Below are positions 1-64,000 of a stretch of 64,000 bases of DNA, one piece after another (position 1 is the first letter of the stretch; each line of letters begins with the position of its first letter). A program made the position numbers and the translations under genes. Location of the stretch: positions 28,213 to 92,212 of the forward strand of contig JAGWBD010000005.1 of assembly GCA_021296065.1 (NCBI GenBank), written 5' to 3'. Below the pieces are notes generated by a model that had not been told where the DNA came from, did no database searches, and worked only from the letters and a program-made list of their open reading frames with translations. This DNA comes from Anaerolineae bacterium (GTDB lineage: Bacteria > Chloroflexota > Anaerolineae > Aggregatilineales > Phototrophicaceae).

Positions 1-11
1 AAGGAGGAAGC

Positions 12-3000
12 ATGGCGGACAGTCTGTTCGACAACCGCTATCGCTACGACCACATTTATCCACGTGGCCGCTCCGGCGAGACCCTGCGCGCCGTCGATTC
101 CGGGGCGCAGGATCGGCCGGTCATCATCAAGCGACCGGCGCCCAACGATGCCCCGCCCATCCGCGCCGGCCAGGAAGTCAGCATCCTGAACGAACGCAGG
201 GCGCTGCAACGCCTGTCCGGTCATCCTGTGCTGACCGAACTGCTCGGTTCCGGACAGTTTCCGATTGGCGGCATGCCCCACCAGTACATAGTCATGGAAC
301 GCGCCGCTGGCGACATCGTTGGCGACACGGTGCTGGCGCTCAAGGCCAACGGCCAGTTCCTGCCGGAACTGGAAATCCTGGTCTTTCTGGACAGCCTGCT
401 GGACCTGTTGCAGCTGGCCCATGAACGCGACATCGTCTACAACGACGTCGACGCCTGGCACCTGTTCTGGGATCGTGACGCCTGGCAACTCAAGGTCATC
501 GACTGGGGCAACGCCGTTTTTCTCGAAGGTGACGAAAGTACGGCGCAGGGAATTGGCCGTCAAAGTGACGTCGGTCAGGTAGGCGAATTGCTCTTTTTCC
601 TGCTGACCGGCGGTCGCCGCATTGAGTTGCCGCGCGACGCCGGCGAAGACTTCCGCGCGGATTTCGGACCGGAAGCGGAACGGGTTCCGACCCGCTTGCA
701 GAATATTGTCAGCCGCGCGGCGCATCCCCGCCTGCTGCTGCGTTATCCGGACGTTCCCACCTTGCGCAAGGACCTTGCGGACTATCGGGCTCCCCTGCAA
801 CGCGAGCGCGATCTGGTGCTTAACCGCGTGAGTGGCAGATTGCGCCACGACCGAAGCCGCGATGAGCTCCACGGTCTTATGCAGACTCTGGCGCCGGCTC
901 TGGCTGCTGACCCGGGCTACCCCCAGTCGCGCGAGTTGCAAAAGACAATTGAGGCACGCCTGCAGGATATCGCCATCGCCGCTGACCTCGACGCGATACG
1001 CATTTACATGGAAAACGGCAACTGGCAACGCAGCGCCGAACTGCTCTCCGAGTTGCGACCGCGCGCTGACGGCGAGAACTCCCGTCTGGTGCGTCTGCTG
1101 GGCGACATGGCGCGTCTCCTGCGGGACGCGCAGCAGGAAGAAATACCCGCGCTGGTGCAAGACAGCATCGCATTGCTCTTTGACGGCCAGGTGGCCGAGG
1201 CGGCCCAGGAACTGGTCACGCGCCATGCCAGCGAACGCGATTACGAACTGCAACACATGCTGGCCGAACGCATATCGGCACACTATCCGGACGTGCAGTT
1301 GCTGCAGCCCAACCTGCTGCGGGTCCGTCTGGCCATGGGCGACCTCGCCTACTCCGGACAGCCGGTCAGCGAACCACAGGTCGTGCTCGATGAAGTGCTG
1401 GCCCTGTTGCAGGGCATCAATGCCAACCCGCGGCTGGCGCCTGGCGTCTTGCAGGAACGTTACAGCCAGGTCTGCGATGGTCTGGAATCCCTGCAAACCC
1501 TGCTGGACTCTTTGGGCAGCGGTCAGCCACTGCCGGGCAGCGAGGGCCTGGGCGGGGCACTGCAACGGGCCCTGATGGCCAGCCGCAGCCTGGCCCGAAA
1601 TCTGAATATCATCGGCAGCAGGGCCGCTTCCAGCCCGCGCGATGCCACAACGGCGCTCGCCAACTGCCAGACCATCGACCCTGTCAACAGCGCCTGGGCG
1701 CTGCTGCAGCGCCGCCTTGACGCGCTCTATGAGTTTCTGGGCACCTGCCAGACATGGGTACCGCTGGCTGATGGATCCGGCCTCGATAACTGGCTGCGCG
1801 ACACTCGCTCCGATCTGAACCCCTTTCTTGAATTTCTTTTTGATCAGTTACTAAACGACATGGCGAGCGGCCTCGATGTCGCCAGGAAAGCCTGGGACCA
1901 ATACGCCATGGCCACCCTCCAGGGAAATCGCGCCAGGGCACTGGATGCGCTCACCCAGGCTTCTGAAGCGGTGCAGACACTAAGCCCGACGCTTTCCTCC
2001 TGGTTCGTACAATTGCGCAGCGTGGTGGCCGGCGCGCGCTATGTGGAACGGCACGCCCTCTTCGGGGGCCTGGGCCGTGCGCTGGCCGATGGCTGGCAAA
2101 CCTGGGATCGCGGTCAGCTGGCCGAAGCTGCGCGGCTGGCGCAGCGCGCAAGGGAGATAGCCCGCAACAATCCGCAGCGCGAGGCGGCTGACCGCCTTGC
2201 GCAATTGGCTGAAACCTCACGAATCTGGGTTGAGCGAAGCGGCGTCGCCAGTGCCGAGGCCACCCGCACGGCCCTGGCGGCCGTGGAGAGCCTGTTTACG
2301 GAGGAAGAACTGAAACTGCGCGACGATTTCGCGCAGCAAATGCCAGGCACCGACACCTTCCTTAAGGCCATGAACCGCGGCCTGGTCGACGTCATAGACC
2401 AGCAAAGCACAGCCGCCCTGCGCATCCTGTTTTTCTATTACCTGTTGCGTGGCGCGGAGGACGCCCAGGAAAACGACGACAATGCCCCGGAGAACGCGGC
2501 GTTCTGGCACGAGGCCGCCCTGCGTGCGCTCGGTGACGACGGACCGCAACACGTGGCCGCGCGCGCGCTGGAGAGTTTTATCAGCCGGCGACAGGACCTG
2601 TTGGAAGCGGCCGGGCGCATCAACGAAATCAGCGGGTCGGACATTTTGCCTCGCCTCGCAACGATCGCCGACCAGCTGGAAGCCAACCCCCAGGCGCGGT
2701 TGCTGGCGCCAGCCATCCTCAGCCTGGCGGAATTTCAGGCCGCCCTGCGCGACTGGACGGACGGCGAGTTTAGGCCGGCCGGTGTCAAGCTCGAAAACGC
2801 GATTAACGCCATTGATGACGCGGAGCAGGCCGCCGCCATCACGCTGACCGGTTACCGCACCTGGCTGGTCTCGCTGCAGGCTGGCGCGGCCGAATTGCAC
2901 ACCCGCTTGCGCCGTATGAACAAGGTCATTGAGGAGAAGCCCGACACGCCTGACAACGCCCTGCTGGAGGCGCACCGCTGGCTGGTCAGCGAAACCGAGC

Positions 3001-4421
3001 GACTGCTCAGCCCGGAGCAGGGCAAAACGCTGCGACAGTGGCAGGTCACCTACGAGCGTTTCCTCGCCACACACATCGATCCGGACCTGAGTCGCAGCGC
3101 GCGCCTGACTCGCTTCAATGATCTATTTCGCGTCATGTTTATCGACCGTCATCCGGCCTGGTCGCTTTACCGCCACTGGTTCGAAATGACCGAGCATCAG
3201 TCCGAATTCTCCGTCACTTCCGCTTCGCAGGAGACCTCTGCGTCCGACCCGGCTGGCGGTCGCCAGACACGGCGGCAACGCGGTGTGCTGCCCGGCGGGC
3301 TGCCGGCACTGTCCCGGCCCTCGTCAGGGCCGGAACCCGAAGCGGAGCCTCCGGAGTCAACCGGGTCACAGACTCCCGCAACCGGGCCGGAACCGCGGCC
3401 CGTTGAAGCGCAGGAAAGCTCACCGGTCCCGTTTTCGGACGACGACGAATTTCCGGAACTGCCGGACAGCGCGCCGACCCCACGGCGCATCTCCCGTCAG
3501 GTCACTGTGATAACCCTCATCATTGTGGTGCTTGTCATCCTTGCGCTGGTCTTTGTCTATGTGCCAGGCAGGGATTTGAGCCTGGACCTGGTCAATCAGA
3601 ACGTCGCGACGCAGCCCCCGATGACCACGGGCGACACTGCCGACGCGCCGGCCGTCGTCGTTTTGCCGGCCAGCGCCACAGCACTCCCCGACGTCACCGA
3701 AGCGCCTGCCACTGCCACGCCCGAGCCTTCCGTGGCCGCCAGCGCCACCTTCACGGCGACCCCTTTGTTGACCGCCACCCCCTTGCGCACAGCCACGCTG
3801 CCGCCTCTCGGCCTGCAGGGCCGCCAGAATCTTCTGACCCTGCTGTCGAATCTGGCCGCTGCGGATTCTCTTGCCTGGCCTTTGGACGCCTACAGCGCCA
3901 GTGACGGAAACGGGATCTGGCATCTTGGTCGTGCAGATTCTGCGGGTGGCAGCCCCGTCACCTTCGCGCTGGCACCGGATGTGCTGGATGCGGCCTATGG
4001 CAACCGGGCCGCCACGCGCATCCGGCGCATGGAAGTTACGCTTGTGCTTGGCGAGTATGACCCGACTTTGCTGCAGGAGGACTCGGTCTGGTTTGGCGCA
4101 ACACTGCAAAACGCCGGCGATTCAGAAATGGCCGCCGGGGCGCGCGTGCGTCTCGTGCAACCGGGCGTGATCAATCTGTCGCAGCATCGAGGTTCGGAGC
4201 TACGTCCGGTCGGCCAGCGTACGGTCAATGCCGTGGTGGCCCGGCTGCGACTCGAGCGAGACCTGGATGCCGGCAGCGTGCGGGTGTTCTTCAATGACGA
4301 GTCCCTGGGCGAGCCCGTGCCCATGGTGCCTGGCGAGGCCTTGCAACCCGTCCTCTACGTTCGGGGCGGCGGCGTGATCGTCAGCGTCACAGACTGGCAG
4401 ATTACGCTGCAAGCGGGCTAA
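12..4421 (+). CDS. Kinase-fold membrane protein, probable pseudokinase with helical repeats and an outer beta domain
   Basis: The 1469-residue product opens with a Hanks-type kinase fold (about residues 10-260). Lys40 in IIKRP matches the ATP-anchoring lysine and Asp164 in DWG matches the DFG aspartate. The catalytic loop, normally HRDxKxxN, reads YNDVDAWH at 143-150: Asp145 is kept, but Lys and Asn become Asp147 and His150, so catalysis is doubtful. Residues about 270-1080 are Ala/Leu-rich helices, TPR-like in look. A Pro/Ser-rich stretch precedes one membrane segment at about 1162-1186. A Thr/Pro/Ala linker and a beta-rich terminal domain of about 200 residues then lie outside the cell, if the kinase fold is cytoplasmic. 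The start at 12 has AAGGAGGA just upstream. A signalling or scaffold role is inferred; no ligand is suggested. Confidence 0.75.
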   Translation: MADSLFDNRYRYDHIYPRGRSGETLRAVDSGAQDRPVIIKRPAPNDAPPIRAGQEVSILNERRALQRLSGHPVLTELLGSGQFPIGGMPHQYIVMERAAGDIVGDTVLALKANGQFLPELEILVFLDSLLDLLQLAHERDIVYNDVDAWHLFWDRDAWQLKVIDWGNAVFLEGDESTAQGIGRQSDVGQVGELLFFLLTGGRRIELPRDAGEDFRADFGPEAERVPTRLQNIVSRAAHPRLLLRYPDVPTLRKDLADYRAPLQRERDLVLNRVSGRLRHDRSRDELHGLMQTLAPALAADPGYPQSRELQKTIEARLQDIAIAADLDAIRIYMENGNWQRSAELLSELRPRADGENSRLVRLLGDMARLLRDAQQEEIPALVQDSIALLFDGQVAEAAQELVTRHASERDYELQHMLAERISAHYPDVQLLQPNLLRVRLAMGDLAYSGQPVSEPQVVLDEVLALLQGINANPRLAPGVLQERYSQVCDGLESLQTLLDSLGSGQPLPGSEGLGGALQRALMASRSLARNLNIIGSRAASSPRDATTALANCQTIDPVNSAWALLQRRLDALYEFLGTCQTWVPLADGSGLDNWLRDTRSDLNPFLEFLFDQLLNDMASGLDVARKAWDQYAMATLQGNRARALDALTQASEAVQTLSPTLSSWFVQLRSVVAGARYVERHALFGGLGRALADGWQTWDRGQLAEAARLAQRAREIARNNPQREAADRLAQLAETSRIWVERSGVASAEATRTALAAVESLFTEEELKLRDDFAQQMPGTDTFLKAMNRGLVDVIDQQSTAALRILFFYYLLRGAEDAQENDDNAPENAAFWHEAALRALGDDGPQHVAARALESFISRRQDLLEAAGRINEISGSDILPRLATIADQLEANPQARLLAPAILSLAEFQAALRDWTDGEFRPAGVKLENAINAIDDAEQAAAITLTGYRTWLVSLQAGAAELHTRLRRMNKVIEEKPDTPDNALLEAHRWLVSETERLLSPEQGKTLRQWQVTYERFLATHIDPDLSRSARLTRFNDLFRVMFIDRHPAWSLYRHWFEMTEHQSEFSVTSASQETSASDPAGGRQTRRQRGVLPGGLPALSRPSSGPEPEAEPPESTGSQTPATGPEPRPVEAQESSPVPFSDDDEFPELPDSAPTPRRISRQVTVITLIIVVLVILALVFVYVPGRDLSLDLVNQNVATQPPMTTGDTADAPAVVVLPASATALPDVTEAPATATPEPSVAASATFTATPLLTATPLRTATLPPLGLQGRQNLLTLLSNLAAADSLAWPLDAYSASDGNGIWHLGRADSAGGSPVTFALAPDVLDAAYGNRAATRIRRMEVTLVLGEYDPTLLQEDSVWFGATLQNAGDSEMAAGARVRLVQPGVINLSQHRGSELRPVGQRTVNAVVARLRLERDLDAGSVRVFFNDESLGEPVPMVPGEALQPVLYVRGGGVIVSVTDWQITLQAG

Positions 4422-4427
4422 ATCCTG

Positions 4428-4919
4428 TTAACCCGAGTAGCTCCACCCGATATCTTCCAACGTCAGGGTCGCGTCGGACTTGCCGGCGCGGTTCACTCCG
4501 GCGCCGATGACTTCACCGACGATTACGTCATGATCGCCACCACTGTCCACGCTCGAAACCACGCGACATTCAAGCCAGGCCGCGGCGCCCGCAATGAGCG
4601 GGCAACCGGTCTGTGGCCCGGGTGTCGTGGAGGCGTCCCTTACCTTGTCGGGGTTATTGGCCCGGCTTTTCGTCAGACTCGTAATGAGTTTGGCGTCGGC
4701 CTTGTCGAAAATGTTGACGGAGAAGACCTTGCCTTCAGCGACGATGCCGTGGGTAACCGCTGTTTTGGACAGGCCAAAGGCGACCTGACGCGGCGAGAAG
4801 GAGGACTGGGTCAGCCAGTTGACCACCATCAGATTGACGTCGTCGCCGTTGCGAGAGCCGATGGCGTAAAAGCCATAGGGGATCATGTTCAATGCGTCGC
4901 GGATGCTGTCTTCAGCCAT
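4428..4919 (-). CDS. Flavin reductase-like domain protein
   Basis: This 163-residue protein matches the FMN-binding flavin reductase-like family, which reduces flavin with NAD(P)H or acts with a partner oxygenase. Family features seen are the N-terminal PYGFYAIGS strand, the NWLTQSSFSPRQVAFGLSK region that forms the flavin site, and the VFSVNIFD segment. The start at 4919 is chosen because GGGAGA lies just upstream and the protein then begins at the domain boundary; a longer reading to 5195 adds a tail of no family character. It is divergent from the MFS gene at 5015, with about 95 bp between them. No partner oxygenase is adjacent, so the substrate is unknown. Confidence 0.8.
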   Translation of the reverse strand: MAEDSIRDALNMIPYGFYAIGSRNGDDVNLMVVNWLTQSSFSPRQVAFGLSKTAVTHGIVAEGKVFSVNIFDKADAKLITSLTKSRANNPDKVRDASTTPGPQTGCPLIAGAAAWLECRVVSSVDSGGDHDVIVGEVIGAGVNRAGKSDATLTLEDIGWSYSG

Positions 4920-5014
4920 TTTGTTTCTCCCGGTTGCCGGAATCTGTATTTCCAGTTTAGCAGAACTGCCGCTGCAAGTCGCAACGATTGGGCCAAAATC
5001 GGGAGCCTGGGCAA

Positions 5015-6214
5015 GTGAGCGACAACGGCCGTCGGCGACAGCTTTTTGCCATCGGCTTTCTGGGATTCGTGGCCCTCGGCATGCCGGTCGCGGCACTGGG
5101 AGTCGCCTGGGCCCGGATGCAACGCAGCTTCGAGGTATCTCTGGAAGCGTTGGGTCTGGTGATGTTCGCCCTGCTTCTGGGCCGCGTCCTGACAAGCGTA
5201 TGCAGCGGCAATCTGGTCAATCGTCTGGGCGTGGGCAACTATCTGCTGGCGGGTTGTCTGTTGATGCTGTCCGGCCTAGTCGGCGTGGCGGTCGCGCCCG
5301 GTCTGGTTTCCCTGATTGCCTTGCACGCCTTGCTCGGCGTGGGCGTTACGGTGCTGAACACCGGCATTAATATCCACGCCGCCGGCAACTATTCCGGCGG
5401 CCGCATGAACCTGCTCCATACCGGTTTCGGCCTCGGTTCCGCGCTGGGACCCCTGATCGTTACCCTGGTCGTCTTTCATTTCGACCTTGACTGGCGCTGG
5501 AGCTATATCGTCTACTTCGTCCCGCAACTGGGACTGACCCTGCTGGTGGCCCGCACGCGGGCTTTCTGGAAGTAGACGGAGAAGTCCGCGGCGGTGGCCC
5601 AGGTGCAGCCCTTGCGCGGCAGTTTGAGTCTGGCACCAACCTGGTTCGGCATTTTGCTTTTCTTCCTGCACGGCGGCATGCAGCAAGGCACGGGCGTGCT
5701 GGGCAACAGCCTGATGATCGATGGCCGCGGCATCGCCCCGGAACTGGCGGGCCTGTGGATCAGCATCTTCTGGGCTGGCCTGACAATCGGTCGTGTGCTA
5801 ACCGGCATGATGGTCGGGCGCATCGGCAACAATCGCTATATGCGCGCCAGCATGTTGTTGACTGTCGTCGGGACCTTGCTGTTCCAGTCTAACCTGGGCG
5901 ATTCCCTGACCTTCGCGGGTGTCGCGCTCATCGGCTTCACCCTGGCGCCCGTGCTTCCCCTGCTGCTGGCAGATACGCCCGGCCGCGTCGGTGCGGCGCA
6001 CTCGCCCAATACAATCGGTTTGCAAATCGGCAGTTCCGGCATTGGAGTCGCCGTGTTGCCGGCCTTGATGGCCGTTCTGGCTGATCGCGTTGACCTTGAA
6101 ACGATCGGGGTCAGCCTCTTTCTCATTGCGCTCCTGAGCTTCCTCGCGCACGAAGGCTTGCTGGCGCAGGAACGGCGTCATCCCGTCCCGGCGTCGTTCA
6201 GCCCTGTTCGCTGA
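5015..6214 (+). pseudogene. MFS transporter split by an in-frame TAG between its two halves
   Basis: Two open stretches in the same frame together make a 12-helix major facilitator. The first (GTG at 5015 with GGAG upstream, stop TAG at 5573-5575) holds six helices, including GFGLGSALGPL. The second can restart at GTG 5594 and holds the other six. The TAG falls in the cytoplasmic loop between helices 6 and 7, and the six codons between it and 5594 read as ordinary loop sequence. Frame is conserved and only one codon is disrupted, so the simplest reading is a nonsense mutation or a base-call error. A genuinely split two-polypeptide transporter is possible. Substrate cannot be told. The 3' end overlaps the convergent gene at 6198 by 17 nt. 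Confidence 0.7.
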
Positions 6215-6854
6215 ATTCCAGCACGATGAGATTCTGGTCGCATTGTTCACTGGTGACGATCTGCATCAAATCGGAAAGCGTCGTGCCGTCCAGACTGCGC
6301 AATTGCAAGGACCAGGGCGCCAGCAAGGGAACGTCGCCCAGACGCAATTCGAAGTTTCCACGAGAATCGGTTGTGCCGACCATTTCGAGGTCGCTGTCGA
6401 CCTTCCGCGCGACGACCAGCAGGCCGGCCGCGCCGCGCCCGTTCCTGTGCACGACCCGACCCGCGATTCCCGACCAGTCACAGCGGCCGGTACCCGCTAC
6501 GTACTCGATGGAGGCCGCGTCAAGGGCAAAGTGCAGGCCGGGTGGCAGCGGCGTGGGCGATGCCGTGGGTCGCGGCACGATCGTGGTTCGCGGCGGCCGG
6601 GTTGACGTCGGACGGGGCGGAATCGTGGGCGTGTCGCTGGCTTCTGCCACCACGCGCAGGGCGGGCGGGCGCGCCGAACCGGAGGAGAACAGGAGGATCC
6701 CGGAGACCAATGCGATCAGGCACACAACCAGCAACAGGGCCAGCGGCCAGGGCGCATTGCCACGCTGGTCCGCACCACCGGAAGGAGAGGTGCTGCCTTC
6801 GTCTGCCGGTGGCCGGTCGGTCGGCACTGAAGGTGGTAGATCCGAAGGTCCCAT
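6198..6854 (-). CDS. Single-pass membrane-anchored protein with outer beta domain
   Basis: The 218-residue product has a Pro/Ser-rich cytoplasmic start of about 35 residues and one membrane helix at about 36-58 (WPLALLLVVCLIALVSGILL). A Thr/Pro/Arg linker follows. A terminal domain of about 110 residues has a carboxypeptidase-regulatory or SdrD-B look: GIAGRVVHRNGRGAAGLLVV, then TTDSRGNFEL. Two cysteines frame this domain, in GRCDW and SEQCDQ, and may form a disulphide. The architecture resembles other TP-linker surface proteins in this window. No catalytic motif is visible, and the function is unknown. Confidence 0.6.
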   Translation of the reverse strand: MGPSDLPPSVPTDRPPADEGSTSPSGGADQRGNAPWPLALLLVVCLIALVSGILLFSSGSARPPALRVVAEASDTPTIPPRPTSTRPPRTTIVPRPTASPTPLPPGLHFALDAASIEYVAGTGRCDWSGIAGRVVHRNGRGAAGLLVVARKVDSDLEMVGTTDSRGNFELRLGDVPLLAPWSLQLRSLDGTTLSDLMQIVTSEQCDQNLIVLEFSEQG

Positions 6855-6970
6855 GACTCAAGTATGCAAGGCCCTGAGCGCAGCGCAAGCACTTACCTGG
6901 CCTTGTGGCCTGACCGGTAAAACTTTAGGATAGCCGGCACAGAAAACGGCAGCGGCAGGGGACAAGTTAT

Positions 6971-8332
6971 ATGGCCCGAGGAAGGTATCGCCCGCCGACC
7001 AGCGCGCGCAGAGGCGGCTGTGCCTGGCAATGGTTGATCATCGGCCTGGCGCTGGGATTCGGCTGCGCGGTCACTGTGTTGCTGGGCGGGATGGCATTGG
7101 GCCAGATCACCCTTGACCTCGGCATGCAAGCCACCGATACGCCGGTTGTGGTCGTCATCACCGCCACGCCCCTGCCTGCCACGCCCACCCTGCCGCCCAC
7201 CAACACCCCGCCACCCACTTCCACGCTTGTGACTGTGGCGGAGATTGACACACCCACACCCACGCCGGCGCCACCAACGGCTACGCCCACGCCAGAGCCT
7301 GGCAGGGGGAACCCGACAGTGCTGGCTGCGCTGGAAGGTCAATTGACCGAACTCTTGTCAGTGGCGGGAGGCACCTTTGTCATGGGCACAACGGCCCAGG
7401 AGGTGCTCGCAGCGGTCGATGCCTGTGTCGCGGAAGGCGGCAATTGCCAACTGTCCTTCGGTGAGGATTCCAGCCCGCCCCACAGCGTGACCCTGAACGC
7501 CTACCGGATGGAACGCAGCGAGGTCACCTACGCCCAGTATCTTGTCTTTCTCAATGCGCTTGGGCCCCGCAGCCATCTCAATGGTTGCGACGGGCAGGCC
7601 TGTCTTGCCACACTCAACGAGACGGACCTGAGCAACGTAACTTTTGACAGCGTCAATTACCGCGTGCCCGGTGTGCTGTCAGACCGACCTGTGTCAGGCG
7701 TGACCTGGTACGGCGCACGGGCCTATTGCGAGGCCATCGGACGCCGCCTGCCCAGTGAAGCCGAGTGGGAACGGGCCGCCCGCAGCAACGACAACCGTAT
7801 CTTCCCCTGGGGCAATCTGCGCGACGTCGCCCTGTCCAACACCAGCAGCCGGGCCGATCGCGCGCCCGAAGAACGCGGCGCGGACCCGGTGGCCAGCTTC
7901 CCCGCCGGCGCCTGGGGTCTGCACGACATGGCGGGCAACGTCGCCGAGTGGGTCGCCGACTGGTATTCGCCTTTCTACTACAGCCAGGCGCTGGCCAGTG
8001 GCCTTAATCCTGCCGGCCCGCCCGTGGGCACCGAAAAGGTCTTGCGTGGTGGCTCCTGGGATGCGCGCATCTTCTTCGCCCGTACGCCCCACCGTCAGAG
8101 TCTGGCGCCGGACCAGCAGGCCTTCTACGTCGGTTTCCGTTGTGCGGCGGATGTCGCCGGCCCCGAGGTTGCGGCCGCCACGGGCGTCAATCTGGTCAGT
8201 CAGGAGACTTCCCTGCAGGAGTCGGCCAACGAGGACATAGGCAACCAGCCGACCCTGCAACCCCCTCCGCTGGCTGTGCCACCGGCATCAGGGGACTCTG
8301 AAGACCCCGTGCCGACGCTTGAGCCGGGTTGA
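6971..8332 (+). CDS. Membrane-anchored FGE/SUMF1-fold protein lacking the FGE cysteines
   Basis: The 453-residue product has an N-terminal signal anchor (about residues 17-45), a Thr/Pro 'TPTP' linker to about residue 110, then a full formylglycine-generating-enzyme-like fold. Family hallmarks include GGTFVMGT, RRLPSEAEWERAAR, GLHDMAGNVAEWVADWY, LRGGSWDA and YVGFRCAAD. True sulfatase-activating FGE carries two redox cysteines between the GGS and GFRC motifs; here that stretch (WDARIFFARTPHRQSLAPD) has none. It is therefore unlikely to oxidise cysteine to formylglycine and may instead be a binding or structural module of the surface. AGGGGACA upstream supports the ATG at 6971. Confidence 0.85.
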   Translation: MARGRYRPPTSARRGGCAWQWLIIGLALGFGCAVTVLLGGMALGQITLDLGMQATDTPVVVVITATPLPATPTLPPTNTPPPTSTLVTVAEIDTPTPTPAPPTATPTPEPGRGNPTVLAALEGQLTELLSVAGGTFVMGTTAQEVLAAVDACVAEGGNCQLSFGEDSSPPHSVTLNAYRMERSEVTYAQYLVFLNALGPRSHLNGCDGQACLATLNETDLSNVTFDSVNYRVPGVLSDRPVSGVTWYGARAYCEAIGRRLPSEAEWERAARSNDNRIFPWGNLRDVALSNTSSRADRAPEERGADPVASFPAGAWGLHDMAGNVAEWVADWYSPFYYSQALASGLNPAGPPVGTEKVLRGGSWDARIFFARTPHRQSLAPDQQAFYVGFRCAADVAGPEVAAATGVNLVSQETSLQESANEDIGNQPTLQPPPLAVPPASGDSEDPVPTLEPG

Positions 8333-9349
8333 TCAGGCTGGCAAGGCCAGCACAGGGCCATTGACCGTGATGCCTACACCCTGACCGCCTTGAAAGCGTC
8401 GGCGGCTGTCCGTTTGCGCGGTCAGGCCCGTGTCGTCCGCCAGACGCAGGCGCAGACGTTGGTGATCCCCAAAAAACTGGACTTCCTCAATCCGTACCTG
8501 GCCGGCCCCGGTCAGCTGAATCGCCTCCGGACGTAGCAGCAGGGTCACCGGTCCCGATGCCGGTTGCCTCAGGTCCAGTTCGCCAAGGACACAGCGGGCG
8601 ACCCGACCTTCCGCTTCGGCGGGCAGAAAATTACTTTCGCCGACAAGTTCGGCCACGGCCCGGCTGACCGGTTCGTGATAGAGACGCCATGGCTCGGCCA
8701 CCTGCAGCATGCGACCGGCAGACATCACTGCGACCTGGTCCGCCACACTGAGCGCCTCCTCCTGGTCATGGGTGACGAAGATGGCCGTCGTACCCGTCGC
8801 GCGCAGGATGGCGCGAACCTCCGCGCGCAGCCGGACCCGCAAATGCGTATCAAGGTTCGAGAAAGGCTCATCAAGCAGCACCAGAGCCGGCTCCGGCGCC
8901 AGGGCGCGCGCCAGCGCCACGCGCTGCTGCTGGCCGCCGGAAAGGCCCTGCAGGCTGCGCGCGCCAAATCCCTCCAGCCCGACCAGGGACAGCAGCGACT
9001 CTGTGCGCTGTCGACGTTCTTCCCGTCCGCCCTTCAGCCCAAAGGCGATATTGCCGGCGACGTCGAGGTGCGGGAACAGCGCGTAGTCCTGAAAGACCAT
9101 GCCAACCCGTCGATTTTCGGGAGGGACAAACCCCTGCGGCCCGGCCACGACGCGGCCCTCAATGTGAATTTCGCCGCTGTCCGGGCGCTCAAATCCGGCG
9201 ATCAGACGCAAGGTGGTCGTCTTGCCACAGCCGCTGGGACCAAGCAGCGCCAGTAACTGTCCGGCCTGAAGGGAAAGGTTGAAATCCGTCAGCGCCAGGA
9301 CCGTGTCAAAGCGCTTGCCGAGCTGCTGGCAGGCCAGGGCGATGGTCAT
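8333..9349 (-). CDS. fbpC: ABC transporter ATPase, iron(III)/Fbp type
   Basis: This 338-residue ATPase should power the iron(III) importer encoded just upstream. Walker A GPSGCGKTT lies at 37-45, the Q-loop at MVFQDYALFPH, the signature LSGGQ at 136-140 and Walker B VLLDEP at 157-162. A C-terminal TOBE-like region of about 100 residues is present, as in FbpC/PotA/MalK-group ATPases. The gene overlaps the end of the permease gene by up to 44 nt, which suggests translational coupling. The Fbp assignment rests on the neighbouring binding protein and the double-domain permease; a related polyamine or thiamine system cannot be excluded from the ATPase alone. Confidence 0.85.
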   Translation of the reverse strand: MTIALACQQLGKRFDTVLALTDFNLSLQAGQLLALLGPSGCGKTTTLRLIAGFERPDSGEIHIEGRVVAGPQGFVPPENRRVGMVFQDYALFPHLDVAGNIAFGLKGGREERRQRTESLLSLVGLEGFGARSLQGLSGGQQQRVALARALAPEPALVLLDEPFSNLDTHLRVRLRAEVRAILRATGTTAIFVTHDQEEALSVADQVAVMSAGRMLQVAEPWRLYHEPVSRAVAELVGESNFLPAEAEGRVARCVLGELDLRQPASGPVTLLLRPEAIQLTGAGQVRIEEVQFFGDHQRLRLRLADDTGLTAQTDSRRRFQGGQGVGITVNGPVLALPA

Positions 9350-11105
9350 GCGAAATCAGCGCAAATGCACAAGGATGGCCAACGCGGTGGCGCGCGCGCC
9401 GCGGCAGTTCCCGCAGCAAGGCGACCCCCGTGCCCGGGGCGGCGCCCGGCTGGCGTTCGCGCAGCAAAATGGCGATCAGGCCGAGGGCCGAGACCCCCAG
9501 CAACAGCAGACCGGGCCCGCCGATCAGCGACAGCAGCGCCTCGCTGTAGGCGGACCAGATGTGGGTGGCGAAGGTGCGCGTGCCAATGGGTGAGAGCACC
9601 AGCGTGGTGGGCAACTCTTTCATCACGCTCAGAAAGACCAGCGCGATGCCGGCAAGGATGCTGGCGCGTGCCAGCGGGACGTAGATGCGCAACACGACTT
9701 GCCAGGGGCGTTGGCCCAGGCCGCGGGCCGCCTCTTCGAGGCGCGGGCTGATCTGTTCCAGGGCGCTGCGGCTGGCGCTGATCGCCAGGGGCAGGAACCT
9801 TGTGACATAGCCCAGCAGCAGCAGGGGCACTGTCTGGTACCAGGCGGGCAGATAGCGGGCGGCGAAGAACACCAGCGCCAGGGCGACGACGATGCCCGGC
9901 AATACGTTGCCGCTGCTGGTCAGGGCGACCAGCCAGTGACTGAGACGACTGTGCCTGCGTCGCAGCAGCAGGGCCAGAGGCAGGGCCAGGGCGCCGGCCG
10001 CCAGCGCCGCCAGCGCGCTGACAGTAGCTGTGGTTGCCGTGAGCATGCCCATGTCCGGCGGCGTGACGTTGAACAGGGCGCGCCTGGTCAACCAGGAACC
10101 CAGAACAGCCACAGGAAGCGCAACGCCCAGGCCCACAATCATCACGAAAAACAGAAGGGCCGGCCAGCGCCAGCGACCGATGGGCAGTGGCGCCAGCCGC
10201 CGCGGTGCACCCGCGCCGAGGCGCGCGCCGTTGCGGGACTGGCCCAGACGGCGCTCCAGCAGCAGCAGCAGCAGCGTAAGCAGGATTAGCATAAGCGCCA
10301 GGATGGCGGCGCGTTCACGGTCGAAGGAACTGGTGTATTGCAGGTAGATGGCGCGGGTGAAGGCATTGTAGCGCATGACCGCGACGGCGCCGAAGTCGCT
10401 GAGCGTATAGAGCGCGACCAGCAGGCTGCCCCCGGTCAACGCCGGCCGCAGCAGCGGCAGGGTCACCCGCCGGAAAACCTGCCAGCGCCCATGGCCCAGA
10501 CTCCGCGCCGCCTCTTCCAGCGCCGGGTCGCTGCCGAGCAAAACGGCGCGCGCCGGCAGGGCGATGAAAGGCCAGGTGATCAGGGTGATGGACAGCCAGG
10601 CGCCAAACCAGCCGCGTATGTCTGGCAAGCGTTCCAGCGGCAGCACAGTTGCCAGCAAGTCGTACAACAGACCGCGAGGGCCGAAGGCCGCCAGCAGCGT
10701 CACCGCACCCAGGTAGGACGGCACCACCATCGTGAGCAGACCGGCGATCAGCCAGAAGCGCCGCCACGGCAACTGGCAGCGGGCGGTCAACCAGGCGAAG
10801 GGCAGCCCGATGGCCAGCGCGCCGGCCATCACCGTGACCGTCAGCACGATACTGTTGGAAAGGATGGTCAAGGTGCGCGGGCGCAAGGCCCAGGCGAGGC
10901 CCTCCGCGCCCGCGCCGGTTGCGCGCAACACCAGCCAGACCAGCGGCAGCAACACAACCAGTGCGGTTACAACGGCGATAATCTGCAAGGCCTGATGACG
11001 GTCCAGACGTGGCAAATGCGGCAGACGCGGACCGGAAGGCTTCACTGTGTCCCCCAGCCGCGCTGCCGCAAAGCGGGTAAATCCCCGGGTCAGGTCAGCG
11101 GCCAT
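9306..11105 (-). CDS. fbpB: ABC transporter permease, iron(III)/Fbp type, fused two-domain
   Basis: The product (about 599 residues) has two homologous permease halves with roughly 12 membrane helices. Each carries an EAA loop that contacts the ATPase: EEAARSLGHGRWQVF in the first half and EEAARGLGQRPWQVV in the second. This duplicated form is typical of FbpB. The ATG at 11105 with GGGACGG upstream is preferred; a TTG at 11135 lacks a ribosome site. The last 30 residues are Arg-rich and run 44 nt into the ATPase gene, which is odd. An alternative frame there would end in an ATGA overlap with fbpC, so a small frame error near the 3' end is possible. Confidence 0.82.
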   Translation of the reverse strand: MAADLTRGFTRFAAARLGDTVKPSGPRLPHLPRLDRHQALQIIAVVTALVVLLPLVWLVLRATGAGAEGLAWALRPRTLTILSNSIVLTVTVMAGALAIGLPFAWLTARCQLPWRRFWLIAGLLTMVVPSYLGAVTLLAAFGPRGLLYDLLATVLPLERLPDIRGWFGAWLSITLITWPFIALPARAVLLGSDPALEEAARSLGHGRWQVFRRVTLPLLRPALTGGSLLVALYTLSDFGAVAVMRYNAFTRAIYLQYTSSFDRERAAILALMLILLTLLLLLLERRLGQSRNGARLGAGAPRRLAPLPIGRWRWPALLFFVMIVGLGVALPVAVLGSWLTRRALFNVTPPDMGMLTATTATVSALAALAAGALALPLALLLRRRHSRLSHWLVALTSSGNVLPGIVVALALVFFAARYLPAWYQTVPLLLLGYVTRFLPLAISASRSALEQISPRLEEAARGLGQRPWQVVLRIYVPLARASILAGIALVFLSVMKELPTTLVLSPIGTRTFATHIWSAYSEALLSLIGGPGLLLLGVSALGLIAILLRERQPGAAPGTGVALLRELPRRARHRVGHPCAFALISHDHRPGLPAARQAL

Positions 11106-11146
11106 GCCCGTCCCTGACGGAGCGATGGCCGCCAACGATCAATTGA

Positions 11147-12141
11147 CTACTGCTCACGCGCACCACTCTCCTCGAACAGGACAAGCGTGCCGGCCAGGTC
11201 ATCAAGGTCGCTGAGGTACAGTTCCGGCGTCTCGCTCTCCGCCAGCGGCTAATGCCGGCGACCACCGGATACTCGTAGGTCTTCGTCGTGAACCAGGTCT
11301 GGCCGACCTCACCCAGCATGAATCGGATCAGGTCCTGGGCCGCTTCCGGCTGGCCGCTGGTGTGCGGAATGGCCGCGCCCGCGATATTGACCAGCGCACC
11401 GGCGTCACCGCCGGGGAACCAGTGCAATTGCGCCGTGATGGATGGGTCTTCAGCCAGGAAACGGAAGAGATAATAGTGATTGACGAGACCTGCAGCGATT
11501 TCGCCATCAATGACGGCCTGCACAATCGGCGTGTTCTTCGGGTACACCTGCACGTCGTTGGCGATCATGTCCTGCATCCAGGCCAGCGCCGCCTCATCGC
11601 CCAGCAACTGGCGCATGGCGGTGACGTTGGCCTGGAAGGAGCCGTTGGTCGGCGCCCAACCCACCACCCCGCGCCACGCCTCGTCTGTCAGGTCAAGGAT
11701 GGATTCCGGCAGGTCGAGTCCGGCCATTGCCAGCGCGTCCGGATCATAGACGAGGACGCGCGCCCTACCACTGAGCGCCAGCCACAGACCTTCAGGCGAA
11801 ACGAAGGCGGGGTCGCTCACCAGCCCAGGCAGGTCGTCCGGCAGTTCATTGAGCAGGCCGGCCTTTGCCAAAGCGCCGAGCGCGCCGGCATCCTGGGCGA
11901 TGAAGATATCGGCCGGGCTGTTCTCGCCTTCCTCAATGATCTGTGAGGCGAGCGAGGCCGTGCCGCCATACAACACCTCGACTTCGATTCCGCTGATGTC
12001 GCTGAAGCTCTCCAGCAGCGGGCCGATCAGGCTTTCGTTGCGCCCCGAATAAATGGTCAGGACGTCATCCTGGGCCAACATGGGCGGCACCACCAGCAAC
12101 AGGGCCGACAGCACGATGAGAAGTACGGACAAGACGCGCAT
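11147..12141 (-). CDS. fbpA: Iron(III) ABC transporter substrate-binding protein with a likely 1-nt frameshift
   Basis: Start at 12141 follows AAAGGAG at ideal spacing. The product has a signal peptide (MRVLSVLLIVLSALLLVVPP) and the mature motif LTIYSGRNESLIGPLLE of the FbpA/AfuA family. It also has an NHYYLFR motif holding the paired tyrosines that bind ferric iron. Near 11247-11249 the reading turns into Arg-rich sequence. Adding one base there gives a normal family end (ISPLAESETPEL, then LDDLAGTLVLFEESG) with a stop at 11147. As deposited, the open frame instead runs on to 11095. The feature end here assumes the corrected frame. It is the first gene of the fbpA-fbpB-fbpC operon. Confidence 0.8.
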
Positions 12142-12404
12142 GACTACTCCTTTCAAAAGGCGGTCAGGTGCGCTACCATCCCGCCTGCAACGGATTGTTC
12201 AGCGCCGGCCCGGATCCCCCGATCGCAGAGCTGGCGCTGAACAGTTTGCCAGTATCCGGACGCTTCACGCGCCCGTCAACGCCAGCGGTCAACTCCACGC
12301 TTTCCCCTTTGGCTCCGACAACCTTAATCCTGCGACGCAGATTCCTTGCATGCGGTTAACCCGATGATGATGGCTGTTCAACTTCCGGCTGCTCAGGCAG
12401 CGCG

Positions 12405-12413
12405 TGGTACAAT
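12405..12413 (+). promoter_or_regulatory. Extended -10 promoter element before the E2-JAB-E1 operon
   Basis: TGG followed by TACAAT forms an extended -10 motif whose last base lies 26 nt before the E2 ATG; no good -35 box is visible. The same TGn-TAnAcT shape recurs before several other genes here. The rest of the intergenic stretch 12142-12404 shows no gene. It separates the divergent iron-uptake and E2 operons. Confidence 0.45.
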
Positions 12414-12439
12414 GCCGGTGGGAAGATCAGGGATAACAA

Positions 12440-12898
12440 ATGGCAGCATGGTGGGGAACGCGCGCGAAAGTGTCGGCGCGCCTGCAACTGGAAGTGGCCG
12501 CCATGCGCGACACCTTCCGCGACACCTTTCGTCTGGTCGTGGCCCGGGGCGAGAATCTCTACTGGGAAGGCGAAGTCGACCTGAATCTGACCGGTATCCC
12601 GCAACAAAGGCACCTGTTGCACATCGTTTACCCTGCCAACTATCCCTCGCGCGCCGCCGAAGCCTACGTGCGCGATCCCAAAATCGTCAGCCGCAAGCAC
12701 CAGTTCGAAGACGGCCAGCTTTGTCTCTTCAACCCGCGTGACGGCAAACGCTATGGCTGGAACCCCGGTCGCTCCACAGCCGTGACGGTGGCGGGCTGGT
12801 CCGTGCAGTGGCTCTACGCCTATTACACCTGGAAGGCCACCGGCACCTGGCCCGGCCTGGAGGAACGCATTCAGACCAATGGCAGTTCCCGTCCCTGA
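12440..12898 (+). CDS. Bacterial E2 (ubiquitin-conjugating-like) protein
   Basis: The 152-residue product has the UBC fold layout: an N-terminal helix (RLQLEVAAMRDTF) and a strand pair around FRLVVARGENLYWEGEVDL. The YPANYPS proline turn, a His87-containing KHQFEDG stretch, Cys95 in QLCLF and a downstream GWNP/W region follow. Cys95 sits where E2 enzymes carry the thioester cysteine. In known bacterial systems, such E2s take a ubiquitin-like protein from an E1 and pass it to a target. The gene begins a tight operon: its TGA overlaps the ATG of the JAB gene by one base (TGATG). It has AGGG about 9 nt before the start. No ubiquitin-like gene with a GG end is seen next to it. Confidence 0.82.
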   Translation: MAAWWGTRAKVSARLQLEVAAMRDTFRDTFRLVVARGENLYWEGEVDLNLTGIPQQRHLLHIVYPANYPSRAAEAYVRDPKIVSRKHQFEDGQLCLFNPRDGKRYGWNPGRSTAVTVAGWSVQWLYAYYTWKATGTWPGLEERIQTNGSSRP

Positions 12899-13947
12899 TG
12901 TCCGGCATGCCGCTGCCGCAGACGCCGGGCCTGCCCAACCTCGTGGTGGCGCAGTGCGTGCTGGACAAGATGGCCGGCGCCGCCCGCGCCTGGCAGGCGG
13001 ACGAAACCGGCGAGGCGCTGGTCGGTCTGGTGGAGCCTGGCCTGCATACCAACGGTGTGCCTGGCATCTACTTGCTGGATACCATCGCGCCGGATGACAG
13101 CGCGCTGCGCATGGCGCATACCTTTCAGCAGGGCGACCCGCACCAGGACGAATTGCTTTGGTGGCTGCAGGAAAACTGGCACGCGCGCAGGCAGCGGGGC
13201 GACCTGCCGCCCAAGTGGGACCTGCCCCTGCGTTATCTGGGCGACTGGCACAAACAGCCCGGCGGGATGACCCGCCCCAGCCAGGGTGACCTGCGCACCG
13301 CCAAAGCCTGGCTGCGCGACAGCGAAAACGGCATGGACTTCCTGCTGGCGCCCATCGTCACCTCGCAGCGGCAGGACCCGGGCAGCGCCTCCAACCGCAT
13401 CCGCGTTGACGGGCAGACCTGCGTCGATTTCTGGTACCTGCAGCGCCAGCAACGCGACTTCACAGGCATCCCCGCGACTGTGTATCAGGACGGGCAACTG
13501 CCGGGCCTCGGCGCCAGCCCCTGGCATCTGCGGGAAACGCAACGCCTGGAGTCTGAATTTGATCGCCTGCTGGAAACTGGCCTCATCCCGTCTCCTCTCG
13601 TCTTTCTGGACCTGCTGGACCACAGTGAGCTGGACATCTGTTTCCTGCTCGGCAGACCTGGCGCGGAGCAGTTGTTTCTCATTGCCACCCCGCCGGATTA
13701 CCCTGCGCATCCCGCGGAAATCCGAATAACCGCCTTTATGGACCTGGAAGACGACAATCACTTGCACGAACGTTTTCTGCAGCGCTGGCGCAATGCCCAA
13801 CCCCTGGTGGCGCCACCGGAAAAGTCACAGGTTGGAGGGCGAAACTTGGCCAGCCAAATCGAGGAGCTGGAGCGCAACGGCGACCTGCGCACAGCGCCGG
13901 TCACGGTGCCGCAAGGCGCCGGCCCTTCGCCCAGGGCTGCGACGTGA
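12898..13947 (+). CDS. JAB/JAMM-family protein with UBC/RWD-like C-terminal region
   Basis: The 349-residue product has an N-terminal JAB (MPN) domain, about residues 10-165, related to deubiquitinating isopeptidases. The motif spacing H-x-H-x7-S-x2-D is exactly kept as His118, Gln120, Ser128 and Asp131 in GDWHKQPGGMTRPSQGDLRT. The second metal histidine is therefore Gln. Glu36 or Glu39 in ETGEALVGL could be the catalytic glutamate. After about residue 205 a helix (RETQRLESEFDRLL), strands and TPPDYPAHPAEIRI resemble the start of an E2/RWD fold without a catalytic cysteine; this is inference. Start at 12898 is chosen for the TGATG overlap with the E2 gene. The end overlaps the E1 start as GTGA. 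Confidence 0.82.
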   Translation: MSGMPLPQTPGLPNLVVAQCVLDKMAGAARAWQADETGEALVGLVEPGLHTNGVPGIYLLDTIAPDDSALRMAHTFQQGDPHQDELLWWLQENWHARRQRGDLPPKWDLPLRYLGDWHKQPGGMTRPSQGDLRTAKAWLRDSENGMDFLLAPIVTSQRQDPGSASNRIRVDGQTCVDFWYLQRQQRDFTGIPATVYQDGQLPGLGASPWHLRETQRLESEFDRLLETGLIPSPLVFLDLLDHSELDICFLLGRPGAEQLFLIATPPDYPAHPAEIRITAFMDLEDDNHLHERFLQRWRNAQPLVAPPEKSQVGGRNLASQIEELERNGDLRTAPVTVPQGAGPSPRAAT

Positions 13948-14852
13948 CCGACTGGTCGCGCGTTGAAAGCCTGCTGGGCGAAGAAGGTATGGCGCTGCTG
14001 GCGCGCCGCCGGGTCACCATCGTCGGCCTCGGCTCCGGCGGCGGCGCTGTCGCGCTGTTCCTGGCGATGGGCGGCGTGCAACACTTCACGCTGGTCGACG
14101 ATGACCGGCTCGAGGAAGGCAATCTGCTGCGCCACGTCGCGGACCGTCGCTACCTCGGTCAACCCAAGGTGAACGCAGTCGCCCACCTGCTGCACCAGCG
14201 AAATGCGCAGGTAGAGGTCGAAACTGTAGAAGGACGAATTGAGCAGAACAGGCATGCCCTGAACGGCATCGACCTGCTGGTGGCGGCAGTGGACAACGAA
14301 CCGGCGCGCCATGCGCTCAACGAGGCGGCGCTGGCGCGCAAATTGCCCGCAGTCTATGCGGGGGTTTACGAACGCGGCGTGGGCGGCGACGTGGCCCTGC
14401 TGCGCGCCGGCATCGACGCCTGTTACGCCTGCTGGGCCGCGGAACTGCGCGACGAGGAAGCGCCGGAGGACCAGCCGGACTACGGCATGCTGGGGCCCGG
14501 GGGTACATTGGCAGCGGAACCCGGGCTTTGGCTGCACGTGACGCGCGTGGCCGCCGCGCAGGCCCAACTGGCCCTGAACGAACTGCTGCGGGGATGCCCG
14601 GCGCATGCGCCATTGCCAGGCAACACAGTCATCCTGGCGAACCGGGAGCTGGAAATCATCGAGGGACAAATGACGTTGCCGCAGGGCGCCATCTGGGCCA
14701 CCGTCCAGCGCAAGCCGGACTGCCTGGTCTGCGGCCCGGCTTCCGGTGAGCAGGCGGCCCGACAATCCGGGGGCAGGCCGCAGGACCTGTCGCTGGCTGA
14801 ATTGTTGAATGAACGCCACAGCATGACGCAGACTGAAAGGAAGAAGGAGTAA
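13944..14852 (+). CDS. E1/ThiF-family adenylyltransferase
   Basis: This 302-residue protein should activate the C-terminus of a small protein with ATP. The nucleotide-binding loop GLGSGGG is at 28-34. VDDDRLEEGNLLRH (51-64) holds the Asp, Asn and Arg that bind ATP in ThiF/MoeB/E1 enzymes, Lys75 lies in GQPKV, and Asp117 is in AAVDN. Cysteine pairs CYAC (160-163) and CLVC (260-263) would make the usual zinc knot. Cys217 is a remote candidate for a thioester cysteine. It starts at GTG 13944, overlapping the JAB stop by 4 nt. Its place between E2/JAB and a small disordered protein suggests it serves this cassette rather than thiamine or molybdopterin synthesis. Confidence 0.88.
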   Translation: MTDWSRVESLLGEEGMALLARRRVTIVGLGSGGGAVALFLAMGGVQHFTLVDDDRLEEGNLLRHVADRRYLGQPKVNAVAHLLHQRNAQVEVETVEGRIEQNRHALNGIDLLVAAVDNEPARHALNEAALARKLPAVYAGVYERGVGGDVALLRAGIDACYACWAAELRDEEAPEDQPDYGMLGPGGTLAAEPGLWLHVTRVAAAQAQLALNELLRGCPAHAPLPGNTVILANRELEIIEGQMTLPQGAIWATVQRKPDCLVCGPASGEQAARQSGGRPQDLSLAELLNERHSMTQTERKKE

Positions 14853-14857
14853 AGGGC

Positions 14858-15121
14858 ATGGATGACAGACCTTCCCCTGAAGGCGACGATCTGGAAGAAC
14901 GCCGCGAACGACTGAGCGAAAAGCCGGCGCCGCAAGACCCTGAACAAGCGCCAAATCTGGCTGGCGAGCCCGCGCCGGCCGTGACTCCGGAGGAGTTTGC
15001 GCGTCTGCAGGATGCCGGTCAGGTGCACATCGACGCCCGCGGCCGCGTACGCACCGCCCGCCGCAGCGACGCCGAAGCCGGCGTTTCGCTGCGCAAGCGT
15101 CGCGCATGGTATGGCCGCTGA
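14858..15121 (+). CDS. Small charged, probably disordered protein of the E2-JAB-E1 operon
   Basis: The 87-residue product has an acidic start (MDDRPSPEGDDLEERRERL), a Pro/Ala middle and a basic end (LRKRRAWYGR). It lacks hydrophobic core segments and looks largely disordered. One short amphipathic stretch, TPEEFARLQDAGQVHID, may fold. A strong AAGAAGGAG site sits 8 nt before the ATG. It lies directly after the E1 gene and overlaps the Nudix gene by 11 nt, so it is co-translated with the conjugation cassette. It has no terminal Gly-Gly or Pup-like GGQ. It could be an adaptor, a regulator or an unusual modifier; the function is not known. Confidence 0.65.
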   Translation: MDDRPSPEGDDLEERRERLSEKPAPQDPEQAPNLAGEPAPAVTPEEFARLQDAGQVHIDARGRVRTARRSDAEAGVSLRKRRAWYGR

Positions 15122-15770
15122 ATCCCTGGCTGACGCTGCCCTCACCCTTGACCTCGTCACGGAAGCGCTGCGATTGCCACAATTTGACGTGCGGTCGGCC
15201 CGCGCTCCGATGCTGCCCGAGACGCGACCGTTGCAGCCCCGCGTCCGGCAAGACGCCAAACAGGCCGCTGTGCTGCTTTTGCTCTGGCCGCAAGGCGGCT
15301 CCCTGTATTTCGTGTTGACGCGCCGGGCCAGCGACCTGCGCGGTCACAGCGGTCAGATCAGTCTGCCGGGTGGCCGTTGCGACCCTGAAGACAGCGACCA
15401 CACAGCCACGGCCTTGCGGGAAACCGGGGAGGAACTGGGCATTGCCGCCAGCGAGGTGCAGGTGCTCGGCCGCCTCGACAGTATTTACATTCCACCCAGC
15501 AACTTCATGGTCCGGCCCGTCGTCGGCGCGCTGCCTGCCCCACCCTGTTTTCAGCCCCAGGCTGCGGAAGTTGCCGAGGTGTTGCAGCTGCCCCTTGCGC
15601 TTCTCTTTGACCCGCAACGCAAGCGTGAGTCCCTGCAAATTCGCAACGGCCGCTCCGTGCGGATACCCTGGTATGCCTTCGGCGGGCAAATGGTCTGGGG
15701 CGCCACCGCCATGTTGCTCAGTGAATTCGAGGGACGTCTGCGCGCTGTGACGGGCCAGCCTGCCCGCTAA
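15111..15770 (+). CDS. Nudix hydrolase, NudL/CoA-pyrophosphatase-like
   Basis: The 219-residue product carries a Nudix region LPGGRCDPEDSDHTATALRE followed by TGEELGI, the form seen in the NudL group that hydrolyses CoA and acyl-CoA pyrophosphate bonds. The preceding LTRRASDLRGHSGQISLPGG stretch also fits that group (its UPF0035-type motif). The Glu residues in RETGEELG would bind magnesium. ATG at 15111 overlaps the small upstream gene by 11 nt, so it is the fifth and last gene of the E2-JAB-E1 operon. Whether it works with conjugation or is only co-transcribed cannot be told. Confidence 0.85.
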   Translation: MAAESLADAALTLDLVTEALRLPQFDVRSARAPMLPETRPLQPRVRQDAKQAAVLLLLWPQGGSLYFVLTRRASDLRGHSGQISLPGGRCDPEDSDHTATALRETGEELGIAASEVQVLGRLDSIYIPPSNFMVRPVVGALPAPPCFQPQAAEVAEVLQLPLALLFDPQRKRESLQIRNGRSVRIPWYAFGGQMVWGATAMLLSEFEGRLRAVTGQPAR

Positions 15771-15833
15771 TACAGCTCCATCAATCTTCTGACAATCCGT
15801 TTACGTTGCGCCTGCAGGATTCTTGCGCGGGCC

Positions 15834-15842
15834 TGTGATACT
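15834..15842 (+). promoter_or_regulatory. Extended -10 element before hsp20
   Basis: TGT followed by GATACT lies 38 nt before the Hsp20 ATG. No convincing -35 hexamer is seen, which is common for extended -10 promoters. Heat-shock control by an inverted repeat such as CIRCE was looked for and not seen. Confidence 0.35.
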
Positions 15843-15880
15843 GCTGGCATCGAGAATGAGATGCAATCAGGAGAAATGTC

Positions 15881-16285
15881 ATGTTGGTCCGTCAGCCATT
15901 TCCTTTCGTTCGTTTTGCCCGTCCCCTGCCCCATCCTGGCGAGGAAGCGCCGGCGCAACGCCTGCCCGTCAACGCCTGGACCACTGAAGATGCGCTGTAC
16001 GTGACGGCTTCCGTCGCCGGTTTGCGCGCGGAAGACCTTGAGATCACGCTGGACAACGACGTACTCACCATTCGCGGTGAGGTCCCCGCCCCGGCGGAGG
16101 ACGTCGAGTTTGTCTTGCAGGAGCGTTTCCACGGCCGCTTTGAGCGCCGCCTGACCCTGAATGTCCCGGTCGACATTGCGGCGGCCGAGGGCATTTGCGA
16201 GGACGGCGTATTGAAACTGCGTCTGCCCAGGGCGGAGGAAGACCGTCCGCAGCGCATCGCAGTGAGCGCCGGCGCCGCGCAGTGA
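15881..16285 (+). CDS. Hsp20/alpha-crystallin family small heat-shock protein
   Basis: The 134-residue product is an ATP-independent holdase chaperone of usual family length. The alpha-crystallin domain spans about residues 28-120: VNAWTTEDALYVTASVAGL, then the ITLDNDVLTIRGE strand, ERFHGRFERRLTLNVPVD and the closing GVLKLRLPR motif. A C-terminal I-x-I-type tail is seen as QRIAVSA. AGGAGA lies 5-6 nt before the ATG. It is monocistronic, with its own promoter-like element and a strong hairpin after it. Confidence 0.92.
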   Translation: MLVRQPFPFVRFARPLPHPGEEAPAQRLPVNAWTTEDALYVTASVAGLRAEDLEITLDNDVLTIRGEVPAPAEDVEFVLQERFHGRFERRLTLNVPVDIAAAEGICEDGVLKLRLPRAEEDRPQRIAVSAGAAQ

Positions 16286-16302
16286 ACGGGTGACGACAAG
16301 CC

Positions 16303-16338
16303 TGCCCCGACTCCCGCCGGAGTCGGGGCATTTGCTTT
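16303..16338 (+). terminator. Rho-independent terminator after hsp20
   Basis: A perfect 12-bp G+C-rich stem (TGCCCCGACTCC at 16303-16314, partner at 16319-16330) closes a 4-nt loop. It is followed by a short T-rich run (TTTGCTTT). It starts 18 nt after the hsp20 stop. Confidence 0.85.
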
Positions 16339-16387
16339 CAGGGCCCGCAAGGGGATTCGCAGACCTCCGTCGCACCACGGGCCAGGG

Positions 16388-16393
16388 TATACT
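16388..16393 (+). promoter_or_regulatory. -10 element before the TPR protein gene
   Basis: TATACT lies about 20-26 nt before the candidate starts of the next gene, which would leave a very short leader. No clear -35 or ribosome site is visible. Confidence 0.45.
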
Positions 16394-16418
16394 GATTCGA
16401 TAGCATTCCGGTGTGTCC

Positions 16419-17588
16419 ATGCGTTTACTCTTCAGTCTGTTTCTGGCTGCAGCCCTGCTCTTGCCTGCCCTGACTCTTGTCGCCCAGGAACAGGGGGGCA
16501 CAACAGAAGAGAGCGTTTCACTGGCCTCAATGGTCGCGCTGCCTGAATTGCTGGAACGCGCCGCGCAGGCCACCCGCTCCGGTGACCAACCGCAGGCCAT
16601 TCTCGATTACTCGCTCTTTCTGCTCTTCAACCCGACGCTTGGGCAGGCCTGGCATGGTCGGGGCCTCAGCTACCTGCAGACTGGCGACCTTGCCCGCGCC
16701 ATGGTGGATTTCGACCAGGCGCTGGAATTCAGCCTTGCGCCCCGGGACCAGGCGGCCGTGCTGGTTGACCGGGCCGAGGGCTTCCTGCGCCAGGAGCGTT
16801 TCGGCGATGCCCTGGCCGACCTGGACAATGCCATAGAGCTGTGGCCGGAGGAAACCTACGGACGCATGCTGCGTGCCCGCCTGCACGAACTTGAGGGCCG
16901 GCCCGGGGTAGCCATCGAAGATTACGATGAACTGCTGCTGCTGTTGCCGGAGAGATCTGACGTCCTGGTTGAACGCGGGATATTCCATCTTCGCCTCGGC
17001 GACCGGGAAGCGGCTGCGCGTGACTTCAACGAAGCCGTTGCCCTGTTTCCTGAAGACTCCTACGCGCGCCTGGAACGGGCGATTTTCCTGACTGAAGCAG
17101 GTGAATTTGAAGCAGCCCTCGCCGATATCGAGGTTGCCATGCAGCTGGATACCAGCAACCTGGGGCTGTATCTCTTTCGTGCGTCGCTCCTGGGGGACAG
17201 CGGGGCCCAACAGGAATCAGCCGCAGGCTATCTGCAGTGGCTGAACAAGATTCGGCTTGACACGATTCGGCAAAATGACCTGCTCGATCAGGGTGACGTC
17301 ACGGTCAGCATGGCGCCAGGGCGCAGCTACATCTTTTCCTTCGAGGGGAAGGCGGGCGACACGCTGACGGCCAGCGCCACCAGCCTGGTAAGTGGAGAAG
17401 TCGACTCGCTGCTGGTGCTAACGGATGCTGCCGGCGCGGCTCTCGTCGCCGACGATGACGGGGGTGGCGGGCTGGACGCCCGCATTGAAGGTTATGTGTT
17501 GCCGGCGGACGGCGCTTATCGCCTCATCCTCGGGCACGCCGGCGGCCCCTCGGAAGGGCCCCTGCGTGTGACTCTCTCGCTAATCTGA
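16419..17588 (+). CDS. Exported TPR-repeat protein with C-terminal beta domain
   Basis: The product (389 residues) starts with a signal peptide (MRLLFSLFLAAALLLPALTLVAQ). At least six TPR-like repeats follow, for example AWHGRGLSYLQTGDLARAMV and YGRMLRARLHELEGRPGVAI (about 45-275). It ends in a beta-rich domain of about 100 residues, with FSFEGKAGDTLTASATS and DSLLVLTDAAGAALVADDDG, which resembles the bacterial pre-peptidase C-terminal domain. It probably acts outside the membrane as a protein-binding scaffold. ATG 16419 begins right at the signal peptide; GTG 16413 is an alternative. The gene overlaps the convergent CNNM-type gene by 9 nt. Confidence 0.78.
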   Translation: MRLLFSLFLAAALLLPALTLVAQEQGGTTEESVSLASMVALPELLERAAQATRSGDQPQAILDYSLFLLFNPTLGQAWHGRGLSYLQTGDLARAMVDFDQALEFSLAPRDQAAVLVDRAEGFLRQERFGDALADLDNAIELWPEETYGRMLRARLHELEGRPGVAIEDYDELLLLLPERSDVLVERGIFHLRLGDREAAARDFNEAVALFPEDSYARLERAIFLTEAGEFEAALADIEVAMQLDTSNLGLYLFRASLLGDSGAQQESAAGYLQWLNKIRLDTIRQNDLLDQGDVTVSMAPGRSYIFSFEGKAGDTLTASATSLVSGEVDSLLVLTDAAGAALVADDDGGGGLDARIEGYVLPADGAYRLILGHAGGPSEGPLRVTLSLI

Positions 17589-18743
17589 GCGGGGCCCGCC
17601 CCCCTGGCTGCCCTGTTCCTCGTCCGCATCGCCGCGAATGGTGCCCTGCAGTTCCTGCTGACGCCGAAAGCGTTGATCGGCCAGTTGTCGCAGGTCCGCC
17701 ACCAGGTCGGATTCGTCCGTAATCTCCACACCAATCAGCGATTCGATCGCGTCTTCCATCGTCACGATGCCGGCCGTGCCGCCATACTCGTCAAAGGCCA
17801 GAAACATGTGCTCGCCACGCGCTGTGAATTCGTCCAGCACCGTGGCCACGCTCATGCTTACCGGCACCGGGTGTAGCGGACGCGCCATCTCCCTGAGACG
17901 CCGGTCGTGCTCGTCGCGGGCGGCCGCCATCAGCACCTCATTGCGCAGCACAAAGCTGCGCGCATCATCGGTGGACTGGCTGAAAAGCGGCATACGCGCA
18001 TAAGGCAGCACACGCTGCAGACGAATCACCTCGCCCACCGTCATGTCCTCCTGCAAGGCAAACATCACGGTCCGTGGCGTCATGATGTCACTGACCTGGG
18101 CTGCGCCCAGTCGCAGCAGGTTTGTAATAATTGCGTGCTCGCGTTGCTCCAGCGCCCCCTCACCACGGCTGATGCCGGCCAGCACTTCCAGTTCCGGCCG
18201 CGTGACCGTCGGTGACTTCTGGCGCGGTGTGAGCAGCCCGGTCAGTCGTTCAAAAGCGGTCACAAAGGGATAAAAGACGACGATCATGCCCTGGATGACC
18301 CAGGCGACGGGCAAGGCCAGCGGCTTCCAGTAGACCGCGCCAATGGTCTTGGGGATGATTTCCGAAAACACCAGAATCATCAGGGTCAGAACGATGGTGA
18401 CAACGCCCCAGAGTTCATCCCCAAGAAGCAGCGTTGCCTCGGCGCCGGCGCCGGCAGCGCCCACCGTATGCGCGATGGTATTCAGCGTGAGGATGGCCGT
18501 TATCGGGCGGTCCACGTTTTCCTTTTGCTGCTGCAGCAGGCGGCCGGCGCGCCGACCGGCCTGCACCTGGATCTCGATGTGCGAACGGGAGGCTGAAAAG
18601 AGCACGGCCTCGCAGAGCGAGCAAACGAAGGAGACGCCCAGCGCGAGCAGAATGTAGAGCAGTAGCGCCGGCAGCGACCCCTCTCCAGCAACGCCGGGCA
18701 GGGCCGTCGCGGCGTAAAACTCGCTTGTTTGGGCCGCTAACAC
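17580..18743 (-). CDS. CNNM/CorC-type membrane protein (DUF21 plus CBS pair)
   Basis: The 387-residue product has an N-terminal DUF21 transmembrane domain of about four helices (LLLYILLALGVSFVCSLCEA at the start, with ITAILTLNTIAHTVGAAGAG and EIIPKTIGA). A CBS-domain pair follows at about residues 205-330 (IMTPRTVMFAL, then FDEYGGTAGIVTMEDAIESL). Members of this family move or sense magnesium or related cations, and CBS domains bind adenine nucleotides. The C-terminal CorC_HlyC domain is absent, so the protein is a short form. GTG at 18743 is the best start available; it has only a weak GGAA upstream. Confidence 0.82.
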   Translation of the reverse strand: MLAAQTSEFYAATALPGVAGEGSLPALLLYILLALGVSFVCSLCEAVLFSASRSHIEIQVQAGRRAGRLLQQQKENVDRPITAILTLNTIAHTVGAAGAGAEATLLLGDELWGVVTIVLTLMILVFSEIIPKTIGAVYWKPLALPVAWVIQGMIVVFYPFVTAFERLTGLLTPRQKSPTVTRPELEVLAGISRGEGALEQREHAIITNLLRLGAAQVSDIMTPRTVMFALQEDMTVGEVIRLQRVLPYARMPLFSQSTDDARSFVLRNEVLMAAARDEHDRRLREMARPLHPVPVSMSVATVLDEFTARGEHMFLAFDEYGGTAGIVTMEDAIESLIGVEITDESDLVADLRQLADQRFRRQQELQGTIRGDADEEQGSQGGGPRSD

Positions 18744-18809
18744 ATGGTTTCCAGACTGGTCGTCGGAATGCGCACAACATAACAGCGAAGTATGTGACCT
18801 GCAAGCACT

Positions 18810-19520
18810 TCAGAGCGGCTGCCGTGCGGGAATGCCGGGTTGCCGCGGCCAGGCGCAAGGCGTAGCAGCCACCTTGTCAAGAATAACGAGATGATGTGTT
18901 TGCGCGACGCCGGGCAGTTGCAGGGTTTCCACCCGGTTTACCCGACCGCCCAGCAGCCCGATGGCGCGCGCGGATTCCTTCAACTCCTGGCGCGCGCTGC
19001 TGCCCTTCATGGCGACACACTGGCCTCCCACACGTGCCAGCGGCAACATGAACTCCGCCAGCACCGGCATGCGCGCCACCGACCGCGCCAGCACCAGGTC
19101 ATGGGCCTCCCGTTCCGCAGGCATCTGTCCCGCCTGCTCCGCCCGCGCGTGCAACGTGCGGACTCCTGTCAGTTCCAGCAAATCGACCAGGTGGTCGAGA
19201 AAGCGCAGTTTCTTCGCCGTGGCATCGAGCAGGGTCAGGTGCGTGCCCGGACACAAGATGTGCAGGGGCAGGCCTGGAAATCCGGCGCCGGTTCCCACGT
19301 CCACCAGTCGCATGCCTTTGCGCAGCGGGACGAATGCGGCGACAGAAAGTGAATCCAGGAAGTGCCGCACAAGCACCTCCTGCGGGTCGGTGATGGCGGT
19401 CAGGTTGACGCGCCGGTTCCACTGGGCCAGTTCGTCGGCGTGGCGTTGCATCTGAGTCAATTGCTGCGGCGAAAGCCGAATACCGAACAAACGAGCAGCC
19501 TCGTCCGCGAGTGCCTGCAT
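18810..19520 (-). CDS. rsmG: 16S rRNA (guanine-N7) methyltransferase
   Basis: The 236-residue product is RsmG (GidB), which methylates G527 (E. coli numbering) of 16S rRNA with S-adenosylmethionine. The SAM motif VDVGTGAGFPGLPL is clear, as are NRRVNLTAITDPQEVLVRHF before it and AKKLRFL after it. The start at 19520 is chosen because MQALADEAARLFG fits the family N-terminus; ATG 19532 is possible. TGGAGA just upstream does not decide between them. It is divergent from marR, sharing a narrow promoter region of about 90 bp. Confidence 0.9.
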   Translation of the reverse strand: MQALADEAARLFGIRLSPQQLTQMQRHADELAQWNRRVNLTAITDPQEVLVRHFLDSLSVAAFVPLRKGMRLVDVGTGAGFPGLPLHILCPGTHLTLLDATAKKLRFLDHLVDLLELTGVRTLHARAEQAGQMPAEREAHDLVLARSVARMPVLAEFMLPLARVGGQCVAMKGSSARQELKESARAIGLLGGRVNRVETLQLPGVAQTHHLVILDKVAATPCAWPRQPGIPARQPL

Positions 19521-19550
19521 GAAAAAGACCATTCTCCAGGGATGGCGCGC

Positions 19551-19559
19551 AGTGTAGCA
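19551..19559 (-). promoter_or_regulatory. Extended -10 element for rsmG
   Basis: On the minus strand TGC plus TACACT (-10 hexamer at 19551-19556) lies about 30 nt before the rsmG start. A matching TGC-TACACT on the plus strand at 19593-19601 makes a back-to-back pair. Confidence 0.45.
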
Positions 19560-19592
19560 CAGCCCCCGCAGCATGCGCGCGGGACGGCGTTT

Positions 19593-19601
19593 TGCTACAC
19601 T
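19593..19601 (+). promoter_or_regulatory. Extended -10 element for marR, giving a near-leaderless mRNA
   Basis: TGC plus TACACT ends 7 nt before the marR ATG. With a normal 6-8 nt gap the transcript would begin at or next to the start codon. No ribosome-binding site is present, which fits leaderless translation. Confidence 0.5.
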
Positions 19602-19608
19602 GGCCCCC

Positions 19609-20106
19609 ATGACCGGCCTTGAGCAAGACATTTCCACCTTCTGGACATTGCTCTTCGACATCATCACCGATGCCGAACAGCGCCTGGCCGCCCACATGGC
19701 CCATCACAATCTGACACCACCGCAGTTTTTCGTCCTGAAGACATTGGTCAATCACGAGGGTCATTGTCCAATCGGCCAGATCGCCCGCGAGCATCACCTG
19801 AGCCGCGCCACCATGACCGGACTCGTGCAGCGGCTGGAGAGTGCGGGCCTGGTATCCCGCCGTCGCAACCTCGAAGACGGACGCTCCGTCAGCGTCGAGC
19901 TCACGCCGGACGGGCAGCAACGCTTCGAGGCTGTGCGCGACGACGTCTTCGATCAGTTACAGGCGCTGCTGGGAATGGTCAACGACAGCGAGCGACAGGC
20001 CCTGATGTTCTTCCTGTCGCGTTATCTGGAACTGGTCAACCAGCTGTCCCCCGGCCCGGCGGCGCCGGATACGTCGCTACAGGACGGTCAGCATGGCGGC
20101 GGCTGA
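19609..20106 (+). CDS. MarR-family transcriptional regulator
   Basis: The 165-residue product has the MarR winged helix-turn-helix. AHHNLTPPQFFVLKTLVNHE is the support helix region, GQIAREHHLSRATMTGLVQR the recognition helix, and GLVSRRRNLEDGRSVSVELT the wing with the conserved Asp-Arg turn. It should bind DNA as a dimer and be released by a small ligand. Its 3' end overlaps the cNMP/PH gene by 14 nt, so it may autoregulate that operon. Translation seems to start leaderless at 19609. Confidence 0.9.
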   Translation: MTGLEQDISTFWTLLFDIITDAEQRLAAHMAHHNLTPPQFFVLKTLVNHEGHCPIGQIAREHHLSRATMTGLVQRLESAGLVSRRRNLEDGRSVSVELTPDGQQRFEAVRDDVFDQLQALLGMVNDSERQALMFFLSRYLELVNQLSPGPAAPDTSLQDGQHGGG

Positions 20107-21748
20107 TGCAGTGCTGCAGCATGTTCGCAGCGCAGACCTGTTTGCGTCGTTGAACGTCAGTCAGCAGGCCGCCATCGCCGCGGCCATGCAGGCCTTCCAT
20201 TGCCAGCCCGGTGACCTGCTCATGCAGCAGGACGAAGCGCTGCCAGGTCTGTTGCTGCTGGCCAGCGGCGCGGCGCGGAAGCAATGGCAGGCCCCCGACG
20301 GCAGCCAGCTGGCGGGCGCCGATTTGCTGCCAGGTAACTATTGTGGCGAAGAGGCGCTGTTTCGTCCCTTGCCGGCGCAGGAAACGCTGGTCGTCAGCGC
20401 GCCGGACACCTGGGTGCTGCTACTGACGCAGGAGGCATTACAGGGCCTGCTGCCACAGGACCCGTCCATCTTGCCCGCCTTGCAGCGGACATTCAGCCCC
20501 GTCGCGCAGGAGGTGGCCCTTTTCCGCGGCCAACGCCGCGGCGAACGCGTGATCACGCTGCGCCGGCGCCATCCCTGGTCCTGGGCCTACAAGGCCCTGC
20601 TGCCCGTGACCCTGGCCCTGGTGGCGCTCATCGCTGCCTCCCTTGCCGACAACACGACACTCACCCTGGCGCTGGTTGGCGCGGGGCTTCTCTTGCCCGC
20701 CCTGTGGCTGCTGTACCTTATGGCCGAGTGGCACAACGACTACCTGATCATCACCGACCAGCGCATTATTCGGCGCGAGAAGACGATCCTCGCCTTCGAG
20801 GAGACCCTGGCCGAATTGCCGCTGGAGAGCGTGCATGAGGTCAGCTTCGACATACCGAAGCACGATACCTTTGCTCACGTATTCGGTTACGGCACTGTCT
20901 TCATCCGCACCGCCGGGGATTCCGGCAACATGACCTTGCCGATGATGACCGCGCCGGAGGAGTTGCAGACCCTGCTGATGCGCAACCGGCAGGAATTTCG
21001 GCGCCGCTTGCAGGAACAGGCGCAGGCCAGCGTCGAGGAAAACATGGACGCCCTGATGGCGGGCGCGCCACTGTCGCCGCTGCCAGCGCCGCCGGGATTC
21101 ACCAGTCACGACGCGCCCGGTGTGTTCAGCACCCGCTTCAGCGACCCGCAGGGCAACGTCGTCTATCGCAAGCACCTCTCGGTCTGGCTGGGGCACATTT
21201 TCCCGCCACTGGTGCTGCTCATTGGCTCCGCCATCTCCCTGATAGTACAGTTGATGCCGGACGTGGCGCCGGACTTCGGCCTCGCCGGCCTGCTGGTAGG
21301 CGGAATCGGAGTCACCGGCGCGATTTTGTGGCTATACTGGTCGGACTGGGACTGGCGCAATGACATGCTCTTCATCGGCCAGACGACCCTGCGCATTATT
21401 CACCGGCGGCCCATGTGGATGCAGGACTACAACGAACAGTTTCTGCTGACCCAGGTGGACAGCGTGACCATCAATCGCAGCGGCCCGCTCAACACGCTTA
21501 TGGACCGCGGAGACCTGCTCATATCGCTGATCGGTGATGACCTGGGGGCAGAGCGTGACTTCAGCAAGGTCGGTCGGCCACTACGGGTGCAGGACGAAAT
21601 TTCCGGCCAGCGGGCGGCCGTGCTGGCGCGGCGCGAGGAGAGCGAGGCCCTGCGCCGACGTGAGGAATTCGCAACCTGGATCGACGCATGGCAGACGCGC
21701 CGGCAGCGTCAGGCGGGACCGCTGTCCCAGGCAGGCAATCCGCCATGA
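20093..21748 (+). CDS. Membrane protein with cyclic-nucleotide-binding domain and two PH-like domains
   Basis: The 551-residue product starts with a cNMP-binding beta barrel (about 10-135; LFASLNVSQQAAIAAAMQAF, then YCGEEALF in the phosphate cassette place). A helix pair follows (about 160-215), then a bacterial PH-like domain beginning at HNDYLIITDQRIIRREKT. Two more membrane helices (about 365-420) lead into a second PH-like unit, RNDMLFIGQTTLRIIHRRP. The mix of a cytoplasmic nucleotide sensor and membrane PH-like units suggests signal-dependent membrane organisation, but no enzyme motif is seen. ATG 20093 overlaps marR and the end overlaps def as ATGA, so the three genes form one operon. 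Confidence 0.75.
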   Translation: MAAADAVLQHVRSADLFASLNVSQQAAIAAAMQAFHCQPGDLLMQQDEALPGLLLLASGAARKQWQAPDGSQLAGADLLPGNYCGEEALFRPLPAQETLVVSAPDTWVLLLTQEALQGLLPQDPSILPALQRTFSPVAQEVALFRGQRRGERVITLRRRHPWSWAYKALLPVTLALVALIAASLADNTTLTLALVGAGLLLPALWLLYLMAEWHNDYLIITDQRIIRREKTILAFEETLAELPLESVHEVSFDIPKHDTFAHVFGYGTVFIRTAGDSGNMTLPMMTAPEELQTLLMRNRQEFRRRLQEQAQASVEENMDALMAGAPLSPLPAPPGFTSHDAPGVFSTRFSDPQGNVVYRKHLSVWLGHIFPPLVLLIGSAISLIVQLMPDVAPDFGLAGLLVGGIGVTGAILWLYWSDWDWRNDMLFIGQTTLRIIHRRPMWMQDYNEQFLLTQVDSVTINRSGPLNTLMDRGDLLISLIGDDLGAERDFSKVGRPLRVQDEISGQRAAVLARREESEALRRREEFATWIDAWQTRRQRQAGPLSQAGNPP

Positions 21749-22296
21749 CCGTGCTCGACATCATCCAGCCGGACAATCCGGTATTGCGCCGCAAGGCGAG
21801 GCGCGTCTCCACTTTTGACCGTCGCTTCCAGAAGCTCGTCGACGACATGATTGAAACGATGCAGGAAACGCATGGCATCGGCCTGGCCGCGCCGCAGGTG
21901 GCCGTCAGCCAGCGCGTGTTCGTGGCGCGCCTGCCGGACGACAGCGAAGAGGCGCGCGAGGAATTCGGCGAGCAGGCCGGCGTACTTTACGTCATCGCCA
22001 ACCCCAAGCTGGTGCGCGTCAGCAAGGAGGCCGAAGAAGGGGTCGAGGGCTGTCTTTCCATTCCCGGTTTCATCGGCGACGTGGAACGCCCGCATGCCGT
22101 CACCATCAAGGGCCAGGACCGTCATGGTGCGGCCCTGCGCGTCCGCGCCGAGGGCTGGCTGGCGCGAGTCTTTCAGCACGAACTCGACCACCTCAACGGC
22201 ATCCTCTTCATCGACATCGCCACGGACGTTCGGCCGATGGAGGAGGATGAAGAGGAAGAGGAGATTGGCGAGGAAAGCATGGCTGAAGCGGACTGA
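21745..22296 (+). CDS. def: Peptide deformylase
   Basis: The 183-residue enzyme removes the N-formyl group from new proteins. All three family motifs are intact: GIGLAAPQ at 44-51, EGCLS at 101-105 with metal ligand Cys103, and HELDH at 145-149 with the two His ligands and catalytic Glu. The C-terminus is a long acidic tail (MEEDEEEEEIGEESMAEAD), which is unusual but probably harmless. ATG 21745 overlaps the preceding stop as ATGA. Confidence 0.95.
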   Translation: MTVLDIIQPDNPVLRRKARRVSTFDRRFQKLVDDMIETMQETHGIGLAAPQVAVSQRVFVARLPDDSEEAREEFGEQAGVLYVIANPKLVRVSKEAEEGVEGCLSIPGFIGDVERPHAVTIKGQDRHGAALRVRAEGWLARVFQHELDHLNGILFIDIATDVRPMEEDEEEEEIGEESMAEAD

Positions 22297-22307
22297 TCGC
22301 GGCTGAC

Positions 22308-23255
22308 CTACAGCGCGTACTGCGCTTCCAGTTCGTCGTAGAGTTGGCGAAAGCTGCGCCAGCGACGATCGCTGACGGCACCCTCAGCCACCGCCTGGCG
22401 CACGGCGCAGCCGGGTTCGTCGCGATGCGCGCAGTTGCCAAAGCGACAGTCCGCCACCCGTGATGCGATGTCCACGTACCAGGCGTCCAGCTCCTCCGGC
22501 TCGATGTCCCACAGGTTTAGCGAGCGGATGCCCGGCGTATCGGCCAGCCAGGTGTCCGGGCCAAGGCGCACCAGTTCGCTGTCGCGCGTGGTGTGGATGC
22601 CTTCCTCACGCCGCCTGCTGATGGCCTTCACCTGACGTCCCAGGCCCGGTTGCAGCACGTTGAGCAAACTGGTTTTGCCAACGCCAGAGGGGCCGGTAAA
22701 GACCGACAGACGGCCGGCAAGCGCCTGCCGCAGTTCTCCTACACCCCTGCCATCAAGCGCGCTGGTGAGTAGCAGAGGATAGCCCATCTGCTCGTAATCA
22801 CGGAACAACGCTCTCGCCTGCGTGGGTTCCACCAGGTCCAGCTTGTTCACAACAATGCAAATGGTCTCAATGCCCGCGCTCTCGGCGGCGACCAGAAAAC
22901 GGTCAAGCAGGTTCAGGCCTGGCTCCGGGCTGGCGGCGGCGAACACGAACAGCGCCTGGTCGGCATTGGCGACGATGACCTGCTCGCGCGTGGCCTCGCC
23001 TGCGCCGCGGTTGCCGCTGGTGCGGGCGGCCCGCGCCAGCACGCTGTGGCGTTCAGCGACGGAGAGAATGGCGCCTTCATTGACGTCAACCGCTTCGAAG
23101 CAAACGCGGTCTCCGATGGCCGCCACATCCGAAGCGCTGGCTTCCTCGAGCAGACGACCGCGCAGACGACAACGGTACAACTCGCCCCCTTCAGTCTCCA
23201 CGTCGAAAAACCCGCTCAGGGCGCGGATCACCAGACCCTCGCGCGTCGCCTGCAT
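22308..23255 (-). CDS. rsgA: Ribosome small-subunit GTPase RsgA
   Basis: The 315-residue product is the circularly permuted GTPase that helps mature the 30S subunit. An OB-fold start (about 1-75) precedes the permuted G motifs: NKLD (G4) at 137-140, GPSGVGKT (G1) at 188-195 and DTPG (G3) at 239-242. The zinc site uses Cys270, Cys275, His277 and Cys283 in CRFGNCAHRDEPGC. The start at 23255 follows GGAGG; a longer reading to 23432 adds sequence unlike the family. It is convergent with def. Confidence 0.94.
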   Translation of the reverse strand: MQATREGLVIRALSGFFDVETEGGELYRCRLRGRLLEEASASDVAAIGDRVCFEAVDVNEGAILSVAERHSVLARAARTSGNRGAGEATREQVIVANADQALFVFAAASPEPGLNLLDRFLVAAESAGIETICIVVNKLDLVEPTQARALFRDYEQMGYPLLLTSALDGRGVGELRQALAGRLSVFTGPSGVGKTSLLNVLQPGLGRQVKAISRRREEGIHTTRDSELVRLGPDTWLADTPGIRSLNLWDIEPEELDAWYVDIASRVADCRFGNCAHRDEPGCAVRQAVAEGAVSDRRWRSFRQLYDELEAQYAL

Positions 23256-23294
23256 GTTCCTCCATTTCACTGCGGCAGCTGCCGCCATGCCCAA

Positions 23295-23303
23295 TGGTAT
23301 ACT
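23295..23303 (+). promoter_or_regulatory. Extended -10 element before the DsbA-like gene
   Basis: TGG plus TATACT lies about 70 nt before the GTG start at 23372. No -35 hexamer is obvious. Confidence 0.45.
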
Positions 23304-23371
23304 GATCACGACAACAGCGCACCTGCAAACACCCGCTGTCACGCTCGCGCCTGCCAGCCGAAAGGTCCAAT

Positions 23372-24172
23372 GTGAACGAAGTAAACGAGGCTCCGCCGCC
23401 CGCAGGGCAGGAGTCTGCCCCGCCGGTTGCACCCCCGCGGCGAAGTCAGCAGGTCGGTGTTCTGATCGTCGCGGCGTTGTTTTTGCTGCTGGGCTTTTTC
23501 GCCGGTCGCTGGAGCGGCGATGTGGAACGGGAAGAGACGCGCGCCTGGCTCAATGCGACCTTGCAGGAGGAATTTGCCCGCCAGGAGACGCGTCTGCAGG
23601 AAATGATGCTCGCGGCCCGTCCGCCGGCCCTGAATGACAGCAGCACACGCTTTTCCGTCAGCGCCGGCGAACGTCCGGCGCTCGGACCGGTGGAGGCCGG
23701 TGTCGAAATCATCGAGTTTGGCGACTTCAATTGCGGTTTCTGCGCGCGTTTCCACAGTGAAACTCTGCCACAAATCCGCGAACGCTATGGTGACCAGGTG
23801 CGCATCGTCTACCGCGACTTCCCGATTCTCGGGGAAACATCCACCGGGGCGGCCATCGCGGCCCGGTGCGCCGATGTCCAGGGCAAGTTCTGGCCTTACC
23901 ATGACCTGCTTTTCGAGAATCAGGGAACCCTGGGCGAGCCCGGTATTTTCCTGAATTACGCGCGCGCGCTGGACCTCGACCCGATCGCCTTCAACAATTG
24001 CCTGGTGGAACAACAACCGATCGAAAGCATTGCCGCCGACTTTCGCGATGCCCAGGATCTGGGCATCCGCGGCACGCCAGCCTTTTTCATCAACGGCCGG
24101 CCCCTGCTCGGCGCGCGTGAGTTCGAGGCCTTCGCCCGAATCATTGACGAGGAACTGGCAGCGGCGGGCTAG
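23372..24172 (+). CDS. Membrane-anchored DsbA/DsbG-like thiol-disulphide oxidoreductase
   Basis: The 266-residue product has a membrane anchor (about 28-46) and a short coiled linker. A thioredoxin fold with DsbA-type insertion follows from about residue 95. The redox motif is Cys121-Gly-Phe-Cys124 in FGDFNCGFCARFH, and the cis-proline loop is GTPAFFINGRPL. It should act outside the membrane, making or isomerising disulphides. The GTG start has AAAGG 7 nt upstream. The tRNA cluster follows in the same direction. Confidence 0.9.
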   Translation: MNEVNEAPPPAGQESAPPVAPPRRSQQVGVLIVAALFLLLGFFAGRWSGDVEREETRAWLNATLQEEFARQETRLQEMMLAARPPALNDSSTRFSVSAGERPALGPVEAGVEIIEFGDFNCGFCARFHSETLPQIRERYGDQVRIVYRDFPILGETSTGAAIAARCADVQGKFWPYHDLLFENQGTLGEPGIFLNYARALDLDPIAFNNCLVEQQPIESIAADFRDAQDLGIRGTPAFFINGRPLLGAREFEAFARIIDEELAAAG

Positions 24173-24214
24173 CCCGGTGGACGGGGTCGCTGGCCAGTGG
24201 TAGCATGGAGGCAG

Positions 24215-24289
24215 CGGGGTGTGGCGCAGTCCGGTCAGCGCGCGCGCTTTGGGTGTGCGAGGTCATCGGTTCGAATCCGATCACCCCGA
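24215..24289 (+). tRNA. tRNA-Pro (anticodon TGG)
   Basis: Acceptor CGGGGTG pairs with CACCCCG, followed by discriminator A. The D stem is GCGC/GCGC. The anticodon loop is TTTGGGT, giving anticodon TGG, and the T arm is ATCGG-TTCGAAT-CCGAT. CCA is not encoded. The next tRNA starts 4 nt on. Confidence 0.93.
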
Positions 24290-24292
24290 CAG

Positions 24293-24363
24293 GCGGGTAT
24301 GGTGTAATGGTAGCACATGACCCTTCCAAGGTCCTGGCACGGGTTCGAGTCCCGTTACCCGCT
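24293..24363 (+). tRNA. tRNA-Gly (anticodon TCC)
   Basis: Acceptor GCGGGTA pairs with TACCCGC, discriminator T. The anticodon loop CTTCCAA gives TCC, and the T arm is ACGGG-TTCGAGT-CCCGT. The outermost anticodon-stem pair is a T-C mismatch. CCA is not encoded. Confidence 0.93.
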
Positions 24364-24377
24364 CTTCCGACCGGCAA

Positions 24378-24449
24378 GGGACCATAGCTCAATGGCAGAG
24401 CAGTCGGCTCATAACTGATCGGTTCCTGGTTCGAATCCAGGTGGTCCCA
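24378..24449 (+). tRNA. tRNA with anticodon CAT (elongator Met, or Ile2)
   Basis: Acceptor GGGACCA pairs with TGGTCCC, discriminator A. The D stem is GCTC/GAGC, the anticodon loop CTCATAA and the T arm CCTGG-TTCGAAT-CCAGG. A normal G1-C72 pair argues against initiator tRNA. Elongator Met and lysidine-modified Ile2 cannot be separated by eye. Confidence 0.9.
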
Positions 24450-24467
24450 CTCAAACCGAACAGCGTT

Positions 24468-24944
24468 TCAGTCGCCGTTGCGACCGGCGGCGAATACCGA
24501 CAGCCATTCCTCAATTTCCTCGGGTGAACTTTGCGCGTGGGGGTTCTCACCGGGGTCCGGCCCTACCACCTGCGGCCGCTCCAGCAATGACGCAAATTGT
24601 GCGCTGTTGAGAGTCTGCAGGCGCCGGTGACGGGCGAAGCCCAGCACTTCGGCATCGGAGGTCACCACCGTCCAGGCGCGTGGCTCGGGCAGCTTCTTGA
24701 TGCGCTCGCGCAACACCCGGTCGGCGCTGGAACGCATGGAGGCAAATACGACCTGCACAGCCCGATTGGACAAGGCGGAGCGTCCTCCCGGCAAGCCGTG
24801 ATCGAAGACAACCGTACAGCCGCGACCCGTGCGCGCCGCGAAACTGCGCAGACGTTGCACCAGTTTTGCCTCGTCATCGGGGTCATCAAGGGCCAGATCC
24901 GGCAGCGCGCCGATGAGGTTGTGACCGTCGATGATGTAGCGCAT
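24468..24944 (-). CDS. NYN-domain (YacP-like) predicted RNase
   Basis: The 158-residue product opens with MRYIIDGHNLIGALPDLALD, the first acidic motif of NYN/PIN-like nucleases. It continues with CTVVFDHGLPGG, QVVFASMRSSADRVLRERI and a later VVTSDAEVLGFAR motif. These supply the acidic residues that hold the metal in YacP-type RNases. The start at 24944 has GGGAGGG upstream. It probably takes part in RNA turnover or tRNA/rRNA processing, and it is convergent with the tRNA cluster. Confidence 0.85.
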   Translation of the reverse strand: MRYIIDGHNLIGALPDLALDDPDDEAKLVQRLRSFAARTGRGCTVVFDHGLPGGRSALSNRAVQVVFASMRSSADRVLRERIKKLPEPRAWTVVTSDAEVLGFARHRRLQTLNSAQFASLLERPQVVGPDPGENPHAQSSPEEIEEWLSVFAAGRNGD

Positions 24945-24962
24945 GGTGCCCTCCCGCGAGTC

Positions 24963-24968
24963 AGTATA
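24963..24968 (-). promoter_or_regulatory. -10 element for the NYN gene
   Basis: TATACT on the minus strand lies 18 nt before the ATG at 24944, leaving a short leader that contains the ribosome site GGGAGGG. Confidence 0.45.
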
Positions 24969-25021
24969 GCGGCCGCATGAAAGAGACTCAACGGAGATTG
25001 CGCCTTTTGCCCGCAACAGGC

Positions 25022-25030
25022 TGCTATGCT
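25022..25030 (+). promoter_or_regulatory. Extended -10 element before the LysM/LTD gene
   Basis: TGC plus TATGCT lies about 40 nt before the ATG at 25071. AGAGG then precedes the start codon. Confidence 0.35.
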
Positions 25031-25070
25031 AAACTTGCGGCGATTGACTGCGCATCAGAAGAGGCAGGCC

Positions 25071-26021
25071 ATGAGCCGGTTTGCAATATCTGTAATCCTG
25101 AGCGCCCTGTCTCTGCTGCTTATCGGCTTTGCCCTGGGGTTGTTACTGGCCCCCTCGATTCCGATCGGACCCGCCGCCAGTAGCAACATGTCGCAACAAC
25201 TGGCTCCGGAAATCATCACCGTGCCGGTGCTGATCACCGCCACAATCGACCCCGATGCCTCCTTTGTGGTCGTGGTAACGGCTGCGCCCGAAGGCCAGAC
25301 CACCGGCGCCACGCCGATCCCCGGCCTGATCAACACGGCGGGCGATGGCGTCGTCGTGACGGCCGAAGGCACTGAGGAAGTCATCATCGTGCCCTATCCG
25401 GTCGAGGCTTTCACCGAAGGTCTGCCACCTGGTTGCATCCTGCACGAATTGCGCTCCGGCGATACACCCTACCAGTTGGCCGGAATCTATGGCGCTGACC
25501 CGGCCGCGATGCTGGAGATCAACGGTCTGACCGAGGACACGGCGCGTTTCCTGCGGGTCGGTGACCAGTTGGTTATCCCGCTGTCTGCCTGCCAAATGAC
25601 GCAGGACCAGGTCGAGGGCTTCCTCGCAGGCGAGTGGACCATTGACGACCTCGCCACGCCAACGCCCCAGGTGACCATTACCCTGCCGCCGACGGCGGAA
25701 GCCGTGCAACTGGAAATTACCCGCATCGTCGGGGCCGGTGATATCACCGCCGAGGGCGTGGAAATCCGCAACAGTGGCGATGGGGTCGACCTGCAGAACT
25801 GGACTTTGGAAGACGGCGAAGGCATGGTCTTCACCTTCCCGCAGCACCGGCTTTTCGGTGGCGGAACCATTTTGGTGGTCTCGCGCAGCGGTGACAACAC
25901 GCCCAACCGATTGCATCAGGGACTGGACGAAGCGCTGTGGAGCGAAGGCAGCGGCGTCGCCGTGCTGCGCGATGCGAATGGCGACGTTCAGGCCACCTTC
26001 AACCTCTCGGACGACAGTTGA
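25071..26021 (+). CDS. Anchored LysM and lamin-tail-domain surface protein
   Basis: The 316-residue product has a membrane anchor (FAISVILSALSLLLIGFALG) and a linker. A LysM domain lies at about 120-175 (HELRSGDTPYQLAGIYGADP, then LEINGL and LRVGDQLVIP) and would bind peptidoglycan or another glycan. A lamin-tail domain occupies about the last 95 residues: GVEIRNSGDGVDLQNWTLED, FTFPQHRLFGGG, then GVAVLRDANG. LTDs are often found on bacterial surface proteins and nucleases, but no nuclease motif is seen here. The ATG at 25071 follows AGAGG and begins the anchor directly. Confidence 0.85.
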   Translation: MSRFAISVILSALSLLLIGFALGLLLAPSIPIGPAASSNMSQQLAPEIITVPVLITATIDPDASFVVVVTAAPEGQTTGATPIPGLINTAGDGVVVTAEGTEEVIIVPYPVEAFTEGLPPGCILHELRSGDTPYQLAGIYGADPAAMLEINGLTEDTARFLRVGDQLVIPLSACQMTQDQVEGFLAGEWTIDDLATPTPQVTITLPPTAEAVQLEITRIVGAGDITAEGVEIRNSGDGVDLQNWTLEDGEGMVFTFPQHRLFGGGTILVVSRSGDNTPNRLHQGLDEALWSEGSGVAVLRDANGDVQATFNLSDDS

Positions 26022-26037
26022 ACGAAGAGCTTTCCCG

Positions 26038-26379
26038 GTGAAGAAAGACTGGGCCTCACTGGTCGAACAGCGCCTGCAACGCGCGCAGGCCGCCGGCGAA
26101 TTCGACGGGTTGCCAGGCGAAGGCAAGCCCTTGCCGCCGCTGGATGACGCTCACACGCCGCCAGAGCAGCGCCTGGCGCACAGCCTGTTGCGCGCCCACG
26201 ATCTGGCGCCGGAATGGATCACATTGGGTAAGGATGTGGAGCGTCGGCGCGCCCGCTTGCTGCGTGGCTCTCTTGACAGCACCAGGGAAAAGGCGCGCCT
26301 GAACCGCGATATTCTGCGTTACAACCTGATGGCGCCCGCCGGTATACCGCGCAAGGCAATGCTCGCGCCGGACCGGTAA
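26038..26379 (+). CDS. DUF1992 (DnaJ-homologue subfamily C member 28-like) protein
   Basis: The 113-residue product fits the DUF1992 family: LVEQRLQRAQAAGEFDGLPG, then GKPLPPLDD, and LAPEWITLGKDVERRR. The family is short, soluble and widespread in bacteria; its role is not established, though eukaryotic relatives are called DNAJC28. It starts at GTG 26038, 17 nt after the LysM gene stop, so the two may share a transcript. Confidence 0.8.
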   Translation: MKKDWASLVEQRLQRAQAAGEFDGLPGEGKPLPPLDDAHTPPEQRLAHSLLRAHDLAPEWITLGKDVERRRARLLRGSLDSTREKARLNRDILRYNLMAPAGIPRKAMLAPDR

Positions 26380-26400
26380 GGGACCGTTACAAGTGCAGGC

Positions 26401-26598
26401 TCAGGCCTCTTCGGCTTTCTTCTCCGCAGTGGCTTCCTCGTTGGCGGCGGCAGCTTCCCTCGCGCCCTGATCAAGGCCCTTGCGAAAATTGGCGACCGCA
26501 CTGCCCAGTTCGCCGCCGATTCGCGATACACGGCCCACGCCAAAGAGCAGCAGTACAATCACGAGAAGAATAATGAGTTCGGTCGGTCCCAGATTCAT
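26401..26598 (-). CDS. tatA: Twin-arginine translocase subunit TatA/TatE
   Basis: The 65-residue product has one N-terminal membrane helix (PTELIILLVIVLLLFGVGRV), the hinge and amphipathic helix (RIGGELGSAVANFRKGL) and a charged Ala/Glu tail. This is the standard TatA layout. TatA polymers form the pore for folded exported proteins. No tatC is in the window. The ATG at 26598 begins the helix; an upstream ATG at 26622 would add eight residues. Confidence 0.92.
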   Translation of the reverse strand: MNLGPTELIILLVIVLLLFGVGRVSRIGGELGSAVANFRKGLDQGAREAAAANEEATAEKKAEEA

Positions 26599-26630
26599 AC
26601 GGGATAGTCCCCTGCTGATCAACCTGATCC

Positions 26631-26636
26631 AGTATA
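26631..26636 (-). promoter_or_regulatory. -10 element for tatA
   Basis: TATACT on the minus strand lies 32 nt before the ATG at 26598 and would place the transcript start near 26624. Confidence 0.4.
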
Positions 26637-26790
26637 CCCGCAGACCGGCCTGGCCGCCATGTGCTCTCCCGCCGGATTCGCTGCTGCGCCGCCCTGCTTG
26701 ACAAGCGCTTCCTGCCTGTTCTATGCTTTGGGCAGCGGCTGGCAGAGATCGCTGCCATGCGCAAGGGGGAGCAGGTCAGGTGAAAACAGT

Positions 26791-27201
26791 ATGATCGCCA
26801 ACCACGTCTGGATTGAAAAATCAGAACCGTCTGAAAACGACGCTTGTGACGTCATCGTCCGAATGGAGGATGGCAGCCACTACACGGCGTCGTTTGTGAC
26901 TCTGGCCTGGTTGCGACGACAACTGGACCTGGGCTTTCATGGCGCCTGCGACCACCCCCACTGCAACCCCGTGCGCTATGCGGCCATCGATACCCCTCAC
27001 GTTCTTGTCGATGATCTTGAATGCGACACCCTGCTGGACGTTATCGAATGCATGATCGACCTGGGCACTTTCGAGGGCCGTTTCACCCGCGTCAGCGGCG
27101 ATGAGGCCATTCACCCCGGCGGCGTGCGAACTCCCTGCGTCACCCACGAAATGGTCACCTTCGTCATCAGTGACGTGCTGAGCGTTACCGGCGTCACCTG
27201 A
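26791..27201 (+). CDS. Hypothetical soluble protein
   Basis: The 136-residue product is soluble and acidic, with no signal peptide or membrane segment. The first half resembles a small beta fold (ACDVIVRMEDGSHYTASFVT). It has clustered His/Cys residues in GACDHPHCNP, a possible metal site, and a terminal CVTHEMV. Start ATG 26791 has AGGTG about 8 nt before. Codon use fits the neighbours and antisense readings are weaker, so it is probably real. I do not recognise the family. thrS follows 80 bp later on the same strand. Confidence 0.6.
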   Translation: MIANHVWIEKSEPSENDACDVIVRMEDGSHYTASFVTLAWLRRQLDLGFHGACDHPHCNPVRYAAIDTPHVLVDDLECDTLLDVIECMIDLGTFEGRFTRVSGDEAIHPGGVRTPCVTHEMVTFVISDVLSVTGVT

Positions 27202-27281
27202 ACTCCTCCTCCTCCATCCTTGACCGTTGTGTCGGCCAGCCCTGCGCCCGATTTCTGGCCCCGTGCAAATAAAGGGAACCC

Positions 27282-29081
27282 ATGTCCAACCCGGCAGACC
27301 AGTTGTATCGCATCCGCCATTCGGCAGCGCACATCATGGCGGAGGCCATGCTGGAGCGCTTTCCCCAGGCGAAAATCGCCATCGGCCCACCCATTGAGGA
27401 CGGCTTCTATTACGATTTTGACCTGCCGCGGCCCGTCAGCGACGAAGACCTGAAATGGGTCGAGCGGCGCATGAAAAAGATCATCGTCGGCAACCACGCT
27501 TTCACCTGCCGCGAGATTGGCGCCGACGAGGCGCGTGAACTCTTCCATGACCAGCCCTACAAACTGGAACTGATCGATGATCTGGTCAACGGCCGCGTCG
27601 ACGAAAACGGCGAGCACATCGCCGCGCCGGCGGAGACGCTCACCGTCTATACCCAGAACCGCTTCACCGACCTCTGCCGCGGCCCGCACGTCGAACGCAG
27701 CAGGGAAATTGACCCCAGGGCGCTGCGCATCGCCTTTCGCCCGCCCGCCGGCGCTTACTGGCGCGGCGACGAAAATCGGCCGCAACTGACGCGCATCTAC
27801 GGCACCGCCTGGAACAACGCCGACGAACTGCAGGACTATCTTGAGCGCCTGGAAGAAGCGCGGCGCCGCGATCATCGTGTGCTGGGAGAACGCCTGGGTC
27901 TTTTCACCATCAGTCCGCTGGTCGGCAGGGGCCTGCCGCTGTGGAAGCCGAAGGGGACCATTCTGCGCGACACGCTTGAGCGCTGGTTGCGCGACGTGCA
28001 GGTCGACAATGGTTACGAACCGGTCATGACGCCGCACATCGGCCGTCTCGACCTGTACCGCACCTCCGGTCACTATCCCTATTACGCCGACAGCCAGTAC
28101 GCGCCGCTCGAAGTCGATGACGAGCAATTCCTGTTGCGTCCCATGAACTGCCCGCACCATTGCGCCATTTACCAGAGCGAAATGCGCTCCTGGCGCGACC
28201 TGCCCGTGCGCCTCGCCGAGTTCGGCACCGTCTACCGCTACGAACAATCCGGCGAACTGCACGGTCTGACGCGTGTGCGCGGCTTCACGGTTGATGACGC
28301 GCACCTCTTCGTCAGGCCGGACCAGCTGGTTGAGGAATTCCAGGGCGTGGTGCGACTGATTCAACAGGTTTTCGGCGCACTCGGCATGACGGACTTCGCG
28401 GCGCGCGTCGGTATTCGCGACCCTCACAGCGACAAATACAGCGGCAGTGACGAATTGTGGCAAAAGGCCACCGACGCCATCCTGCTGGCCTGCAGGGAAC
28501 TGGGCCTGGAGCACCGCATCGAGGAAGGCGAGGCGGCATTTTATGGCCCCAAGCTGGACTTTATCTTTCGCGATGGTCTGCAACGCGAATGGCAACTGGG
28601 CACTGTGCAGGTGGACTACAACCTGCCCGAGCGCTTTGATCTCGAGTACGTCGACAGCGACGACAACCGTCAACGTCCGGTCATGATCCATCGCGCGCCC
28701 TTCGGCAGCATGGAGCGTTTCATCGGCATCCTTATCGAACACTTCGCCGGCGCCTTTCCCGTCTGGCTGGCGCCCCAACAGGCGATTCTAATCCCAATCG
28801 CCGACCGCCACGTTGCCCCGGCGCGCGAGTTGGCCACGCAGTTGCGTGCGGCTGGCATTCGCGCGCACGTCGACGAGAGTCGCAATCGCATGGGCAACAA
28901 GATCCGGCTGGCGCGCCAACAAAACATCCCCTACATGCTGGTGCTGGGCGACCGCGATCTCGAAAACGGCACGGTCAGTGTGCGCCTGCGCAATGACGAG
29001 GACCTGGGCGCCATGTCGCTGCCGGAATTCACGGCCATGGCGACCCGCGCAATTGACGAGAAACTGCTAACCCTGCAGTAA
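27282..29081 (+). CDS. thrS: Threonyl-tRNA synthetase lacking the TGS domain
   Basis: The 599-residue enzyme charges tRNA-Thr. It begins almost at once with the editing domain (IRHSAAHIMAEAML, later CRGPHVE), so the usual 60-residue N-terminal TGS domain is missing. The class II catalytic core is complete: PMNCPHHCAIY holds the zinc Cys, FGTVYRYEQSGELHGLTRVR is motif 2, and HRAPFGSMERFIG is motif 3. The anticodon-binding domain forms the last 110 residues. AAAGGG precedes the ATG. TGS-less forms are known in some bacteria and function normally. Confidence 0.95.
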   Translation: MSNPADQLYRIRHSAAHIMAEAMLERFPQAKIAIGPPIEDGFYYDFDLPRPVSDEDLKWVERRMKKIIVGNHAFTCREIGADEARELFHDQPYKLELIDDLVNGRVDENGEHIAAPAETLTVYTQNRFTDLCRGPHVERSREIDPRALRIAFRPPAGAYWRGDENRPQLTRIYGTAWNNADELQDYLERLEEARRRDHRVLGERLGLFTISPLVGRGLPLWKPKGTILRDTLERWLRDVQVDNGYEPVMTPHIGRLDLYRTSGHYPYYADSQYAPLEVDDEQFLLRPMNCPHHCAIYQSEMRSWRDLPVRLAEFGTVYRYEQSGELHGLTRVRGFTVDDAHLFVRPDQLVEEFQGVVRLIQQVFGALGMTDFAARVGIRDPHSDKYSGSDELWQKATDAILLACRELGLEHRIEEGEAAFYGPKLDFIFRDGLQREWQLGTVQVDYNLPERFDLEYVDSDDNRQRPVMIHRAPFGSMERFIGILIEHFAGAFPVWLAPQQAILIPIADRHVAPARELATQLRAAGIRAHVDESRNRMGNKIRLARQQNIPYMLVLGDRDLENGTVSVRLRNDEDLGAMSLPEFTAMATRAIDEKLLTLQ

Positions 29082-29084
29082 GCC

Positions 29085-30251
29085 TCAGTCGCGGCAAATG
29101 CGCAGCAGCGCATCGGTTTGCGATACCATGCGTTCGAAGCTGAAACGCTCCAGACCATCGGCCGCGTTGCCGGCCAAACGCTCCCGCAGGCCAGGCTGCA
29201 GGGCGCGTTGCAGCGCTTCCACCAGCGCATCACCGTCCGGCCAGGGCACCAGCAGGCCGTTTTGGTCTTGCGTGACCACTTCCGGGTTGCCGCAGCGATC
29301 GCTGGCGATGACCGGCGTGCCGACTTGCAGGCTCTCCAGCAGGGAATGAGACAGCCCTTCGTAGCCGGAATACAGCACGAACCAGTCCGCCGCCTGCATG
29401 TAAAGCGCCAGCTGCGGGCGGGTGATCTGCCCCATGAAGCGCACCCGCGGCTCCAGCTTCAATTGTTCAACCTGTCTTTCCAGCGCCGGGCGTTGCGGCC
29501 CGTCACCGGCGACGATTAGTCGAAACTGTGGCACCTGCGCCAGCGCTGACAAGAGTTGGTCGATGCCCTTCCAGGGGTTCAGGCGCGCGGCGGTGAGCAG
29601 CAAGGGCTGGTCGTCCAGGCCCAGTTGCTGGCGTGCGACGACCTGGTCCTGGGCTGGCGTGGCGGCCAGCGGCGGCAAGGCGTTGGGGATGACCTGGATT
29701 TGCGTCGGCATCACGCCCCAGCCGGTCACCAGTCGGCGCAGCCATTCCCCGGGCACGATGACGCGGCGGGCCCGCTGCAACTCCCGCGAGCGAAGCGTCT
29801 TTTGCAACTCGACCAGACGTCCGTAACGCTGGAGTTGGAAGCGTTCGATGTCCTCATCCGGCGGAATCCAGCCTCGCCGGATGCTGCGCTCCCAGGCCTG
29901 GTCGCCCACGATGCGGTAGACGCGCGGCGGTCCACCAGGGGGCAGTGGCAGGCCGGGCGTGGTGTGCAGCACCAAATCGGCGCCGCGCATCCGGGACCAG
30001 GCGGCGCCGGCATAGCGGGCCAGGCGCAGCGGCGGGATGCTGCGCGGAATGCGTTTCAACGGCCAGGATGGCCCGTCCGGGCTGGCGTCGCCGAAACTTA
30101 TGACCTCCAGTTCCCAGCCCTGCGCCTGCAGCGCCGGCAGGACGTCCTGCAGCCAGGTGGCGGGCCCGCCGGCTTCCGGCGGCGCTATGCCCGAAGCGAC
30201 CAGCAAACGACCCGCCCGCCGCGCATGGCCGCGCAACGCTTCTTCAGACAT
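29085..30251 (-). CDS. GT4-family glycosyltransferase
   Basis: The 388-residue product has the GT-B fold of glycosyltransferase family 4. The N-terminal domain begins with ASGIAPPEAGGPATWLQDVL. The C-terminal domain has LLTAARLNPWKGIDQLL (donor-binding region), VAGDGPQRPALE and the EX7E-type motif YEGLSHSLLESLQVGTPVIA. It moves a sugar from a nucleotide donor to a lipid, glycan or metabolite in the cytoplasm. The acceptor is unknown. ATG 30251 overlaps the ychF stop by 8 nt, indicating coupling. Confidence 0.88.
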   Translation of the reverse strand: MSEEALRGHARRAGRLLVASGIAPPEAGGPATWLQDVLPALQAQGWELEVISFGDASPDGPSWPLKRIPRSIPPLRLARYAGAAWSRMRGADLVLHTTPGLPLPPGGPPRVYRIVGDQAWERSIRRGWIPPDEDIERFQLQRYGRLVELQKTLRSRELQRARRVIVPGEWLRRLVTGWGVMPTQIQVIPNALPPLAATPAQDQVVARQQLGLDDQPLLLTAARLNPWKGIDQLLSALAQVPQFRLIVAGDGPQRPALERQVEQLKLEPRVRFMGQITRPQLALYMQAADWFVLYSGYEGLSHSLLESLQVGTPVIASDRCGNPEVVTQDQNGLLVPWPDGDALVEALQRALQPGLRERLAGNAADGLERFSFERMVSQTDALLRICRD

Positions 30252-31323
30252 TGAAGCGGATGCGGAGCACGTCGCCGTCCTGCACTTCGTAGTCGCGACC
30301 CTCAAGGCGCAACTGACCGGCGCGTCGTAAATCGGCCTCGCGCCCTTCCGCGGCCAGCAGGTCCTCGCTGCGCATCACCTCGGCGCGGATGAATCCCCGC
30401 TGCATGTCGCTGTGCACCACCCCGGCGGCCTCGGCCGCGCCCGAGCCGGACGGGAGACTCCAGGCGCGCAATTCATTTTCGTTGAGGGTGAAGAAGGAGC
30501 GCAGCTGCAGCAACGCAAAGGAAAGTCGGATGACCTTGTCCGCGCTACGTTCCTGAATGCCAAACTCCTCCATGAAGATCGCGGCATCCTCCGCTTCGAG
30601 TGTCGCGATTTCGGCCTCCAGGCGGCCGCGCAGGGCGGTGACCAGCATGCCAGGCCCTGTTGCGGGCAAGGCGACATCGGCTTCCACCCGGGAGTCGTCC
30701 ACATTCAGGACAATCAACATCGGCTTGAGCGTGAGAAAGCCGAAGCCGCGAAGGGCGCTTCGCTGTGTCGGCGTCAGGGCGCAGGCGCGTAGCGGGCGAC
30801 CCTCCTCCAGGTGCTGCTGCAGGGAGACGAGCAACTCGCCTTCGTCACGCACTTCTTTGGCGACACGGCGTCCCTTTAGTCGGACCTCGTTGTCGATGCG
30901 TTCCAGCCGCGTCTCCAGCGCCACCAGGTCATGCAGCTGCAATTCGGCATCCAGCATGTCCAGGTCGCGCGCCGGGTCCACCTTGTCGTATGGATGCGGC
31001 ACGGCATCGTTTTCAAAGGCGCGCAATACCAGCACGAAGCCATCCACCTGTTCCAGTTCCTGGCGGAAGCGCCCCTGAATCCCGGCTTCGCTCACGCCCC
31101 GCTCAAGGCCGGCAATATCGCTGTAGGTGACCTGAATGTGGGTCGTCTTGCGCGGCTGATAGATGAGGCTGAGTTGGTCCACCCGTTCGTCCGGCACGCG
31201 CACGACCGCCGTGTGCACCTCGAAGCGACCGGCTGCGGCGCCCGTGGCGATGTCCTGGCCGGTCAATGCGTTGAAGAGGGTGGTCTTGCCGCTGTTGGGC
31301 AGGCCGATAATGCCGAGGCGCAG
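30244..31323 (-). CDS. ychF: YchF/OLA1-type ATPase, apparently started from CTG
   Basis: YchF is a universal P-loop ATPase that binds ribosomes and stress-response partners. The G1 loop GLPNSGKTT (7-15), the G3 motif DIAGLERGVSEAG and the C-terminal TGS-like domain (FIRAEVM, then DYEVQDGDVLRIRFNV) are all present. The P-loop lies upstream of the first ATG/GTG/TTG in frame (TTG 31266), so that start would delete it. A CTG at 31323 stands 8 nt after a perfect AGGAGG (31332-31337) and gives the family N-terminus M-RLGIIGLPN. I therefore use CTG. The full length is 359 residues, as expected for the family. Confidence 0.88.
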   Translation of the reverse strand: MRLGIIGLPNSGKTTLFNALTGQDIATGAAAGRFEVHTAVVRVPDERVDQLSLIYQPRKTTHIQVTYSDIAGLERGVSEAGIQGRFRQELEQVDGFVLVLRAFENDAVPHPYDKVDPARDLDMLDAELQLHDLVALETRLERIDNEVRLKGRRVAKEVRDEGELLVSLQQHLEEGRPLRACALTPTQRSALRGFGFLTLKPMLIVLNVDDSRVEADVALPATGPGMLVTALRGRLEAEIATLEAEDAAIFMEEFGIQERSADKVIRLSFALLQLRSFFTLNENELRAWSLPSGSGAAEAAGVVHSDMQRGFIRAEVMRSEDLLAAEGREADLRRAGQLRLEGRDYEVQDGDVLRIRFNV

Positions 31324-31375
31324 GGTCGTGGCCTCCTGTTTGTCAGCTGGAATGCCGGCGTTTCCGGCCTGGCCA

Positions 31376-31458
31376 TGGGGTTGGCGGGTTTCGAACCCGC
31401 CCGCCGGTTAAGGCAGGAGATTTTAAGTCACCCATGTCTGCCATTCCATCACAACCCC
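31376..31458 (-). tRNA. tRNA-Leu (anticodon TAA)
   Basis: On the minus strand acceptor GGGGTTG pairs with CAACCCC, discriminator A. The anticodon loop CTTAAAA gives TAA. A long variable arm (class II) and T arm GCGGG-TTCGAAA-CCCGC are present. The anticodon stem has one central T-T mismatch (GGTGA/TCTCC). CCA is not encoded. Confidence 0.9.
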
Positions 31459-31468
31459 CTGCGCCAGT

Positions 31469-32374
31469 CTACCTGTCGGCCTGTTCCCGGTCAATCGGAG
31501 CGGGGTCGAGCAGATGCCGGTTGAACTGGTACACGGGCGCAAGATACTGCCACAAATGACCGCCCGACAAAAATTCGTTCAGCCGGGCATATGTCCACTC
31601 CTGCTCGGGATGTTGCTGCCGCATCCAGCGCCTGAAGGACACAAACAGCGGCCGTGCGTATCGAAATTGCTCGACTATGATGTGGCCGCGCAGCCCGAAG
31701 CGCTCGACATAACCCAGACGCTGCATCTCCTTGTACAGAGCGCTGTAGTCCACAGGCACGCGCCGGTGTTCGACGCGCCAGCCACGTTCGTCGCCTTCGA
31801 GAATGGCGTAACTGGCGTCATGCAGGCCGATATGGGGTGTGCCTGCCGGGCCAGGATTGATGAATTGCCAGTCCGCCAGGTTACGTTCAAAGGCCATGTG
31901 GTAGTGACCCGCAACGATGTGGCTTTCGTCCGTACCGGCCAGCATGGCCAGCGCATCACTCTCGGCCGTAACCGCCGTGACGGTCCTGAAGGGATTGCCC
32001 GGCGAGGCATGCACCACCCGCAAGGGCGGCGCGTCTGCGAATCTCAGGGACAGTTCGTCAGGCATGACGGCCAGGCGCGCCAGCCAGGCGTCACCGAGTT
32101 GCTCTGCCAGAAAATCCAGAAAGGCCCAGTCGCGCCGTTCCCCTGCCGGACATACGGCGACCTGATCGAGAAGGTAATGTTCGTGGTTGCCGCGGATGGC
32201 GACCCAGCCCCGATCGAAGACCGTCTCCAGCACCTCTCTGGAAAAGGGGCCGATGTTGATCAGGTCGCCGGCGACGATGACCTGGTCCAGGTGCTCGCCC
32301 TCCATGTCGGCGATGACGGCCTCCAGAGCGGGCAAATTGCCATGGATATCGGCCAGAACGGCCAGGCGCGTCAT
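31469..32374 (-). CDS. Metallophosphoesterase
   Basis: The 301-residue product carries the calcineurin-like phosphoesterase motifs: LADIHGN at the start, VAGDLINIGPF, RGNHEHYLL, then AGHYHM. These supply the Asp, His and Asn ligands of a two-metal site. The extra 100-residue C-terminal part is Arg-, Tyr- and Trp-rich and has no clear family. The ATG at 32374 overlaps the stop of the upstream GT2 gene as ATGA, so the two are translated together. The substrate is unknown. Confidence 0.85.
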   Translation of the reverse strand: MTRLAVLADIHGNLPALEAVIADMEGEHLDQVIVAGDLINIGPFSREVLETVFDRGWVAIRGNHEHYLLDQVAVCPAGERRDWAFLDFLAEQLGDAWLARLAVMPDELSLRFADAPPLRVVHASPGNPFRTVTAVTAESDALAMLAGTDESHIVAGHYHMAFERNLADWQFINPGPAGTPHIGLHDASYAILEGDERGWRVEHRRVPVDYSALYKEMQRLGYVERFGLRGHIIVEQFRYARPLFVSFRRWMRQQHPEQEWTYARLNEFLSGGHLWQYLAPVYQFNRHLLDPAPIDREQADR

Positions 32375-33801
32375 GGACGCGGGCGCGCCAACAGCCACTG
32401 GTCGCGCAGGCTGAGGCCCGCGACCAGCGCAAAGGCCAGGCAGTAGAGCGCCAGCCAGGGGACCAGCGCGGGATAGTGCGCCAGGGCGATCAACGTGGCC
32501 GCCAGCGCGTAGGCGGCCAGCAGCAACTCGCCGGCCAGAGTCCGGTCGATGCGCAGGGCGTAGCGGCTGACCGCCCAGGATTGCGCAAACTTGGGCGTGC
32601 GACGAAACTCCGCCGCGCCCGATCCCAGACCGGCCAGCACCGCCAGGGTGGCGTTGAAGGTCATACCCGTGCCCAGCAAGAGGAGCAGCGGGAAGGCGCG
32701 CAGACGTCGTCGCCAGTCCGGATAAAGCGCATATTGACTCAGCAAGTACAACAGCGCCGGCACCAGCGCCGCCAGGCCCAGCGGACCCGGCAACAAGGCC
32801 TCAAAGCCGCCACCCAACAGCAGCAGCGGTGTCAACAGCAACATCAGCAGCATTAACGGGTGCGGCAGATACTGGCACAGGTGCAGAGTGGCCATGATAC
32901 GTTGCGCAGGTGGCAAAGGCGCGCGCCACAGCGGCAGTAGCAGGCCGATCAGGGTACGCGTGCTGCCGCGCGCCCAGCGCGCCTGCTGTTGCTTCCATGC
33001 GGCCATCTGTGGCGGCACTTCCGCCGGAACGACCACGTCCGGCAGATACAGAAAGCGCCAGCCGGCCAGTTGCGCGCGGTAGCTGAGGTCAAGGTCTTCG
33101 GTCAGCGTCAACGCGCTCCAGCCGCCGGCCTCGAGAATGCAGGAGCGTCGCCAAACGCCGCCGGAACCGCTGAAGTTGATGAACCAGCCGGCGCGGTTGC
33201 GGGCCGTCTGCTCGACGATGAAGTGGCCGTCCAGCGCCAGCGCCTGGCCGCGCGTGAGCGCGTTGTCGGGCCAGTTGAGATGCCCCCAGCGCGTCTGCAC
33301 CATGCCGATGCGTCCGTCCGCCACCAGATGCGGCACCGTCCGCCGCAGGAAGTCCGGCGGCGGCACGAAATCAGCGTCGAGAACGGCCACCAGTTCGCAA
33401 TCCAGCTGCGCGAGACCCTCGGCCAACGCCCCCGCCTTGTAACCTGTGCGTTGCGCCCGCTGCAGATGCTGGATGTCAAGCCCCTGCGCGCGCAGGGTCG
33501 GCAGCATACGGCACACGATGGCGCTGGTTTCGTCGCTGGAGTCATCCAGCACCTGGACCTTCAGACTCTGGCGCGGGTAATCCAGCGCCGCGACGGCCGC
33601 CAGCAGTCGTTCGATGACGTAACGCTCGTTGTAGACGGGCAATTGCACCGCCACGCGCGGCCAGGCCGTCACGGGCGGCGGCGTCAGCGATTGATGCCGA
33701 GTCCGCCAGTAGGCCAGCAAGAGCACGGCTGTTCCCAGGGCTTGCAGAATCAGCAGCAGCGCGCAGAGCAGATAAACCAGGCTGAGAATGCTAAGGGCCA
33801 T
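32371..33801 (-). CDS. GT2-family membrane glycosyltransferase (processive, cellulose/mannan-synthase-like)
   Basis: The 476-residue product has an N-terminal membrane helix, a GT-A catalytic domain and about four further helices at the C-terminus. The motifs of processive GT2 enzymes are all seen: [27 protein letters not shown] at 142-144, TED in LTLTEDLDL and QQARW in [10 protein letters not shown]. Such enzymes polymerise beta-linked sugars or extend glycolipids from a nucleotide sugar. The downstream phosphoesterase overlaps it by 4 nt. The product polymer cannot be told from sequence. Confidence 0.9.
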
Positions 33802-33839
33802 CAGGGCGAGTCTGGCACATATCAGGCGGGAGTCAAGGG

Positions 33840-33848
33840 TGCTATACT
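33840..33848 (+). promoter_or_regulatory. Extended -10 element before the PhyH-PfkB-aldolase operon
   Basis: TGC plus TATACT lies about 35 nt before the ATG at 33884. GAGGGGAGAG before that ATG is a strong ribosome site. Confidence 0.5.
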
Positions 33849-33883
33849 CCGCGCCGGGCCGTCAACATGAGGGGAGAGTCGCC

Positions 33884-34648
33884 ATGGACATGAAGACAGC
33901 GCTGGCTGCCTGCGGCGTGCGGCCGGACACCCTGAGCGAGGCAGAAAAGGTGCAACTGTCCCGTGATGGATATCTGCCCCTGAAAGACATATTGCTGCCG
34001 GAGCAAGTCTACCAGCTGGGCGCCCGCGCCGACGAACTGGTAGCCGGGGAAGGCGCGGCCGCCGGCCTTGAGGTGCATCAGGAAACCGGCGCCGACCGAC
34101 TCTCCGACCTCATCAACAAGGACCCGCGCTACGACCTTTGCTTCACCCACCCGCGCGTGCTGGCCGCCATCTGGCATGTACTGGGCGCGGATTTCCGACT
34201 TTCCTCGCTCAATTTTCGCGCGGCCTTGCCAGGCAGTGGCCTGCAGCCGCTGCATCAGGACTGGCACGAAGCGGTGGCGGCCGACGATTATCATGTCTGC
34301 AACTCGATCTGGCTGCTGGACGACTTCAGCGCGGCCAACGGCGCGACGCGCGTCGTGCCCGGCTCGCAGCGCAACGGCCAGATGCCGCAGGATGCCCTGG
34401 ACGACCCGATGGCGCCGCATCCCGACCAACAGTTGCTGGAAGCGCCGGCGGGCACGGTCGTCATCTTCAATTCCCACACCTGGCACGGCGGCACCTTCAA
34501 CGGCTCCGGCCAACGCCGCCGCGCCCTGCATTCCTACTTTTGTCGCCGGGAGCAGCCGCAGCAACTGGACCAGCAGCGCTATCTGCGCGAGGCCACCTGG
34601 AAGCGGCTCAGTCCGGCGGCGCGCTTCATCCTCGACGTAAACATGTGA
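33884..34648 (+). CDS. PhyH-family Fe(II)/2-oxoglutarate dioxygenase
   Basis: The 254-residue product matches phytanoyl-CoA dioxygenase-like oxygenases. The iron triad is His124 and Asp126 in PLHQDWHE and a histidine of the NSHTWHGGTFN motif (His198 or His201), with Arg near 212 to hold 2-oxoglutarate. The double-stranded beta helix also shows NGATRVVPGSQ, typical of the family. It leads an operon with a PfkB kinase and an aldolase. A role in oxidising a small metabolite before phosphorylation and cleavage is inferred. Confidence 0.88.
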   Translation: MDMKTALAACGVRPDTLSEAEKVQLSRDGYLPLKDILLPEQVYQLGARADELVAGEGAAAGLEVHQETGADRLSDLINKDPRYDLCFTHPRVLAAIWHVLGADFRLSSLNFRAALPGSGLQPLHQDWHEAVAADDYHVCNSIWLLDDFSAANGATRVVPGSQRNGQMPQDALDDPMAPHPDQQLLEAPAGTVVIFNSHTWHGGTFNGSGQRRRALHSYFCRREQPQQLDQQRYLREATWKRLSPAARFILDVNM

Positions 34649-34662
34649 CGCCGGAGCGGCCG

Positions 34663-35571
34663 ATGGACAAGCGTTGGGACGTTCTGGGGCTGGGCTGCGC
34701 CGCGGTCGACGACGCCCTTTATGTCGTACGCTACCCGGCCGGGGACACCAAGATCCGCGTGCGACGGCGCCAGCGCCGTGTCGGCGGCCTGACCGCCGCC
34801 GCCCTGCTTACGGCGGCGCGCATGGGTGGCAGTTGCGCCTACGCGGGCAAACTGGGTCGTGACGAACTCTCGCTCTTCATTGAAGATGAATTGCAACGCA
34901 CCGGCGTGGACGTTTCGCCTGTGGTTCGTGTCAAGGAAGGCAGCCCCATCCACGCCATCGTCGTATTGGGTGACGAGGACCACACCCGCACCATTTTTGC
35001 CTACAGCGATGGCTCGCTTGGTGCACATGAGACGCTGCCGGCGGCGGAGGTGATCGAGGCGGCGCGGGTGCTCTTCGTCGATACCTACAATGTTCAGGGC
35101 CAGTTGCGCGCCGCCCGCGTCGCGCGGGCCGCCGGCATCCCCATCGTGGCCGACTTTGAGCGCGGTGAAGGGCCGCTCTTTGAGGAGCTTCTGGCGCTGG
35201 TCGATCATCTCATTCTCTCGCAGGAGTTCGCGCTACGCTGGAGTGGCTGCGACACGACGCAGGAGGCCTTGCAGCGCCTGTGGACCTCAAAACGCTCGGT
35301 CGTGGCAGCCACCGCCGGTGAACAGGGCTGCTGGCTGCTGGATGCCGACGGACTGCATCACCAGCCTGCTTTCCCGGTGGACGTTGTGGATACCAACGGT
35401 TGCGGCGACGTCTTTCACGGCGCCTGGGCGCTGGCGCTGGCGCAAGGGAACCCTGTGCGGGAATGCGCGCACATCGCCTCGGCCGCCGCCGCGCTCAAGG
35501 CCACGCAGCCCGGCCTGACCGGCGTACCACCCTTGCCGGAGATCCACGACTTCATCGCGCGCGCCGGTTAA
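34663..35571 (+). CDS. PfkB-family carbohydrate kinase
   Basis: The 302-residue product is a ribokinase-like sugar kinase. The start at 34663 gives the canonical N-terminal strand WDVLGLGCAAVDDALYVVRY. The GG motif is RVGGLTAAALLTAARMGG. The catalytic-base/anion-hole motif is VVDTNGCGDVFHGAWALALA with Asp249; Cys replaces the usual second-position Ala. It lies 14 bp after the dioxygenase gene and before an aldolase gene, so a phosphorylated sugar cleaved by that aldolase is a likely product. Confidence 0.9.
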   Translation: MDKRWDVLGLGCAAVDDALYVVRYPAGDTKIRVRRRQRRVGGLTAAALLTAARMGGSCAYAGKLGRDELSLFIEDELQRTGVDVSPVVRVKEGSPIHAIVVLGDEDHTRTIFAYSDGSLGAHETLPAAEVIEAARVLFVDTYNVQGQLRAARVARAAGIPIVADFERGEGPLFEELLALVDHLILSQEFALRWSGCDTTQEALQRLWTSKRSVVAATAGEQGCWLLDADGLHHQPAFPVDVVDTNGCGDVFHGAWALALAQGNPVRECAHIASAAAALKATQPGLTGVPPLPEIHDFIARAG

Positions 35572-35606
35572 TTTCACCCTTTCCCACACACAAGGAGTTG
35601 CAGCAC

Positions 35607-36365
35607 ATGGGCCTCGGCAAGCAAATTCGTTTGAGCCGCATCTTCGCCAATCCCTCCGGCAACCTCTGTTCGGTGGCCATCGACCATTACATTGGCTACC
35701 AGGCCGGCATCCCCGCCGGTCTGCTAAACCTGCGCAACACGCTTGCGGCAGTCATGGCCGGCCCGCCGGACGCCGTCACCATGCACAAGGGCACGGCCGC
35801 GGCCCTCTGGGGGCCTTACGCAGGAAAAGTTCCTCTCATTGTCCAGTCGAGCTTCGTGCGCACCGACGACACGGCCATCGAACAATTCGTCACGGTCGAG
35901 GAGGCCCTGCGCCTTGGCGCCGACGCCATCGCCGTCGTCATTTTTGTGCGTGGCGACAGCGAGGTGAAGTATCTGCGCATCCTTTCCGATACCGTCGAAG
36001 CAGGCGCCCGTCACGAATTGCCGGTGATCTGCCACGTCTACCCGCGCGGCGCCAACAACGAAATCGTCTACAACCCGGAGGACATCGCCTGGGGCGTGCG
36101 TTGCGCGGCCGAGGTCGGCGCGGACGTCGTCAAGACGCCCTGGTGCGGCGATCTGGCGGCGCATACGCAGATCGTGGACCGCTGCCCGTTGCCGCTGGTG
36201 GCCGCCGGCGGACCGCAGACGGATACTCTTGAGGACGCGCTTGCGATGTTTCGTGACCTGTTGCAGGCCGGCGTGCGCGGCGGCGTCATCGGGCGCAACA
36301 TCTGGGGCCACGAGGACGTCACCGGCACCCTGCGCGCCTTCCGCCGCGTGATCCACGACGAGTGA
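35607..36365 (+). CDS. Class I aldolase of the FbaB/LsrF (DhnA) type
   Basis: The 252-residue product has the DeoC/FbaB TIM-barrel family pattern: VAIDHYIGYQAGIP, GADAIAVVIFVRGDSEV, LPVICHVYPRG and a Schiff-base lysine at 176 in GADVVKTPWCGD. PLVAAGGP then binds the phosphate, followed by GVIGRNIWGHED. It probably cleaves a ketose phosphate or the like. AAGGAG lies 9 nt before the ATG at 35607. It is the last of three same-strand genes (dioxygenase, kinase, aldolase) and convergent with an FAD oxidase. Confidence 0.88.
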   Translation: MGLGKQIRLSRIFANPSGNLCSVAIDHYIGYQAGIPAGLLNLRNTLAAVMAGPPDAVTMHKGTAAALWGPYAGKVPLIVQSSFVRTDDTAIEQFVTVEEALRLGADAIAVVIFVRGDSEVKYLRILSDTVEAGARHELPVICHVYPRGANNEIVYNPEDIAWGVRCAAEVGADVVKTPWCGDLAAHTQIVDRCPLPLVAAGGPQTDTLEDALAMFRDLLQAGVRGGVIGRNIWGHEDVTGTLRAFRRVIHDE

Positions 36366-36368
36366 CAG

Positions 36369-37520
36369 CTAAAGCAATCGCTCCGCGCTGACGGCGCCGG
36401 GGTGCCGGTCGTGTAACAGCAGGTCGACGGCCCGCTCGGCCGTGCCCGCGCCCAGCGCCAGGCCGTGGCCGTTGAAAGCGACGGCGTAGCCCGCGTTCGC
36501 AAGAGCGGGCACCCTGCCCACAATGGGCAGACCGTCCGCGCTGAAGCCCATGATGCCGGCCCAACGCCGTTCCACCGGCGCGTCCACGTCCGGGAAGCGC
36601 CTGCGCAACCAGGCCTCCAGTGTGCGCTGCACGGGTTCACTGATGCGCTCGTCGAGGCGGTTGTGTTCAAGCCAGCGATTCTGCTTGCGCCCGCCACCCA
36701 GCAACAGTCGCCCGTCGAAAGTGTCACGGTAATACATATAGCCATAGTCGCTGTAGCCGCAGGTATTGAGCAGGGGGCCCTGCCTGAGGGGCGCCGTCAC
36801 CAGCACCTGGGCGCGCACGGGCACGACATGTTGCGCCAGATGGGGCAACAGCGTCGCCGACCAGGCGTTGGTGCAGACCAGGACCTTGCGCGCCTCAAAT
36901 GTGTAGCGCCGACTGCGGACGCGGACGCCCTCACCCTCGCCTGCTTCCACTCGCCAGACTTCGTTGTTGGCGATCAGTTCTGCACCGCTCTGTTGAAACA
37001 GGGCCTGCGTCAGTTCGTAAGGCTGGACAGCCGCGTCACGTGCCTGTTCGATGGCGGCATCGAATCCGCGCCGCAAGGGGTCGCGAGCGTGGAACTGTAC
37101 GTCAATGCCGTCTGCGTCCATGGCCCGTGCCGCCTGCTCGAGGTCGCGGGCCTCGGCCTCGCTCTCGGCCAGCAGCAGGGAACCGCAGCGCAGCCTTTGC
37201 ACCTCGCCTTCAGCAGCATCCATGACATGATGCAGGTGTTGATGTGTCGTTTCGGAGAGGCCCCACATCTCACGCACGACGGCGCGCCCGTAACGCTCAA
37301 TGGCGCGATGGTAATAACTGTCCAGGCCGGTGATCATGAAGCCGGCGTTGCGACTGCTGGCGCCCAGCCCCAGGTCGCGCGCGTCGGTGATCGTGACGTG
37401 GCGCCCGGCATTGGCCGCGAAGAGCGCAGCCGCACAGCCCACCAGACCCGCGCCGACTACGAGGAAGTCCACCTCGTGGACGGGCTGGTTGCCGTCGGCC
37501 TGCCAGAAGGAAACGCTCAC
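36369..37520 (-). CDS. FAD-dependent amine/amino-acid oxidoreductase (DAO family)
   Basis: The 383-residue product has the ADP-binding start DFLVVGAGLVGCAAALFAAN, the second FAD motif ASSRNAGFMITGL and the closing FNGHGLALGAGTAERAVDLL of DAO-type oxidases. The central part resembles gamma-glutamylputrescine oxidase or glycine-oxidase relatives (RNAGFM, GYMYYRDTFDGRLLLGGGRK). It should oxidise an amine or amino acid, passing electrons to oxygen or a quinone. It starts at GTG 37520. It is convergent with the aldolase gene and about 25 bp downstream of an RDD gene. Confidence 0.85.
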   Translation of the reverse strand: MSVSFWQADGNQPVHEVDFLVVGAGLVGCAAALFAANAGRHVTITDARDLGLGASSRNAGFMITGLDSYYHRAIERYGRAVVREMWGLSETTHQHLHHVMDAAEGEVQRLRCGSLLLAESEAEARDLEQAARAMDADGIDVQFHARDPLRRGFDAAIEQARDAAVQPYELTQALFQQSGAELIANNEVWRVEAGEGEGVRVRSRRYTFEARKVLVCTNAWSATLLPHLAQHVVPVRAQVLVTAPLRQGPLLNTCGYSDYGYMYYRDTFDGRLLLGGGRKQNRWLEHNRLDERISEPVQRTLEAWLRRRFPDVDAPVERRWAGIMGFSADGLPIVGRVPALANAGYAVAFNGHGLALGAGTAERAVDLLLHDRHPGAVSAERLL

Positions 37521-37544
37521 TGCCCTGCAGTTGAAGCGGCTGCT

Positions 37545-37943
37545 TCAGGCGTTAACGACGAGAGAACCGACCGCCTTGTCGTGCCAGGTCTGGTTTCGCT
37601 GGTCGAACAGGGCCCAGATGTAGCCAATCAGAAACACGGCGCCGCTGATCCAGCCGACCAGCACGCGAATGATTGCATCGCCGTCGCCAATCGCAGAGCC
37701 GTCTTCCTTGATGACGCGAATGTTCATCAGCTTCTTGCCCGGCGTCTGGCCGTCATGGCGTGTCAGGAAATACCAGCCATAGAGCATGGCCAGCAGCAAT
37801 TGCAGGGAATTGCCCACACCCCCCATGCCCACGCCCAGGTGTATCAGGGCGATAATGAATCCCTGCACAATGCCATCGACCAAAAGGGCCACAAAACGTT
37901 TGCCGAAAACCGCCAGTTCCACTTCCTGCCTCTTGGGTTTCAT
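37545..37943 (-). CDS. RDD-family membrane protein
   Basis: The 132-residue product has the RDD signature (KRFVALLVDGIVQGFIIALI, then GQTPGKKLMNIRVI) and about three membrane helices. It ends with NQTWHDKAVGSLVV, also typical. RDD proteins are small membrane proteins of mostly unknown role, some linked to ion exchange. A second RDD gene lies about 150 bp upstream on the same strand. Confidence 0.88.
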   Translation of the reverse strand: MKPKRQEVELAVFGKRFVALLVDGIVQGFIIALIHLGVGMGGVGNSLQLLLAMLYGWYFLTRHDGQTPGKKLMNIRVIKEDGSAIGDGDAIIRVLVGWISGAVFLIGYIWALFDQRNQTWHDKAVGSLVVNA

Positions 37944-38094
37944 ATGCTCGCTCTTCCCTTGACCAGACCGCTGCAGCCTTCACTGTCCGGGATTCCCGTT
38001 GCTGCCGTTTGACACCCCTGCTGTCTGCCCCGGATACACACAGGTGTTTCCTACAGATGATCTACGTGAGACAAGACAACTGGTTCAGCGCCCG

Positions 38095-38565
38095 TTACAG
38101 ACGATCGTCCATCTTTTGCCGCGGGATAAGGCGTGCCGGCCGGTCGCTGGCGACAACCAGGCTGTGGGCCAGTTTGTCGTGCCAACCCTGCTGCTCGCGA
38201 TTGAAGGCCGCCCAGACAAAGCCGAGGCCGATCGACAATTGACCGAGATAGTAGCCGAGAACACGCAACAGAGCCTGACGGTCATTCAGGTCCTCGCCGC
38301 CCTCAGCCACGACGCGGATGCGCAACAGGCTCTTGCCTGGCGTCTGCCCGCCGGCGCGCGTCCAGAAGTACCAGTAATAAGGGACGGTCGTGCCGATGTC
38401 GAGAATCAGGGCAAGCATGAACTCCTGCGCCAGGGTCTGCGGTGCCAACAGAATCATCAGGAAAAGACGCAGGACCGCGAGGATGATGGTGTCGATGACC
38501 AGCGCCAGGAAACGTGTGCCGATACCGGCAAGTGGAGGCGTGTCGTCGTAAGGGACCTTCTGCAC
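38095..38565 (-). CDS. RDD-family membrane protein
   Basis: The 156-residue product shows GTRFLALVIDTIILAVLRLF, GGQTPGKSLLRIRVVAEGG and QQGWHDKLAHSLVVAS, the full RDD pattern with about three helices. GTG 38565 is chosen for its AGGAGG 7 nt upstream. It is a paralogue of the gene at 37545-37943, and the pair may form a heteromer. The 150 bp between them holds no gene that I can see. Confidence 0.87.
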   Translation of the reverse strand: MQKVPYDDTPPLAGIGTRFLALVIDTIILAVLRLFLMILLAPQTLAQEFMLALILDIGTTVPYYWYFWTRAGGQTPGKSLLRIRVVAEGGEDLNDRQALLRVLGYYLGQLSIGLGFVWAAFNREQQGWHDKLAHSLVVASDRPARLIPRQKMDDRL

Positions 38566-38597
38566 CTGCGATCCTCCTGCTGCCGGTCGACGACCGG

Positions 38598-38603
38598 AGT
38601 GTA
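38598..38603 (-). promoter_or_regulatory. -10 element for the upstream RDD gene
   Basis: TACACT on the minus strand lies about 33 nt before the GTG at 38565. It is preceded by CGC, not an extended TGn. Confidence 0.4.
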
Positions 38604-38635
38604 GCGTATGCGGGCCAGACTGTCGCGGGGCCGGG

Positions 38636-39715
38636 CTAGCCAGTCGCCTGGCCGGCCTGCAAGGTTTCCAGCGCATCGCGCGCGGCGCTGAAATTGCGGT
38701 TCACTTCGAGGGCGCGCCGGTAATTCTCCATCGCGACCCGGTTCTGCCCCATACCCTCGCGGGCCTTGCCGACGTGGTACCAGATCTCCTCAACAAAGTG
38801 GCCGCCACCGTCATTCAGGTTGACGTTGGCCAGGGTCAGGGTGTCCTGGAAGCGACCGATCGCGTTGTAGGCCTGGAGTGGGCCAAACTGGTACCACAGC
38901 ATGCGAAAGGGCAGACCGTAGCGGCGCGCCTCGTCATAGGCCAGGGCAGCATATTCCCAGGCCTGGCGGCCATAGACCGGCGCCAGCGCCACGTAGTTGC
39001 TGCCAATGTTGAACCACAGGAAAGGGTTCTCCGGGTCCTCTGTCACGGCCAGACGCTGCTCTTCCAGCGTCAGCAGGATGTTCTGCTGCGGGTCAGCGTC
39101 CTCGCCCAGCAGGTCCAGCAACTGCTGTTCTTCAACGCTCTCAAACAACACGATGTAGCTGTGGTTGAAGTGCTGCCAGTATTCGTTGATTTGATCGTAA
39201 CTGTAGATCTTCTGTGGGCCACGGTAACTGTCGTGGGTAGTGAACTCGCGCCTGTCGTCGTCATAGCCGATCAGCAAGAGGTAATGACCCATCCAGCCCA
39301 GGTCGCCGGGTGGCGGCTCATAGCCCTTCTCGACAATGACAGGGTAGCCGGCAGCGATGATACGTCGCAGCAGCTGCAGGTCTCCGCCACTGCGTGCGAG
39401 CGCGCGTACCGGCAGTTCAGGCACTTCGCTATTGACGAAATCCACCATTTCCCGGGGGGTCACGTTTTTGTCTTCGCGGTTGGGCTTGAGCCAGTTGGCC
39501 GCGCGCATTTGGTCGTTCTGGTAGCCAAAGTGCGTCAGGGCGTTGGTCAGGGTAGCCGGACCGCAGTTGTTCCAGCCCTGAAATTCGAAGTTGAAGTCCG
39601 TTATCAGGACGGCAGTGGGTGTGGCGAGCGGCTCATCCTGCGTGTGGACGGGCATGGTAAACAACAGTACCAGTGCAAGCGAAACGAAAGCAGAAAATCG
39701 ATGGCGTATTGCCAT
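38636..39715 (-). CDS. Secreted C39-like cysteine peptidase with TPR tail
   Basis: The 359-residue product has a signal peptide (RHRFSAFVSLALVLLFTMPV), then a peptidase C39-like papain fold. QGWNNCGPATLTNALTHFGY holds the oxyanion Gln and catalytic Cys, MGHYLLLIGYDDD the His, and TTHDSYRG the Asp. After about residue 220 come helical TPR-like repeats (VAMENYRRALEVNRNFSAAR). Since the triad is intact, an active extracellular peptidase is likely. The start could be 39715 or the ATG at 39736. Confidence 0.83.
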   Translation of the reverse strand: MAIRHRFSAFVSLALVLLFTMPVHTQDEPLATPTAVLITDFNFEFQGWNNCGPATLTNALTHFGYQNDQMRAANWLKPNREDKNVTPREMVDFVNSEVPELPVRALARSGGDLQLLRRIIAAGYPVIVEKGYEPPPGDLGWMGHYLLLIGYDDDRREFTTHDSYRGPQKIYSYDQINEYWQHFNHSYIVLFESVEEQQLLDLLGEDADPQQNILLTLEEQRLAVTEDPENPFLWFNIGSNYVALAPVYGRQAWEYAALAYDEARRYGLPFRMLWYQFGPLQAYNAIGRFQDTLTLANVNLNDGGGHFVEEIWYHVGKAREGMGQNRVAMENYRRALEVNRNFSAARDALETLQAGQATG

Positions 39716-39749
39716 GTGAATGCTGGAACTCCACATCAGGACCTACCAG

Positions 39750-39755
39750 ATTGTA
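39750..39755 (-). promoter_or_regulatory. -10 element for the C39-like peptidase gene
   Basis: TACAAT on the minus strand would place the transcript start near 39743, 7 nt before ATG 39736 and 28 nt before ATG 39715. Confidence 0.4.
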
Positions 39756-39771
39756 CACGCATTTCCCTGCC

Positions 39772-40476
39772 CTATGGAACAGGCGCCACGCAAATCAGTT
39801 CAGCCAGGCTGTGGCCGATGATGCGGTACTCGCGCCCGATGCGCAGCTGCAGGGGCCCTTCGAAAGGCGCAGTGTGAATGACTTCAAGTTCCGTATCCGG
39901 CCGTAACCCCAGCGCCGCCAGGTATTCCAGCCGATCAGGCTCACGCGTCAGCACGCGGGTCACACGCAAGCTGCCCTCCCCTGGCTCAATGCCGGACAGC
40001 GTTCGGTCCTCCATCGGCGTCAGGTTTCCGTCTGGCGCCGGAATAAGCTCGCCATGCGGGCAACGCCGTGGCCGACCACTCATCTCGGCCATGCGTTCGA
40101 CCAGCAGGTCATCCAGACCGCTGCACATCCGGCTGGCTTCCGGATGGACCTCGTGCCAGCCGAAGCCCATAACCCGCTCCAGAAACACCTCGACGATGCG
40201 CTGGCGCCGCAATTCCTGCAAGGCCACGCGCTGTCCTTCATCGGTCAGGCGGACACCGTGGTAAGGCTCATGGAGCAACAGGTCATCGCGACGCAGTCGC
40301 GTAACCATGCGGTTGACGAGCGGAGGACTGGCGTCCATGAACTCACCCAGTTCGCCAGTTCCGACCCAGTCGTTCTCTGCGTGACGGCGACGCTCCGCCA
40401 GACGCCAGATTTGCGCCAGCCAGGGGCGAAGGGACGTGCCTGGCCCCTCCGTCTCCGTACCAGACCTACCAGCCAT
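39772..40476 (-). CDS. DtxR/MntR-family metal-dependent regulator
   Basis: The 234-residue product has a winged helix (GELGEFMDASPPLVNRMVTR; GVRLTDEGQRVALQEL), the dimer and metal region with RIVEVFLERVMGFGWHEVHP, and GLDDLLVERM followed by CPHGELIP. An FeoA/SH3-like domain forms the last 75 residues. Such proteins repress metal-uptake genes when iron or manganese is plentiful. The fbp operon in this window is a plausible but unproven target. It overlaps the preceding phosphoesterase gene by 11 nt. Confidence 0.88.
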   Translation of the reverse strand: MAGRSGTETEGPGTSLRPWLAQIWRLAERRRHAENDWVGTGELGEFMDASPPLVNRMVTRLRRDDLLLHEPYHGVRLTDEGQRVALQELRRQRIVEVFLERVMGFGWHEVHPEASRMCSGLDDLLVERMAEMSGRPRRCPHGELIPAPDGNLTPMEDRTLSGIEPGEGSLRVTRVLTREPDRLEYLAALGLRPDTELEVIHTAPFEGPLQLRIGREYRIIGHSLAELICVAPVP

Positions 40477-41197
40477 ACTCCAGTCGCCTTACCAGACGCT
40501 CCGGAAAATCCTCCCGCCGCATGCGGTCCTGAACGGCGTTCACGTCATAGGCAACGCGCCGGTATTCCCAGACACCGTCCGGCAAGTCCAGCAAGGCGTA
40601 GGCCGCGCGCGGGTTCTGGTCCCGTGGCTGGCCGAGGCTGCCAGGATTTATGATCTGACGCCGGCCGTTCAGTTGGCGGCGCTGGCGCGGGTCCGGCAAG
40701 ACCATGTCAACCGATCCAGGACCGTTTTGTTGTTCATAAATGGCGGGTTGGTGCGTATGGCCCACCAGGCAAAAGGGAGTCTCGAAATGCGGAAAATTCT
40801 GGGCAGCCACACTGGCTTCAAAGATGTATTCCCAGACAGGTTCGCGCGGGCTGCCATGTGCCAGCGTGAAGTCACCGGCAACGAAGGTCGTCTGCAAGGC
40901 TTCCAGCCAGACGCGGCTGTTGCCTGAAAGAGCTCCGCTCGTCCACCCGACGGCATGGCGCGCCTCAGGATTGAAACTGTTCAGGTCCAGCCGACCCAGC
41001 GCGGCCCAGTCATGGTTGCCGGCCAGACAGAGATGCGGTAACTCGCGCAGTCGTTCAACGCACTCGTTGGGGTCGGGACCATAGCCCACCACGTCCCCCA
41101 GACACCACACATAGTCCCACTGCCCGTTGGCGTCTTGCAGAACTGCATCGAAGGCGTCAAGATTCGCGTGAATATCCGAGATGACCAGTATGCGCAT
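40466..41197 (-). CDS. Metallophosphoesterase (YfcE-like family)
   Basis: The 243-residue product carries VISDIHANLDAFDAVL, CLGDVVGYGPDPNECVERL, LAGNHDWAAL and VGHTHQPAIY, the full metal-ligand set of the bacterial calcineurin-like phosphoesterases of about this length. NPGSLGQPRD near the end is also typical. It is coupled to the downstream DtxR gene and its start lies close to that of a divergent lipoprotein gene. The substrate is unknown. Confidence 0.88.
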   Translation of the reverse strand: MRILVISDIHANLDAFDAVLQDANGQWDYVWCLGDVVGYGPDPNECVERLRELPHLCLAGNHDWAALGRLDLNSFNPEARHAVGWTSGALSGNSRVWLEALQTTFVAGDFTLAHGSPREPVWEYIFEASVAAQNFPHFETPFCLVGHTHQPAIYEQQNGPGSVDMVLPDPRQRRQLNGRRQIINPGSLGQPRDQNPRAAYALLDLPDGVWEYRRVAYDVNAVQDRMRREDFPERLVRRLEYGW

Positions 41198-41229
41198 TCA
41201 TGCTCCTGTGGAATGGGGGTCCCGGCTGT

Positions 41230-41763
41230 ATGTGGCGTTATCCTACCACGTCCGACCATTTCCTGCGATGCATTGCGGCGGTTTTTCTCATGATCCTGGC
41301 GGGCTGCAACCTCGTCGCAGAGTTGCCACAGGGGGTGGCTGTGCAGGACGTCCCCGTGCCCACGCCGCCGATTCCGGAAGCGGATGCCAATGCCGTCATG
41401 GCAGGCATCTGCTTTGAAGCCGCGCGAGACGCCGCTGGTCAACTTTTCGTGCTTCGCAGCGCCGACGAACTGACCAACTTCTTCGATCTCGCCGACAACA
41501 GCCGACTCTGTCGCCAGCCGGTGACGCGCCGGGCCTTTGATTTCGGCGATGGCCGCGCGCTGGCGGGTCTGTGGAGCGTGGCCCGGGGCTGCGCCGCTGC
41601 GCATGACGTCCTCTATTTTCAACGCGACAGCGGGGCGCGCCGCATTCGCCTGCAATTGCAACTGGACGTGACAGGCGACTGCGACTACGAGCTGGTGCGA
41701 CCCTGGTGGATGACATTGGAAGACGCCCGCGATTATGAAATTGAGATCGAGGTGCTGCCCTGA
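41230..41763 (+). CDS. Predicted lipoprotein
   Basis: The 177-residue product has a lipobox (FLMILAGCN), so the cysteine should be lipidated and the protein held on the outer face of the membrane. A short Pro/Val linker and a globular part of about 140 residues follow, with three or four cysteines (GICFEA, RLCRQP, ARGCAA, TGDCDY), likely disulphide-bonded. No family is recognised. ATG 41230 places the lipobox about 25 residues in; the earlier ATG 41200 is possible. Confidence 0.65.
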   Translation: MWRYPTTSDHFLRCIAAVFLMILAGCNLVAELPQGVAVQDVPVPTPPIPEADANAVMAGICFEAARDAAGQLFVLRSADELTNFFDLADNSRLCRQPVTRRAFDFGDGRALAGLWSVARGCAAAHDVLYFQRDSGARRIRLQLQLDVTGDCDYELVRPWWMTLEDARDYEIEIEVLP

Positions 41764-41770
41764 ACCGCGC

Positions 41771-43153
41771 TCAGCGCGCCGCGAGAATCTCGTCCACCGC
41801 GCCGGCCAGTTCACGCAGGGTCCGCACGGAATAGACTCCATCGGCGTGGCGAGCGTACTGCGGCATGTCGCCGTCGCCGCTGCCCCAGTTGTCGCCGGGC
41901 TCGGGGTTGAACCAGAACAGGCGATGACTGCGGCGCTGCAACTGTTGCGCCAGGTCAAGGCGCGGGTCGTTGTAGTTGTTGCGGCCATCGCCCAGAATAA
42001 TCAGCGTTGTTCGCGGATCGACACAGTCTCCGTGCCGCTCGCAGAGTGTCGCCAGACTGCGGCCAAGGTCGGTGTTGTAATGGCCGGGCGGGTTCTCGCG
42101 CATAACCCGCAACAGAGCTTCTCGCGGTTGGTGACCGGCGAAGTGATCACTGATATCCACCAGATCGTCGATGAAGACAAAGCTGCTGGTGCGGGCAACC
42201 TGGTCCTGCAACTGGTATACCAGCATGAGCAGGAAAGCGGCGCAGTGCCGCATTGAGGTACTCAGATCACAGAGCAGCACCAGAACCGGTTTCCGGCGAC
42301 GCGCGCGATGCCGGATTTCCAGCGGCAGGCCGCCGTACCGCAGGCTGGCCCGCAAGGTACGGCGCGGATCCAGCTTGCCATCGCGGGCTTGCTGCTGACG
42401 CAGGGCCGCGCGGGTGCGCAGGCGCGCCGCCAGACGCTGCAACTCCTCGCGCAGCGCCTCGACCTCGCCGTGTCGCAGGCGGTTGAAGGGGACGTCCTGC
42501 AGGTCGCCGGGCCGTTCAGGCCCGCGCGCCGCCATCTGTTGCGCCAGGTTGCTGCCCACGTGCTGCGACAGTTGTTCACTTAGCGCAGTGGCATTCTGCT
42601 GCAGCATCTCGCGCAGTTGTTCGCGCGTCTCCCTGGCCATTCCCAACGCTTCCAGGGACTGCAACAACTCCTGAACGAGCTGATCCAGCTCCGTCAGCCC
42701 GGCCGCGCGTCGCATACGCCTTTCGTACCAGCGACGTTGCGTCAACGACTCGCCGTCGGCCAGACCGCTTTGCTCGCCCAGCTGCTGCAATTGCGATTCA
42801 GAAAACTGCTGACCTTCCAGCAATTGCCGCAGCAGGTCGTTCAGGGCCGCGACGTCGCCGGCCAGCGACATGAGCGCATCGCGCAAGGCATCGCGCTGTT
42901 CCTCCGTCATGTCGGCGGGGATATCGCTCATGGGTGGCTGGCCGCTGCCAAAGAAGAGCGGGAAAAAATAGTCGAAGATCGCCTGGTCGCGCGCTTCCTT
43001 GACCAGGGTGCCGCGCAAGGCCGCCTGAAAGCGTTCGCGCTGCGCCACGCCGACCGCTGCCAGCGCTTCACCGGCATCCTGACTTTCCGCCAGCGACACG
43101 CGCACGCCGGCGGCGCGCAGGGCGCGAACGAATTCGATCAGACGGGAATCCAT
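41771..43153 (-). CDS. VWA-domain (CoxE-like) protein
   Basis: The 460-residue product has a Gln/Arg/Leu-rich helical front half and a CoxE-type von Willebrand A domain from about residue 285. The metal-ion-dependent adhesion site is LCDLSTSMR, with ILGDGRNNYND as a later motif. CoxE-like proteins usually work with an AAA+ ATPase of the MoxR type. Here the partners next door are two FtsH-like AAA+ proteins, the nearer ending 24 bp before this gene starts. It is the last gene of that operon. Confidence 0.85.
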   Translation of the reverse strand: MDSRLIEFVRALRAAGVRVSLAESQDAGEALAAVGVAQRERFQAALRGTLVKEARDQAIFDYFFPLFFGSGQPPMSDIPADMTEEQRDALRDALMSLAGDVAALNDLLRQLLEGQQFSESQLQQLGEQSGLADGESLTQRRWYERRMRRAAGLTELDQLVQELLQSLEALGMARETREQLREMLQQNATALSEQLSQHVGSNLAQQMAARGPERPGDLQDVPFNRLRHGEVEALREELQRLAARLRTRAALRQQQARDGKLDPRRTLRASLRYGGLPLEIRHRARRRKPVLVLLCDLSTSMRHCAAFLLMLVYQLQDQVARTSSFVFIDDLVDISDHFAGHQPREALLRVMRENPPGHYNTDLGRSLATLCERHGDCVDPRTTLIILGDGRNNYNDPRLDLAQQLQRRSHRLFWFNPEPGDNWGSGDGDMPQYARHADGVYSVRTLRELAGAVDEILAAR

Positions 43154-43177
43154 GGCGTGCGGCTCACGGCTCCGGGA

Positions 43178-45046
43178 TCAGGTCGGAAGCCGGTTCACTA
43201 CGGGCTGCTCGCCGCTCTCCAGGCGGGGGAAAATGTGGAACTCTTCACCATCGCGGACGATGGTGGGTTCCGGGGTGGACAGACCGTAACGGTCAAAGAA
43301 TTCGCGCACCTCGTCTGTGAGAAGCTCATCCTTCACCAGCAGCAATTCCACGAGTTCCTCCATCAGCCCGGCGTGCTGGCGCAGGGCGACGCGCGTCTCG
43401 CGCAACACGTCCTGATAGGCTTCCTCAATGGCTTTCGCCTGTTCCGGCGTCCATTTGATGCGACCGCCGCGGAATGGATCGTATTCCATGGAACTGGTGG
43501 CGCCCATGGTGCCCAGCATGCCGGCGTTGGCCATGGCGGCCAGCAGGCCGTAGGCGCGGTTCAGGTCCCGGCCGACCAGCGTGCTTTGGAAACCGATGCC
43601 GCAGAACTCGATTTCCGCGGCCTTGCCGGCAACGGCGACCTTGACGCGCTCCATCAGTTCTGGCTTGATCTGCAAGCCCTGGTAGGATTCCTGCGCCGGG
43701 TAATGCCAGACGTGGCCGTAGTAAGACCCCTGACGCAGGATGGTGATTCGGCTGATGCGGTGCGAGGGCATAAACAGGCGCACGGCCAACGCCACACCGG
43801 CCTGATACGTCGCCAGGCGGCGTTTGGCCTCGGGGTCCATGTACTTCAGCGTCGAACGCAGCCCCATCTCGTGCTCGGGCTTCGCATGCATGAAGTCCTG
43901 ATAGCGAATGAGCGTGCGCCCGTCGAAGAAAGCGTAGCGCAAGGCCTCATTGAGCAAATACTTGATGTCCGCAGGCGTGTAGCCGGGCGTCTCGGACGCG
44001 AGAATCGCTGACTCCATGTCCGCTTCGTGGGCGTAGTTCTCGAGATAGTACTCGAATATCTCGCGCCGTCCCTCCATGTCGGGTACGTCCACCCGCAGCT
44101 TCTTGTCAAAGCGGCCTGGCCGCAGCAGCGCCGGGTCCAGCGCCGCCATGCGGTTGGTGGCGCCGATAACCAGCACCCGTCGTTCCGGCGGCGGCGGCTT
44201 GCGCCGGCGCACGGTTTTCCACCACCAGGCGCGCCAGCGCGCGCGTCGGCCATGTTCCTGGCTGAAGCCATCCATCTCGATAAGCATGGTGCTCAACACG
44301 CCCATGCCGCCGGAACTGCCGCCGGTGCCGCCGTACATCCCGCCCGTGCCGCCATCTTCTTCTTCCACCGAAGCCACGCCTCCACGCGAGCCGATGGCGT
44401 CAATCTCGTCGAGGAAGATCACGGCGGCGCCGTAGCGCTTCGCCAGCTTGCGCGCCTTGCGAAACAGGCCCATCACCTTCATCGGCCCAACGCCAATGAA
44501 CATGGCCTGCAGGCCCGACGCGTCCATGTAAAGGAAAGGGACCCTGGCCTCGGTGCTGATGGCCTGCGCCAGCCAGGTCTTGCCCGTGCCAGGCGGCCCC
44601 TCCAGCAAAAGGCCGGTGAGTGGCTCGCCACCCGACTGTTCGAATACCTTTACGCCGCGCAAGAGTGTCACGATCTGGTTCGCCTGCTCGAGAATCTCCG
44701 GCTGGCCGCGATAGTCATCGAAGCTGATGCCGTCGCCGCCGGAGTCGGGCATGATGGTGTAGCTGCGCGTGCGCGCCAGGAACCAGAAGAGCAGAATGAA
44801 TTGTGAAACGAAGATCAGCATGAACAGCAGGATCTGCAGCACCTGGCCCGCAAAGGGGATGATGCTGCGCGTGAACTCGGCATCCCTCAACACACCCACG
44901 AAAAGCGCCAGCAACAACCCGGGGATCAGGATGCGCTTAATGAAACGCCGGATGCGCCAGGGGAGGCGTTGACGCCGCTCGACCCAGGATTCTTCCTCTT
45001 CCCAGTGTAAGCGCTCGCGTCGTGCCTCGATCTGCTTGGATGACAT
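43178..45046 (-). CDS. FtsH-like membrane AAA+ pseudoprotease
   Basis: The 622-residue product has two N-terminal membrane helices (about 45-105) and a full AAA+ module: GPPGTGKTWLAQAIS, VIFLDEIDAIGSRGG and ATNRMAALDPALLRPGRFDKK. An M41-like C-terminal domain follows. The protease HExxH is replaced by Tyr414-Gln415-x-x-Val418 (ATYQAGVALA), while the third metal ligand Asp is kept in GRDLNRAYGLL. It should hydrolyse ATP but not cut peptides. A Gly-rich loop (DGGTGGMYGGTGGSSGGMG) is inserted after Walker B. Start 45046 follows AGGGG. It is the close paralogue of the gene at 45454-47304. Confidence 0.88.
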   Translation of the reverse strand: MSSKQIEARRERLHWEEEESWVERRQRLPWRIRRFIKRILIPGLLLALFVGVLRDAEFTRSIIPFAGQVLQILLFMLIFVSQFILLFWFLARTRSYTIMPDSGGDGISFDDYRGQPEILEQANQIVTLLRGVKVFEQSGGEPLTGLLLEGPPGTGKTWLAQAISTEARVPFLYMDASGLQAMFIGVGPMKVMGLFRKARKLAKRYGAAVIFLDEIDAIGSRGGVASVEEEDGGTGGMYGGTGGSSGGMGVLSTMLIEMDGFSQEHGRRARWRAWWWKTVRRRKPPPPERRVLVIGATNRMAALDPALLRPGRFDKKLRVDVPDMEGRREIFEYYLENYAHEADMESAILASETPGYTPADIKYLLNEALRYAFFDGRTLIRYQDFMHAKPEHEMGLRSTLKYMDPEAKRRLATYQAGVALAVRLFMPSHRISRITILRQGSYYGHVWHYPAQESYQGLQIKPELMERVKVAVAGKAAEIEFCGIGFQSTLVGRDLNRAYGLLAAMANAGMLGTMGATSSMEYDPFRGGRIKWTPEQAKAIEEAYQDVLRETRVALRQHAGLMEELVELLLVKDELLTDEVREFFDRYGLSTPEPTIVRDGEEFHIFPRLESGEQPVVNRLPT

Positions 45047-45151
45047 ATTTGGCAGCCCCTGCGGGATATGAAGCCAGATCAATGCTTGCGCACCTGCACT
45101 CGGGCCGATCGCACCCGCATTTCCCTGTGAATTCTACCCGCAAACCGCGGG

Positions 45152-45442
45152 CTATGGTCGCGTTCGTATGAACGTTTCGTTAGACGCGGAACTCAACAAC
45201 ACCCGGCCCGCTTCCAGCTCTTCCAGCCGGTAGCGCACTGCCCCGCCCCCTGCCGCTCCAGTCTCCGCCACCACCACTTGCGCACCCGCGCGCCGCAACT
45301 CCAGTCTGTAACCAGTCGCCCCCGTCACCGCCTGCCACGATACCAGGCTGCCAGTCGCAGTGACGTCGGCCGGCGCGTCCAGCGACAGTTGGCGCCGCAT
45401 TCGCGGTGGCGGTCGCTGGCGTGGCCGCTGGCCGCACCACAC
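45152..45442 (-). CDS. Small fibronectin-III-like ORF or remnant
   Basis: This 96-residue reading lies between the two FtsH-like genes. After an Arg/Pro-rich start it shows DAPADVTATGSLVSWQAVTG and ATGYRLELRRAG, a clear fibronectin type III look, then runs to a normal stop. There is no signal peptide or membrane segment in frame, so an FN3 domain here has no obvious way out of the cell. It may be a decayed end of a larger gene. The GTG start at 45442 is weak. The rest of the 400-bp gap shows nothing else. Confidence 0.4.
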   Translation of the reverse strand: MWCGQRPRQRPPPRMRRQLSLDAPADVTATGSLVSWQAVTGATGYRLELRRAGAQVVVAETGAAGGGAVRYRLEELEAGRVLLSSASNETFIRTRP

Positions 45443-45453
45443 ACGGGTCTGCC

Positions 45454-47304
45454 TCAGTGTTCGAGTTGCCGTGGATCGTCCGCCTGCTGGCCCTCGCCAA
45501 TTTGCGGTTTCGGCGTATACAGCCCGTAGCCGTCGAAAAAGCTTTCGATATCGGTCGAGAAGAGCTCTTCCTTCTCCATCAACAGGTCGATCAGGGCCTC
45601 GCCCATCTCCATGTGCAGGCGCAGATCCACACGCACTTCGTCGAGCGCCTGCAGGAATGTCTCTTCCATCATCTGGCGAACTTCACGCACGGTCTCCGGC
45701 TCGTCGGCGATGCCGAGTGGGCCGAACATGCCGGCGGCGGCCATCCGCCGCAGCACCATACGCACGTTCATAAAGTCGCCACCAACGCCCAGTGTTTGCT
45801 CGTGTTCACCGCCGTATTCCATCTCACCGGCCTTGCCCGCCACGGAGATGCGCAGTCGGTTGCGCAGTGAGTCCTCGGTGCTGATGTATTCGTAGCTTTC
45901 GGTTGCGGGCATCGGCAACACGTGGCCCAGCGCGCGACCCTGGCGAATGATGGTGATGCGCGCGATGCGCCAGTCCGGCCGATAAAGGCGTACGGCGATG
46001 GCGTGGGCCGCCTCATGCGCCGCCAGCCGGCGTTTGGTCTTGTGCGTCAAATTCTTGATGGGTTCGCGTAGCCCCATTTCGTGCTCAGGCTGGGCGTGGG
46101 CAAAGTCCCGGTAGCTCATGGCCGTGCGCCCGTCGAAGAGCGCATGGCGCAAGGCCTCGTTGAGCAGGTACTTGAGGTCCGCCGGTGTATAGCGTTGCGT
46201 CTCGACCGCCAGCGTCAGCGGGTCCATGGTGTCGTCATGGGCCATCTTCGAAAGGTAATACTCGAGGATATCGCGCCGACCCTCCAGGTCCGGTACGTCG
46301 ACGCGCACCTTCTTGTCGAAGCGGCCGGGGCGCATCAGTGCGTCGTCCAGAGCGTGGACGCGGTTGGTCGCGCCAATCGTCAGTACCCGTTTCGGCGGCC
46401 GCGGGAAGGGCTTGCGCAGGATGTTGCGGTACCACCATTTCTTCTTGCGCGCCATCCAGCCGTGTTCCTGGCCGAAACCGCTTAGCTCCACCAACAGCGT
46501 GCTGAGCAGGCCGACGTTGGCGCCGTTCATTCCGCCGAACATGATCGGCAGGCGTGTGAAGGGCGCGCCCTCACGGTACTCCTCGCGCTTGCGCGCCACA
46601 CCGCCGCGAGAACCGACCGCGTCGATTTCATCGATAAAGATGATGGAAGCGCCATAGTCCCTGGCCGCCTTGCGCGCCTTGCGATAAAGGTTCATCACCT
46701 TCAGCGGGGCGATGCCGAAGAACATAGACTGCATGCCCGAGCCATCAATGTAGAAAAAGGGCACGCCCGCCTCGGTGCTGATGGCCTTTGCCAGCCAGGT
46801 CTTGCCCGTCCCGGGCGGCCCTTCCAGCAACAGACCGTTGAGCGGCTCGCCGCCGGCTGCCTCGAAGGCCCGCACGCCCCGCACCAGCGTCACGATCTGC
46901 CGCGCCTGCGCCAGCAGCTCCGGCTGACCGCGGTAATCCTCGAAGCTGACACCCTGCGTGTCAGAGCCAGGCCAGATGGTGTAGGCGCGCGCCCGGCCAA
47001 GGAACCAGAACATCAGGCCGAACTGGCCGATGATGAAGGCCCCCAGCAACAGGAAACGGCCGATATAGGGCACGGCGCCTTCCAGGAAGCCCAGCAGCCC
47101 GCGCATCACGCTGGCGTCCAACAGCGTGATTACAATCAGCAGCAGAAACAGGTTGCGAACGATGTGTTCACTGAAGAAGGCGCGGACGCGGTTACGCAGC
47201 TTGCGCCGCTCGTCAACCAGCGTCTCCTCACTCTCCCAGGCAAATCGCGGACGCTGCAGCGCCCGCCTCTCACTGGCCGGGTTGTATCGACGGATTTCGG
47301 TCAT
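45454..47304 (-). CDS. FtsH-like membrane AAA+ zinc protease
   Basis: The 616-residue product has two N-terminal membrane helices, AAA+ motifs (GPPGTGKTWLAKAIS, IIFIDEIDAVGSRGG, ATNRVHALDDALMRPGRFDKK) and an M41 protease domain. The zinc motif is intact: His430-Glu431-x-x-His434 in AAHEAAHAIAV, with a third-ligand Asp in GGDFMNVRMVL. It should extract and degrade membrane or soluble proteins. The start at 47304 follows AGGAGG by 8 nt. It is distinct from housekeeping FtsH in its loops and in its operon with an inactive paralogue, a lipoprotein and a VWA protein. Confidence 0.9.
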   Translation of the reverse strand: MTEIRRYNPASERRALQRPRFAWESEETLVDERRKLRNRVRAFFSEHIVRNLFLLLIVITLLDASVMRGLLGFLEGAVPYIGRFLLLGAFIIGQFGLMFWFLGRARAYTIWPGSDTQGVSFEDYRGQPELLAQARQIVTLVRGVRAFEAAGGEPLNGLLLEGPPGTGKTWLAKAISTEAGVPFFYIDGSGMQSMFFGIAPLKVMNLYRKARKAARDYGASIIFIDEIDAVGSRGGVARKREEYREGAPFTRLPIMFGGMNGANVGLLSTLLVELSGFGQEHGWMARKKKWWYRNILRKPFPRPPKRVLTIGATNRVHALDDALMRPGRFDKKVRVDVPDLEGRRDILEYYLSKMAHDDTMDPLTLAVETQRYTPADLKYLLNEALRHALFDGRTAMSYRDFAHAQPEHEMGLREPIKNLTHKTKRRLAAHEAAHAIAVRLYRPDWRIARITIIRQGRALGHVLPMPATESYEYISTEDSLRNRLRISVAGKAGEMEYGGEHEQTLGVGGDFMNVRMVLRRMAAAGMFGPLGIADEPETVREVRQMMEETFLQALDEVRVDLRLHMEMGEALIDLLMEKEELFSTDIESFFDGYGLYTPKPQIGEGQQADDPRQLEH

Positions 47305-47326
47305 CGGGCCGTCCTCCTCGCGCTCG

Positions 47327-47995
47327 TCATCCGGTTTGACCGGCCGCATTCAACAGGAAAAGTGGGTGGTTGGGATCCCCATTGTACAGCACGCCCCCCT
47401 CGGGACTCTCGTAGAGCATCGTGCCTTCCGCGATCAGGTCAAAGAAGTCCAGCAGGTCGCGCGGGCCCTCCAGATAGGCCAGCGCGTCCTGGCGTTCGAT
47501 CTCGGAGATCAGGAAGACCACACCGGCAAAGCCAGGTCCGCTGTCCAGGGTGGAGATGTTCCACGGCGAGATCAGGTTGACCCGCAGCAAACTGCTGCCC
47601 ACGCTTTCCGCGACGGTGCCGCGCCAGGTCAACTCGATGGCGCGCTGAATAGCGCTGTAAAAATCGACCTGACCCGCCTGGGTCTGCGTGTCGGGTTGGC
47701 TGTTGGGCACAAAGAGCAGGTTGACGACGAAGGCATCCTCGCTCAGGCTGCGGCGTATTTCCACGATGTCCACGCCAACGGTCGCCGCTTCGATGCGGTC
47801 GGCGGCGGCGATCAGTGAAGGGTCCGTCGCGCCGCTCTTGTCGGCCATGACGAGGTCGATGACTTCAAGTGCGCGCAGGGCCTCGCCTTCATCGGATTCC
47901 TGGCCCGTCAGAACGCCCAGACCGGGCAGGGCGCTGCAACCCGTTACCAGCAACAGGGTCAGCACTGTGAAACGAAGCAGTGTTGTCGACGTCAT
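47327..47995 (-). CDS. Predicted lipoprotein, first gene of the FtsH-like operon
   Basis: The 222-residue product has a signal peptide with lipobox (TLLLVTGCS), so it should be a membrane-attached lipoprotein. The rest is an alpha/beta region without a family I recognise. It reads EALRALEVIDLVMADKSG at the start and NVISPWN-like turns later. It ends 23 bp before the active FtsH-like gene. A substrate-adaptor or sensor role for the protease is a guess from position only. Confidence 0.65.
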   Translation of the reverse strand: MTSTTLLRFTVLTLLLVTGCSALPGLGVLTGQESDEGEALRALEVIDLVMADKSGATDPSLIAAADRIEAATVGVDIVEIRRSLSEDAFVVNLLFVPNSQPDTQTQAGQVDFYSAIQRAIELTWRGTVAESVGSSLLRVNLISPWNISTLDSGPGFAGVVFLISEIERQDALAYLEGPRDLLDFFDLIAEGTMLYESPEGGVLYNGDPNHPLFLLNAAGQTG

Positions 47996-48090
47996 ACCCT
48001 TCCTGTCCCGGACCGCGCACCGGCGGCACCGGCAGAGTAGTTTGCCACACGCTTGTGTAAAATGTCATTGTAGCGTCATTCGGAGGTTTC

Positions 48091-49284
48091 GTGCAGCGAC
48101 GTCGCGGACATTCAGGAAACCCTAACCTTGGGCAGTATCTGCCGGCCCTGTTGCTGGCGACGCTGCTGCTTGCAACCCTGACCGTGCGGAGCGAGGACAC
48201 CACCCGTCTTTACTGTGACGATCGCCCGGGCTTTCTGGACCCGCCATGGATTGACGGTGATCGGTTCTGCGCGGAACTGGTCTACCAGTCGCCGACAAAC
48301 GAAGCGCTGGCGCTGGCGTCGCTGGCGGTTGCGCCCGATGGCACGCTTTACGCGGCCAGCCCCACGCGCGGCGAGGTATGGGCCTTGCGCGACAGCGACG
48401 ACGACCGCCTGCCAGACACTGCGCAGCGCCTGCTTTCAGGCCTGCTCCGACCAACGGGTCTGGACTGGCACGACAATTCCCTTTACATCCTGAGCAGTGC
48501 CGGCATTCTGCGCCTGCCTGCCGGCGCGCAGGCGGCAGAGACACTGGTTGCCGATCTGCCTCTGCGAAGCGGCCAGGCCAGCGGCGATCTTGTCGTCGGC
48601 CCGGATGGGGTAATTTACGCGTCAATGGCTGCGCCCTGCAGCCACTGTGACCTAGGTGACGCGCCTTCCATTCTCGCCTACTCGCCGGATGGCAGCCGGC
48701 GCAGCACTCTGGCCCGCGGCCTGCGCCTGCCGGCCGGGCTTGCGTTGCGGGGAGGGGCCCTGTGGGCGACGGACAGCATCGGACGTGGGGACGCAGCGCA
48801 GGGGGACGCCCTCGACGAAATCAACCGTATCACGGCGGGCGCCCATTTTGGCTGGCCCTGGTGCAGCGGCGAATTGCGCCTGCCGACCACACCCGCTGCG
48901 ACCGACTGCGTGACTTTCATTGCGCCGGCCCTGACGCTGCCGACGGGCAGCGTGCCCCTGGGCATGGCCTATTACAACCACGACGCCCTGCCCGATTTGC
49001 GTGATACCCTGCTCGTGACCCTGCACGGCTCGCGCCATCGGGCCGAGTTACGTGGCTACGCGCTGGGCGTCATCCGCTTCGATGAACTGGGACAGCCACT
49101 GGCGCCGGAGGTCATCATTCCGCAGCAGCGCGGCGGGAACACTTACAGCGTCAGCAAGTTGAATCATCTCGGCAAGGGTTTCTGGCCAGAACGACCGCTG
49201 GACGTTGCCATCAGCCCGGAAGGCTGGGTCTACGTCAGCGTGACGGGCGGGCGGATTCTCGCCTTGCGCCAGCCCAGGCGCTGA
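48091..49284 (+). CDS. Soluble glucose/sorbosone-dehydrogenase-like beta-propeller protein
   Basis: The 397-residue product has a signal peptide and six blades of a GSDH-type propeller. Typical repeats are ASLAVAPDGTLYAASPTRGE, LVVGPDGVIYASMAAPC and LDVAISPEGWVYVSVTGGRI. GAHFGWPWCSGE is a family hallmark. Relatives use PQQ to oxidise sugars, but the short form and missing clear cofactor residues leave the activity open. GGAGG precedes the GTG start. The 3' end overlaps the convergent GT39 gene by 50 nt. Confidence 0.82.
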   Translation: MQRRRGHSGNPNLGQYLPALLLATLLLATLTVRSEDTTRLYCDDRPGFLDPPWIDGDRFCAELVYQSPTNEALALASLAVAPDGTLYAASPTRGEVWALRDSDDDRLPDTAQRLLSGLLRPTGLDWHDNSLYILSSAGILRLPAGAQAAETLVADLPLRSGQASGDLVVGPDGVIYASMAAPCSHCDLGDAPSILAYSPDGSRRSTLARGLRLPAGLALRGGALWATDSIGRGDAAQGDALDEINRITAGAHFGWPWCSGELRLPTTPAATDCVTFIAPALTLPTGSVPLGMAYYNHDALPDLRDTLLVTLHGSRHRAELRGYALGVIRFDELGQPLAPEVIIPQQRGGNTYSVSKLNHLGKGFWPERPLDVAISPEGWVYVSVTGGRILALRQPRR

Positions 49285-50770
49285 TTCCCTGCCAAAGGTC
49301 CGCCAGCATGCCGCCGATCAGCAGCGGCCAGAGCGGCCACAGGGGCGCAACGATGCGCCCTTCCCTCCAGTCGAACACGGCCAGAAAAATCACCCAAAAC
49401 AGGAGCGTCAACGCTGCCAGAACAAAGAGCGCGCGCCCGCGAAGGAGCGCCCAGGCCAGGGCGGGAACGATGAGCAGGTTGGTCCAGTTCAGGAGGTCAC
49501 GCGTGTCCGAATAGACGGCCATTGGCGCGGGCCAGAGCGGATTTCTCAAATAGGACAGGCCCTGCCGGTCTCTCGCCCTTTGCAGCGGGAAGGGTAAGTC
49601 GCTGTCATCATAGATTTCCAGCGAATCGATGTGCGGAAGGTGCCAACGTGTAATTCGGTGCAGCAATACATGCACTTCCCCGGGAAGCGATACTACAAAT
49701 TGCAGGGGTCTGGCAGCGAGTGCTTCCAGCGCAACGGCGTACAACAGCGAATCTGTTTCGCAGGGCCCCAGATTCCATGTCAGTACATCATTGGCGGGCC
49801 GCATGTCAATGGTTTCAGGCACAACTTCAGGCGGCAATTGCGACAGGAATTCCCTTTGCACTTCTTGCGTGACCCAGGGGCCGGGATTTCGCCAATCGCC
49901 ATAGCCCAGCGACGTTTCCGGCCGTGAGTTTGCCGGCAGAGCGCTTAAATTCAACAGTCGGGCCGTGGCCTCGCCGTTGGCCGCGACGACAGGGATATCT
50001 GCTTCATAGAGGGATTCGAGAAAATTATGGCCGCCAACACAACTCAATCGGAAAGTTCCTGTAGCTGGATAATGTACAAGGACGAAATAGCTGGCCAACA
50101 CCAGCAGGCTGCCCACGCCCAGGGCCACCAGGGCGTTCAGCCGTTTGCGCATGGAGAATCGTCTGGAAAACAGCAACGTCAAAGTGATCAGTGCAACCAC
50201 TGGCGCAAATACCAGTCGAGCCAAAACCGCGACACCCAGAATGACGCCGGCGACCAGAAACGGGCCCCTGGGCAACCCCCTTTGCGTGGCCCGGTCCATA
50301 ATCCAGATCGACAACGTGTAACACAGCGCCACCAGCCAGATCGGCAGACTCAAATGCGCCCACTGCAGGCCATGGGGATCAAACAGGGCCAGCAGTGCCA
50401 CGACAAGGCCGGCCCGCCTTGAATGGTGTCGGCGCGCCAGGTCATACAACAGGAAGGGGATCAGGGCGCTGAGAGTGACCTGAACAAGCAGGACGAAACG
50501 TTCGTTTAGCCGCCCGAACAATTGACCCGCAGCAGCCGCGGGGGCGATAACCAGCGGGTAACCGGTGTTGTAGCGGACATTGCCGATCAGCAGGTCGCCC
50601 TCCAGCAACCTGTCGATCAGGTAACGTTGCCCGTTCTGATTGTCATCGACCCGCACCTGCAAGGGATAGGCCAGAAACATGCCGCCCCGTACGAGCAGGG
50701 TCAGCAAGAGCAGCAGGCGAATGTGCGCATGCATCCGACTCAAGCCGCCAGGGATCGGGAACGCGCTCAT
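49235..50770 (-). CDS. GT39-like membrane glycosyltransferase
   Basis: The 511-residue product has about ten membrane helices and a GT39/ArnT-type first loop with acidic residues (QVRVDDNQNGQRYLIDRLLE). Such GT-C enzymes move a sugar from a polyprenyl carrier to lipid or protein on the outer face of the membrane. A large outer loop (about residues 240-355) follows the sixth or seventh helix. It is coupled by a 4-nt ATGA overlap to a shorter relative upstream. Confidence 0.8.
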   Translation of the reverse strand: MSAFPIPGGLSRMHAHIRLLLLLTLLVRGGMFLAYPLQVRVDDNQNGQRYLIDRLLEGDLLIGNVRYNTGYPLVIAPAAAAGQLFGRLNERFVLLVQVTLSALIPFLLYDLARRHHSRRAGLVVALLALFDPHGLQWAHLSLPIWLVALCYTLSIWIMDRATQRGLPRGPFLVAGVILGVAVLARLVFAPVVALITLTLLFSRRFSMRKRLNALVALGVGSLLVLASYFVLVHYPATGTFRLSCVGGHNFLESLYEADIPVVAANGEATARLLNLSALPANSRPETSLGYGDWRNPGPWVTQEVQREFLSQLPPEVVPETIDMRPANDVLTWNLGPCETDSLLYAVALEALAARPLQFVVSLPGEVHVLLHRITRWHLPHIDSLEIYDDSDLPFPLQRARDRQGLSYLRNPLWPAPMAVYSDTRDLLNWTNLLIVPALAWALLRGRALFVLAALTLLFWVIFLAVFDWREGRIVAPLWPLWPLLIGGMLADLWQGISAWAGARRESARPSR

Positions 50771-51378
50771 GCCTTACCGAATCCGAAGAAACGGGACCCG
50801 CTGGTCCTGCCCGGCAAGGGCAGACGCGCATCGCTTTCCCTGCCGTCGTAAAGCGGCCACAGGGCGTCACGCAGCAGCAGCAACCAGGGTCGATCGTGCA
50901 TTCCCCGGTACAGGAACAGCAGGGCCAGACCGCAAAACAGGGCGTAGCTGACGGTCGTGTCCGTCCGTACGGCGCCCGGCACGAAATCCGGCAGGAAGAG
51001 AATCAAAGCCATGGCTATCAGAATTGCCCTGCGCGTCAGACCTGCGACGCGCGCAATCAGGCCGATCAGCGCCACCAGGGCCGTGCTGAACAAAATATTT
51101 GGCAGCAGGGCCGGCAGCAGACCAACGCCCAGCAATCGCATGGACAGGGCCGGCCATACCGCTGCCAGTGGCATCCAGTAGTCGATGGGGTGGGTGACAT
51201 CCGCCGGCCTCTGGTGATACTGCCAAATGTAGTCTATGACGAAGCCGCGTCCATCAGCCAGGTTACCCGCAAGGTTATAATAGTGATTGGGGTCGAACAG
51301 GCCGGGATGTTCGGCCAGCAACGCAAGACCGACCCTCACCAGCAGGCCCGCAGCCAGTAGGAGGACGTAAACGCTCAT
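50767..51378 (-). CDS. Short GT39-like membrane protein, C-terminal half missing
   Basis: The 203-residue product matches only the N-terminal half of a GT39-type enzyme: signal helix, first loop NHYYNLAGNLADGRGFVIDY with its acidic residue, and about five helices. After YRGMHDRPWLLLLRDALWPL it ends in a polar tail. A full enzyme would have 450-550 residues. It overlaps the next gene as ATGA, so it may be a true short partner or a truncated copy. Its ATG overlaps that of the divergent GT39 gene at 51377. Confidence 0.6.
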   Translation of the reverse strand: MSVYVLLLAAGLLVRVGLALLAEHPGLFDPNHYYNLAGNLADGRGFVIDYIWQYHQRPADVTHPIDYWMPLAAVWPALSMRLLGVGLLPALLPNILFSTALVALIGLIARVAGLTRRAILIAMALILFLPDFVPGAVRTDTTVSYALFCGLALLFLYRGMHDRPWLLLLRDALWPLYDGRESDARLPLPGRTSGSRFFGFGKA

Positions 51379-52750
51379 GCGTCCGTTAACCCCGCGCCAC
51401 AGGGAAACATCAGAAGATGTTAGCAACCTGGCGCGCCTGGCGCTATTGCTCATCCTGCTGGCCCTGTTGCTGCGCCTGCTTGCCGTTCTGGCTGAGGATC
51501 ATGCCTACGGCTACGTTAGCGACGGCAGCGACGGCGCCTGGTATCTGGCGCACGGCTACGCCCTGGTCACCGGTTTCGACGAAGGCAAACTCTCTGAATT
51601 CGGAGACCCGTACGACTCCGACGGCGTCAAGATTTCCTTGCGCAGATTGACGACGCCGCCCCTTTACCTGCTGTTCAACGGCCTGCCGCAGGCGCTCTTC
51701 CCGCGAGAGGCGGCTGTGCTGCTCATTCGCGTTTTGCAGGCCCTGGCGGGCACTTTGTCGGTCTGGCTGGTGTGGCGTCTGGGGCGCGCCGTCACAGAAA
51801 ACGAACGCGCCGCCTTCATCGCCGCGCTGGCGATCGCCATCTCGCCGGCCTTCATTCTCGAAGCCACGCGCGTTACCACCGAATCACTCTACATTTTGCT
51901 GCTGCTTGCCGGCCTGGCGCATCATGCGGAACGACGCGAGCGATTCGCCGTGACCGGCCTGCTACTCGGATTGGCAACACTGACCCGGGCCGTATTGCTG
52001 CTCTTCCCGCTCGGACTGGCGCTGCACCTGCTGCTGGTCGATGGCCGCCGCCCGGGCCTGCGGCGGGCGCTGCTCCTCCTCGCTGTTTACAGTCTCGTCG
52101 TCGGCAGCTGGACCGTGTACAGCCTGGCGCGCTGGGACCGTTTTGTCATCGCCGGCGAGGGCGTTGCCGCCTTCTTTTACATCGGCGCGCTGGAGCAGGG
52201 CTGGCAAGGCTCGCACGAGACGGACAAACAACTGATTGAGGACACCGGAGCCCTGCCTGAAGAGCCACTTGCGCGTCAGGCCACCTACGTGCAGGGCGCG
52301 CAGCAGCGGATTGCGGCTGACCCTGCCGGCTATCTGTTGCGCCGCCTGAGTGAACTGGCGGACGCCTTGCTGCAGCCCCACGGCACAGATTACCTTGATG
52401 GCCCACCCTTGCGACTCATGGCCCGGGACTGGTTGCGCGAGGGCCGTTCGCCGTTCGAATTACTGCGATGGGTGACAGCAGAGGGCTTCTGGCCCAGACT
52501 TCTCATTTACGCCATTCATTTTGTCGGCCTGTTGGCAGGGCTGGCCGGACTTTGGCTCACGCGCAAGCGCTGGCGTCAGACCTTGCCCCTGGCCGCTTTC
52601 ATCGCCTATACCCTGTCGCTGCATCTGGCCCTGCATGCCATCCCCCGTTACATCTTCCCGATTTTGCCGCTGTGTTGGGTCTTTGGCAGCGTTGCGCTGC
52701 TGCAGGCAGGAGAAAAGTTGAAGGCTCGACAGAGAAAAGCCAAAACGTGA
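51377..52750 (+). CDS. GT39-like membrane glycosyltransferase
   Basis: The 457-residue product has about ten helices and the GT39-type first loop (YGYVSDGSDGAWYLAHGYAL, with RRLTTPPLYLLF later). It is a polyprenyl-linked sugar transferase by family. The ATG at 51377 shares bases with the divergent ATG at 51378 on the other strand, an unusual arrangement. AGGAGG lies 12 nt before. The next gene begins at or just after its stop. Confidence 0.8.
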   Translation: MRPLTPRHRETSEDVSNLARLALLLILLALLLRLLAVLAEDHAYGYVSDGSDGAWYLAHGYALVTGFDEGKLSEFGDPYDSDGVKISLRRLTTPPLYLLFNGLPQALFPREAAVLLIRVLQALAGTLSVWLVWRLGRAVTENERAAFIAALAIAISPAFILEATRVTTESLYILLLLAGLAHHAERRERFAVTGLLLGLATLTRAVLLLFPLGLALHLLLVDGRRPGLRRALLLLAVYSLVVGSWTVYSLARWDRFVIAGEGVAAFFYIGALEQGWQGSHETDKQLIEDTGALPEEPLARQATYVQGAQQRIAADPAGYLLRRLSELADALLQPHGTDYLDGPPLRLMARDWLREGRSPFELLRWVTAEGFWPRLLIYAIHFVGLLAGLAGLWLTRKRWRQTLPLAAFIAYTLSLHLALHAIPRYIFPILPLCWVFGSVALLQAGEKLKARQRKAKT

Positions 52751-52758
52751 TCAGTGAC

Positions 52759-53415
52759 ATGGACCAGGCGATGCGCCTGCACATTTACCGCTTCTGGTGC
52801 GAAAAGGGTCGGCCGCCCGGCGTGGCGGAGAATGCAAGGGCCTGCGATCTGGCCGAAACTGCCGCGCTGGCTGCATGGCGTCGCCTGCATGACGCGCATT
52901 TGATTCTGCTGGAAGCCGACGGCGATCGCATCCGCATGGCCAATCCCCTTTCCGCCGTGCCCACCAACTATCGCGTGCGGGTCGGCCAACACTGGCTTTT
53001 CGCCAACTGCGCCTGGGACGCGCCGGGCATTCCCGCCATGCTGCAACAGGACGCCGTCATTGAGGCGCGCTGCAGCCCGCACGGTGAACTCTTGCGCTGC
53101 GCCGTGCGTGATGGCGAGCTGCTGGCGGAGGAAGCCCTGGTGCATTTTGCCCTGCCCTTCCGCCACTGGTACGACGATCTGGTCGAGACCTGAGCGACAA
53201 TCCTGCTCTTCCGGTCGGAAGGGGACCTAGACGCCTGGTGCCAACAGGAGGGCCGGCCGCGCGGCGCAGTGCTAACCCTGCAGCACACCTGGGCACTGGC
53301 GCAGGCCTGGTACCGCAACCGTTTGTCACCGACATTTCAGGGTCGCAGTCCGGCTGAGGCGCAGGAACTCTTTGCCTCCCTCGGATTGCGCGGGCCTTTC
53401 TGGGAAGTGCCATGA
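52759..53415 (+). CDS. MerB (organomercurial lyase) family protein, predicted selenoprotein with Sec at residue 145
   Basis: Read through TGA 53191-53193, this frame gives 218 residues, the size of MerB. MerB cleaves carbon-mercury bonds with two cysteines and one aspartate (Cys96, Asp99 and Cys159 in the plasmid enzyme). Here Cys84 and Asp87 lie in FANCAWD, a further Cys105 follows, and TGA falls at 145 in DLVET-TGA-ATILLFRSE, where relatives carry the second Cys. The 73 codons after TGA keep the family pattern (WCQQEGRPRG, then LAQAWYRNRLSPTF and FWEVP). A hairpin fitting a SECIS element follows the TGA. The true stop at 53413-53415 overlaps the next ATG as ATGA. As an ordinary stop, TGA would leave a 144-residue fragment. 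GTG 52747 is an alternative start. selA-D are not in this window. Confidence 0.82.
53191..53223 (+). promoter_or_regulatory. Predicted bacterial SECIS element with its UGA codon
   Basis: TGA (53191-53193) is followed by 12 nt and then a 7-bp stem, CTCTTCC (53206-53212) with GGAAGGG (53217-53223), one pair being T-G. It closes the loop GGTC at 53213-53216. The loop begins 19 nt after the TGA with G in both first positions, as bacterial SelB-binding hairpins require; the E. coli fdhF loop also has GGUC. The hairpin lies within coding sequence, as is usual in bacteria. Confidence 0.75.
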
Positions 53416-54512
53416 CCCTGACGATCGACCCGGCCCAACTCCGACACTTGCGTCTGCGCGCCCAGGGACTCGCTGCGCCGTGCACAGACCTGACGGAGTT
53501 GCTGGACGGGGCCGTCAGCCTGCAGGCCCAGGACTACAACGCCGCCGTCCTGGGCCTGCGCGTGCGTAGCCGCGGGCTGGTGGCTGATGACGTCCGCGCG
53601 GCGCTGATCGACGGCGTATTGGGCTGGACCTGGCTGATGCGCGGCACGCTGCATCTCGTCGCCATGGCAGACCTTCCCTGGCTCTTGCCGCTCTTTGGGC
53701 CGGAAATCATCCGTCAGACTGCCCGGCGCTACCGCGAACTGGCTCTCGACATGGATACGCGCGGGCGAGCGACGTCGCTGCTGCGTCGGATTTTGGCAGA
53801 TGGCCCGCAAACGCGCGCCGCCCTGAAGGACAAACTGGAGGCGGCAGGTCTGCCCGCAGAGGGCCAGGCCTGCCCCTATTTGCTGCGCCATGCAGCGCTT
53901 GAAGGCGTCCTGGTCTGCGTGCCATTGCGCAGTAGTCGCCCCCACTACCGCCTGCTCGACGATTTGCCAACTGAGGGATGGCCTGGCGTTGAGGTGACGA
54001 TAACGCGACTGGCCCGTCGTTTTTTGCGCGCCTTCGGCCCGGCCAACGCAGCGGATCTGGCGCGCTGGTCCGGCCTGCCCATGCCACTGTCCCGCACGGG
54101 ACTTGACGCCCTTGCCGGCGAGGTGACGGCGGTGAACGCCGCGGGTCAGCGGGCTGTCATGCTCAACCCGCAACTGGCCTGGCTGGAGGACGAACCACAA
54201 CCCGGCCTGCATTTGTTGCCGGCTTTCGATGCCCTGTTGCTGAGCCACGTGGAGCGCGACCCGATCCTGCCAGCGGCGATCAGCCGGCGCATTCACCCGG
54301 GCGGCGGCATCATCCGCCCTTCCCTGCTGCTGGATGGCGTCGTGCGCGGCCGCTGGCAACTGAAGCGCAGCCGCCGGTCGCTTACCATTTTCGTCACGCC
54401 CTTCGTCCCGTTGCCGCGGGCACGGCTGCCGCAACTGGAGGCCGAGGTCGCGGACGTCGGACGCTTCCTTGGGCAGCAAGCGACCCTGCAACTGGAGGCG
54501 GTCGCTGCATGA
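53412..54512 (+). CDS. AlkZ-like winged-helix DNA glycosylase
   Basis: The 366-residue product belongs to the HTH_42 family of tandem winged helices. The catalytic QxQ motif of AlkZ is present as Gln38 and Gln40 in AVSLQAQDYNAA. LGWTWLMRGTLHLVAMADLP and VTITRLARRFLRAFGPANAA are other family features. AlkZ enzymes remove alkylated or crosslinked bases from DNA. ATG 53412 overlaps the read-through stop of the MerB-like gene, and the end overlaps tsaD as ATGA. The substrate is inferred only from the motif. Confidence 0.85.
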   Translation: MTLTIDPAQLRHLRLRAQGLAAPCTDLTELLDGAVSLQAQDYNAAVLGLRVRSRGLVADDVRAALIDGVLGWTWLMRGTLHLVAMADLPWLLPLFGPEIIRQTARRYRELALDMDTRGRATSLLRRILADGPQTRAALKDKLEAAGLPAEGQACPYLLRHAALEGVLVCVPLRSSRPHYRLLDDLPTEGWPGVEVTITRLARRFLRAFGPANAADLARWSGLPMPLSRTGLDALAGEVTAVNAAGQRAVMLNPQLAWLEDEPQPGLHLLPAFDALLLSHVERDPILPAAISRRIHPGGGIIRPSLLLDGVVRGRWQLKRSRRSLTIFVTPFVPLPRARLPQLEAEVADVGRFLGQQATLQLEAVAA

Positions 54513-55540
54513 GCATCCTGCTGGGCATCGAAACGTCCTGCGACGAGACGGCGGCGGCCGTCGTGCGTGACGGGCAGGAGATTTTTTCCAACGTCGTCGC
54601 TTCGCAGGTCGACCTGCACGCGCAGTATGGCGGCGTTTTTCCGGAGCTGGCTTCGCGCGCCCACGTGGAATCTATCACGGCGGTGGTCGACGAGGCTCTG
54701 GAAAAGGCGCAATCGACGCTGGCGCAAATGGACGCCATCGCTGTCACGCGCGGGCCGGGTCTGGTCGGGTCGCTGCTGGTCGGCGTGAATTACGCCAAGG
54801 GCCTGGCGCTGGGCGCCGGTTTGCCCCTGCTGGGCATCAACCACCTGGAGGGGCATGTCTATTCGCTGTGGCCGGGCATGCTGGAGGAACCCGTCTTCCC
54901 GCTGCTGGTTCTGATTGTCTCGGGCGGGCATACAGAATTGTTGCTGATGACCGGACACGGCCACTGGCAAGGTCTGGGCGCCACGCGCGATGACGCCGCG
55001 GGCGAGGCTTTCGACAAGGTCGGGCGCATTCTGGGTCTGCCCTTCCCCGGCGGACCGCACATCGAACGGGCCGCCCTGGAAGGCGATCCCGGTCGCTGGC
55101 GCTTCCCGCGCGCCTGGCTGGACGCCAGCGACGAGTTCAGCTTCTCCGGGTTGAAAACGGCAGTGCTGCGCGCCGCCTGCGAGGACCCCAACGCCCGCAA
55201 GCCGCAACTGCGCGCCGACGTTTCCGTGGCCGACCTGGCGGCCGGCTTTCAGGCGGCCCTGGTGGAGGTGCTGGCGCGGAAGACGGCGCGCGCGGCAGAG
55301 CGCTGCGGCGCCAGCGCCATCCTGGTGGCCGGCGGCGTCAGCGCCAACCAGGCCTTGCGCGCCGCCCTGCGCGACGCCAGTCCATTGCCGCTGCTGTTTC
55401 CGCCGCTGGAGCTGTGCACCGACAACGGCGCCATGATCGCGCTGGCGGCGCACTGGCGCTGGCAGGCCGGCCAGCGCGACGGACTGGATATGGAGGTGCT
55501 GCCCCGCTGGCCGCCGGGCGCGCCTCACTCCTTCTCGTAG
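54509..55540 (+). CDS. tsaD: tRNA N6-adenosine threonylcarbamoyltransferase TsaD
   Basis: The 343-residue enzyme puts threonylcarbamoyl on A37 of ANN-reading tRNAs. Motifs are ILGIETSCDETAAAVV-like at the start, FPELASRAHVESI, the metal HxxxH in NHLEGHVYS, VSGGHTEL and the ATP site LCTDNGAMIA. Length is normal. It overlaps the AlkZ-like gene by 4 nt and the convergent permease gene by 16 nt. Confidence 0.96.
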   Translation: MSILLGIETSCDETAAAVVRDGQEIFSNVVASQVDLHAQYGGVFPELASRAHVESITAVVDEALEKAQSTLAQMDAIAVTRGPGLVGSLLVGVNYAKGLALGAGLPLLGINHLEGHVYSLWPGMLEEPVFPLLVLIVSGGHTELLLMTGHGHWQGLGATRDDAAGEAFDKVGRILGLPFPGGPHIERAALEGDPGRWRFPRAWLDASDEFSFSGLKTAVLRAACEDPNARKPQLRADVSVADLAAGFQAALVEVLARKTARAAERCGASAILVAGGVSANQALRAALRDASPLPLLFPPLELCTDNGAMIALAAHWRWQAGQRDGLDMEVLPRWPPGAPHSFS

Positions 55541-56868
55541 GGGGTCCCAATGGCCGCCGGCGCCCGCGCCCGACCTACCAGGCCGGCGAGCACGACGATG
55601 GTCACGACATAGGGCGTCATCTGCAGAAACTGCGGCGGCAGGGTCACACCCAGGATCTGGAAGCGGGTCTCCAGCGCGCTTGAGAAACCAAAGAGCAGAC
55701 CGCCGCCGAATGCGCCAAATGGCAACCACTTGCCGAAGATCATGGCCGCCAGCGCAATAAAACCCCGGCCGGCCGACATGTTGTCGTCGAAGGTGCCGGT
55801 CGTTTCCAGCGAAAGCCAGGCACCGGCCAGGCCCGCGATGAAGCCGGCAATGGTGACGTTGATCCAGCGTGTGCGAATCACGTTGATGCCCAGTGTATCG
55901 GCGGCGCGCGGATTTTCGCCGACGGCGCGCGTGCGCAGCCCCCAGCGCGTGTAGAACAGGATCAGATGCGTTAGCAGCAGCAGGACGAACATCATGTAGA
56001 AGATGGGCTTGCCGCTGAAAAAAACCTCCTCCAGCAACGGGAACAGGAAATCGCCGAAGAAGGGCCAGGTGGCCAACTGGTCCAGCAGGCTGCGCAGGGG
56101 CGGAAAGGCGGCAAACTGTTCGAAGGGCACGGCCTGCAAGGTTTCCCGACCGGCATCCTGGGCATCAAGCAGAATTTCGCGGCGCATGAAGCTGGTCAAA
56201 CCCAGCGCCAGAATGTTGATCACAGTACCGCTGACAATCTGGTCCGTGCGGAAGGTGATCGAAAGCCAGGCGTGCAACATGGCCATGAGACCGCCGGCCA
56301 GCACCGAGACGATGACGCCAAGAAATAGCGCGCTGCTGTTCTCCATGTTGGGCGCTATCAGCGAAAAGGCCACAAAACCGAAGGCCGCGCCGGTCAACAT
56401 CATGCCCTCGATGGCGATGTTGATGACGCCGGAGCGTTCACACCAGATGCCGGCCATCGAGCCAATGACGATCGGCGTGGCCAGGCGCAGGCTGGAGGCC
56501 AGCATGCTCACGGCGTTGGTGCTGCGTCCGGCCGCCGCCAGAATCAGGATGGTGGGGAAAAGCAACAGGGCAGCCAGCAGCATGGCGCGGAAGTGAAAAC
56601 GCTGCAGGCGCTTACCCGGCAGCAGACCCGGGGCGCCGGCGATGACGTACCAGACGCCAACAACCAGCAGCCAGGGCTGCACGGCGATCTCCAGACCGGC
56701 CTGGCGCCCGGCCGTCAGGCGCGTGATGGTGTCCGGCGGCACCTGGGGCGCGGAGAGCAGCAGCCACAGGCCCAGCAGCACAAACACCAGCGAAAACACG
56801 CCGCTGCGGGTGATGCGAATGCGCTCGCGCCAGCCGCTGGCCGGTGCGGCGAGGTCCATGGTCGTCAC
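55525..56868 (-). CDS. ABC transporter permease, nucleoside/BMP type (second permease)
   Basis: The 447-residue product has about ten helices and the family motifs GIWCERSGVINIAIEGMMLT and TRAVGENPRAADTLGINV, which fit the NupQ/YufQ-type permeases of purine-nucleoside importers. GTG 56868 is chosen for GGGGAGG a few nt upstream; ATG 56859 has no good site. It follows the first permease immediately and closes the three-gene transporter operon. The binding protein is not in the window. Confidence 0.88.
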   Translation of the reverse strand: MTTMDLAAPASGWRERIRITRSGVFSLVFVLLGLWLLLSAPQVPPDTITRLTAGRQAGLEIAVQPWLLVVGVWYVIAGAPGLLPGKRLQRFHFRAMLLAALLLFPTILILAAAGRSTNAVSMLASSLRLATPIVIGSMAGIWCERSGVINIAIEGMMLTGAAFGFVAFSLIAPNMENSSALFLGVIVSVLAGGLMAMLHAWLSITFRTDQIVSGTVINILALGLTSFMRREILLDAQDAGRETLQAVPFEQFAAFPPLRSLLDQLATWPFFGDFLFPLLEEVFFSGKPIFYMMFVLLLLTHLILFYTRWGLRTRAVGENPRAADTLGINVIRTRWINVTIAGFIAGLAGAWLSLETTGTFDDNMSAGRGFIALAAMIFGKWLPFGAFGGGLLFGFSSALETRFQILGVTLPPQFLQMTPYVVTIVVLAGLVGRARAPAAIGTPYEKE

Positions 56869-56869
56869 G

Positions 56870-59086
56870 TCAGCCTCCCCAGCCCTTCGAGAACATCGCC
56901 GCTTCCTGCTCTTCAATACTCGCCTGCGGCACGCGCCACAGGTAGCGGATGATGGCATCCGCAGCGATGAACATGATAATTAGCGCCTGAATGATGATGA
57001 CGAGGTCGATGGAGATGTTGGCGTTGACCTGCATCAGCGGCGCACCGGTCAGCAAGGCGCCCCAGAGAAAGCCCGCCGGGATCATGTTGCGCGGGTTGGT
57101 GCGCGCCAGCAAGGCCACAGCGATACCCTGGAAGCCGAGACCGGCGAAAAATTCCGGCTGCAGGTTAAACTGCACGCCCGCCACCTGAATGGTGCCGGCG
57201 ATGCCCGCCAGCATTCCGCTCAGCGCCATGGCCAGCACGATGTTGAGACGCACGTTCATGCCCGCGTATCGTGCTGCGTCCGGGTTGGCGCCGACCGTAC
57301 GTAACTCAAAGCCTGGCGTTGTGCGGAAGAGGAACCAGTCCGTCAAAAGCACCGCGATAACCATGACCAGCAGGCCTAGATGCAGATGGTCGCGCACCGT
57401 CAGCCAGGACAGGATGAGACCGCCTGCCAGCAACAGGGCGCCGGCGAGCAGCGGGCGCAGCAGCACCTGGCGTTTGCCCGTCACCGCGTGGCGGCGGCGC
57501 CAGAAAAGCCACAATGTAAGCAGCAGCGCTGCCAGCAGGTACCAGCCGGCGCCGATTTGGCTGAACACCGGCAGCCGCGCCGACGCGGAGATATAGGCCG
57601 TCCGCGGCAGACTGGCATCGGGGTCGCGCAGCAGGCCGGGAGTCTTGATCAGCCAGTCCACAGTGAGAATGGCGATGAAATTGAGCATGATGGTGGTGAT
57701 GACTTCATGGGCGCCCGTCCAGGCGCGCAGGACGCCGGGAATGGCGCCCCAAAGAAAGCCGCCCAGCATGCCGCCCGCCAGCACCAGCGGCAGGTGCAGG
57801 AAACCAGGCAGTTGCGTCAGGGGCGCCGTGAAGCCCAGCACCACCGCGATGATGGCGCCGGCGTAAAGCTGGCCCTCGGCGCCGATGTTGAACAGGCCGG
57901 CCTTGAAGCCCAGCGCCACCGCCAGCCCGGCGATGACGTAGGGAATGGAGCGCACGAACATGCTCTCCAGGTTGGGGATGATGAGCATCAGCACGCGTTC
58001 GCCAAGACGCAGCCAGAGTACTTCGGGCCGGTCATCCGTCGGGTCGTCGGGCGTGAGGGCGCTGTCCTCCCGAATTAGCCCGCTGGCGCCCTGTGGCGAG
58101 CGGTCCAGCAGCAGTCGGTTGCCCGGGCGACGCACGACCAGGGTATTGGCCAGCGCGGTCGGCAATTCTTCTTCCAGCGCATCGCGCGCGCTGTCGCCGT
58201 TGAGCAGGAGCTCTTCGTCATAAAGGCGGCGCAGCAGGGTGAGTTGCTCGCCGGCCGCGGCGACGTCGTCGACGCCCGCCTGGTCCAGGGTTTGCAGCGT
58301 CGCCAGCAGGTCGCGCACGTCCTCCGTCGAGACCTCCGCCATGCGGACCACCAGGTCGGCCTCTGCCCCGGCGGGGTCCAGACCCAGGTCACGCGCCACA
58401 TCCAGTTGCGCCAGGATGCGTTGCAGCGCGACGAGTCCCTCGCCGTCCACAAGGCGCATCTGCTTCAGCAATTGCCCGTCGCCGATGGCAGCGGCTGCCG
58501 GAGCAAGGGGCTCAAGCTCCGATCGGAGGGCCTCCATGTCGGGGGCGGAGTCGGCCCAGGCTTCGGCAAAGCCACGCACCTCGGCGCGAGGCAGTTCCGC
58601 GAGATCATTTAGCAGGGGCCGCAAATCATCCAGCGGCACCTGCCCGATACTGCGGATGGCAGGCAGTCGCGCGCCGAGTGCATCGACCGCCTCGTCGTCC
58701 AGGCCGAGTCGTTCCAGCAGCCCGGCCATCGCGCGCAGTTCGTCGATATCGGCGTCAGCCAGACGGGCGCTGGCGCGCGCCAGGCGTCCCACCCCGCGCT
58801 GGTTGAGGTCTTCCTGCGCCAGCACTTGCCGCGCCAGGTCAAGGTGCTGCGGGCGGGCCAGATCATTGATCACGATGCCGGTCGCGCCTTCGATGAGCGC
58901 GCTGTAGGCCACACCGGCGAGGCGCAGGCCCTGCGGCAGGCTGCCGCCGGCGCCGGTGAAGATGATGAAGGGGATGCCGATGATGAAGGCCGTAACCACG
59001 GCCATCACCGGCACCAGACGCGGTGAAATGCGGGACCAGGCGCGCAGCGGCGCCGACCGCCCCCGCGCCGGAAGGGCCTCAGTCAT
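56870..59086 (-). CDS. ABC transporter permease, nucleoside/BMP type, with a very large outer insertion
   Basis: The 738-residue product is about twice the normal length. The standard permease core begins near residue 376 (FVRSIPYVIAGLAVALGFKA, then LFNIGAEGQLYAG and GAHEVITTIMLNFIA) and has the family motif TVGANPDAARYAGMNV. Between the first helix (about 22-45) and this core lies an Ala/Leu/Asp-rich helical segment of about 300 residues (about 75-375). By topology it should be outside the membrane. Its repeats such as ADIDELRAMAGLLERLGLDD suggest stacked helical pairs. It starts within the ATPase gene (8-nt overlap). Confidence 0.85.
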   Translation of the reverse strand: MTEALPARGRSAPLRAWSRISPRLVPVMAVVTAFIIGIPFIIFTGAGGSLPQGLRLAGVAYSALIEGATGIVINDLARPQHLDLARQVLAQEDLNQRGVGRLARASARLADADIDELRAMAGLLERLGLDDEAVDALGARLPAIRSIGQVPLDDLRPLLNDLAELPRAEVRGFAEAWADSAPDMEALRSELEPLAPAAAAIGDGQLLKQMRLVDGEGLVALQRILAQLDVARDLGLDPAGAEADLVVRMAEVSTEDVRDLLATLQTLDQAGVDDVAAAGEQLTLLRRLYDEELLLNGDSARDALEEELPTALANTLVVRRPGNRLLLDRSPQGASGLIREDSALTPDDPTDDRPEVLWLRLGERVLMLIIPNLESMFVRSIPYVIAGLAVALGFKAGLFNIGAEGQLYAGAIIAVVLGFTAPLTQLPGFLHLPLVLAGGMLGGFLWGAIPGVLRAWTGAHEVITTIMLNFIAILTVDWLIKTPGLLRDPDASLPRTAYISASARLPVFSQIGAGWYLLAALLLTLWLFWRRRHAVTGKRQVLLRPLLAGALLLAGGLILSWLTVRDHLHLGLLVMVIAVLLTDWFLFRTTPGFELRTVGANPDAARYAGMNVRLNIVLAMALSGMLAGIAGTIQVAGVQFNLQPEFFAGLGFQGIAVALLARTNPRNMIPAGFLWGALLTGAPLMQVNANISIDLVIIIQALIIMFIAADAIIRYLWRVPQASIEEQEAAMFSKGWGG

Positions 59087-60614
59087 CCGTCGCCCCGCTG
59101 GCCCGCACGCCGGCCATCAACAGGCCGACCTGCTCGCGATCGGCCTGCTCCACCGGCAGGGTGTCGATGATGCGGCCGTTGTAAATCACGGTAACCCGGT
59201 CGGAAAGCGAGAGCACTTCGTCCAGTTCGGCGGAGACCAGCAGGACCGCCGTGCCCTCGTCGCGCATGCGCACGATCTGGCGATGGATGAACTCGATCGA
59301 GCCGACGTCGAGGCCGCGCGTGGGTTGCGCCACGATGAGCAGACGGCTGGGCCGGGAGAATTCGCGCGCCACGATCGTCTTTTGCTGGTTGCCGCCGGAG
59401 AGGCTGCCCAGCCGCGTGTAAATGCCCGGCGTGCGCACGTCAAAGCGCTCCACCAGACGTCGCGCGAAGTCGTCGCGCTCTTCCTCGTCGATGACGATGC
59501 CGCGCGCGAAGGGGCGCTGCCAGTAGTTCTGCAGCGCCAGGTTGTCAGTGACCGGAAAGCTGATGACCATGCCATCCTTTTGCCGGTCTTCCGGCACGTG
59601 CGCCACGCCCTCTGCCGTGATCTGGCGCGGCGAGTCGTCTGTCACGTCGCGACCCTCCAGCAGAACGCGCCCGCCACTGACCGCGCGCAAACCGGCGATG
59701 GCTTCCACCAGTTCGGTCTGGCCGTTGCCCTGGACTCCGGCCACGCCCAGAATTTCGCCGGCGCGCAACTCCAGCGACAGGCCGTTTACCGCAGGCAGGC
59801 CGCGGTCGTCCAAAACACTGAGTTGCTCGATGGCCAGCACCGCTTCGCCGGGCCGCGCCCTCGCCTTCTCCACCTGCAGGATGACGTCACGGCCAACCAT
59901 CATGGAGGCCAGCGACTGTTGCGTAGAGCTTGCCGGATCGGCGTGTCCGGCAACGCGACCATCACGCAGCACGGTGATGTGGTCGCAGATTTCCAGCACT
60001 TCCTTCAATTTGTGCGAAATGAAGATGATGCTCACGCCGCGCTCCGTCAGCGTGCGCATGATGGCAAACAGGCCTTCGGCCTCCTGCGGCGTCAACACCG
60101 AAGTCGGCTCATCGAGGATCAGGATGTCGGCGTGGCGGTAAAGCGCCTTGATGATCTCCACGCGTTGCTGCACCCCCACCGGCAGGTCCTCGACCATGGC
60201 GTCGGGATCAAGCGCCAGGCCGTAATGCCCGGATATCTCGAGGATGCGCGCGCGCGCCGCGGCATGGTCCAGGAAGGGGCCGCGCACACTTTCGTTGCCC
60301 AACATGATGTTCTCGGTGACGCTGAGCACCGGTACCAACTGAAAATGCTGGTGCACCATGCCGATGCCGAGCGCGATGGCGTCGTTGGGGTCACGTATCT
60401 CGACCACGTCGCCATTGACGAGAATCTGGCCCTCGTCCGGGCTGTAGAGGCCGTAGATGATGTTCATCAGGGTGGACTTGCCGGCCCCGTTCTCGCCCAG
60501 CAGGCCCAGCACCTGTCCCTTGTGCAATTCCAGATCGATGTGGTCGTTGGCCAGCACGCCAGGAAAACGCCGCGTCAGCCCGCGCACCTCAAGTACTGGC
60601 GTTGCCTCGTCCAT
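59079..60614 (-). CDS. ABC transporter ATPase with two nucleotide-binding domains, nucleoside/BMP type
   Basis: The 511-residue product has two ATPase halves, as in RbsA/NupO-type proteins. The first has GENGAGKSTLMNIIYGLY, HQHFQLVPVL and LDEPTSVLTP. The second has GVQGNGQTELVEAIAGL, the signature LSGGNQQK and AQPTRGLD, with the usual degenerate second Walker A. VAHVPEDRQKDG is also typical. ATG 60614 follows GAAGG; TTG 60638 is a weaker choice. It leads the operon ATPase-permease-permease, which probably imports nucleosides or similar compounds. Confidence 0.92.
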   Translation of the reverse strand: MDEATPVLEVRGLTRRFPGVLANDHIDLELHKGQVLGLLGENGAGKSTLMNIIYGLYSPDEGQILVNGDVVEIRDPNDAIALGIGMVHQHFQLVPVLSVTENIMLGNESVRGPFLDHAAARARILEISGHYGLALDPDAMVEDLPVGVQQRVEIIKALYRHADILILDEPTSVLTPQEAEGLFAIMRTLTERGVSIIFISHKLKEVLEICDHITVLRDGRVAGHADPASSTQQSLASMMVGRDVILQVEKARARPGEAVLAIEQLSVLDDRGLPAVNGLSLELRAGEILGVAGVQGNGQTELVEAIAGLRAVSGGRVLLEGRDVTDDSPRQITAEGVAHVPEDRQKDGMVISFPVTDNLALQNYWQRPFARGIVIDEEERDDFARRLVERFDVRTPGIYTRLGSLSGGNQQKTIVAREFSRPSRLLIVAQPTRGLDVGSIEFIHRQIVRMRDEGTAVLLVSAELDEVLSLSDRVTVIYNGRIIDTLPVEQADREQVGLLMAGVRASGATDD

Positions 60615-60646
60615 GGCCTTCGGCTCCGGTGCCTGCAACCCCTGCG

Positions 60647-60676
60647 AGTATAGCGCCTGGTCACCTGAGGGAACAA
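60647..60676 (-). promoter_or_regulatory. Promoter of the nucleoside-type ABC operon
   Basis: On the minus strand TTGTTC (60671-60676) and TATACT (60647-60652) stand 18 nt apart. The -10 lies about 33 nt before the ATPase ATG. This is the most complete sigma-70-type promoter seen in the window. Confidence 0.55.
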
Positions 60677-60752
60677 AGGTCGCGCACTGCCGGATTGACC
60701 GCGGCCGGGGCGACGGCTACCATGCCGCCTCACCTTCACAGGGAGACCACGT

Positions 60753-61364
60753 ATGAGACAGCACGAGCGGGAACGCTGCATTGCGCGAATCGCTGACCTG
60801 CCAGGGAGGCTGCGCGAACTGGTCGCCGACCTTGACGAACGGCAACTTTCCGCCCACACGATTCCAGGCGAATGGAACGTCGCTCAGAACGTCCACCACC
60901 TGGCCGATTCACACATGCACGCTTTCCTGCAGGTCAAGACCGGCCTCAGCGAGGACAATCCCCTGATCAGTAACTATGACCAGGACCGCTACGCCCTGTT
61001 GCCGGAGTCCGGCCAGCCACCCGTCGCTGCCTCACTGGACCTGCTGGACGCCCTGCACAGCCGCTGGGTGGTCCTGTGGCGCTCGCTGGATGAGGCGCAG
61101 TTGGCGCGCACGACGCGCGTCATGCCGGATGAGAAATCTGCCGCGGCCGGTGGCCAGATCCGCTGCCGCTCTCTGGAACAGATACTGGCTTCCTACGCGC
61201 AGCACGGCGAAGACCATCTCGACCAGATAGGCAGGACGATTCTGGCCGCAGCGGGAGATCCCGGCCTGAGACCCGCTTTTCCGGTTACTCTCTACAAAAC
61301 ATCGATTCGGGCACAAGGCAGGAGAACAATATGGAACTCAAGCCCATCGTACGCATTCAGGTGA
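60753..61364 (+). CDS. DinB/YfiT-like metal-dependent protein
   Basis: The 203-residue product has the DinB four-helix bundle with the YfiT-type motifs PGEWNVAQNVHHLADSHMHA and YAQHGEDHLDQI, which supply three His metal ligands. Relatives transfer low-molecular-weight thiols or act as small-molecule hydrolases. The last 35 residues run 34 nt into the next gene and look less natural, so the 3' end may be slightly off. It is divergent from the ABC operon. Confidence 0.82.
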   Translation: MRQHERERCIARIADLPGRLRELVADLDERQLSAHTIPGEWNVAQNVHHLADSHMHAFLQVKTGLSEDNPLISNYDQDRYALLPESGQPPVAASLDLLDALHSRWVVLWRSLDEAQLARTTRVMPDEKSAAAGGQIRCRSLEQILASYAQHGEDHLDQIGRTILAAAGDPGLRPAFPVTLYKTSIRAQGRRTIWNSSPSYAFR

Positions 61365-62266
61365 CCGTCAACGCCAGGGCGGAGCGCGCCTGGGCCGCGC
61401 TGACCGAAAACGCTGCCCTGCAAACCTGGTACGCGGAATTCGCCGACATCGATATTGAAGCCGGGCGCTACGATTTCTGGGGGCAATTCACCGCCGGCGC
61501 GCCGGCGCGAGAGAGAGGGCGACACGCGCTGCTCGAATGTGAGCCCGGGCGCTGTCTGGCCTTCATCTGGCGCCGCGGCCAACACGACACCGTCGTGCGC
61601 ATCGAATTGCACCCGCGTGGCGAGCGCTGCATCGTCGCGCTGGAGCACAGCGCCGGCAGTGAGCGAAAAGAGGATGACATCGCGCCCTACACCTACGCCG
61701 ACGAGTGGTTCATCGCGCTGGAGAACCTGCGCCGCTGGCTGGATGGCCGCGCGGCGGACATCCGTATCCCCTGGTACCCGGATCTGCGCGGCAACATCGC
61801 GGTCGATTGCCTGGTCGACGCGCCCGCCGGCCGCGTCTGGGCCGTGCTCTGTGAGGAAAGCGAACTGGAGCGCTGGATGGCGACCGCCGCCCGCATCGAG
61901 CCGCGCGTCGGCGGCGACTACGACCTCGGCTGGCCCGGCATGCAGCCCATGCGCATCCGCGAACTGGAGCCGGAGCGATTGCTGGTTTACGGCATGAGCG
62001 ACGAAGGCGGTCCGGAAAACAGCGCGCGCTGGACCCTGCAGCCAGAGGCCGGCGGCACGCGCCTGGCCCTGCTCAACAGCGGCTACGCGCCCGACGACGA
62101 CACCTCCGGCCTGCACGTCGGCTGGCGCAACTTCCTCGGCTGGGCGCGTTCGGCCGCCGAATACGGGGCGGACTGGCAGCCGCCGCTGCTGCAGCTTTCG
62201 CCGGACGCCATCGCCTTCCCGCGCCTGATGCTGGATTTGCAAAATGAGCTGGTCTGGCAGGACTGA
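61331..62266 (+). CDS. Tandem SRPBCC/AHSA1-like protein
   Basis: The 311-residue product holds two START-like (AHSA1/SRPBCC) domains of about 140 residues each. The first begins with PIVRIQVTVNARAERAWAAL and the second with VDCLVDAPAGRVWAVLCEES; both end with a long C-terminal helix (WRNFLGWARSAAEYGADWQP in the second). Such domains form a deep hydrophobic pocket for lipids or aromatic ligands. It overlaps the DinB-like gene by 34 nt. The ligand is unknown. Confidence 0.82.
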   Translation: MELKPIVRIQVTVNARAERAWAALTENAALQTWYAEFADIDIEAGRYDFWGQFTAGAPARERGRHALLECEPGRCLAFIWRRGQHDTVVRIELHPRGERCIVALEHSAGSERKEDDIAPYTYADEWFIALENLRRWLDGRAADIRIPWYPDLRGNIAVDCLVDAPAGRVWAVLCEESELERWMATAARIEPRVGGDYDLGWPGMQPMRIRELEPERLLVYGMSDEGGPENSARWTLQPEAGGTRLALLNSGYAPDDDTSGLHVGWRNFLGWARSAAEYGADWQPPLLQLSPDAIAFPRLMLDLQNELVWQD

Positions 62267-62272
62267 AAGCAT

Positions 62273-62833
62273 TCAGCAGCGGTAGCGGAAACAACCGGCC
62301 ACGTGGTCGTTGACCAGGCCGCAGGACTGCATCCAGGCGTAACAGATGGTCGGCCCGACAAAGCGAAAGCCGCGCCCTTTCAGGTCCGCAGCCAGCCCGC
62401 GCGATTCTTCGGTCTCCGCAGGGACGTCTTCCATGCGCTGAAAGCAGTTGAGCCGCGCTTCGCCGTCGACGAAAGCCCAGAGGTAGCGATCGAAGCTGCC
62501 GTATTCGGCCTGCACCTGCAGGAAGGCCTGCGCGTTGCTGACCACACTGCGAATCTTGCCGCGGTTGCGGATGATGCGCGCGTCGCCCAGCAGGGCCGCG
62601 ATCCTCGCCTCGTCGTAGCACGCCACAATTTCCGGCTCGAAGTTGTCGAAGAGTTCCTGATAGGCCGCGCGTCGCTGCAAGATGCTGCGCCAGCTGAGGC
62701 CGGCCTGCGCGCCCTCCAGCGAGAGCATCTCGAAGAGCATCCGATCGTCGTGCACCGGGACGCCCCACTGCTGGTCATGGTAGGCCTGCATCAGCGGGTC
62801 ACTGCCGGCCCAGGGGCAACGCTCAAGGCTCAA
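62273..62833 (-). CDS. tag: DNA-3-methyladenine glycosylase I
   Basis: The 186-residue enzyme removes 3-methyladenine from DNA. Features are ERCPWAGSDPLMQAYHDQQW at the start (zinc Cys6 and His19), LEGAQAGLSWRSIL with the catalytic-site Glu, and the closing VNDHVAGCFRYRC with the other zinc ligands. A TTG at 62833 overlaps the preceding TGA as TTGA and gives the same length as E. coli Tag. A longer reading to 63079 would run through the neighbouring gene. Confidence 0.92.
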   Translation of the reverse strand: MSLERCPWAGSDPLMQAYHDQQWGVPVHDDRMLFEMLSLEGAQAGLSWRSILQRRAAYQELFDNFEPEIVACYDEARIAALLGDARIIRNRGKIRSVVSNAQAFLQVQAEYGSFDRYLWAFVDGEARLNCFQRMEDVPAETEESRGLAADLKGRGFRFVGPTICYAWMQSCGLVNDHVAGCFRYRC

Positions 62834-63672
62834 TCCGCCACCTCGCCGCGCAGGGCCTCCAGGACCTCTTCCATTTCGGGCAACGCCGACGCGTCCTTGA
62901 AGTCTGCCATGCGCCGGTAGACCTCGGCCGCGCCCTGGTGAAAGTCGCCCGGCAGACCTGCGCCGGCGAAGGTTGCGCTGATCTCTTCCATCTCGCCCAC
63001 GAAGCGCCAGGCCTTGGCCGTTACGCCGCGGGTACGCGCTGGCGCCTGCTCGACCAGGTCCATGCCGCTGCGTGACCACTGCTGCACCAGTTCGTCGCGC
63101 ACTCCCAGCGACTCGGCCGTGCCCAGCACAGCGGCCAGCAGCGCCGTAGTGCCCTTGGTCCAGCTGGCGAAGACCATCTTTAGTGCCGAGGCGCGACCCA
63201 CATCGCCCTCAAGAATACGTGTCTCCAGCGGACCGGCGGCGAAGAGGGCCGCCGCGTCGGCAGCGCCCTCCCCACTGAGGATCATCCAGGTCTTGCCGGG
63301 TTGCCAGGCCGGCCCCCCGATGATGCTGCCATCGACGAAAGTGACGCCGGCCGCCTCCATGGCACGCGCCATACGGCACGCCCGCTGCGGCGCGATGGCG
63401 TTGGCGTCCAGGTACAGCCCGCGGAAACCCGTCGCCAGCACGTCCATGGCCACTGTTTCGGCGGCGGCCGGCGGGCAAACGCTGACCAGCGCATCGGCTT
63501 CCGCACAGAGCGTCGCCAGGTCCGGCAGCGCGCGCAGCTTGTGCTCCGCGGCGCGTTCGCACGTGGCGGCGCTGCGACCTTGCGTCACCCAATTGACTTC
63601 GTGCCCGCTGTTGCCCATGGAGGCCGCGATGGATATTCCCATTTCGCCTGGATGCAGGATACCTGTCTTCAC
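62830..63672 (-). CDS. NAD(P)-binding oxidoreductase of the 6-phosphogluconate/hydroxyisobutyrate dehydrogenase superfamily (DUF1932 type)
   Basis: The 280-residue product starts with a Rossmann motif TGILHPGEMGISIAASMGNS and has the substrate loop DGSIIGGPAWQPGKTW of the beta-hydroxyacid dehydrogenase superfamily. The all-helical second half fits the DUF1932 C-terminal domain. A catalytic lysine is plausible in ALKMVFASWTKGT. The GTG at 63672 follows GGAG by 7 nt. The tag gene is coupled to its end. The substrate is unknown. Confidence 0.85.
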   Translation of the reverse strand: MKTGILHPGEMGISIAASMGNSGHEVNWVTQGRSAATCERAAEHKLRALPDLATLCAEADALVSVCPPAAAETVAMDVLATGFRGLYLDANAIAPQRACRMARAMEAAGVTFVDGSIIGGPAWQPGKTWMILSGEGAADAAALFAAGPLETRILEGDVGRASALKMVFASWTKGTTALLAAVLGTAESLGVRDELVQQWSRSGMDLVEQAPARTRGVTAKAWRFVGEMEEISATFAGAGLPGDFHQGAAEVYRRMADFKDASALPEMEEVLEALRGEVAD

Positions 63673-63676
63673 GTCA

Positions 63677-63982
63677 TCACTCCGACTCTTTTCGTAACGC
63701 CAAATTTACCTTGCCCCGCTGCCAGGAGGCGCGCCCCTGGCGCCCCGCCAGCAACAGGCTACCGAGAATGCTGTCGGTGGTTGCCGGAAACAGGCGCTCA
63801 AGGCCGCCCCCCGGGCAGCCGGTCAACTCACCGACCCGAAATTCGCTACCCCTGACGTAGAGGTCCACGCGCATTAAATCGAAGGGCGCGGCGAGGCTGG
63901 AGGCAATCTCAAGCATTCGCGCCAGCGGCTCCGGCCGCGGATCGTCTTCCTTCCTCGTAGCATGTTGAATGTTGCAGGGCAA
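63677..63982 (-). pseudogene. C-terminal fragment of a TupA-like ATP-grasp protein
   Basis: Residues from about 22 on (ARMLEIASSLAAPFDLMRVD, then LYVRGSEFRVGELTGCPGGG) match the last part of TupA-like ATP-grasp proteins, which act in cell-surface glycan modification. The frame is closed by TGA at 63983-63985. The codons before RKEDDPRPEPL fit poorly, while another frame there (ALIALQHS) looks more natural, so a frameshift near 63945-63960 is likely. The rest of the gene would lie beyond the window edge. Confidence 0.5.
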
Positions 63983-64000
63983 TCAGCGCCAGGACGTATC

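Follow-up and report, generated by a model that had tools for sequence, protein, structure and literature searches.

A MerB-type gene from an Anaerolineae bacterium with a predicted selenocysteine codon at the position of the second catalytic cysteine

In the organomercurial lyase MerB, Cys96 and Cys159 hold the metal while Asp99 protonates the leaving carbon. The antagonism between selenium and mercury is usually treated as a matter of toxicology, in which mercury poisons selenoenzymes.

MerB-like proteins have been catalogued among predicted selenoproteins, and the statements made here on these sources refer to the portions of text available. SaoL is a MerB-like predicted selenoprotein with the motif CU (PMC13188914), an "alkylmercury lyase MerB-like protein" stands in a second list (PMC9312934), and "Organic mercuric lyase MerB2" is named in a third, in a passage that gives neither its sequence nor the position of its selenocysteine (Sec) (PMC7435645). 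In the available portions of the literature searched, MerB-like selenoproteins appear as list entries only; neither Sec at the Cys159 column nor a double-Sec MerB is described there, and a Sec-merB clade is neither described nor named. PMC12013277 and PMC5029168 contain no MerB terms, and MerB is likewise missing from PMC2398784, which does list mercuric transport proteins. For the RNA element that directs Sec insertion in bacteria, the excerpted bSECIS model describes a loop of 3-9 nt on a stem of 4-16 bp, separated from the UGA by 16-37 nt and having a G among its first two loop positions (PMC13188914).

Here we describe a gene, Sec-merB, located in a 64,000-nucleotide stretch of DNA that was analysed as a whole (the window). 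Comparison of sequences leads us to a reading that we hold with good confidence: the gene would encode a full-length MerB-type protein in which a UGA at the Cys159 position is likely read as Sec, probably by means of a downstream hairpin, and we predict that this protein breaks carbon-metal bonds, probably those between carbon and mercury.

The reading frame and its described counterparts

A first-pass annotation of the window had proposed a MerB-family gene with a TGA at the second catalytic cysteine, and its description of the frame largely stands (Table 1). The Pfam MerB model (PF03243) matches the read-through protein across the TGA with 95.8 bits. The half before the TGA alone scores 57.2 bits and the half after it 23.3 bits (E 6.9e-5), under the 27-bit cut-off. 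Translated with the TGA open, the frame contains this one internal stop, at codon 145, and reaches 218 residues. When the protein was aligned to PDB 3f2g, with numbering counted along the alignment rows, Cys84 and Asp87 of the NCAWD motif fell on Cys96 and Asp99, and codon 145 fell on Cys159; these three residues are the established catalytic ones of MerB. Position 160 of that entry is a Ser, as its title (C160S) leads one to expect. The alignment also confirmed the spacing that had been pointed out, 61 codons from Cys84 to the TGA as against 63 from Cys96 to Cys159 in MerB. The Cys84 column is invariant in alignment A3 and holds C or U in alignment A4. The terminal TGA overlaps the next ATG (53412) as ATGA, again as described. 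The stop of the frame was placed correctly, but the start may be GTG 52747 instead of ATG 52759, because a 92%-identical protein (P0003) begins with MISDVDQ.

Table 1. Features of the Sec-merB locus (window coordinates)
Feature	Position	Strand	Remarks
Sec-merB gene	52759..53415	+	218 codons with TGA 53191 read through; terminal stop TGA 53413-53415
N-terminal winged-helix-like part, residues 1-61	52759..52941	+	
Cys84 codon, counterpart of MerB catalytic Cys96	53008..53010	+	Alignment to PDB 3f2g
Asp87 codon, counterpart of MerB catalytic Asp99	53017..53019	+	Alignment to PDB 3f2g
In-frame UGA, predicted Sec145, counterpart of MerB Cys159	53191..53193	+	Alignments
C-terminal MerB-domain part and tail, residues 146-218	53194..53412	+	Translated only if the UGA is decoded
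Predicted SECIS stem-loop CUCUUCC[GGUC]GGAAGGG	53206..53223	+	7 pairs; loop 53213-53216; 19 nt after UGA
Upstream neighbour, PMT_2-type membrane glycosyltransferase	51377..52750	+	No functional link suggested
Downstream neighbour, AlkZ-like DNA glycosylase family	53412..54512	+	Overlaps Sec-merB by ATGA

The AlphaFold model shows a MerB fold running straight through the UGA position. The window protein has the domain (PF03243) and fold of MerB and keeps the positions of the catalytic triad, as Cys84 and Asp87 together with UGA/Sec145, which stands where MerB has Cys159. With described MerB proteins (PF03243; PDB 3f0o, 3f2f and 3f2g; MerB2 5c17) it shares the Cys-Asp-Cys triad positions and, along about residues 1-190, the fold. 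It differs in the third triad residue, UGA/Sec, in a further stretch at the C-terminus, about residues 190-218, that is conserved in its clade, in having no mer gene among the neighbours scanned, and in its scores with the MerB equivalog models, which stay under the cut-offs (44.8 of 193 bits and 36.7 of 200 bits; NF009710, NF033555).

Whether a Sec-containing MerB had been described before was left open by the first-pass annotation. SaoL and "MerB2" were already listed as predicted selenoproteins (PMC13188914, PMC9312934, PMC7435645), so a MerB-like protein with Sec is no novelty as such; the window protein differs from SaoL in profile score and motif. Against the SaoL profile (NF040728) the window protein reaches 42.1 bits, far below the cut-off of 140, and the profile, 159 positions long, aligns to its residues 3-123. 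The excerpted motif of SaoL is CU (PMC13188914), where the window protein has Thr144-Sec145. No genome among 400 of the host's phylum exceeded the cut-off of the SaoL NCBIfam model, and a protein search with the best SaoL-scoring relative in that phylum (L119) returned 104 proteins, none of them named SaoL. The MerB2 of PMC7435645, likewise a MerB-type predicted selenoprotein, is known from its passage by name alone.

Decoding of the UGA

If the UGA encodes Sec, relatives should carry either UGA or a cysteine codon in its column. Among 121 related genomes, 23 match the read-through protein, and 19 of these have TGA in this column, including both same-genus genomes (L036, L037). Three others (L032-L034) have TGC or TGT, coding for Cys. 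The remaining match, L035, is divergent and has two TGAs; pairwise alignment puts GCC in the column, whereas the multiple alignments put its second TGA there. A scan of species genomes, with patterns taken from the part before the UGA, gave 140 relatives, of which the best 80 against the full read-through query were kept, a choice biased in favour of loci whose homology extends beyond the UGA, though not in favour of TGA over other codons. All 80 have TGA in the codon-145 column and no other internal stop. By record title, with the orders and genera assigned to phyla by us, 46 of them belong to Chloroflexota, 14 to Gemmatimonadota, 7 to Actinomycetota, 6 to Acidobacteriota, 2 each to Planctomycetota and Marinimicrobia, and one each to Calditrichota, "Deltaproteobacteria" and an unclassified bacterium. 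They thus represent at least seven phyla as titled, though most are MAGs whose contigs are perhaps misbinned. In all, TAA or TAG was never found in the column (103 loci, some of them the same gene from two collections), and the in-frame UGA aligns with a conserved Cys of non-Sec homologues, so that the search proposed in the first-pass annotation gave a result in its favour. Since L036, L037, the 80 loci and the 19 matches share this TGA, a sequencing error or a chance stop is unlikely and was rejected.

The part of the gene after the UGA is under purifying selection. With the hairpin codons left out, its dN/dS against the same-genus copies is 0.15-0.17. Of 20 pairs in which dN/dS on the two sides of the UGA was compared, 11 have the higher value after it and 8 before it, and 1 is saturated; the pair L054/L059 has a dN/dS of about 1.1 after the UGA.

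A GGUC loop closed by UUCC/GGAA lies 19 nt 3' of the UGA, and its 4-nt loop, 7 bp and distance of 19 nt agree with the bSECIS model as excerpted (PMC13188914). It is the sole match in the window to a TGA followed after 19 nt by GGTC closed by at least 5 pairs. Folded as a single sequence, the window hairpin is no more stable than shuffled sequence (z 0.58), so the case for it rests on the alignment. In alignment A2, 89.2% of hairpin cells pair, and two-sided (compensatory) changes occur in 4 of the 7 pairs, in 27 cells as against 8.6 +/- 2.4 in shuffles. For four of five covariation measures none of 500 shuffles reached the observed value, and for the fifth (further pair types) 8 did; every measure dropped when the partner was shifted by 1-3 columns, and RNAalifold recovered 6 of the 7 pairs unaided. 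The branch of L148, L152 and L153 carries UUCU[GGUC]AGAA at an equal distance, with the closing pair altered on both sides. Across 80 distinct stretches (from 81 rows), CGG serves as the Arg codon of the loop 73 times, compared with 21.9% of 1390 Arg codons elsewhere in the same genes; the hairpin Ser codon is TCG in 71 of 71 (31.9% of 788 elsewhere), and the Phe codon is TTC in 78 of 80 (68% of 671 elsewhere). This bias, which extends to synonymous positions, points to a constraint on the RNA and not on the protein alone. Nine of the 80 sequences have another loop, with Glu, Asp or Gly for Ser. A sub-group of seven loci (L039, L041, L043, L047, L048, L053 and L081) reads CGTGA for CGGTC, with Glu for Ser.

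By eye, the hairpin is absent from seven Cys homologues compared, L032-L034, L164, L165, L167 and L173. A search of the 121 genomes for TGA-N15-TTCCGGTCGGA gave 22 places, 19 of them in merB, compared with 1 for the reversed control; of the UGA-merB genes, this pattern passes over just one, the G067 copy with its altered loop. Bacterial SECIS-dependent selenoproteins in general have in common with Sec-merB the in-frame UGA, the downstream hairpin and the Cys homologues (model in the excerpt of PMC13188914), but UUCC[GGUC]GGAA is nearly fixed across phyla in the Sec-merB clade. No Rfam SECIS family was found near the UGA at a relaxed threshold, and at the gathering threshold Rfam yielded three tRNAs only in the window, a gene cluster at 24215-24449 on the forward strand. 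The three places outside merB where the UGA-hairpin pattern occurs (G071:C16:283570, G055:C132:12803 and G099:C315:7793) are chance matches or other selenoprotein genes.

The host, a MAG of 2.82 Mb that is 85% complete, has selA, selC and selD. SelA scores 550 bits. SelD scores 354 bits and has an in-frame UGA of its own at UASKCGPGD (L146, G000:C70:2341-3276, reverse strand), the SelD active-site position; host SelD itself thus appears to be a selenoprotein. The tRNA-Sec, with anticodon TCA, matches at 74 bits, and here we lean on the agreement of ARAGORN because the model also matches other tRNAs: a second host place reaches 49 bits (cut-off 47), and 5 of 14 controls pass. For SelB, the first-pass annotation's question has a partial answer: of the 581 model positions, 2-153 are matched before the contig runs out (C58 base 6629 of 6630). 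SelB-wing_2 (PF09106) was not found in the host, as the contig breaks within selB. SelB exceeds the cut-off in both same-genus genomes. Counted over all UGA-merB genomes other than the host, it does so in 19 of 19 (G054 included), compared with 63 of the remaining 101; the p value of this association, 3.4e-4, is optimistic, as the genomes are related.

How else might the UGA be used? One idea is that it is a true stop, with a 144-residue product and a downstream frame that is a relic. Gene callers do stop there: of 330 database homologues 120 were listed, every one of them 144-181 residues long and covering at most 66% of the read-through protein. Yet selection and MerB homology after the UGA, the constant TGA column free of TAA and TAG, the conserved hairpin, and the Cys homologues that read through (so that homologues do not all end naturally at this point, an outcome that the first-pass annotation had named as refuting) leave this reading scarcely credible, and we rejected it. 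The short database entries then mean that current annotation misses a predicted active-site residue. Selection after the UGA would also be accounted for if the codon were passed by leaky read-through, or read as Trp or Cys by near-cognate tRNAs. This we consider very unlikely: the column holds only UGA or Cys in 142 aligned rows, the hairpin fits the published SECIS geometry in the available excerpt (PMC13188914), the host has Sec machinery, and among 38 long ORFs picked mechanically from the window, 27 end in TGA. By the last count, UGA is also unlikely to be a general sense codon in the host, and a genome-wide reassignment was rejected. We infer that Sec is inserted at codon 145, and the original suggestion that Sec replaces the second Cys is supported at the level of sequence by the UGA/Cys column, the SECIS-type hairpin and the host Sec genes.

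Gene neighbourhood and predicted chemistry

Sec-merB would be decoded by SelB, which may bind the GGUC hairpin and bring Sec-tRNA to the UGA. By analogy with Cys96, Cys159 and Asp99 of MerB, the metal would then be held between the Cys84 thiolate and the Sec145 selenolate while Asp87 protonates the leaving carbon; the hydrocarbon would be released, and cellular thiols or selenols would take over the metal ion. Sec may be favoured at this position for its selenolate, which exists in the deprotonated state at neutral pH and whose binding to soft metals is both faster and tighter, so that it would speed metal capture. Consistent with this idea, selone models of organomercurial lyase outpace thiones in reaction, according to the available part of PMC11639659. 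If this reading is correct, selenium would belong to the very site at which an enzyme carries out its catalysis on a metal.

We infer a mercury chemistry for the product, but mercury as its substrate is not proven, because no mer neighbour was seen and no MerA exceeded the cut-off in the UGA-merB genomes. The neighbours from 48091 to 56958 in the window encode glycosyltransferase-type proteins, a GSDH-domain protein, the AlkZ-like protein, TsaD and a transporter permease. In all, 17 neighbours were scanned, these seven and ten more from nine relatives (two of the ten without a Pfam family), and none was identified as a mer gene. The best MerA match in the host, a MAG 85% complete, has 326.8 bits, under the cut-off of 454.45. 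Among the 121 relatives, MerA exceeds the cut-off in 10, none of them among the 20 UGA-merB genomes, a difference that is not significant alone (p 0.21). A second kind of context was seen in the 80 loci. A tsf-type ORF lies within 200 nt upstream in 20 and an amino-acid-kinase-family ORF, which we take to be pyrH-type, within 200 nt downstream in 25; in 17 of the 80, for example L059, L066 and L072, Sec-merB sits directly between EF-Ts (tsf) and the kinase-family gene. One copy of each neighbour was confirmed by Pfam, and only these two clusters were used, since the neighbour clustering also grouped antisense six-frame ORFs. The Sec-merB of the window has neither neighbour. This translation-operon context fits a constitutive chromosomal function, and without MerA nearby, the role of Sec-merB may be a housekeeping one, the chromosomally encoded detoxification of organometals present in traces, and not one in a mercury-resistance operon.

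These observations also bear on a different assignment, in which the Sec-containing MerB-fold protein has another job, in thiol/selenol redox, as a metal carrier, or as a lyase for another organometal or metalloid, as the name SaoL (organometallic lyase) might suggest. The missing mer genes and MerA, the tsf/pyrH-type surroundings and the scores far below the equivalog cut-offs would suit such a protein. The Cys-Asp-Sec lyase triad, kept in 96 of 142 rows, points to protonolysis over plain redox, and we regard another job as possible, if somewhat unlikely. Cleavage of a carbon-metal bond is the function that we predict for Sec-merB.

The wider family and genes with two UGA codons

Searched with the MerB model, the 400 genomes of the host's phylum gave 72 places, of which 45 have no internal stop, 18 have one TGA, 7 have two, 1 has a TAG and 1 a TAA. 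In the 142 aligned rows the triad reads CDU in 96, CDC in 33, UEU and UDU in 4 each, CCC in 3, and CGC and CEU in 1 each; the rows represent 139 distinct sequences, as L100, L135 and L142 repeat another row over the 80-residue middle stretch. L138, L140, L143, L144, L170, L172, L177 and L178, which are fragments, duplicates or over-extended, were left out of the protein tree; L140 among them is a further UGA form. On the FastTree tree, Sec at the third triad position occurs in the main clade, in the branch of L148, L152 and L153, and in L161 among canonical MerB, while the seven Cys homologues stand beside or within the main Sec clade. Several deep branches are weakly supported, and so the number of Sec gains is not fixed. 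Residue 155 of L161 (G186:C14) is UGA, then Cys, at the Cys159 column, with no GGUC hairpin, and this gene groups with canonical MerB.

We propose, in a judgement that is evenly balanced, that at least seven phyla hold a large unnamed clade of MerB-type lyases with Sec for the Cys159 ligand, that two branches carry Sec at both cysteine positions and would have a paired-selenolate site, and that the family performs chromosomal, MerA-independent C-metal cleavage. The family would then offer a natural series of Cys, Sec and double-Sec forms on one scaffold, from which one could learn what advantage Sec brings in reactions with metals. In eight genes of two branches, UGA occupies the columns of both catalytic cysteines; one branch has L035, L147, L149, L150 and L151 and the other L148, L152 and L153; examples are L152:732-1388 on the forward and L149:239-967 on the reverse strand. 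In one of these branches, Glu takes the place of Asp in four of the five members.
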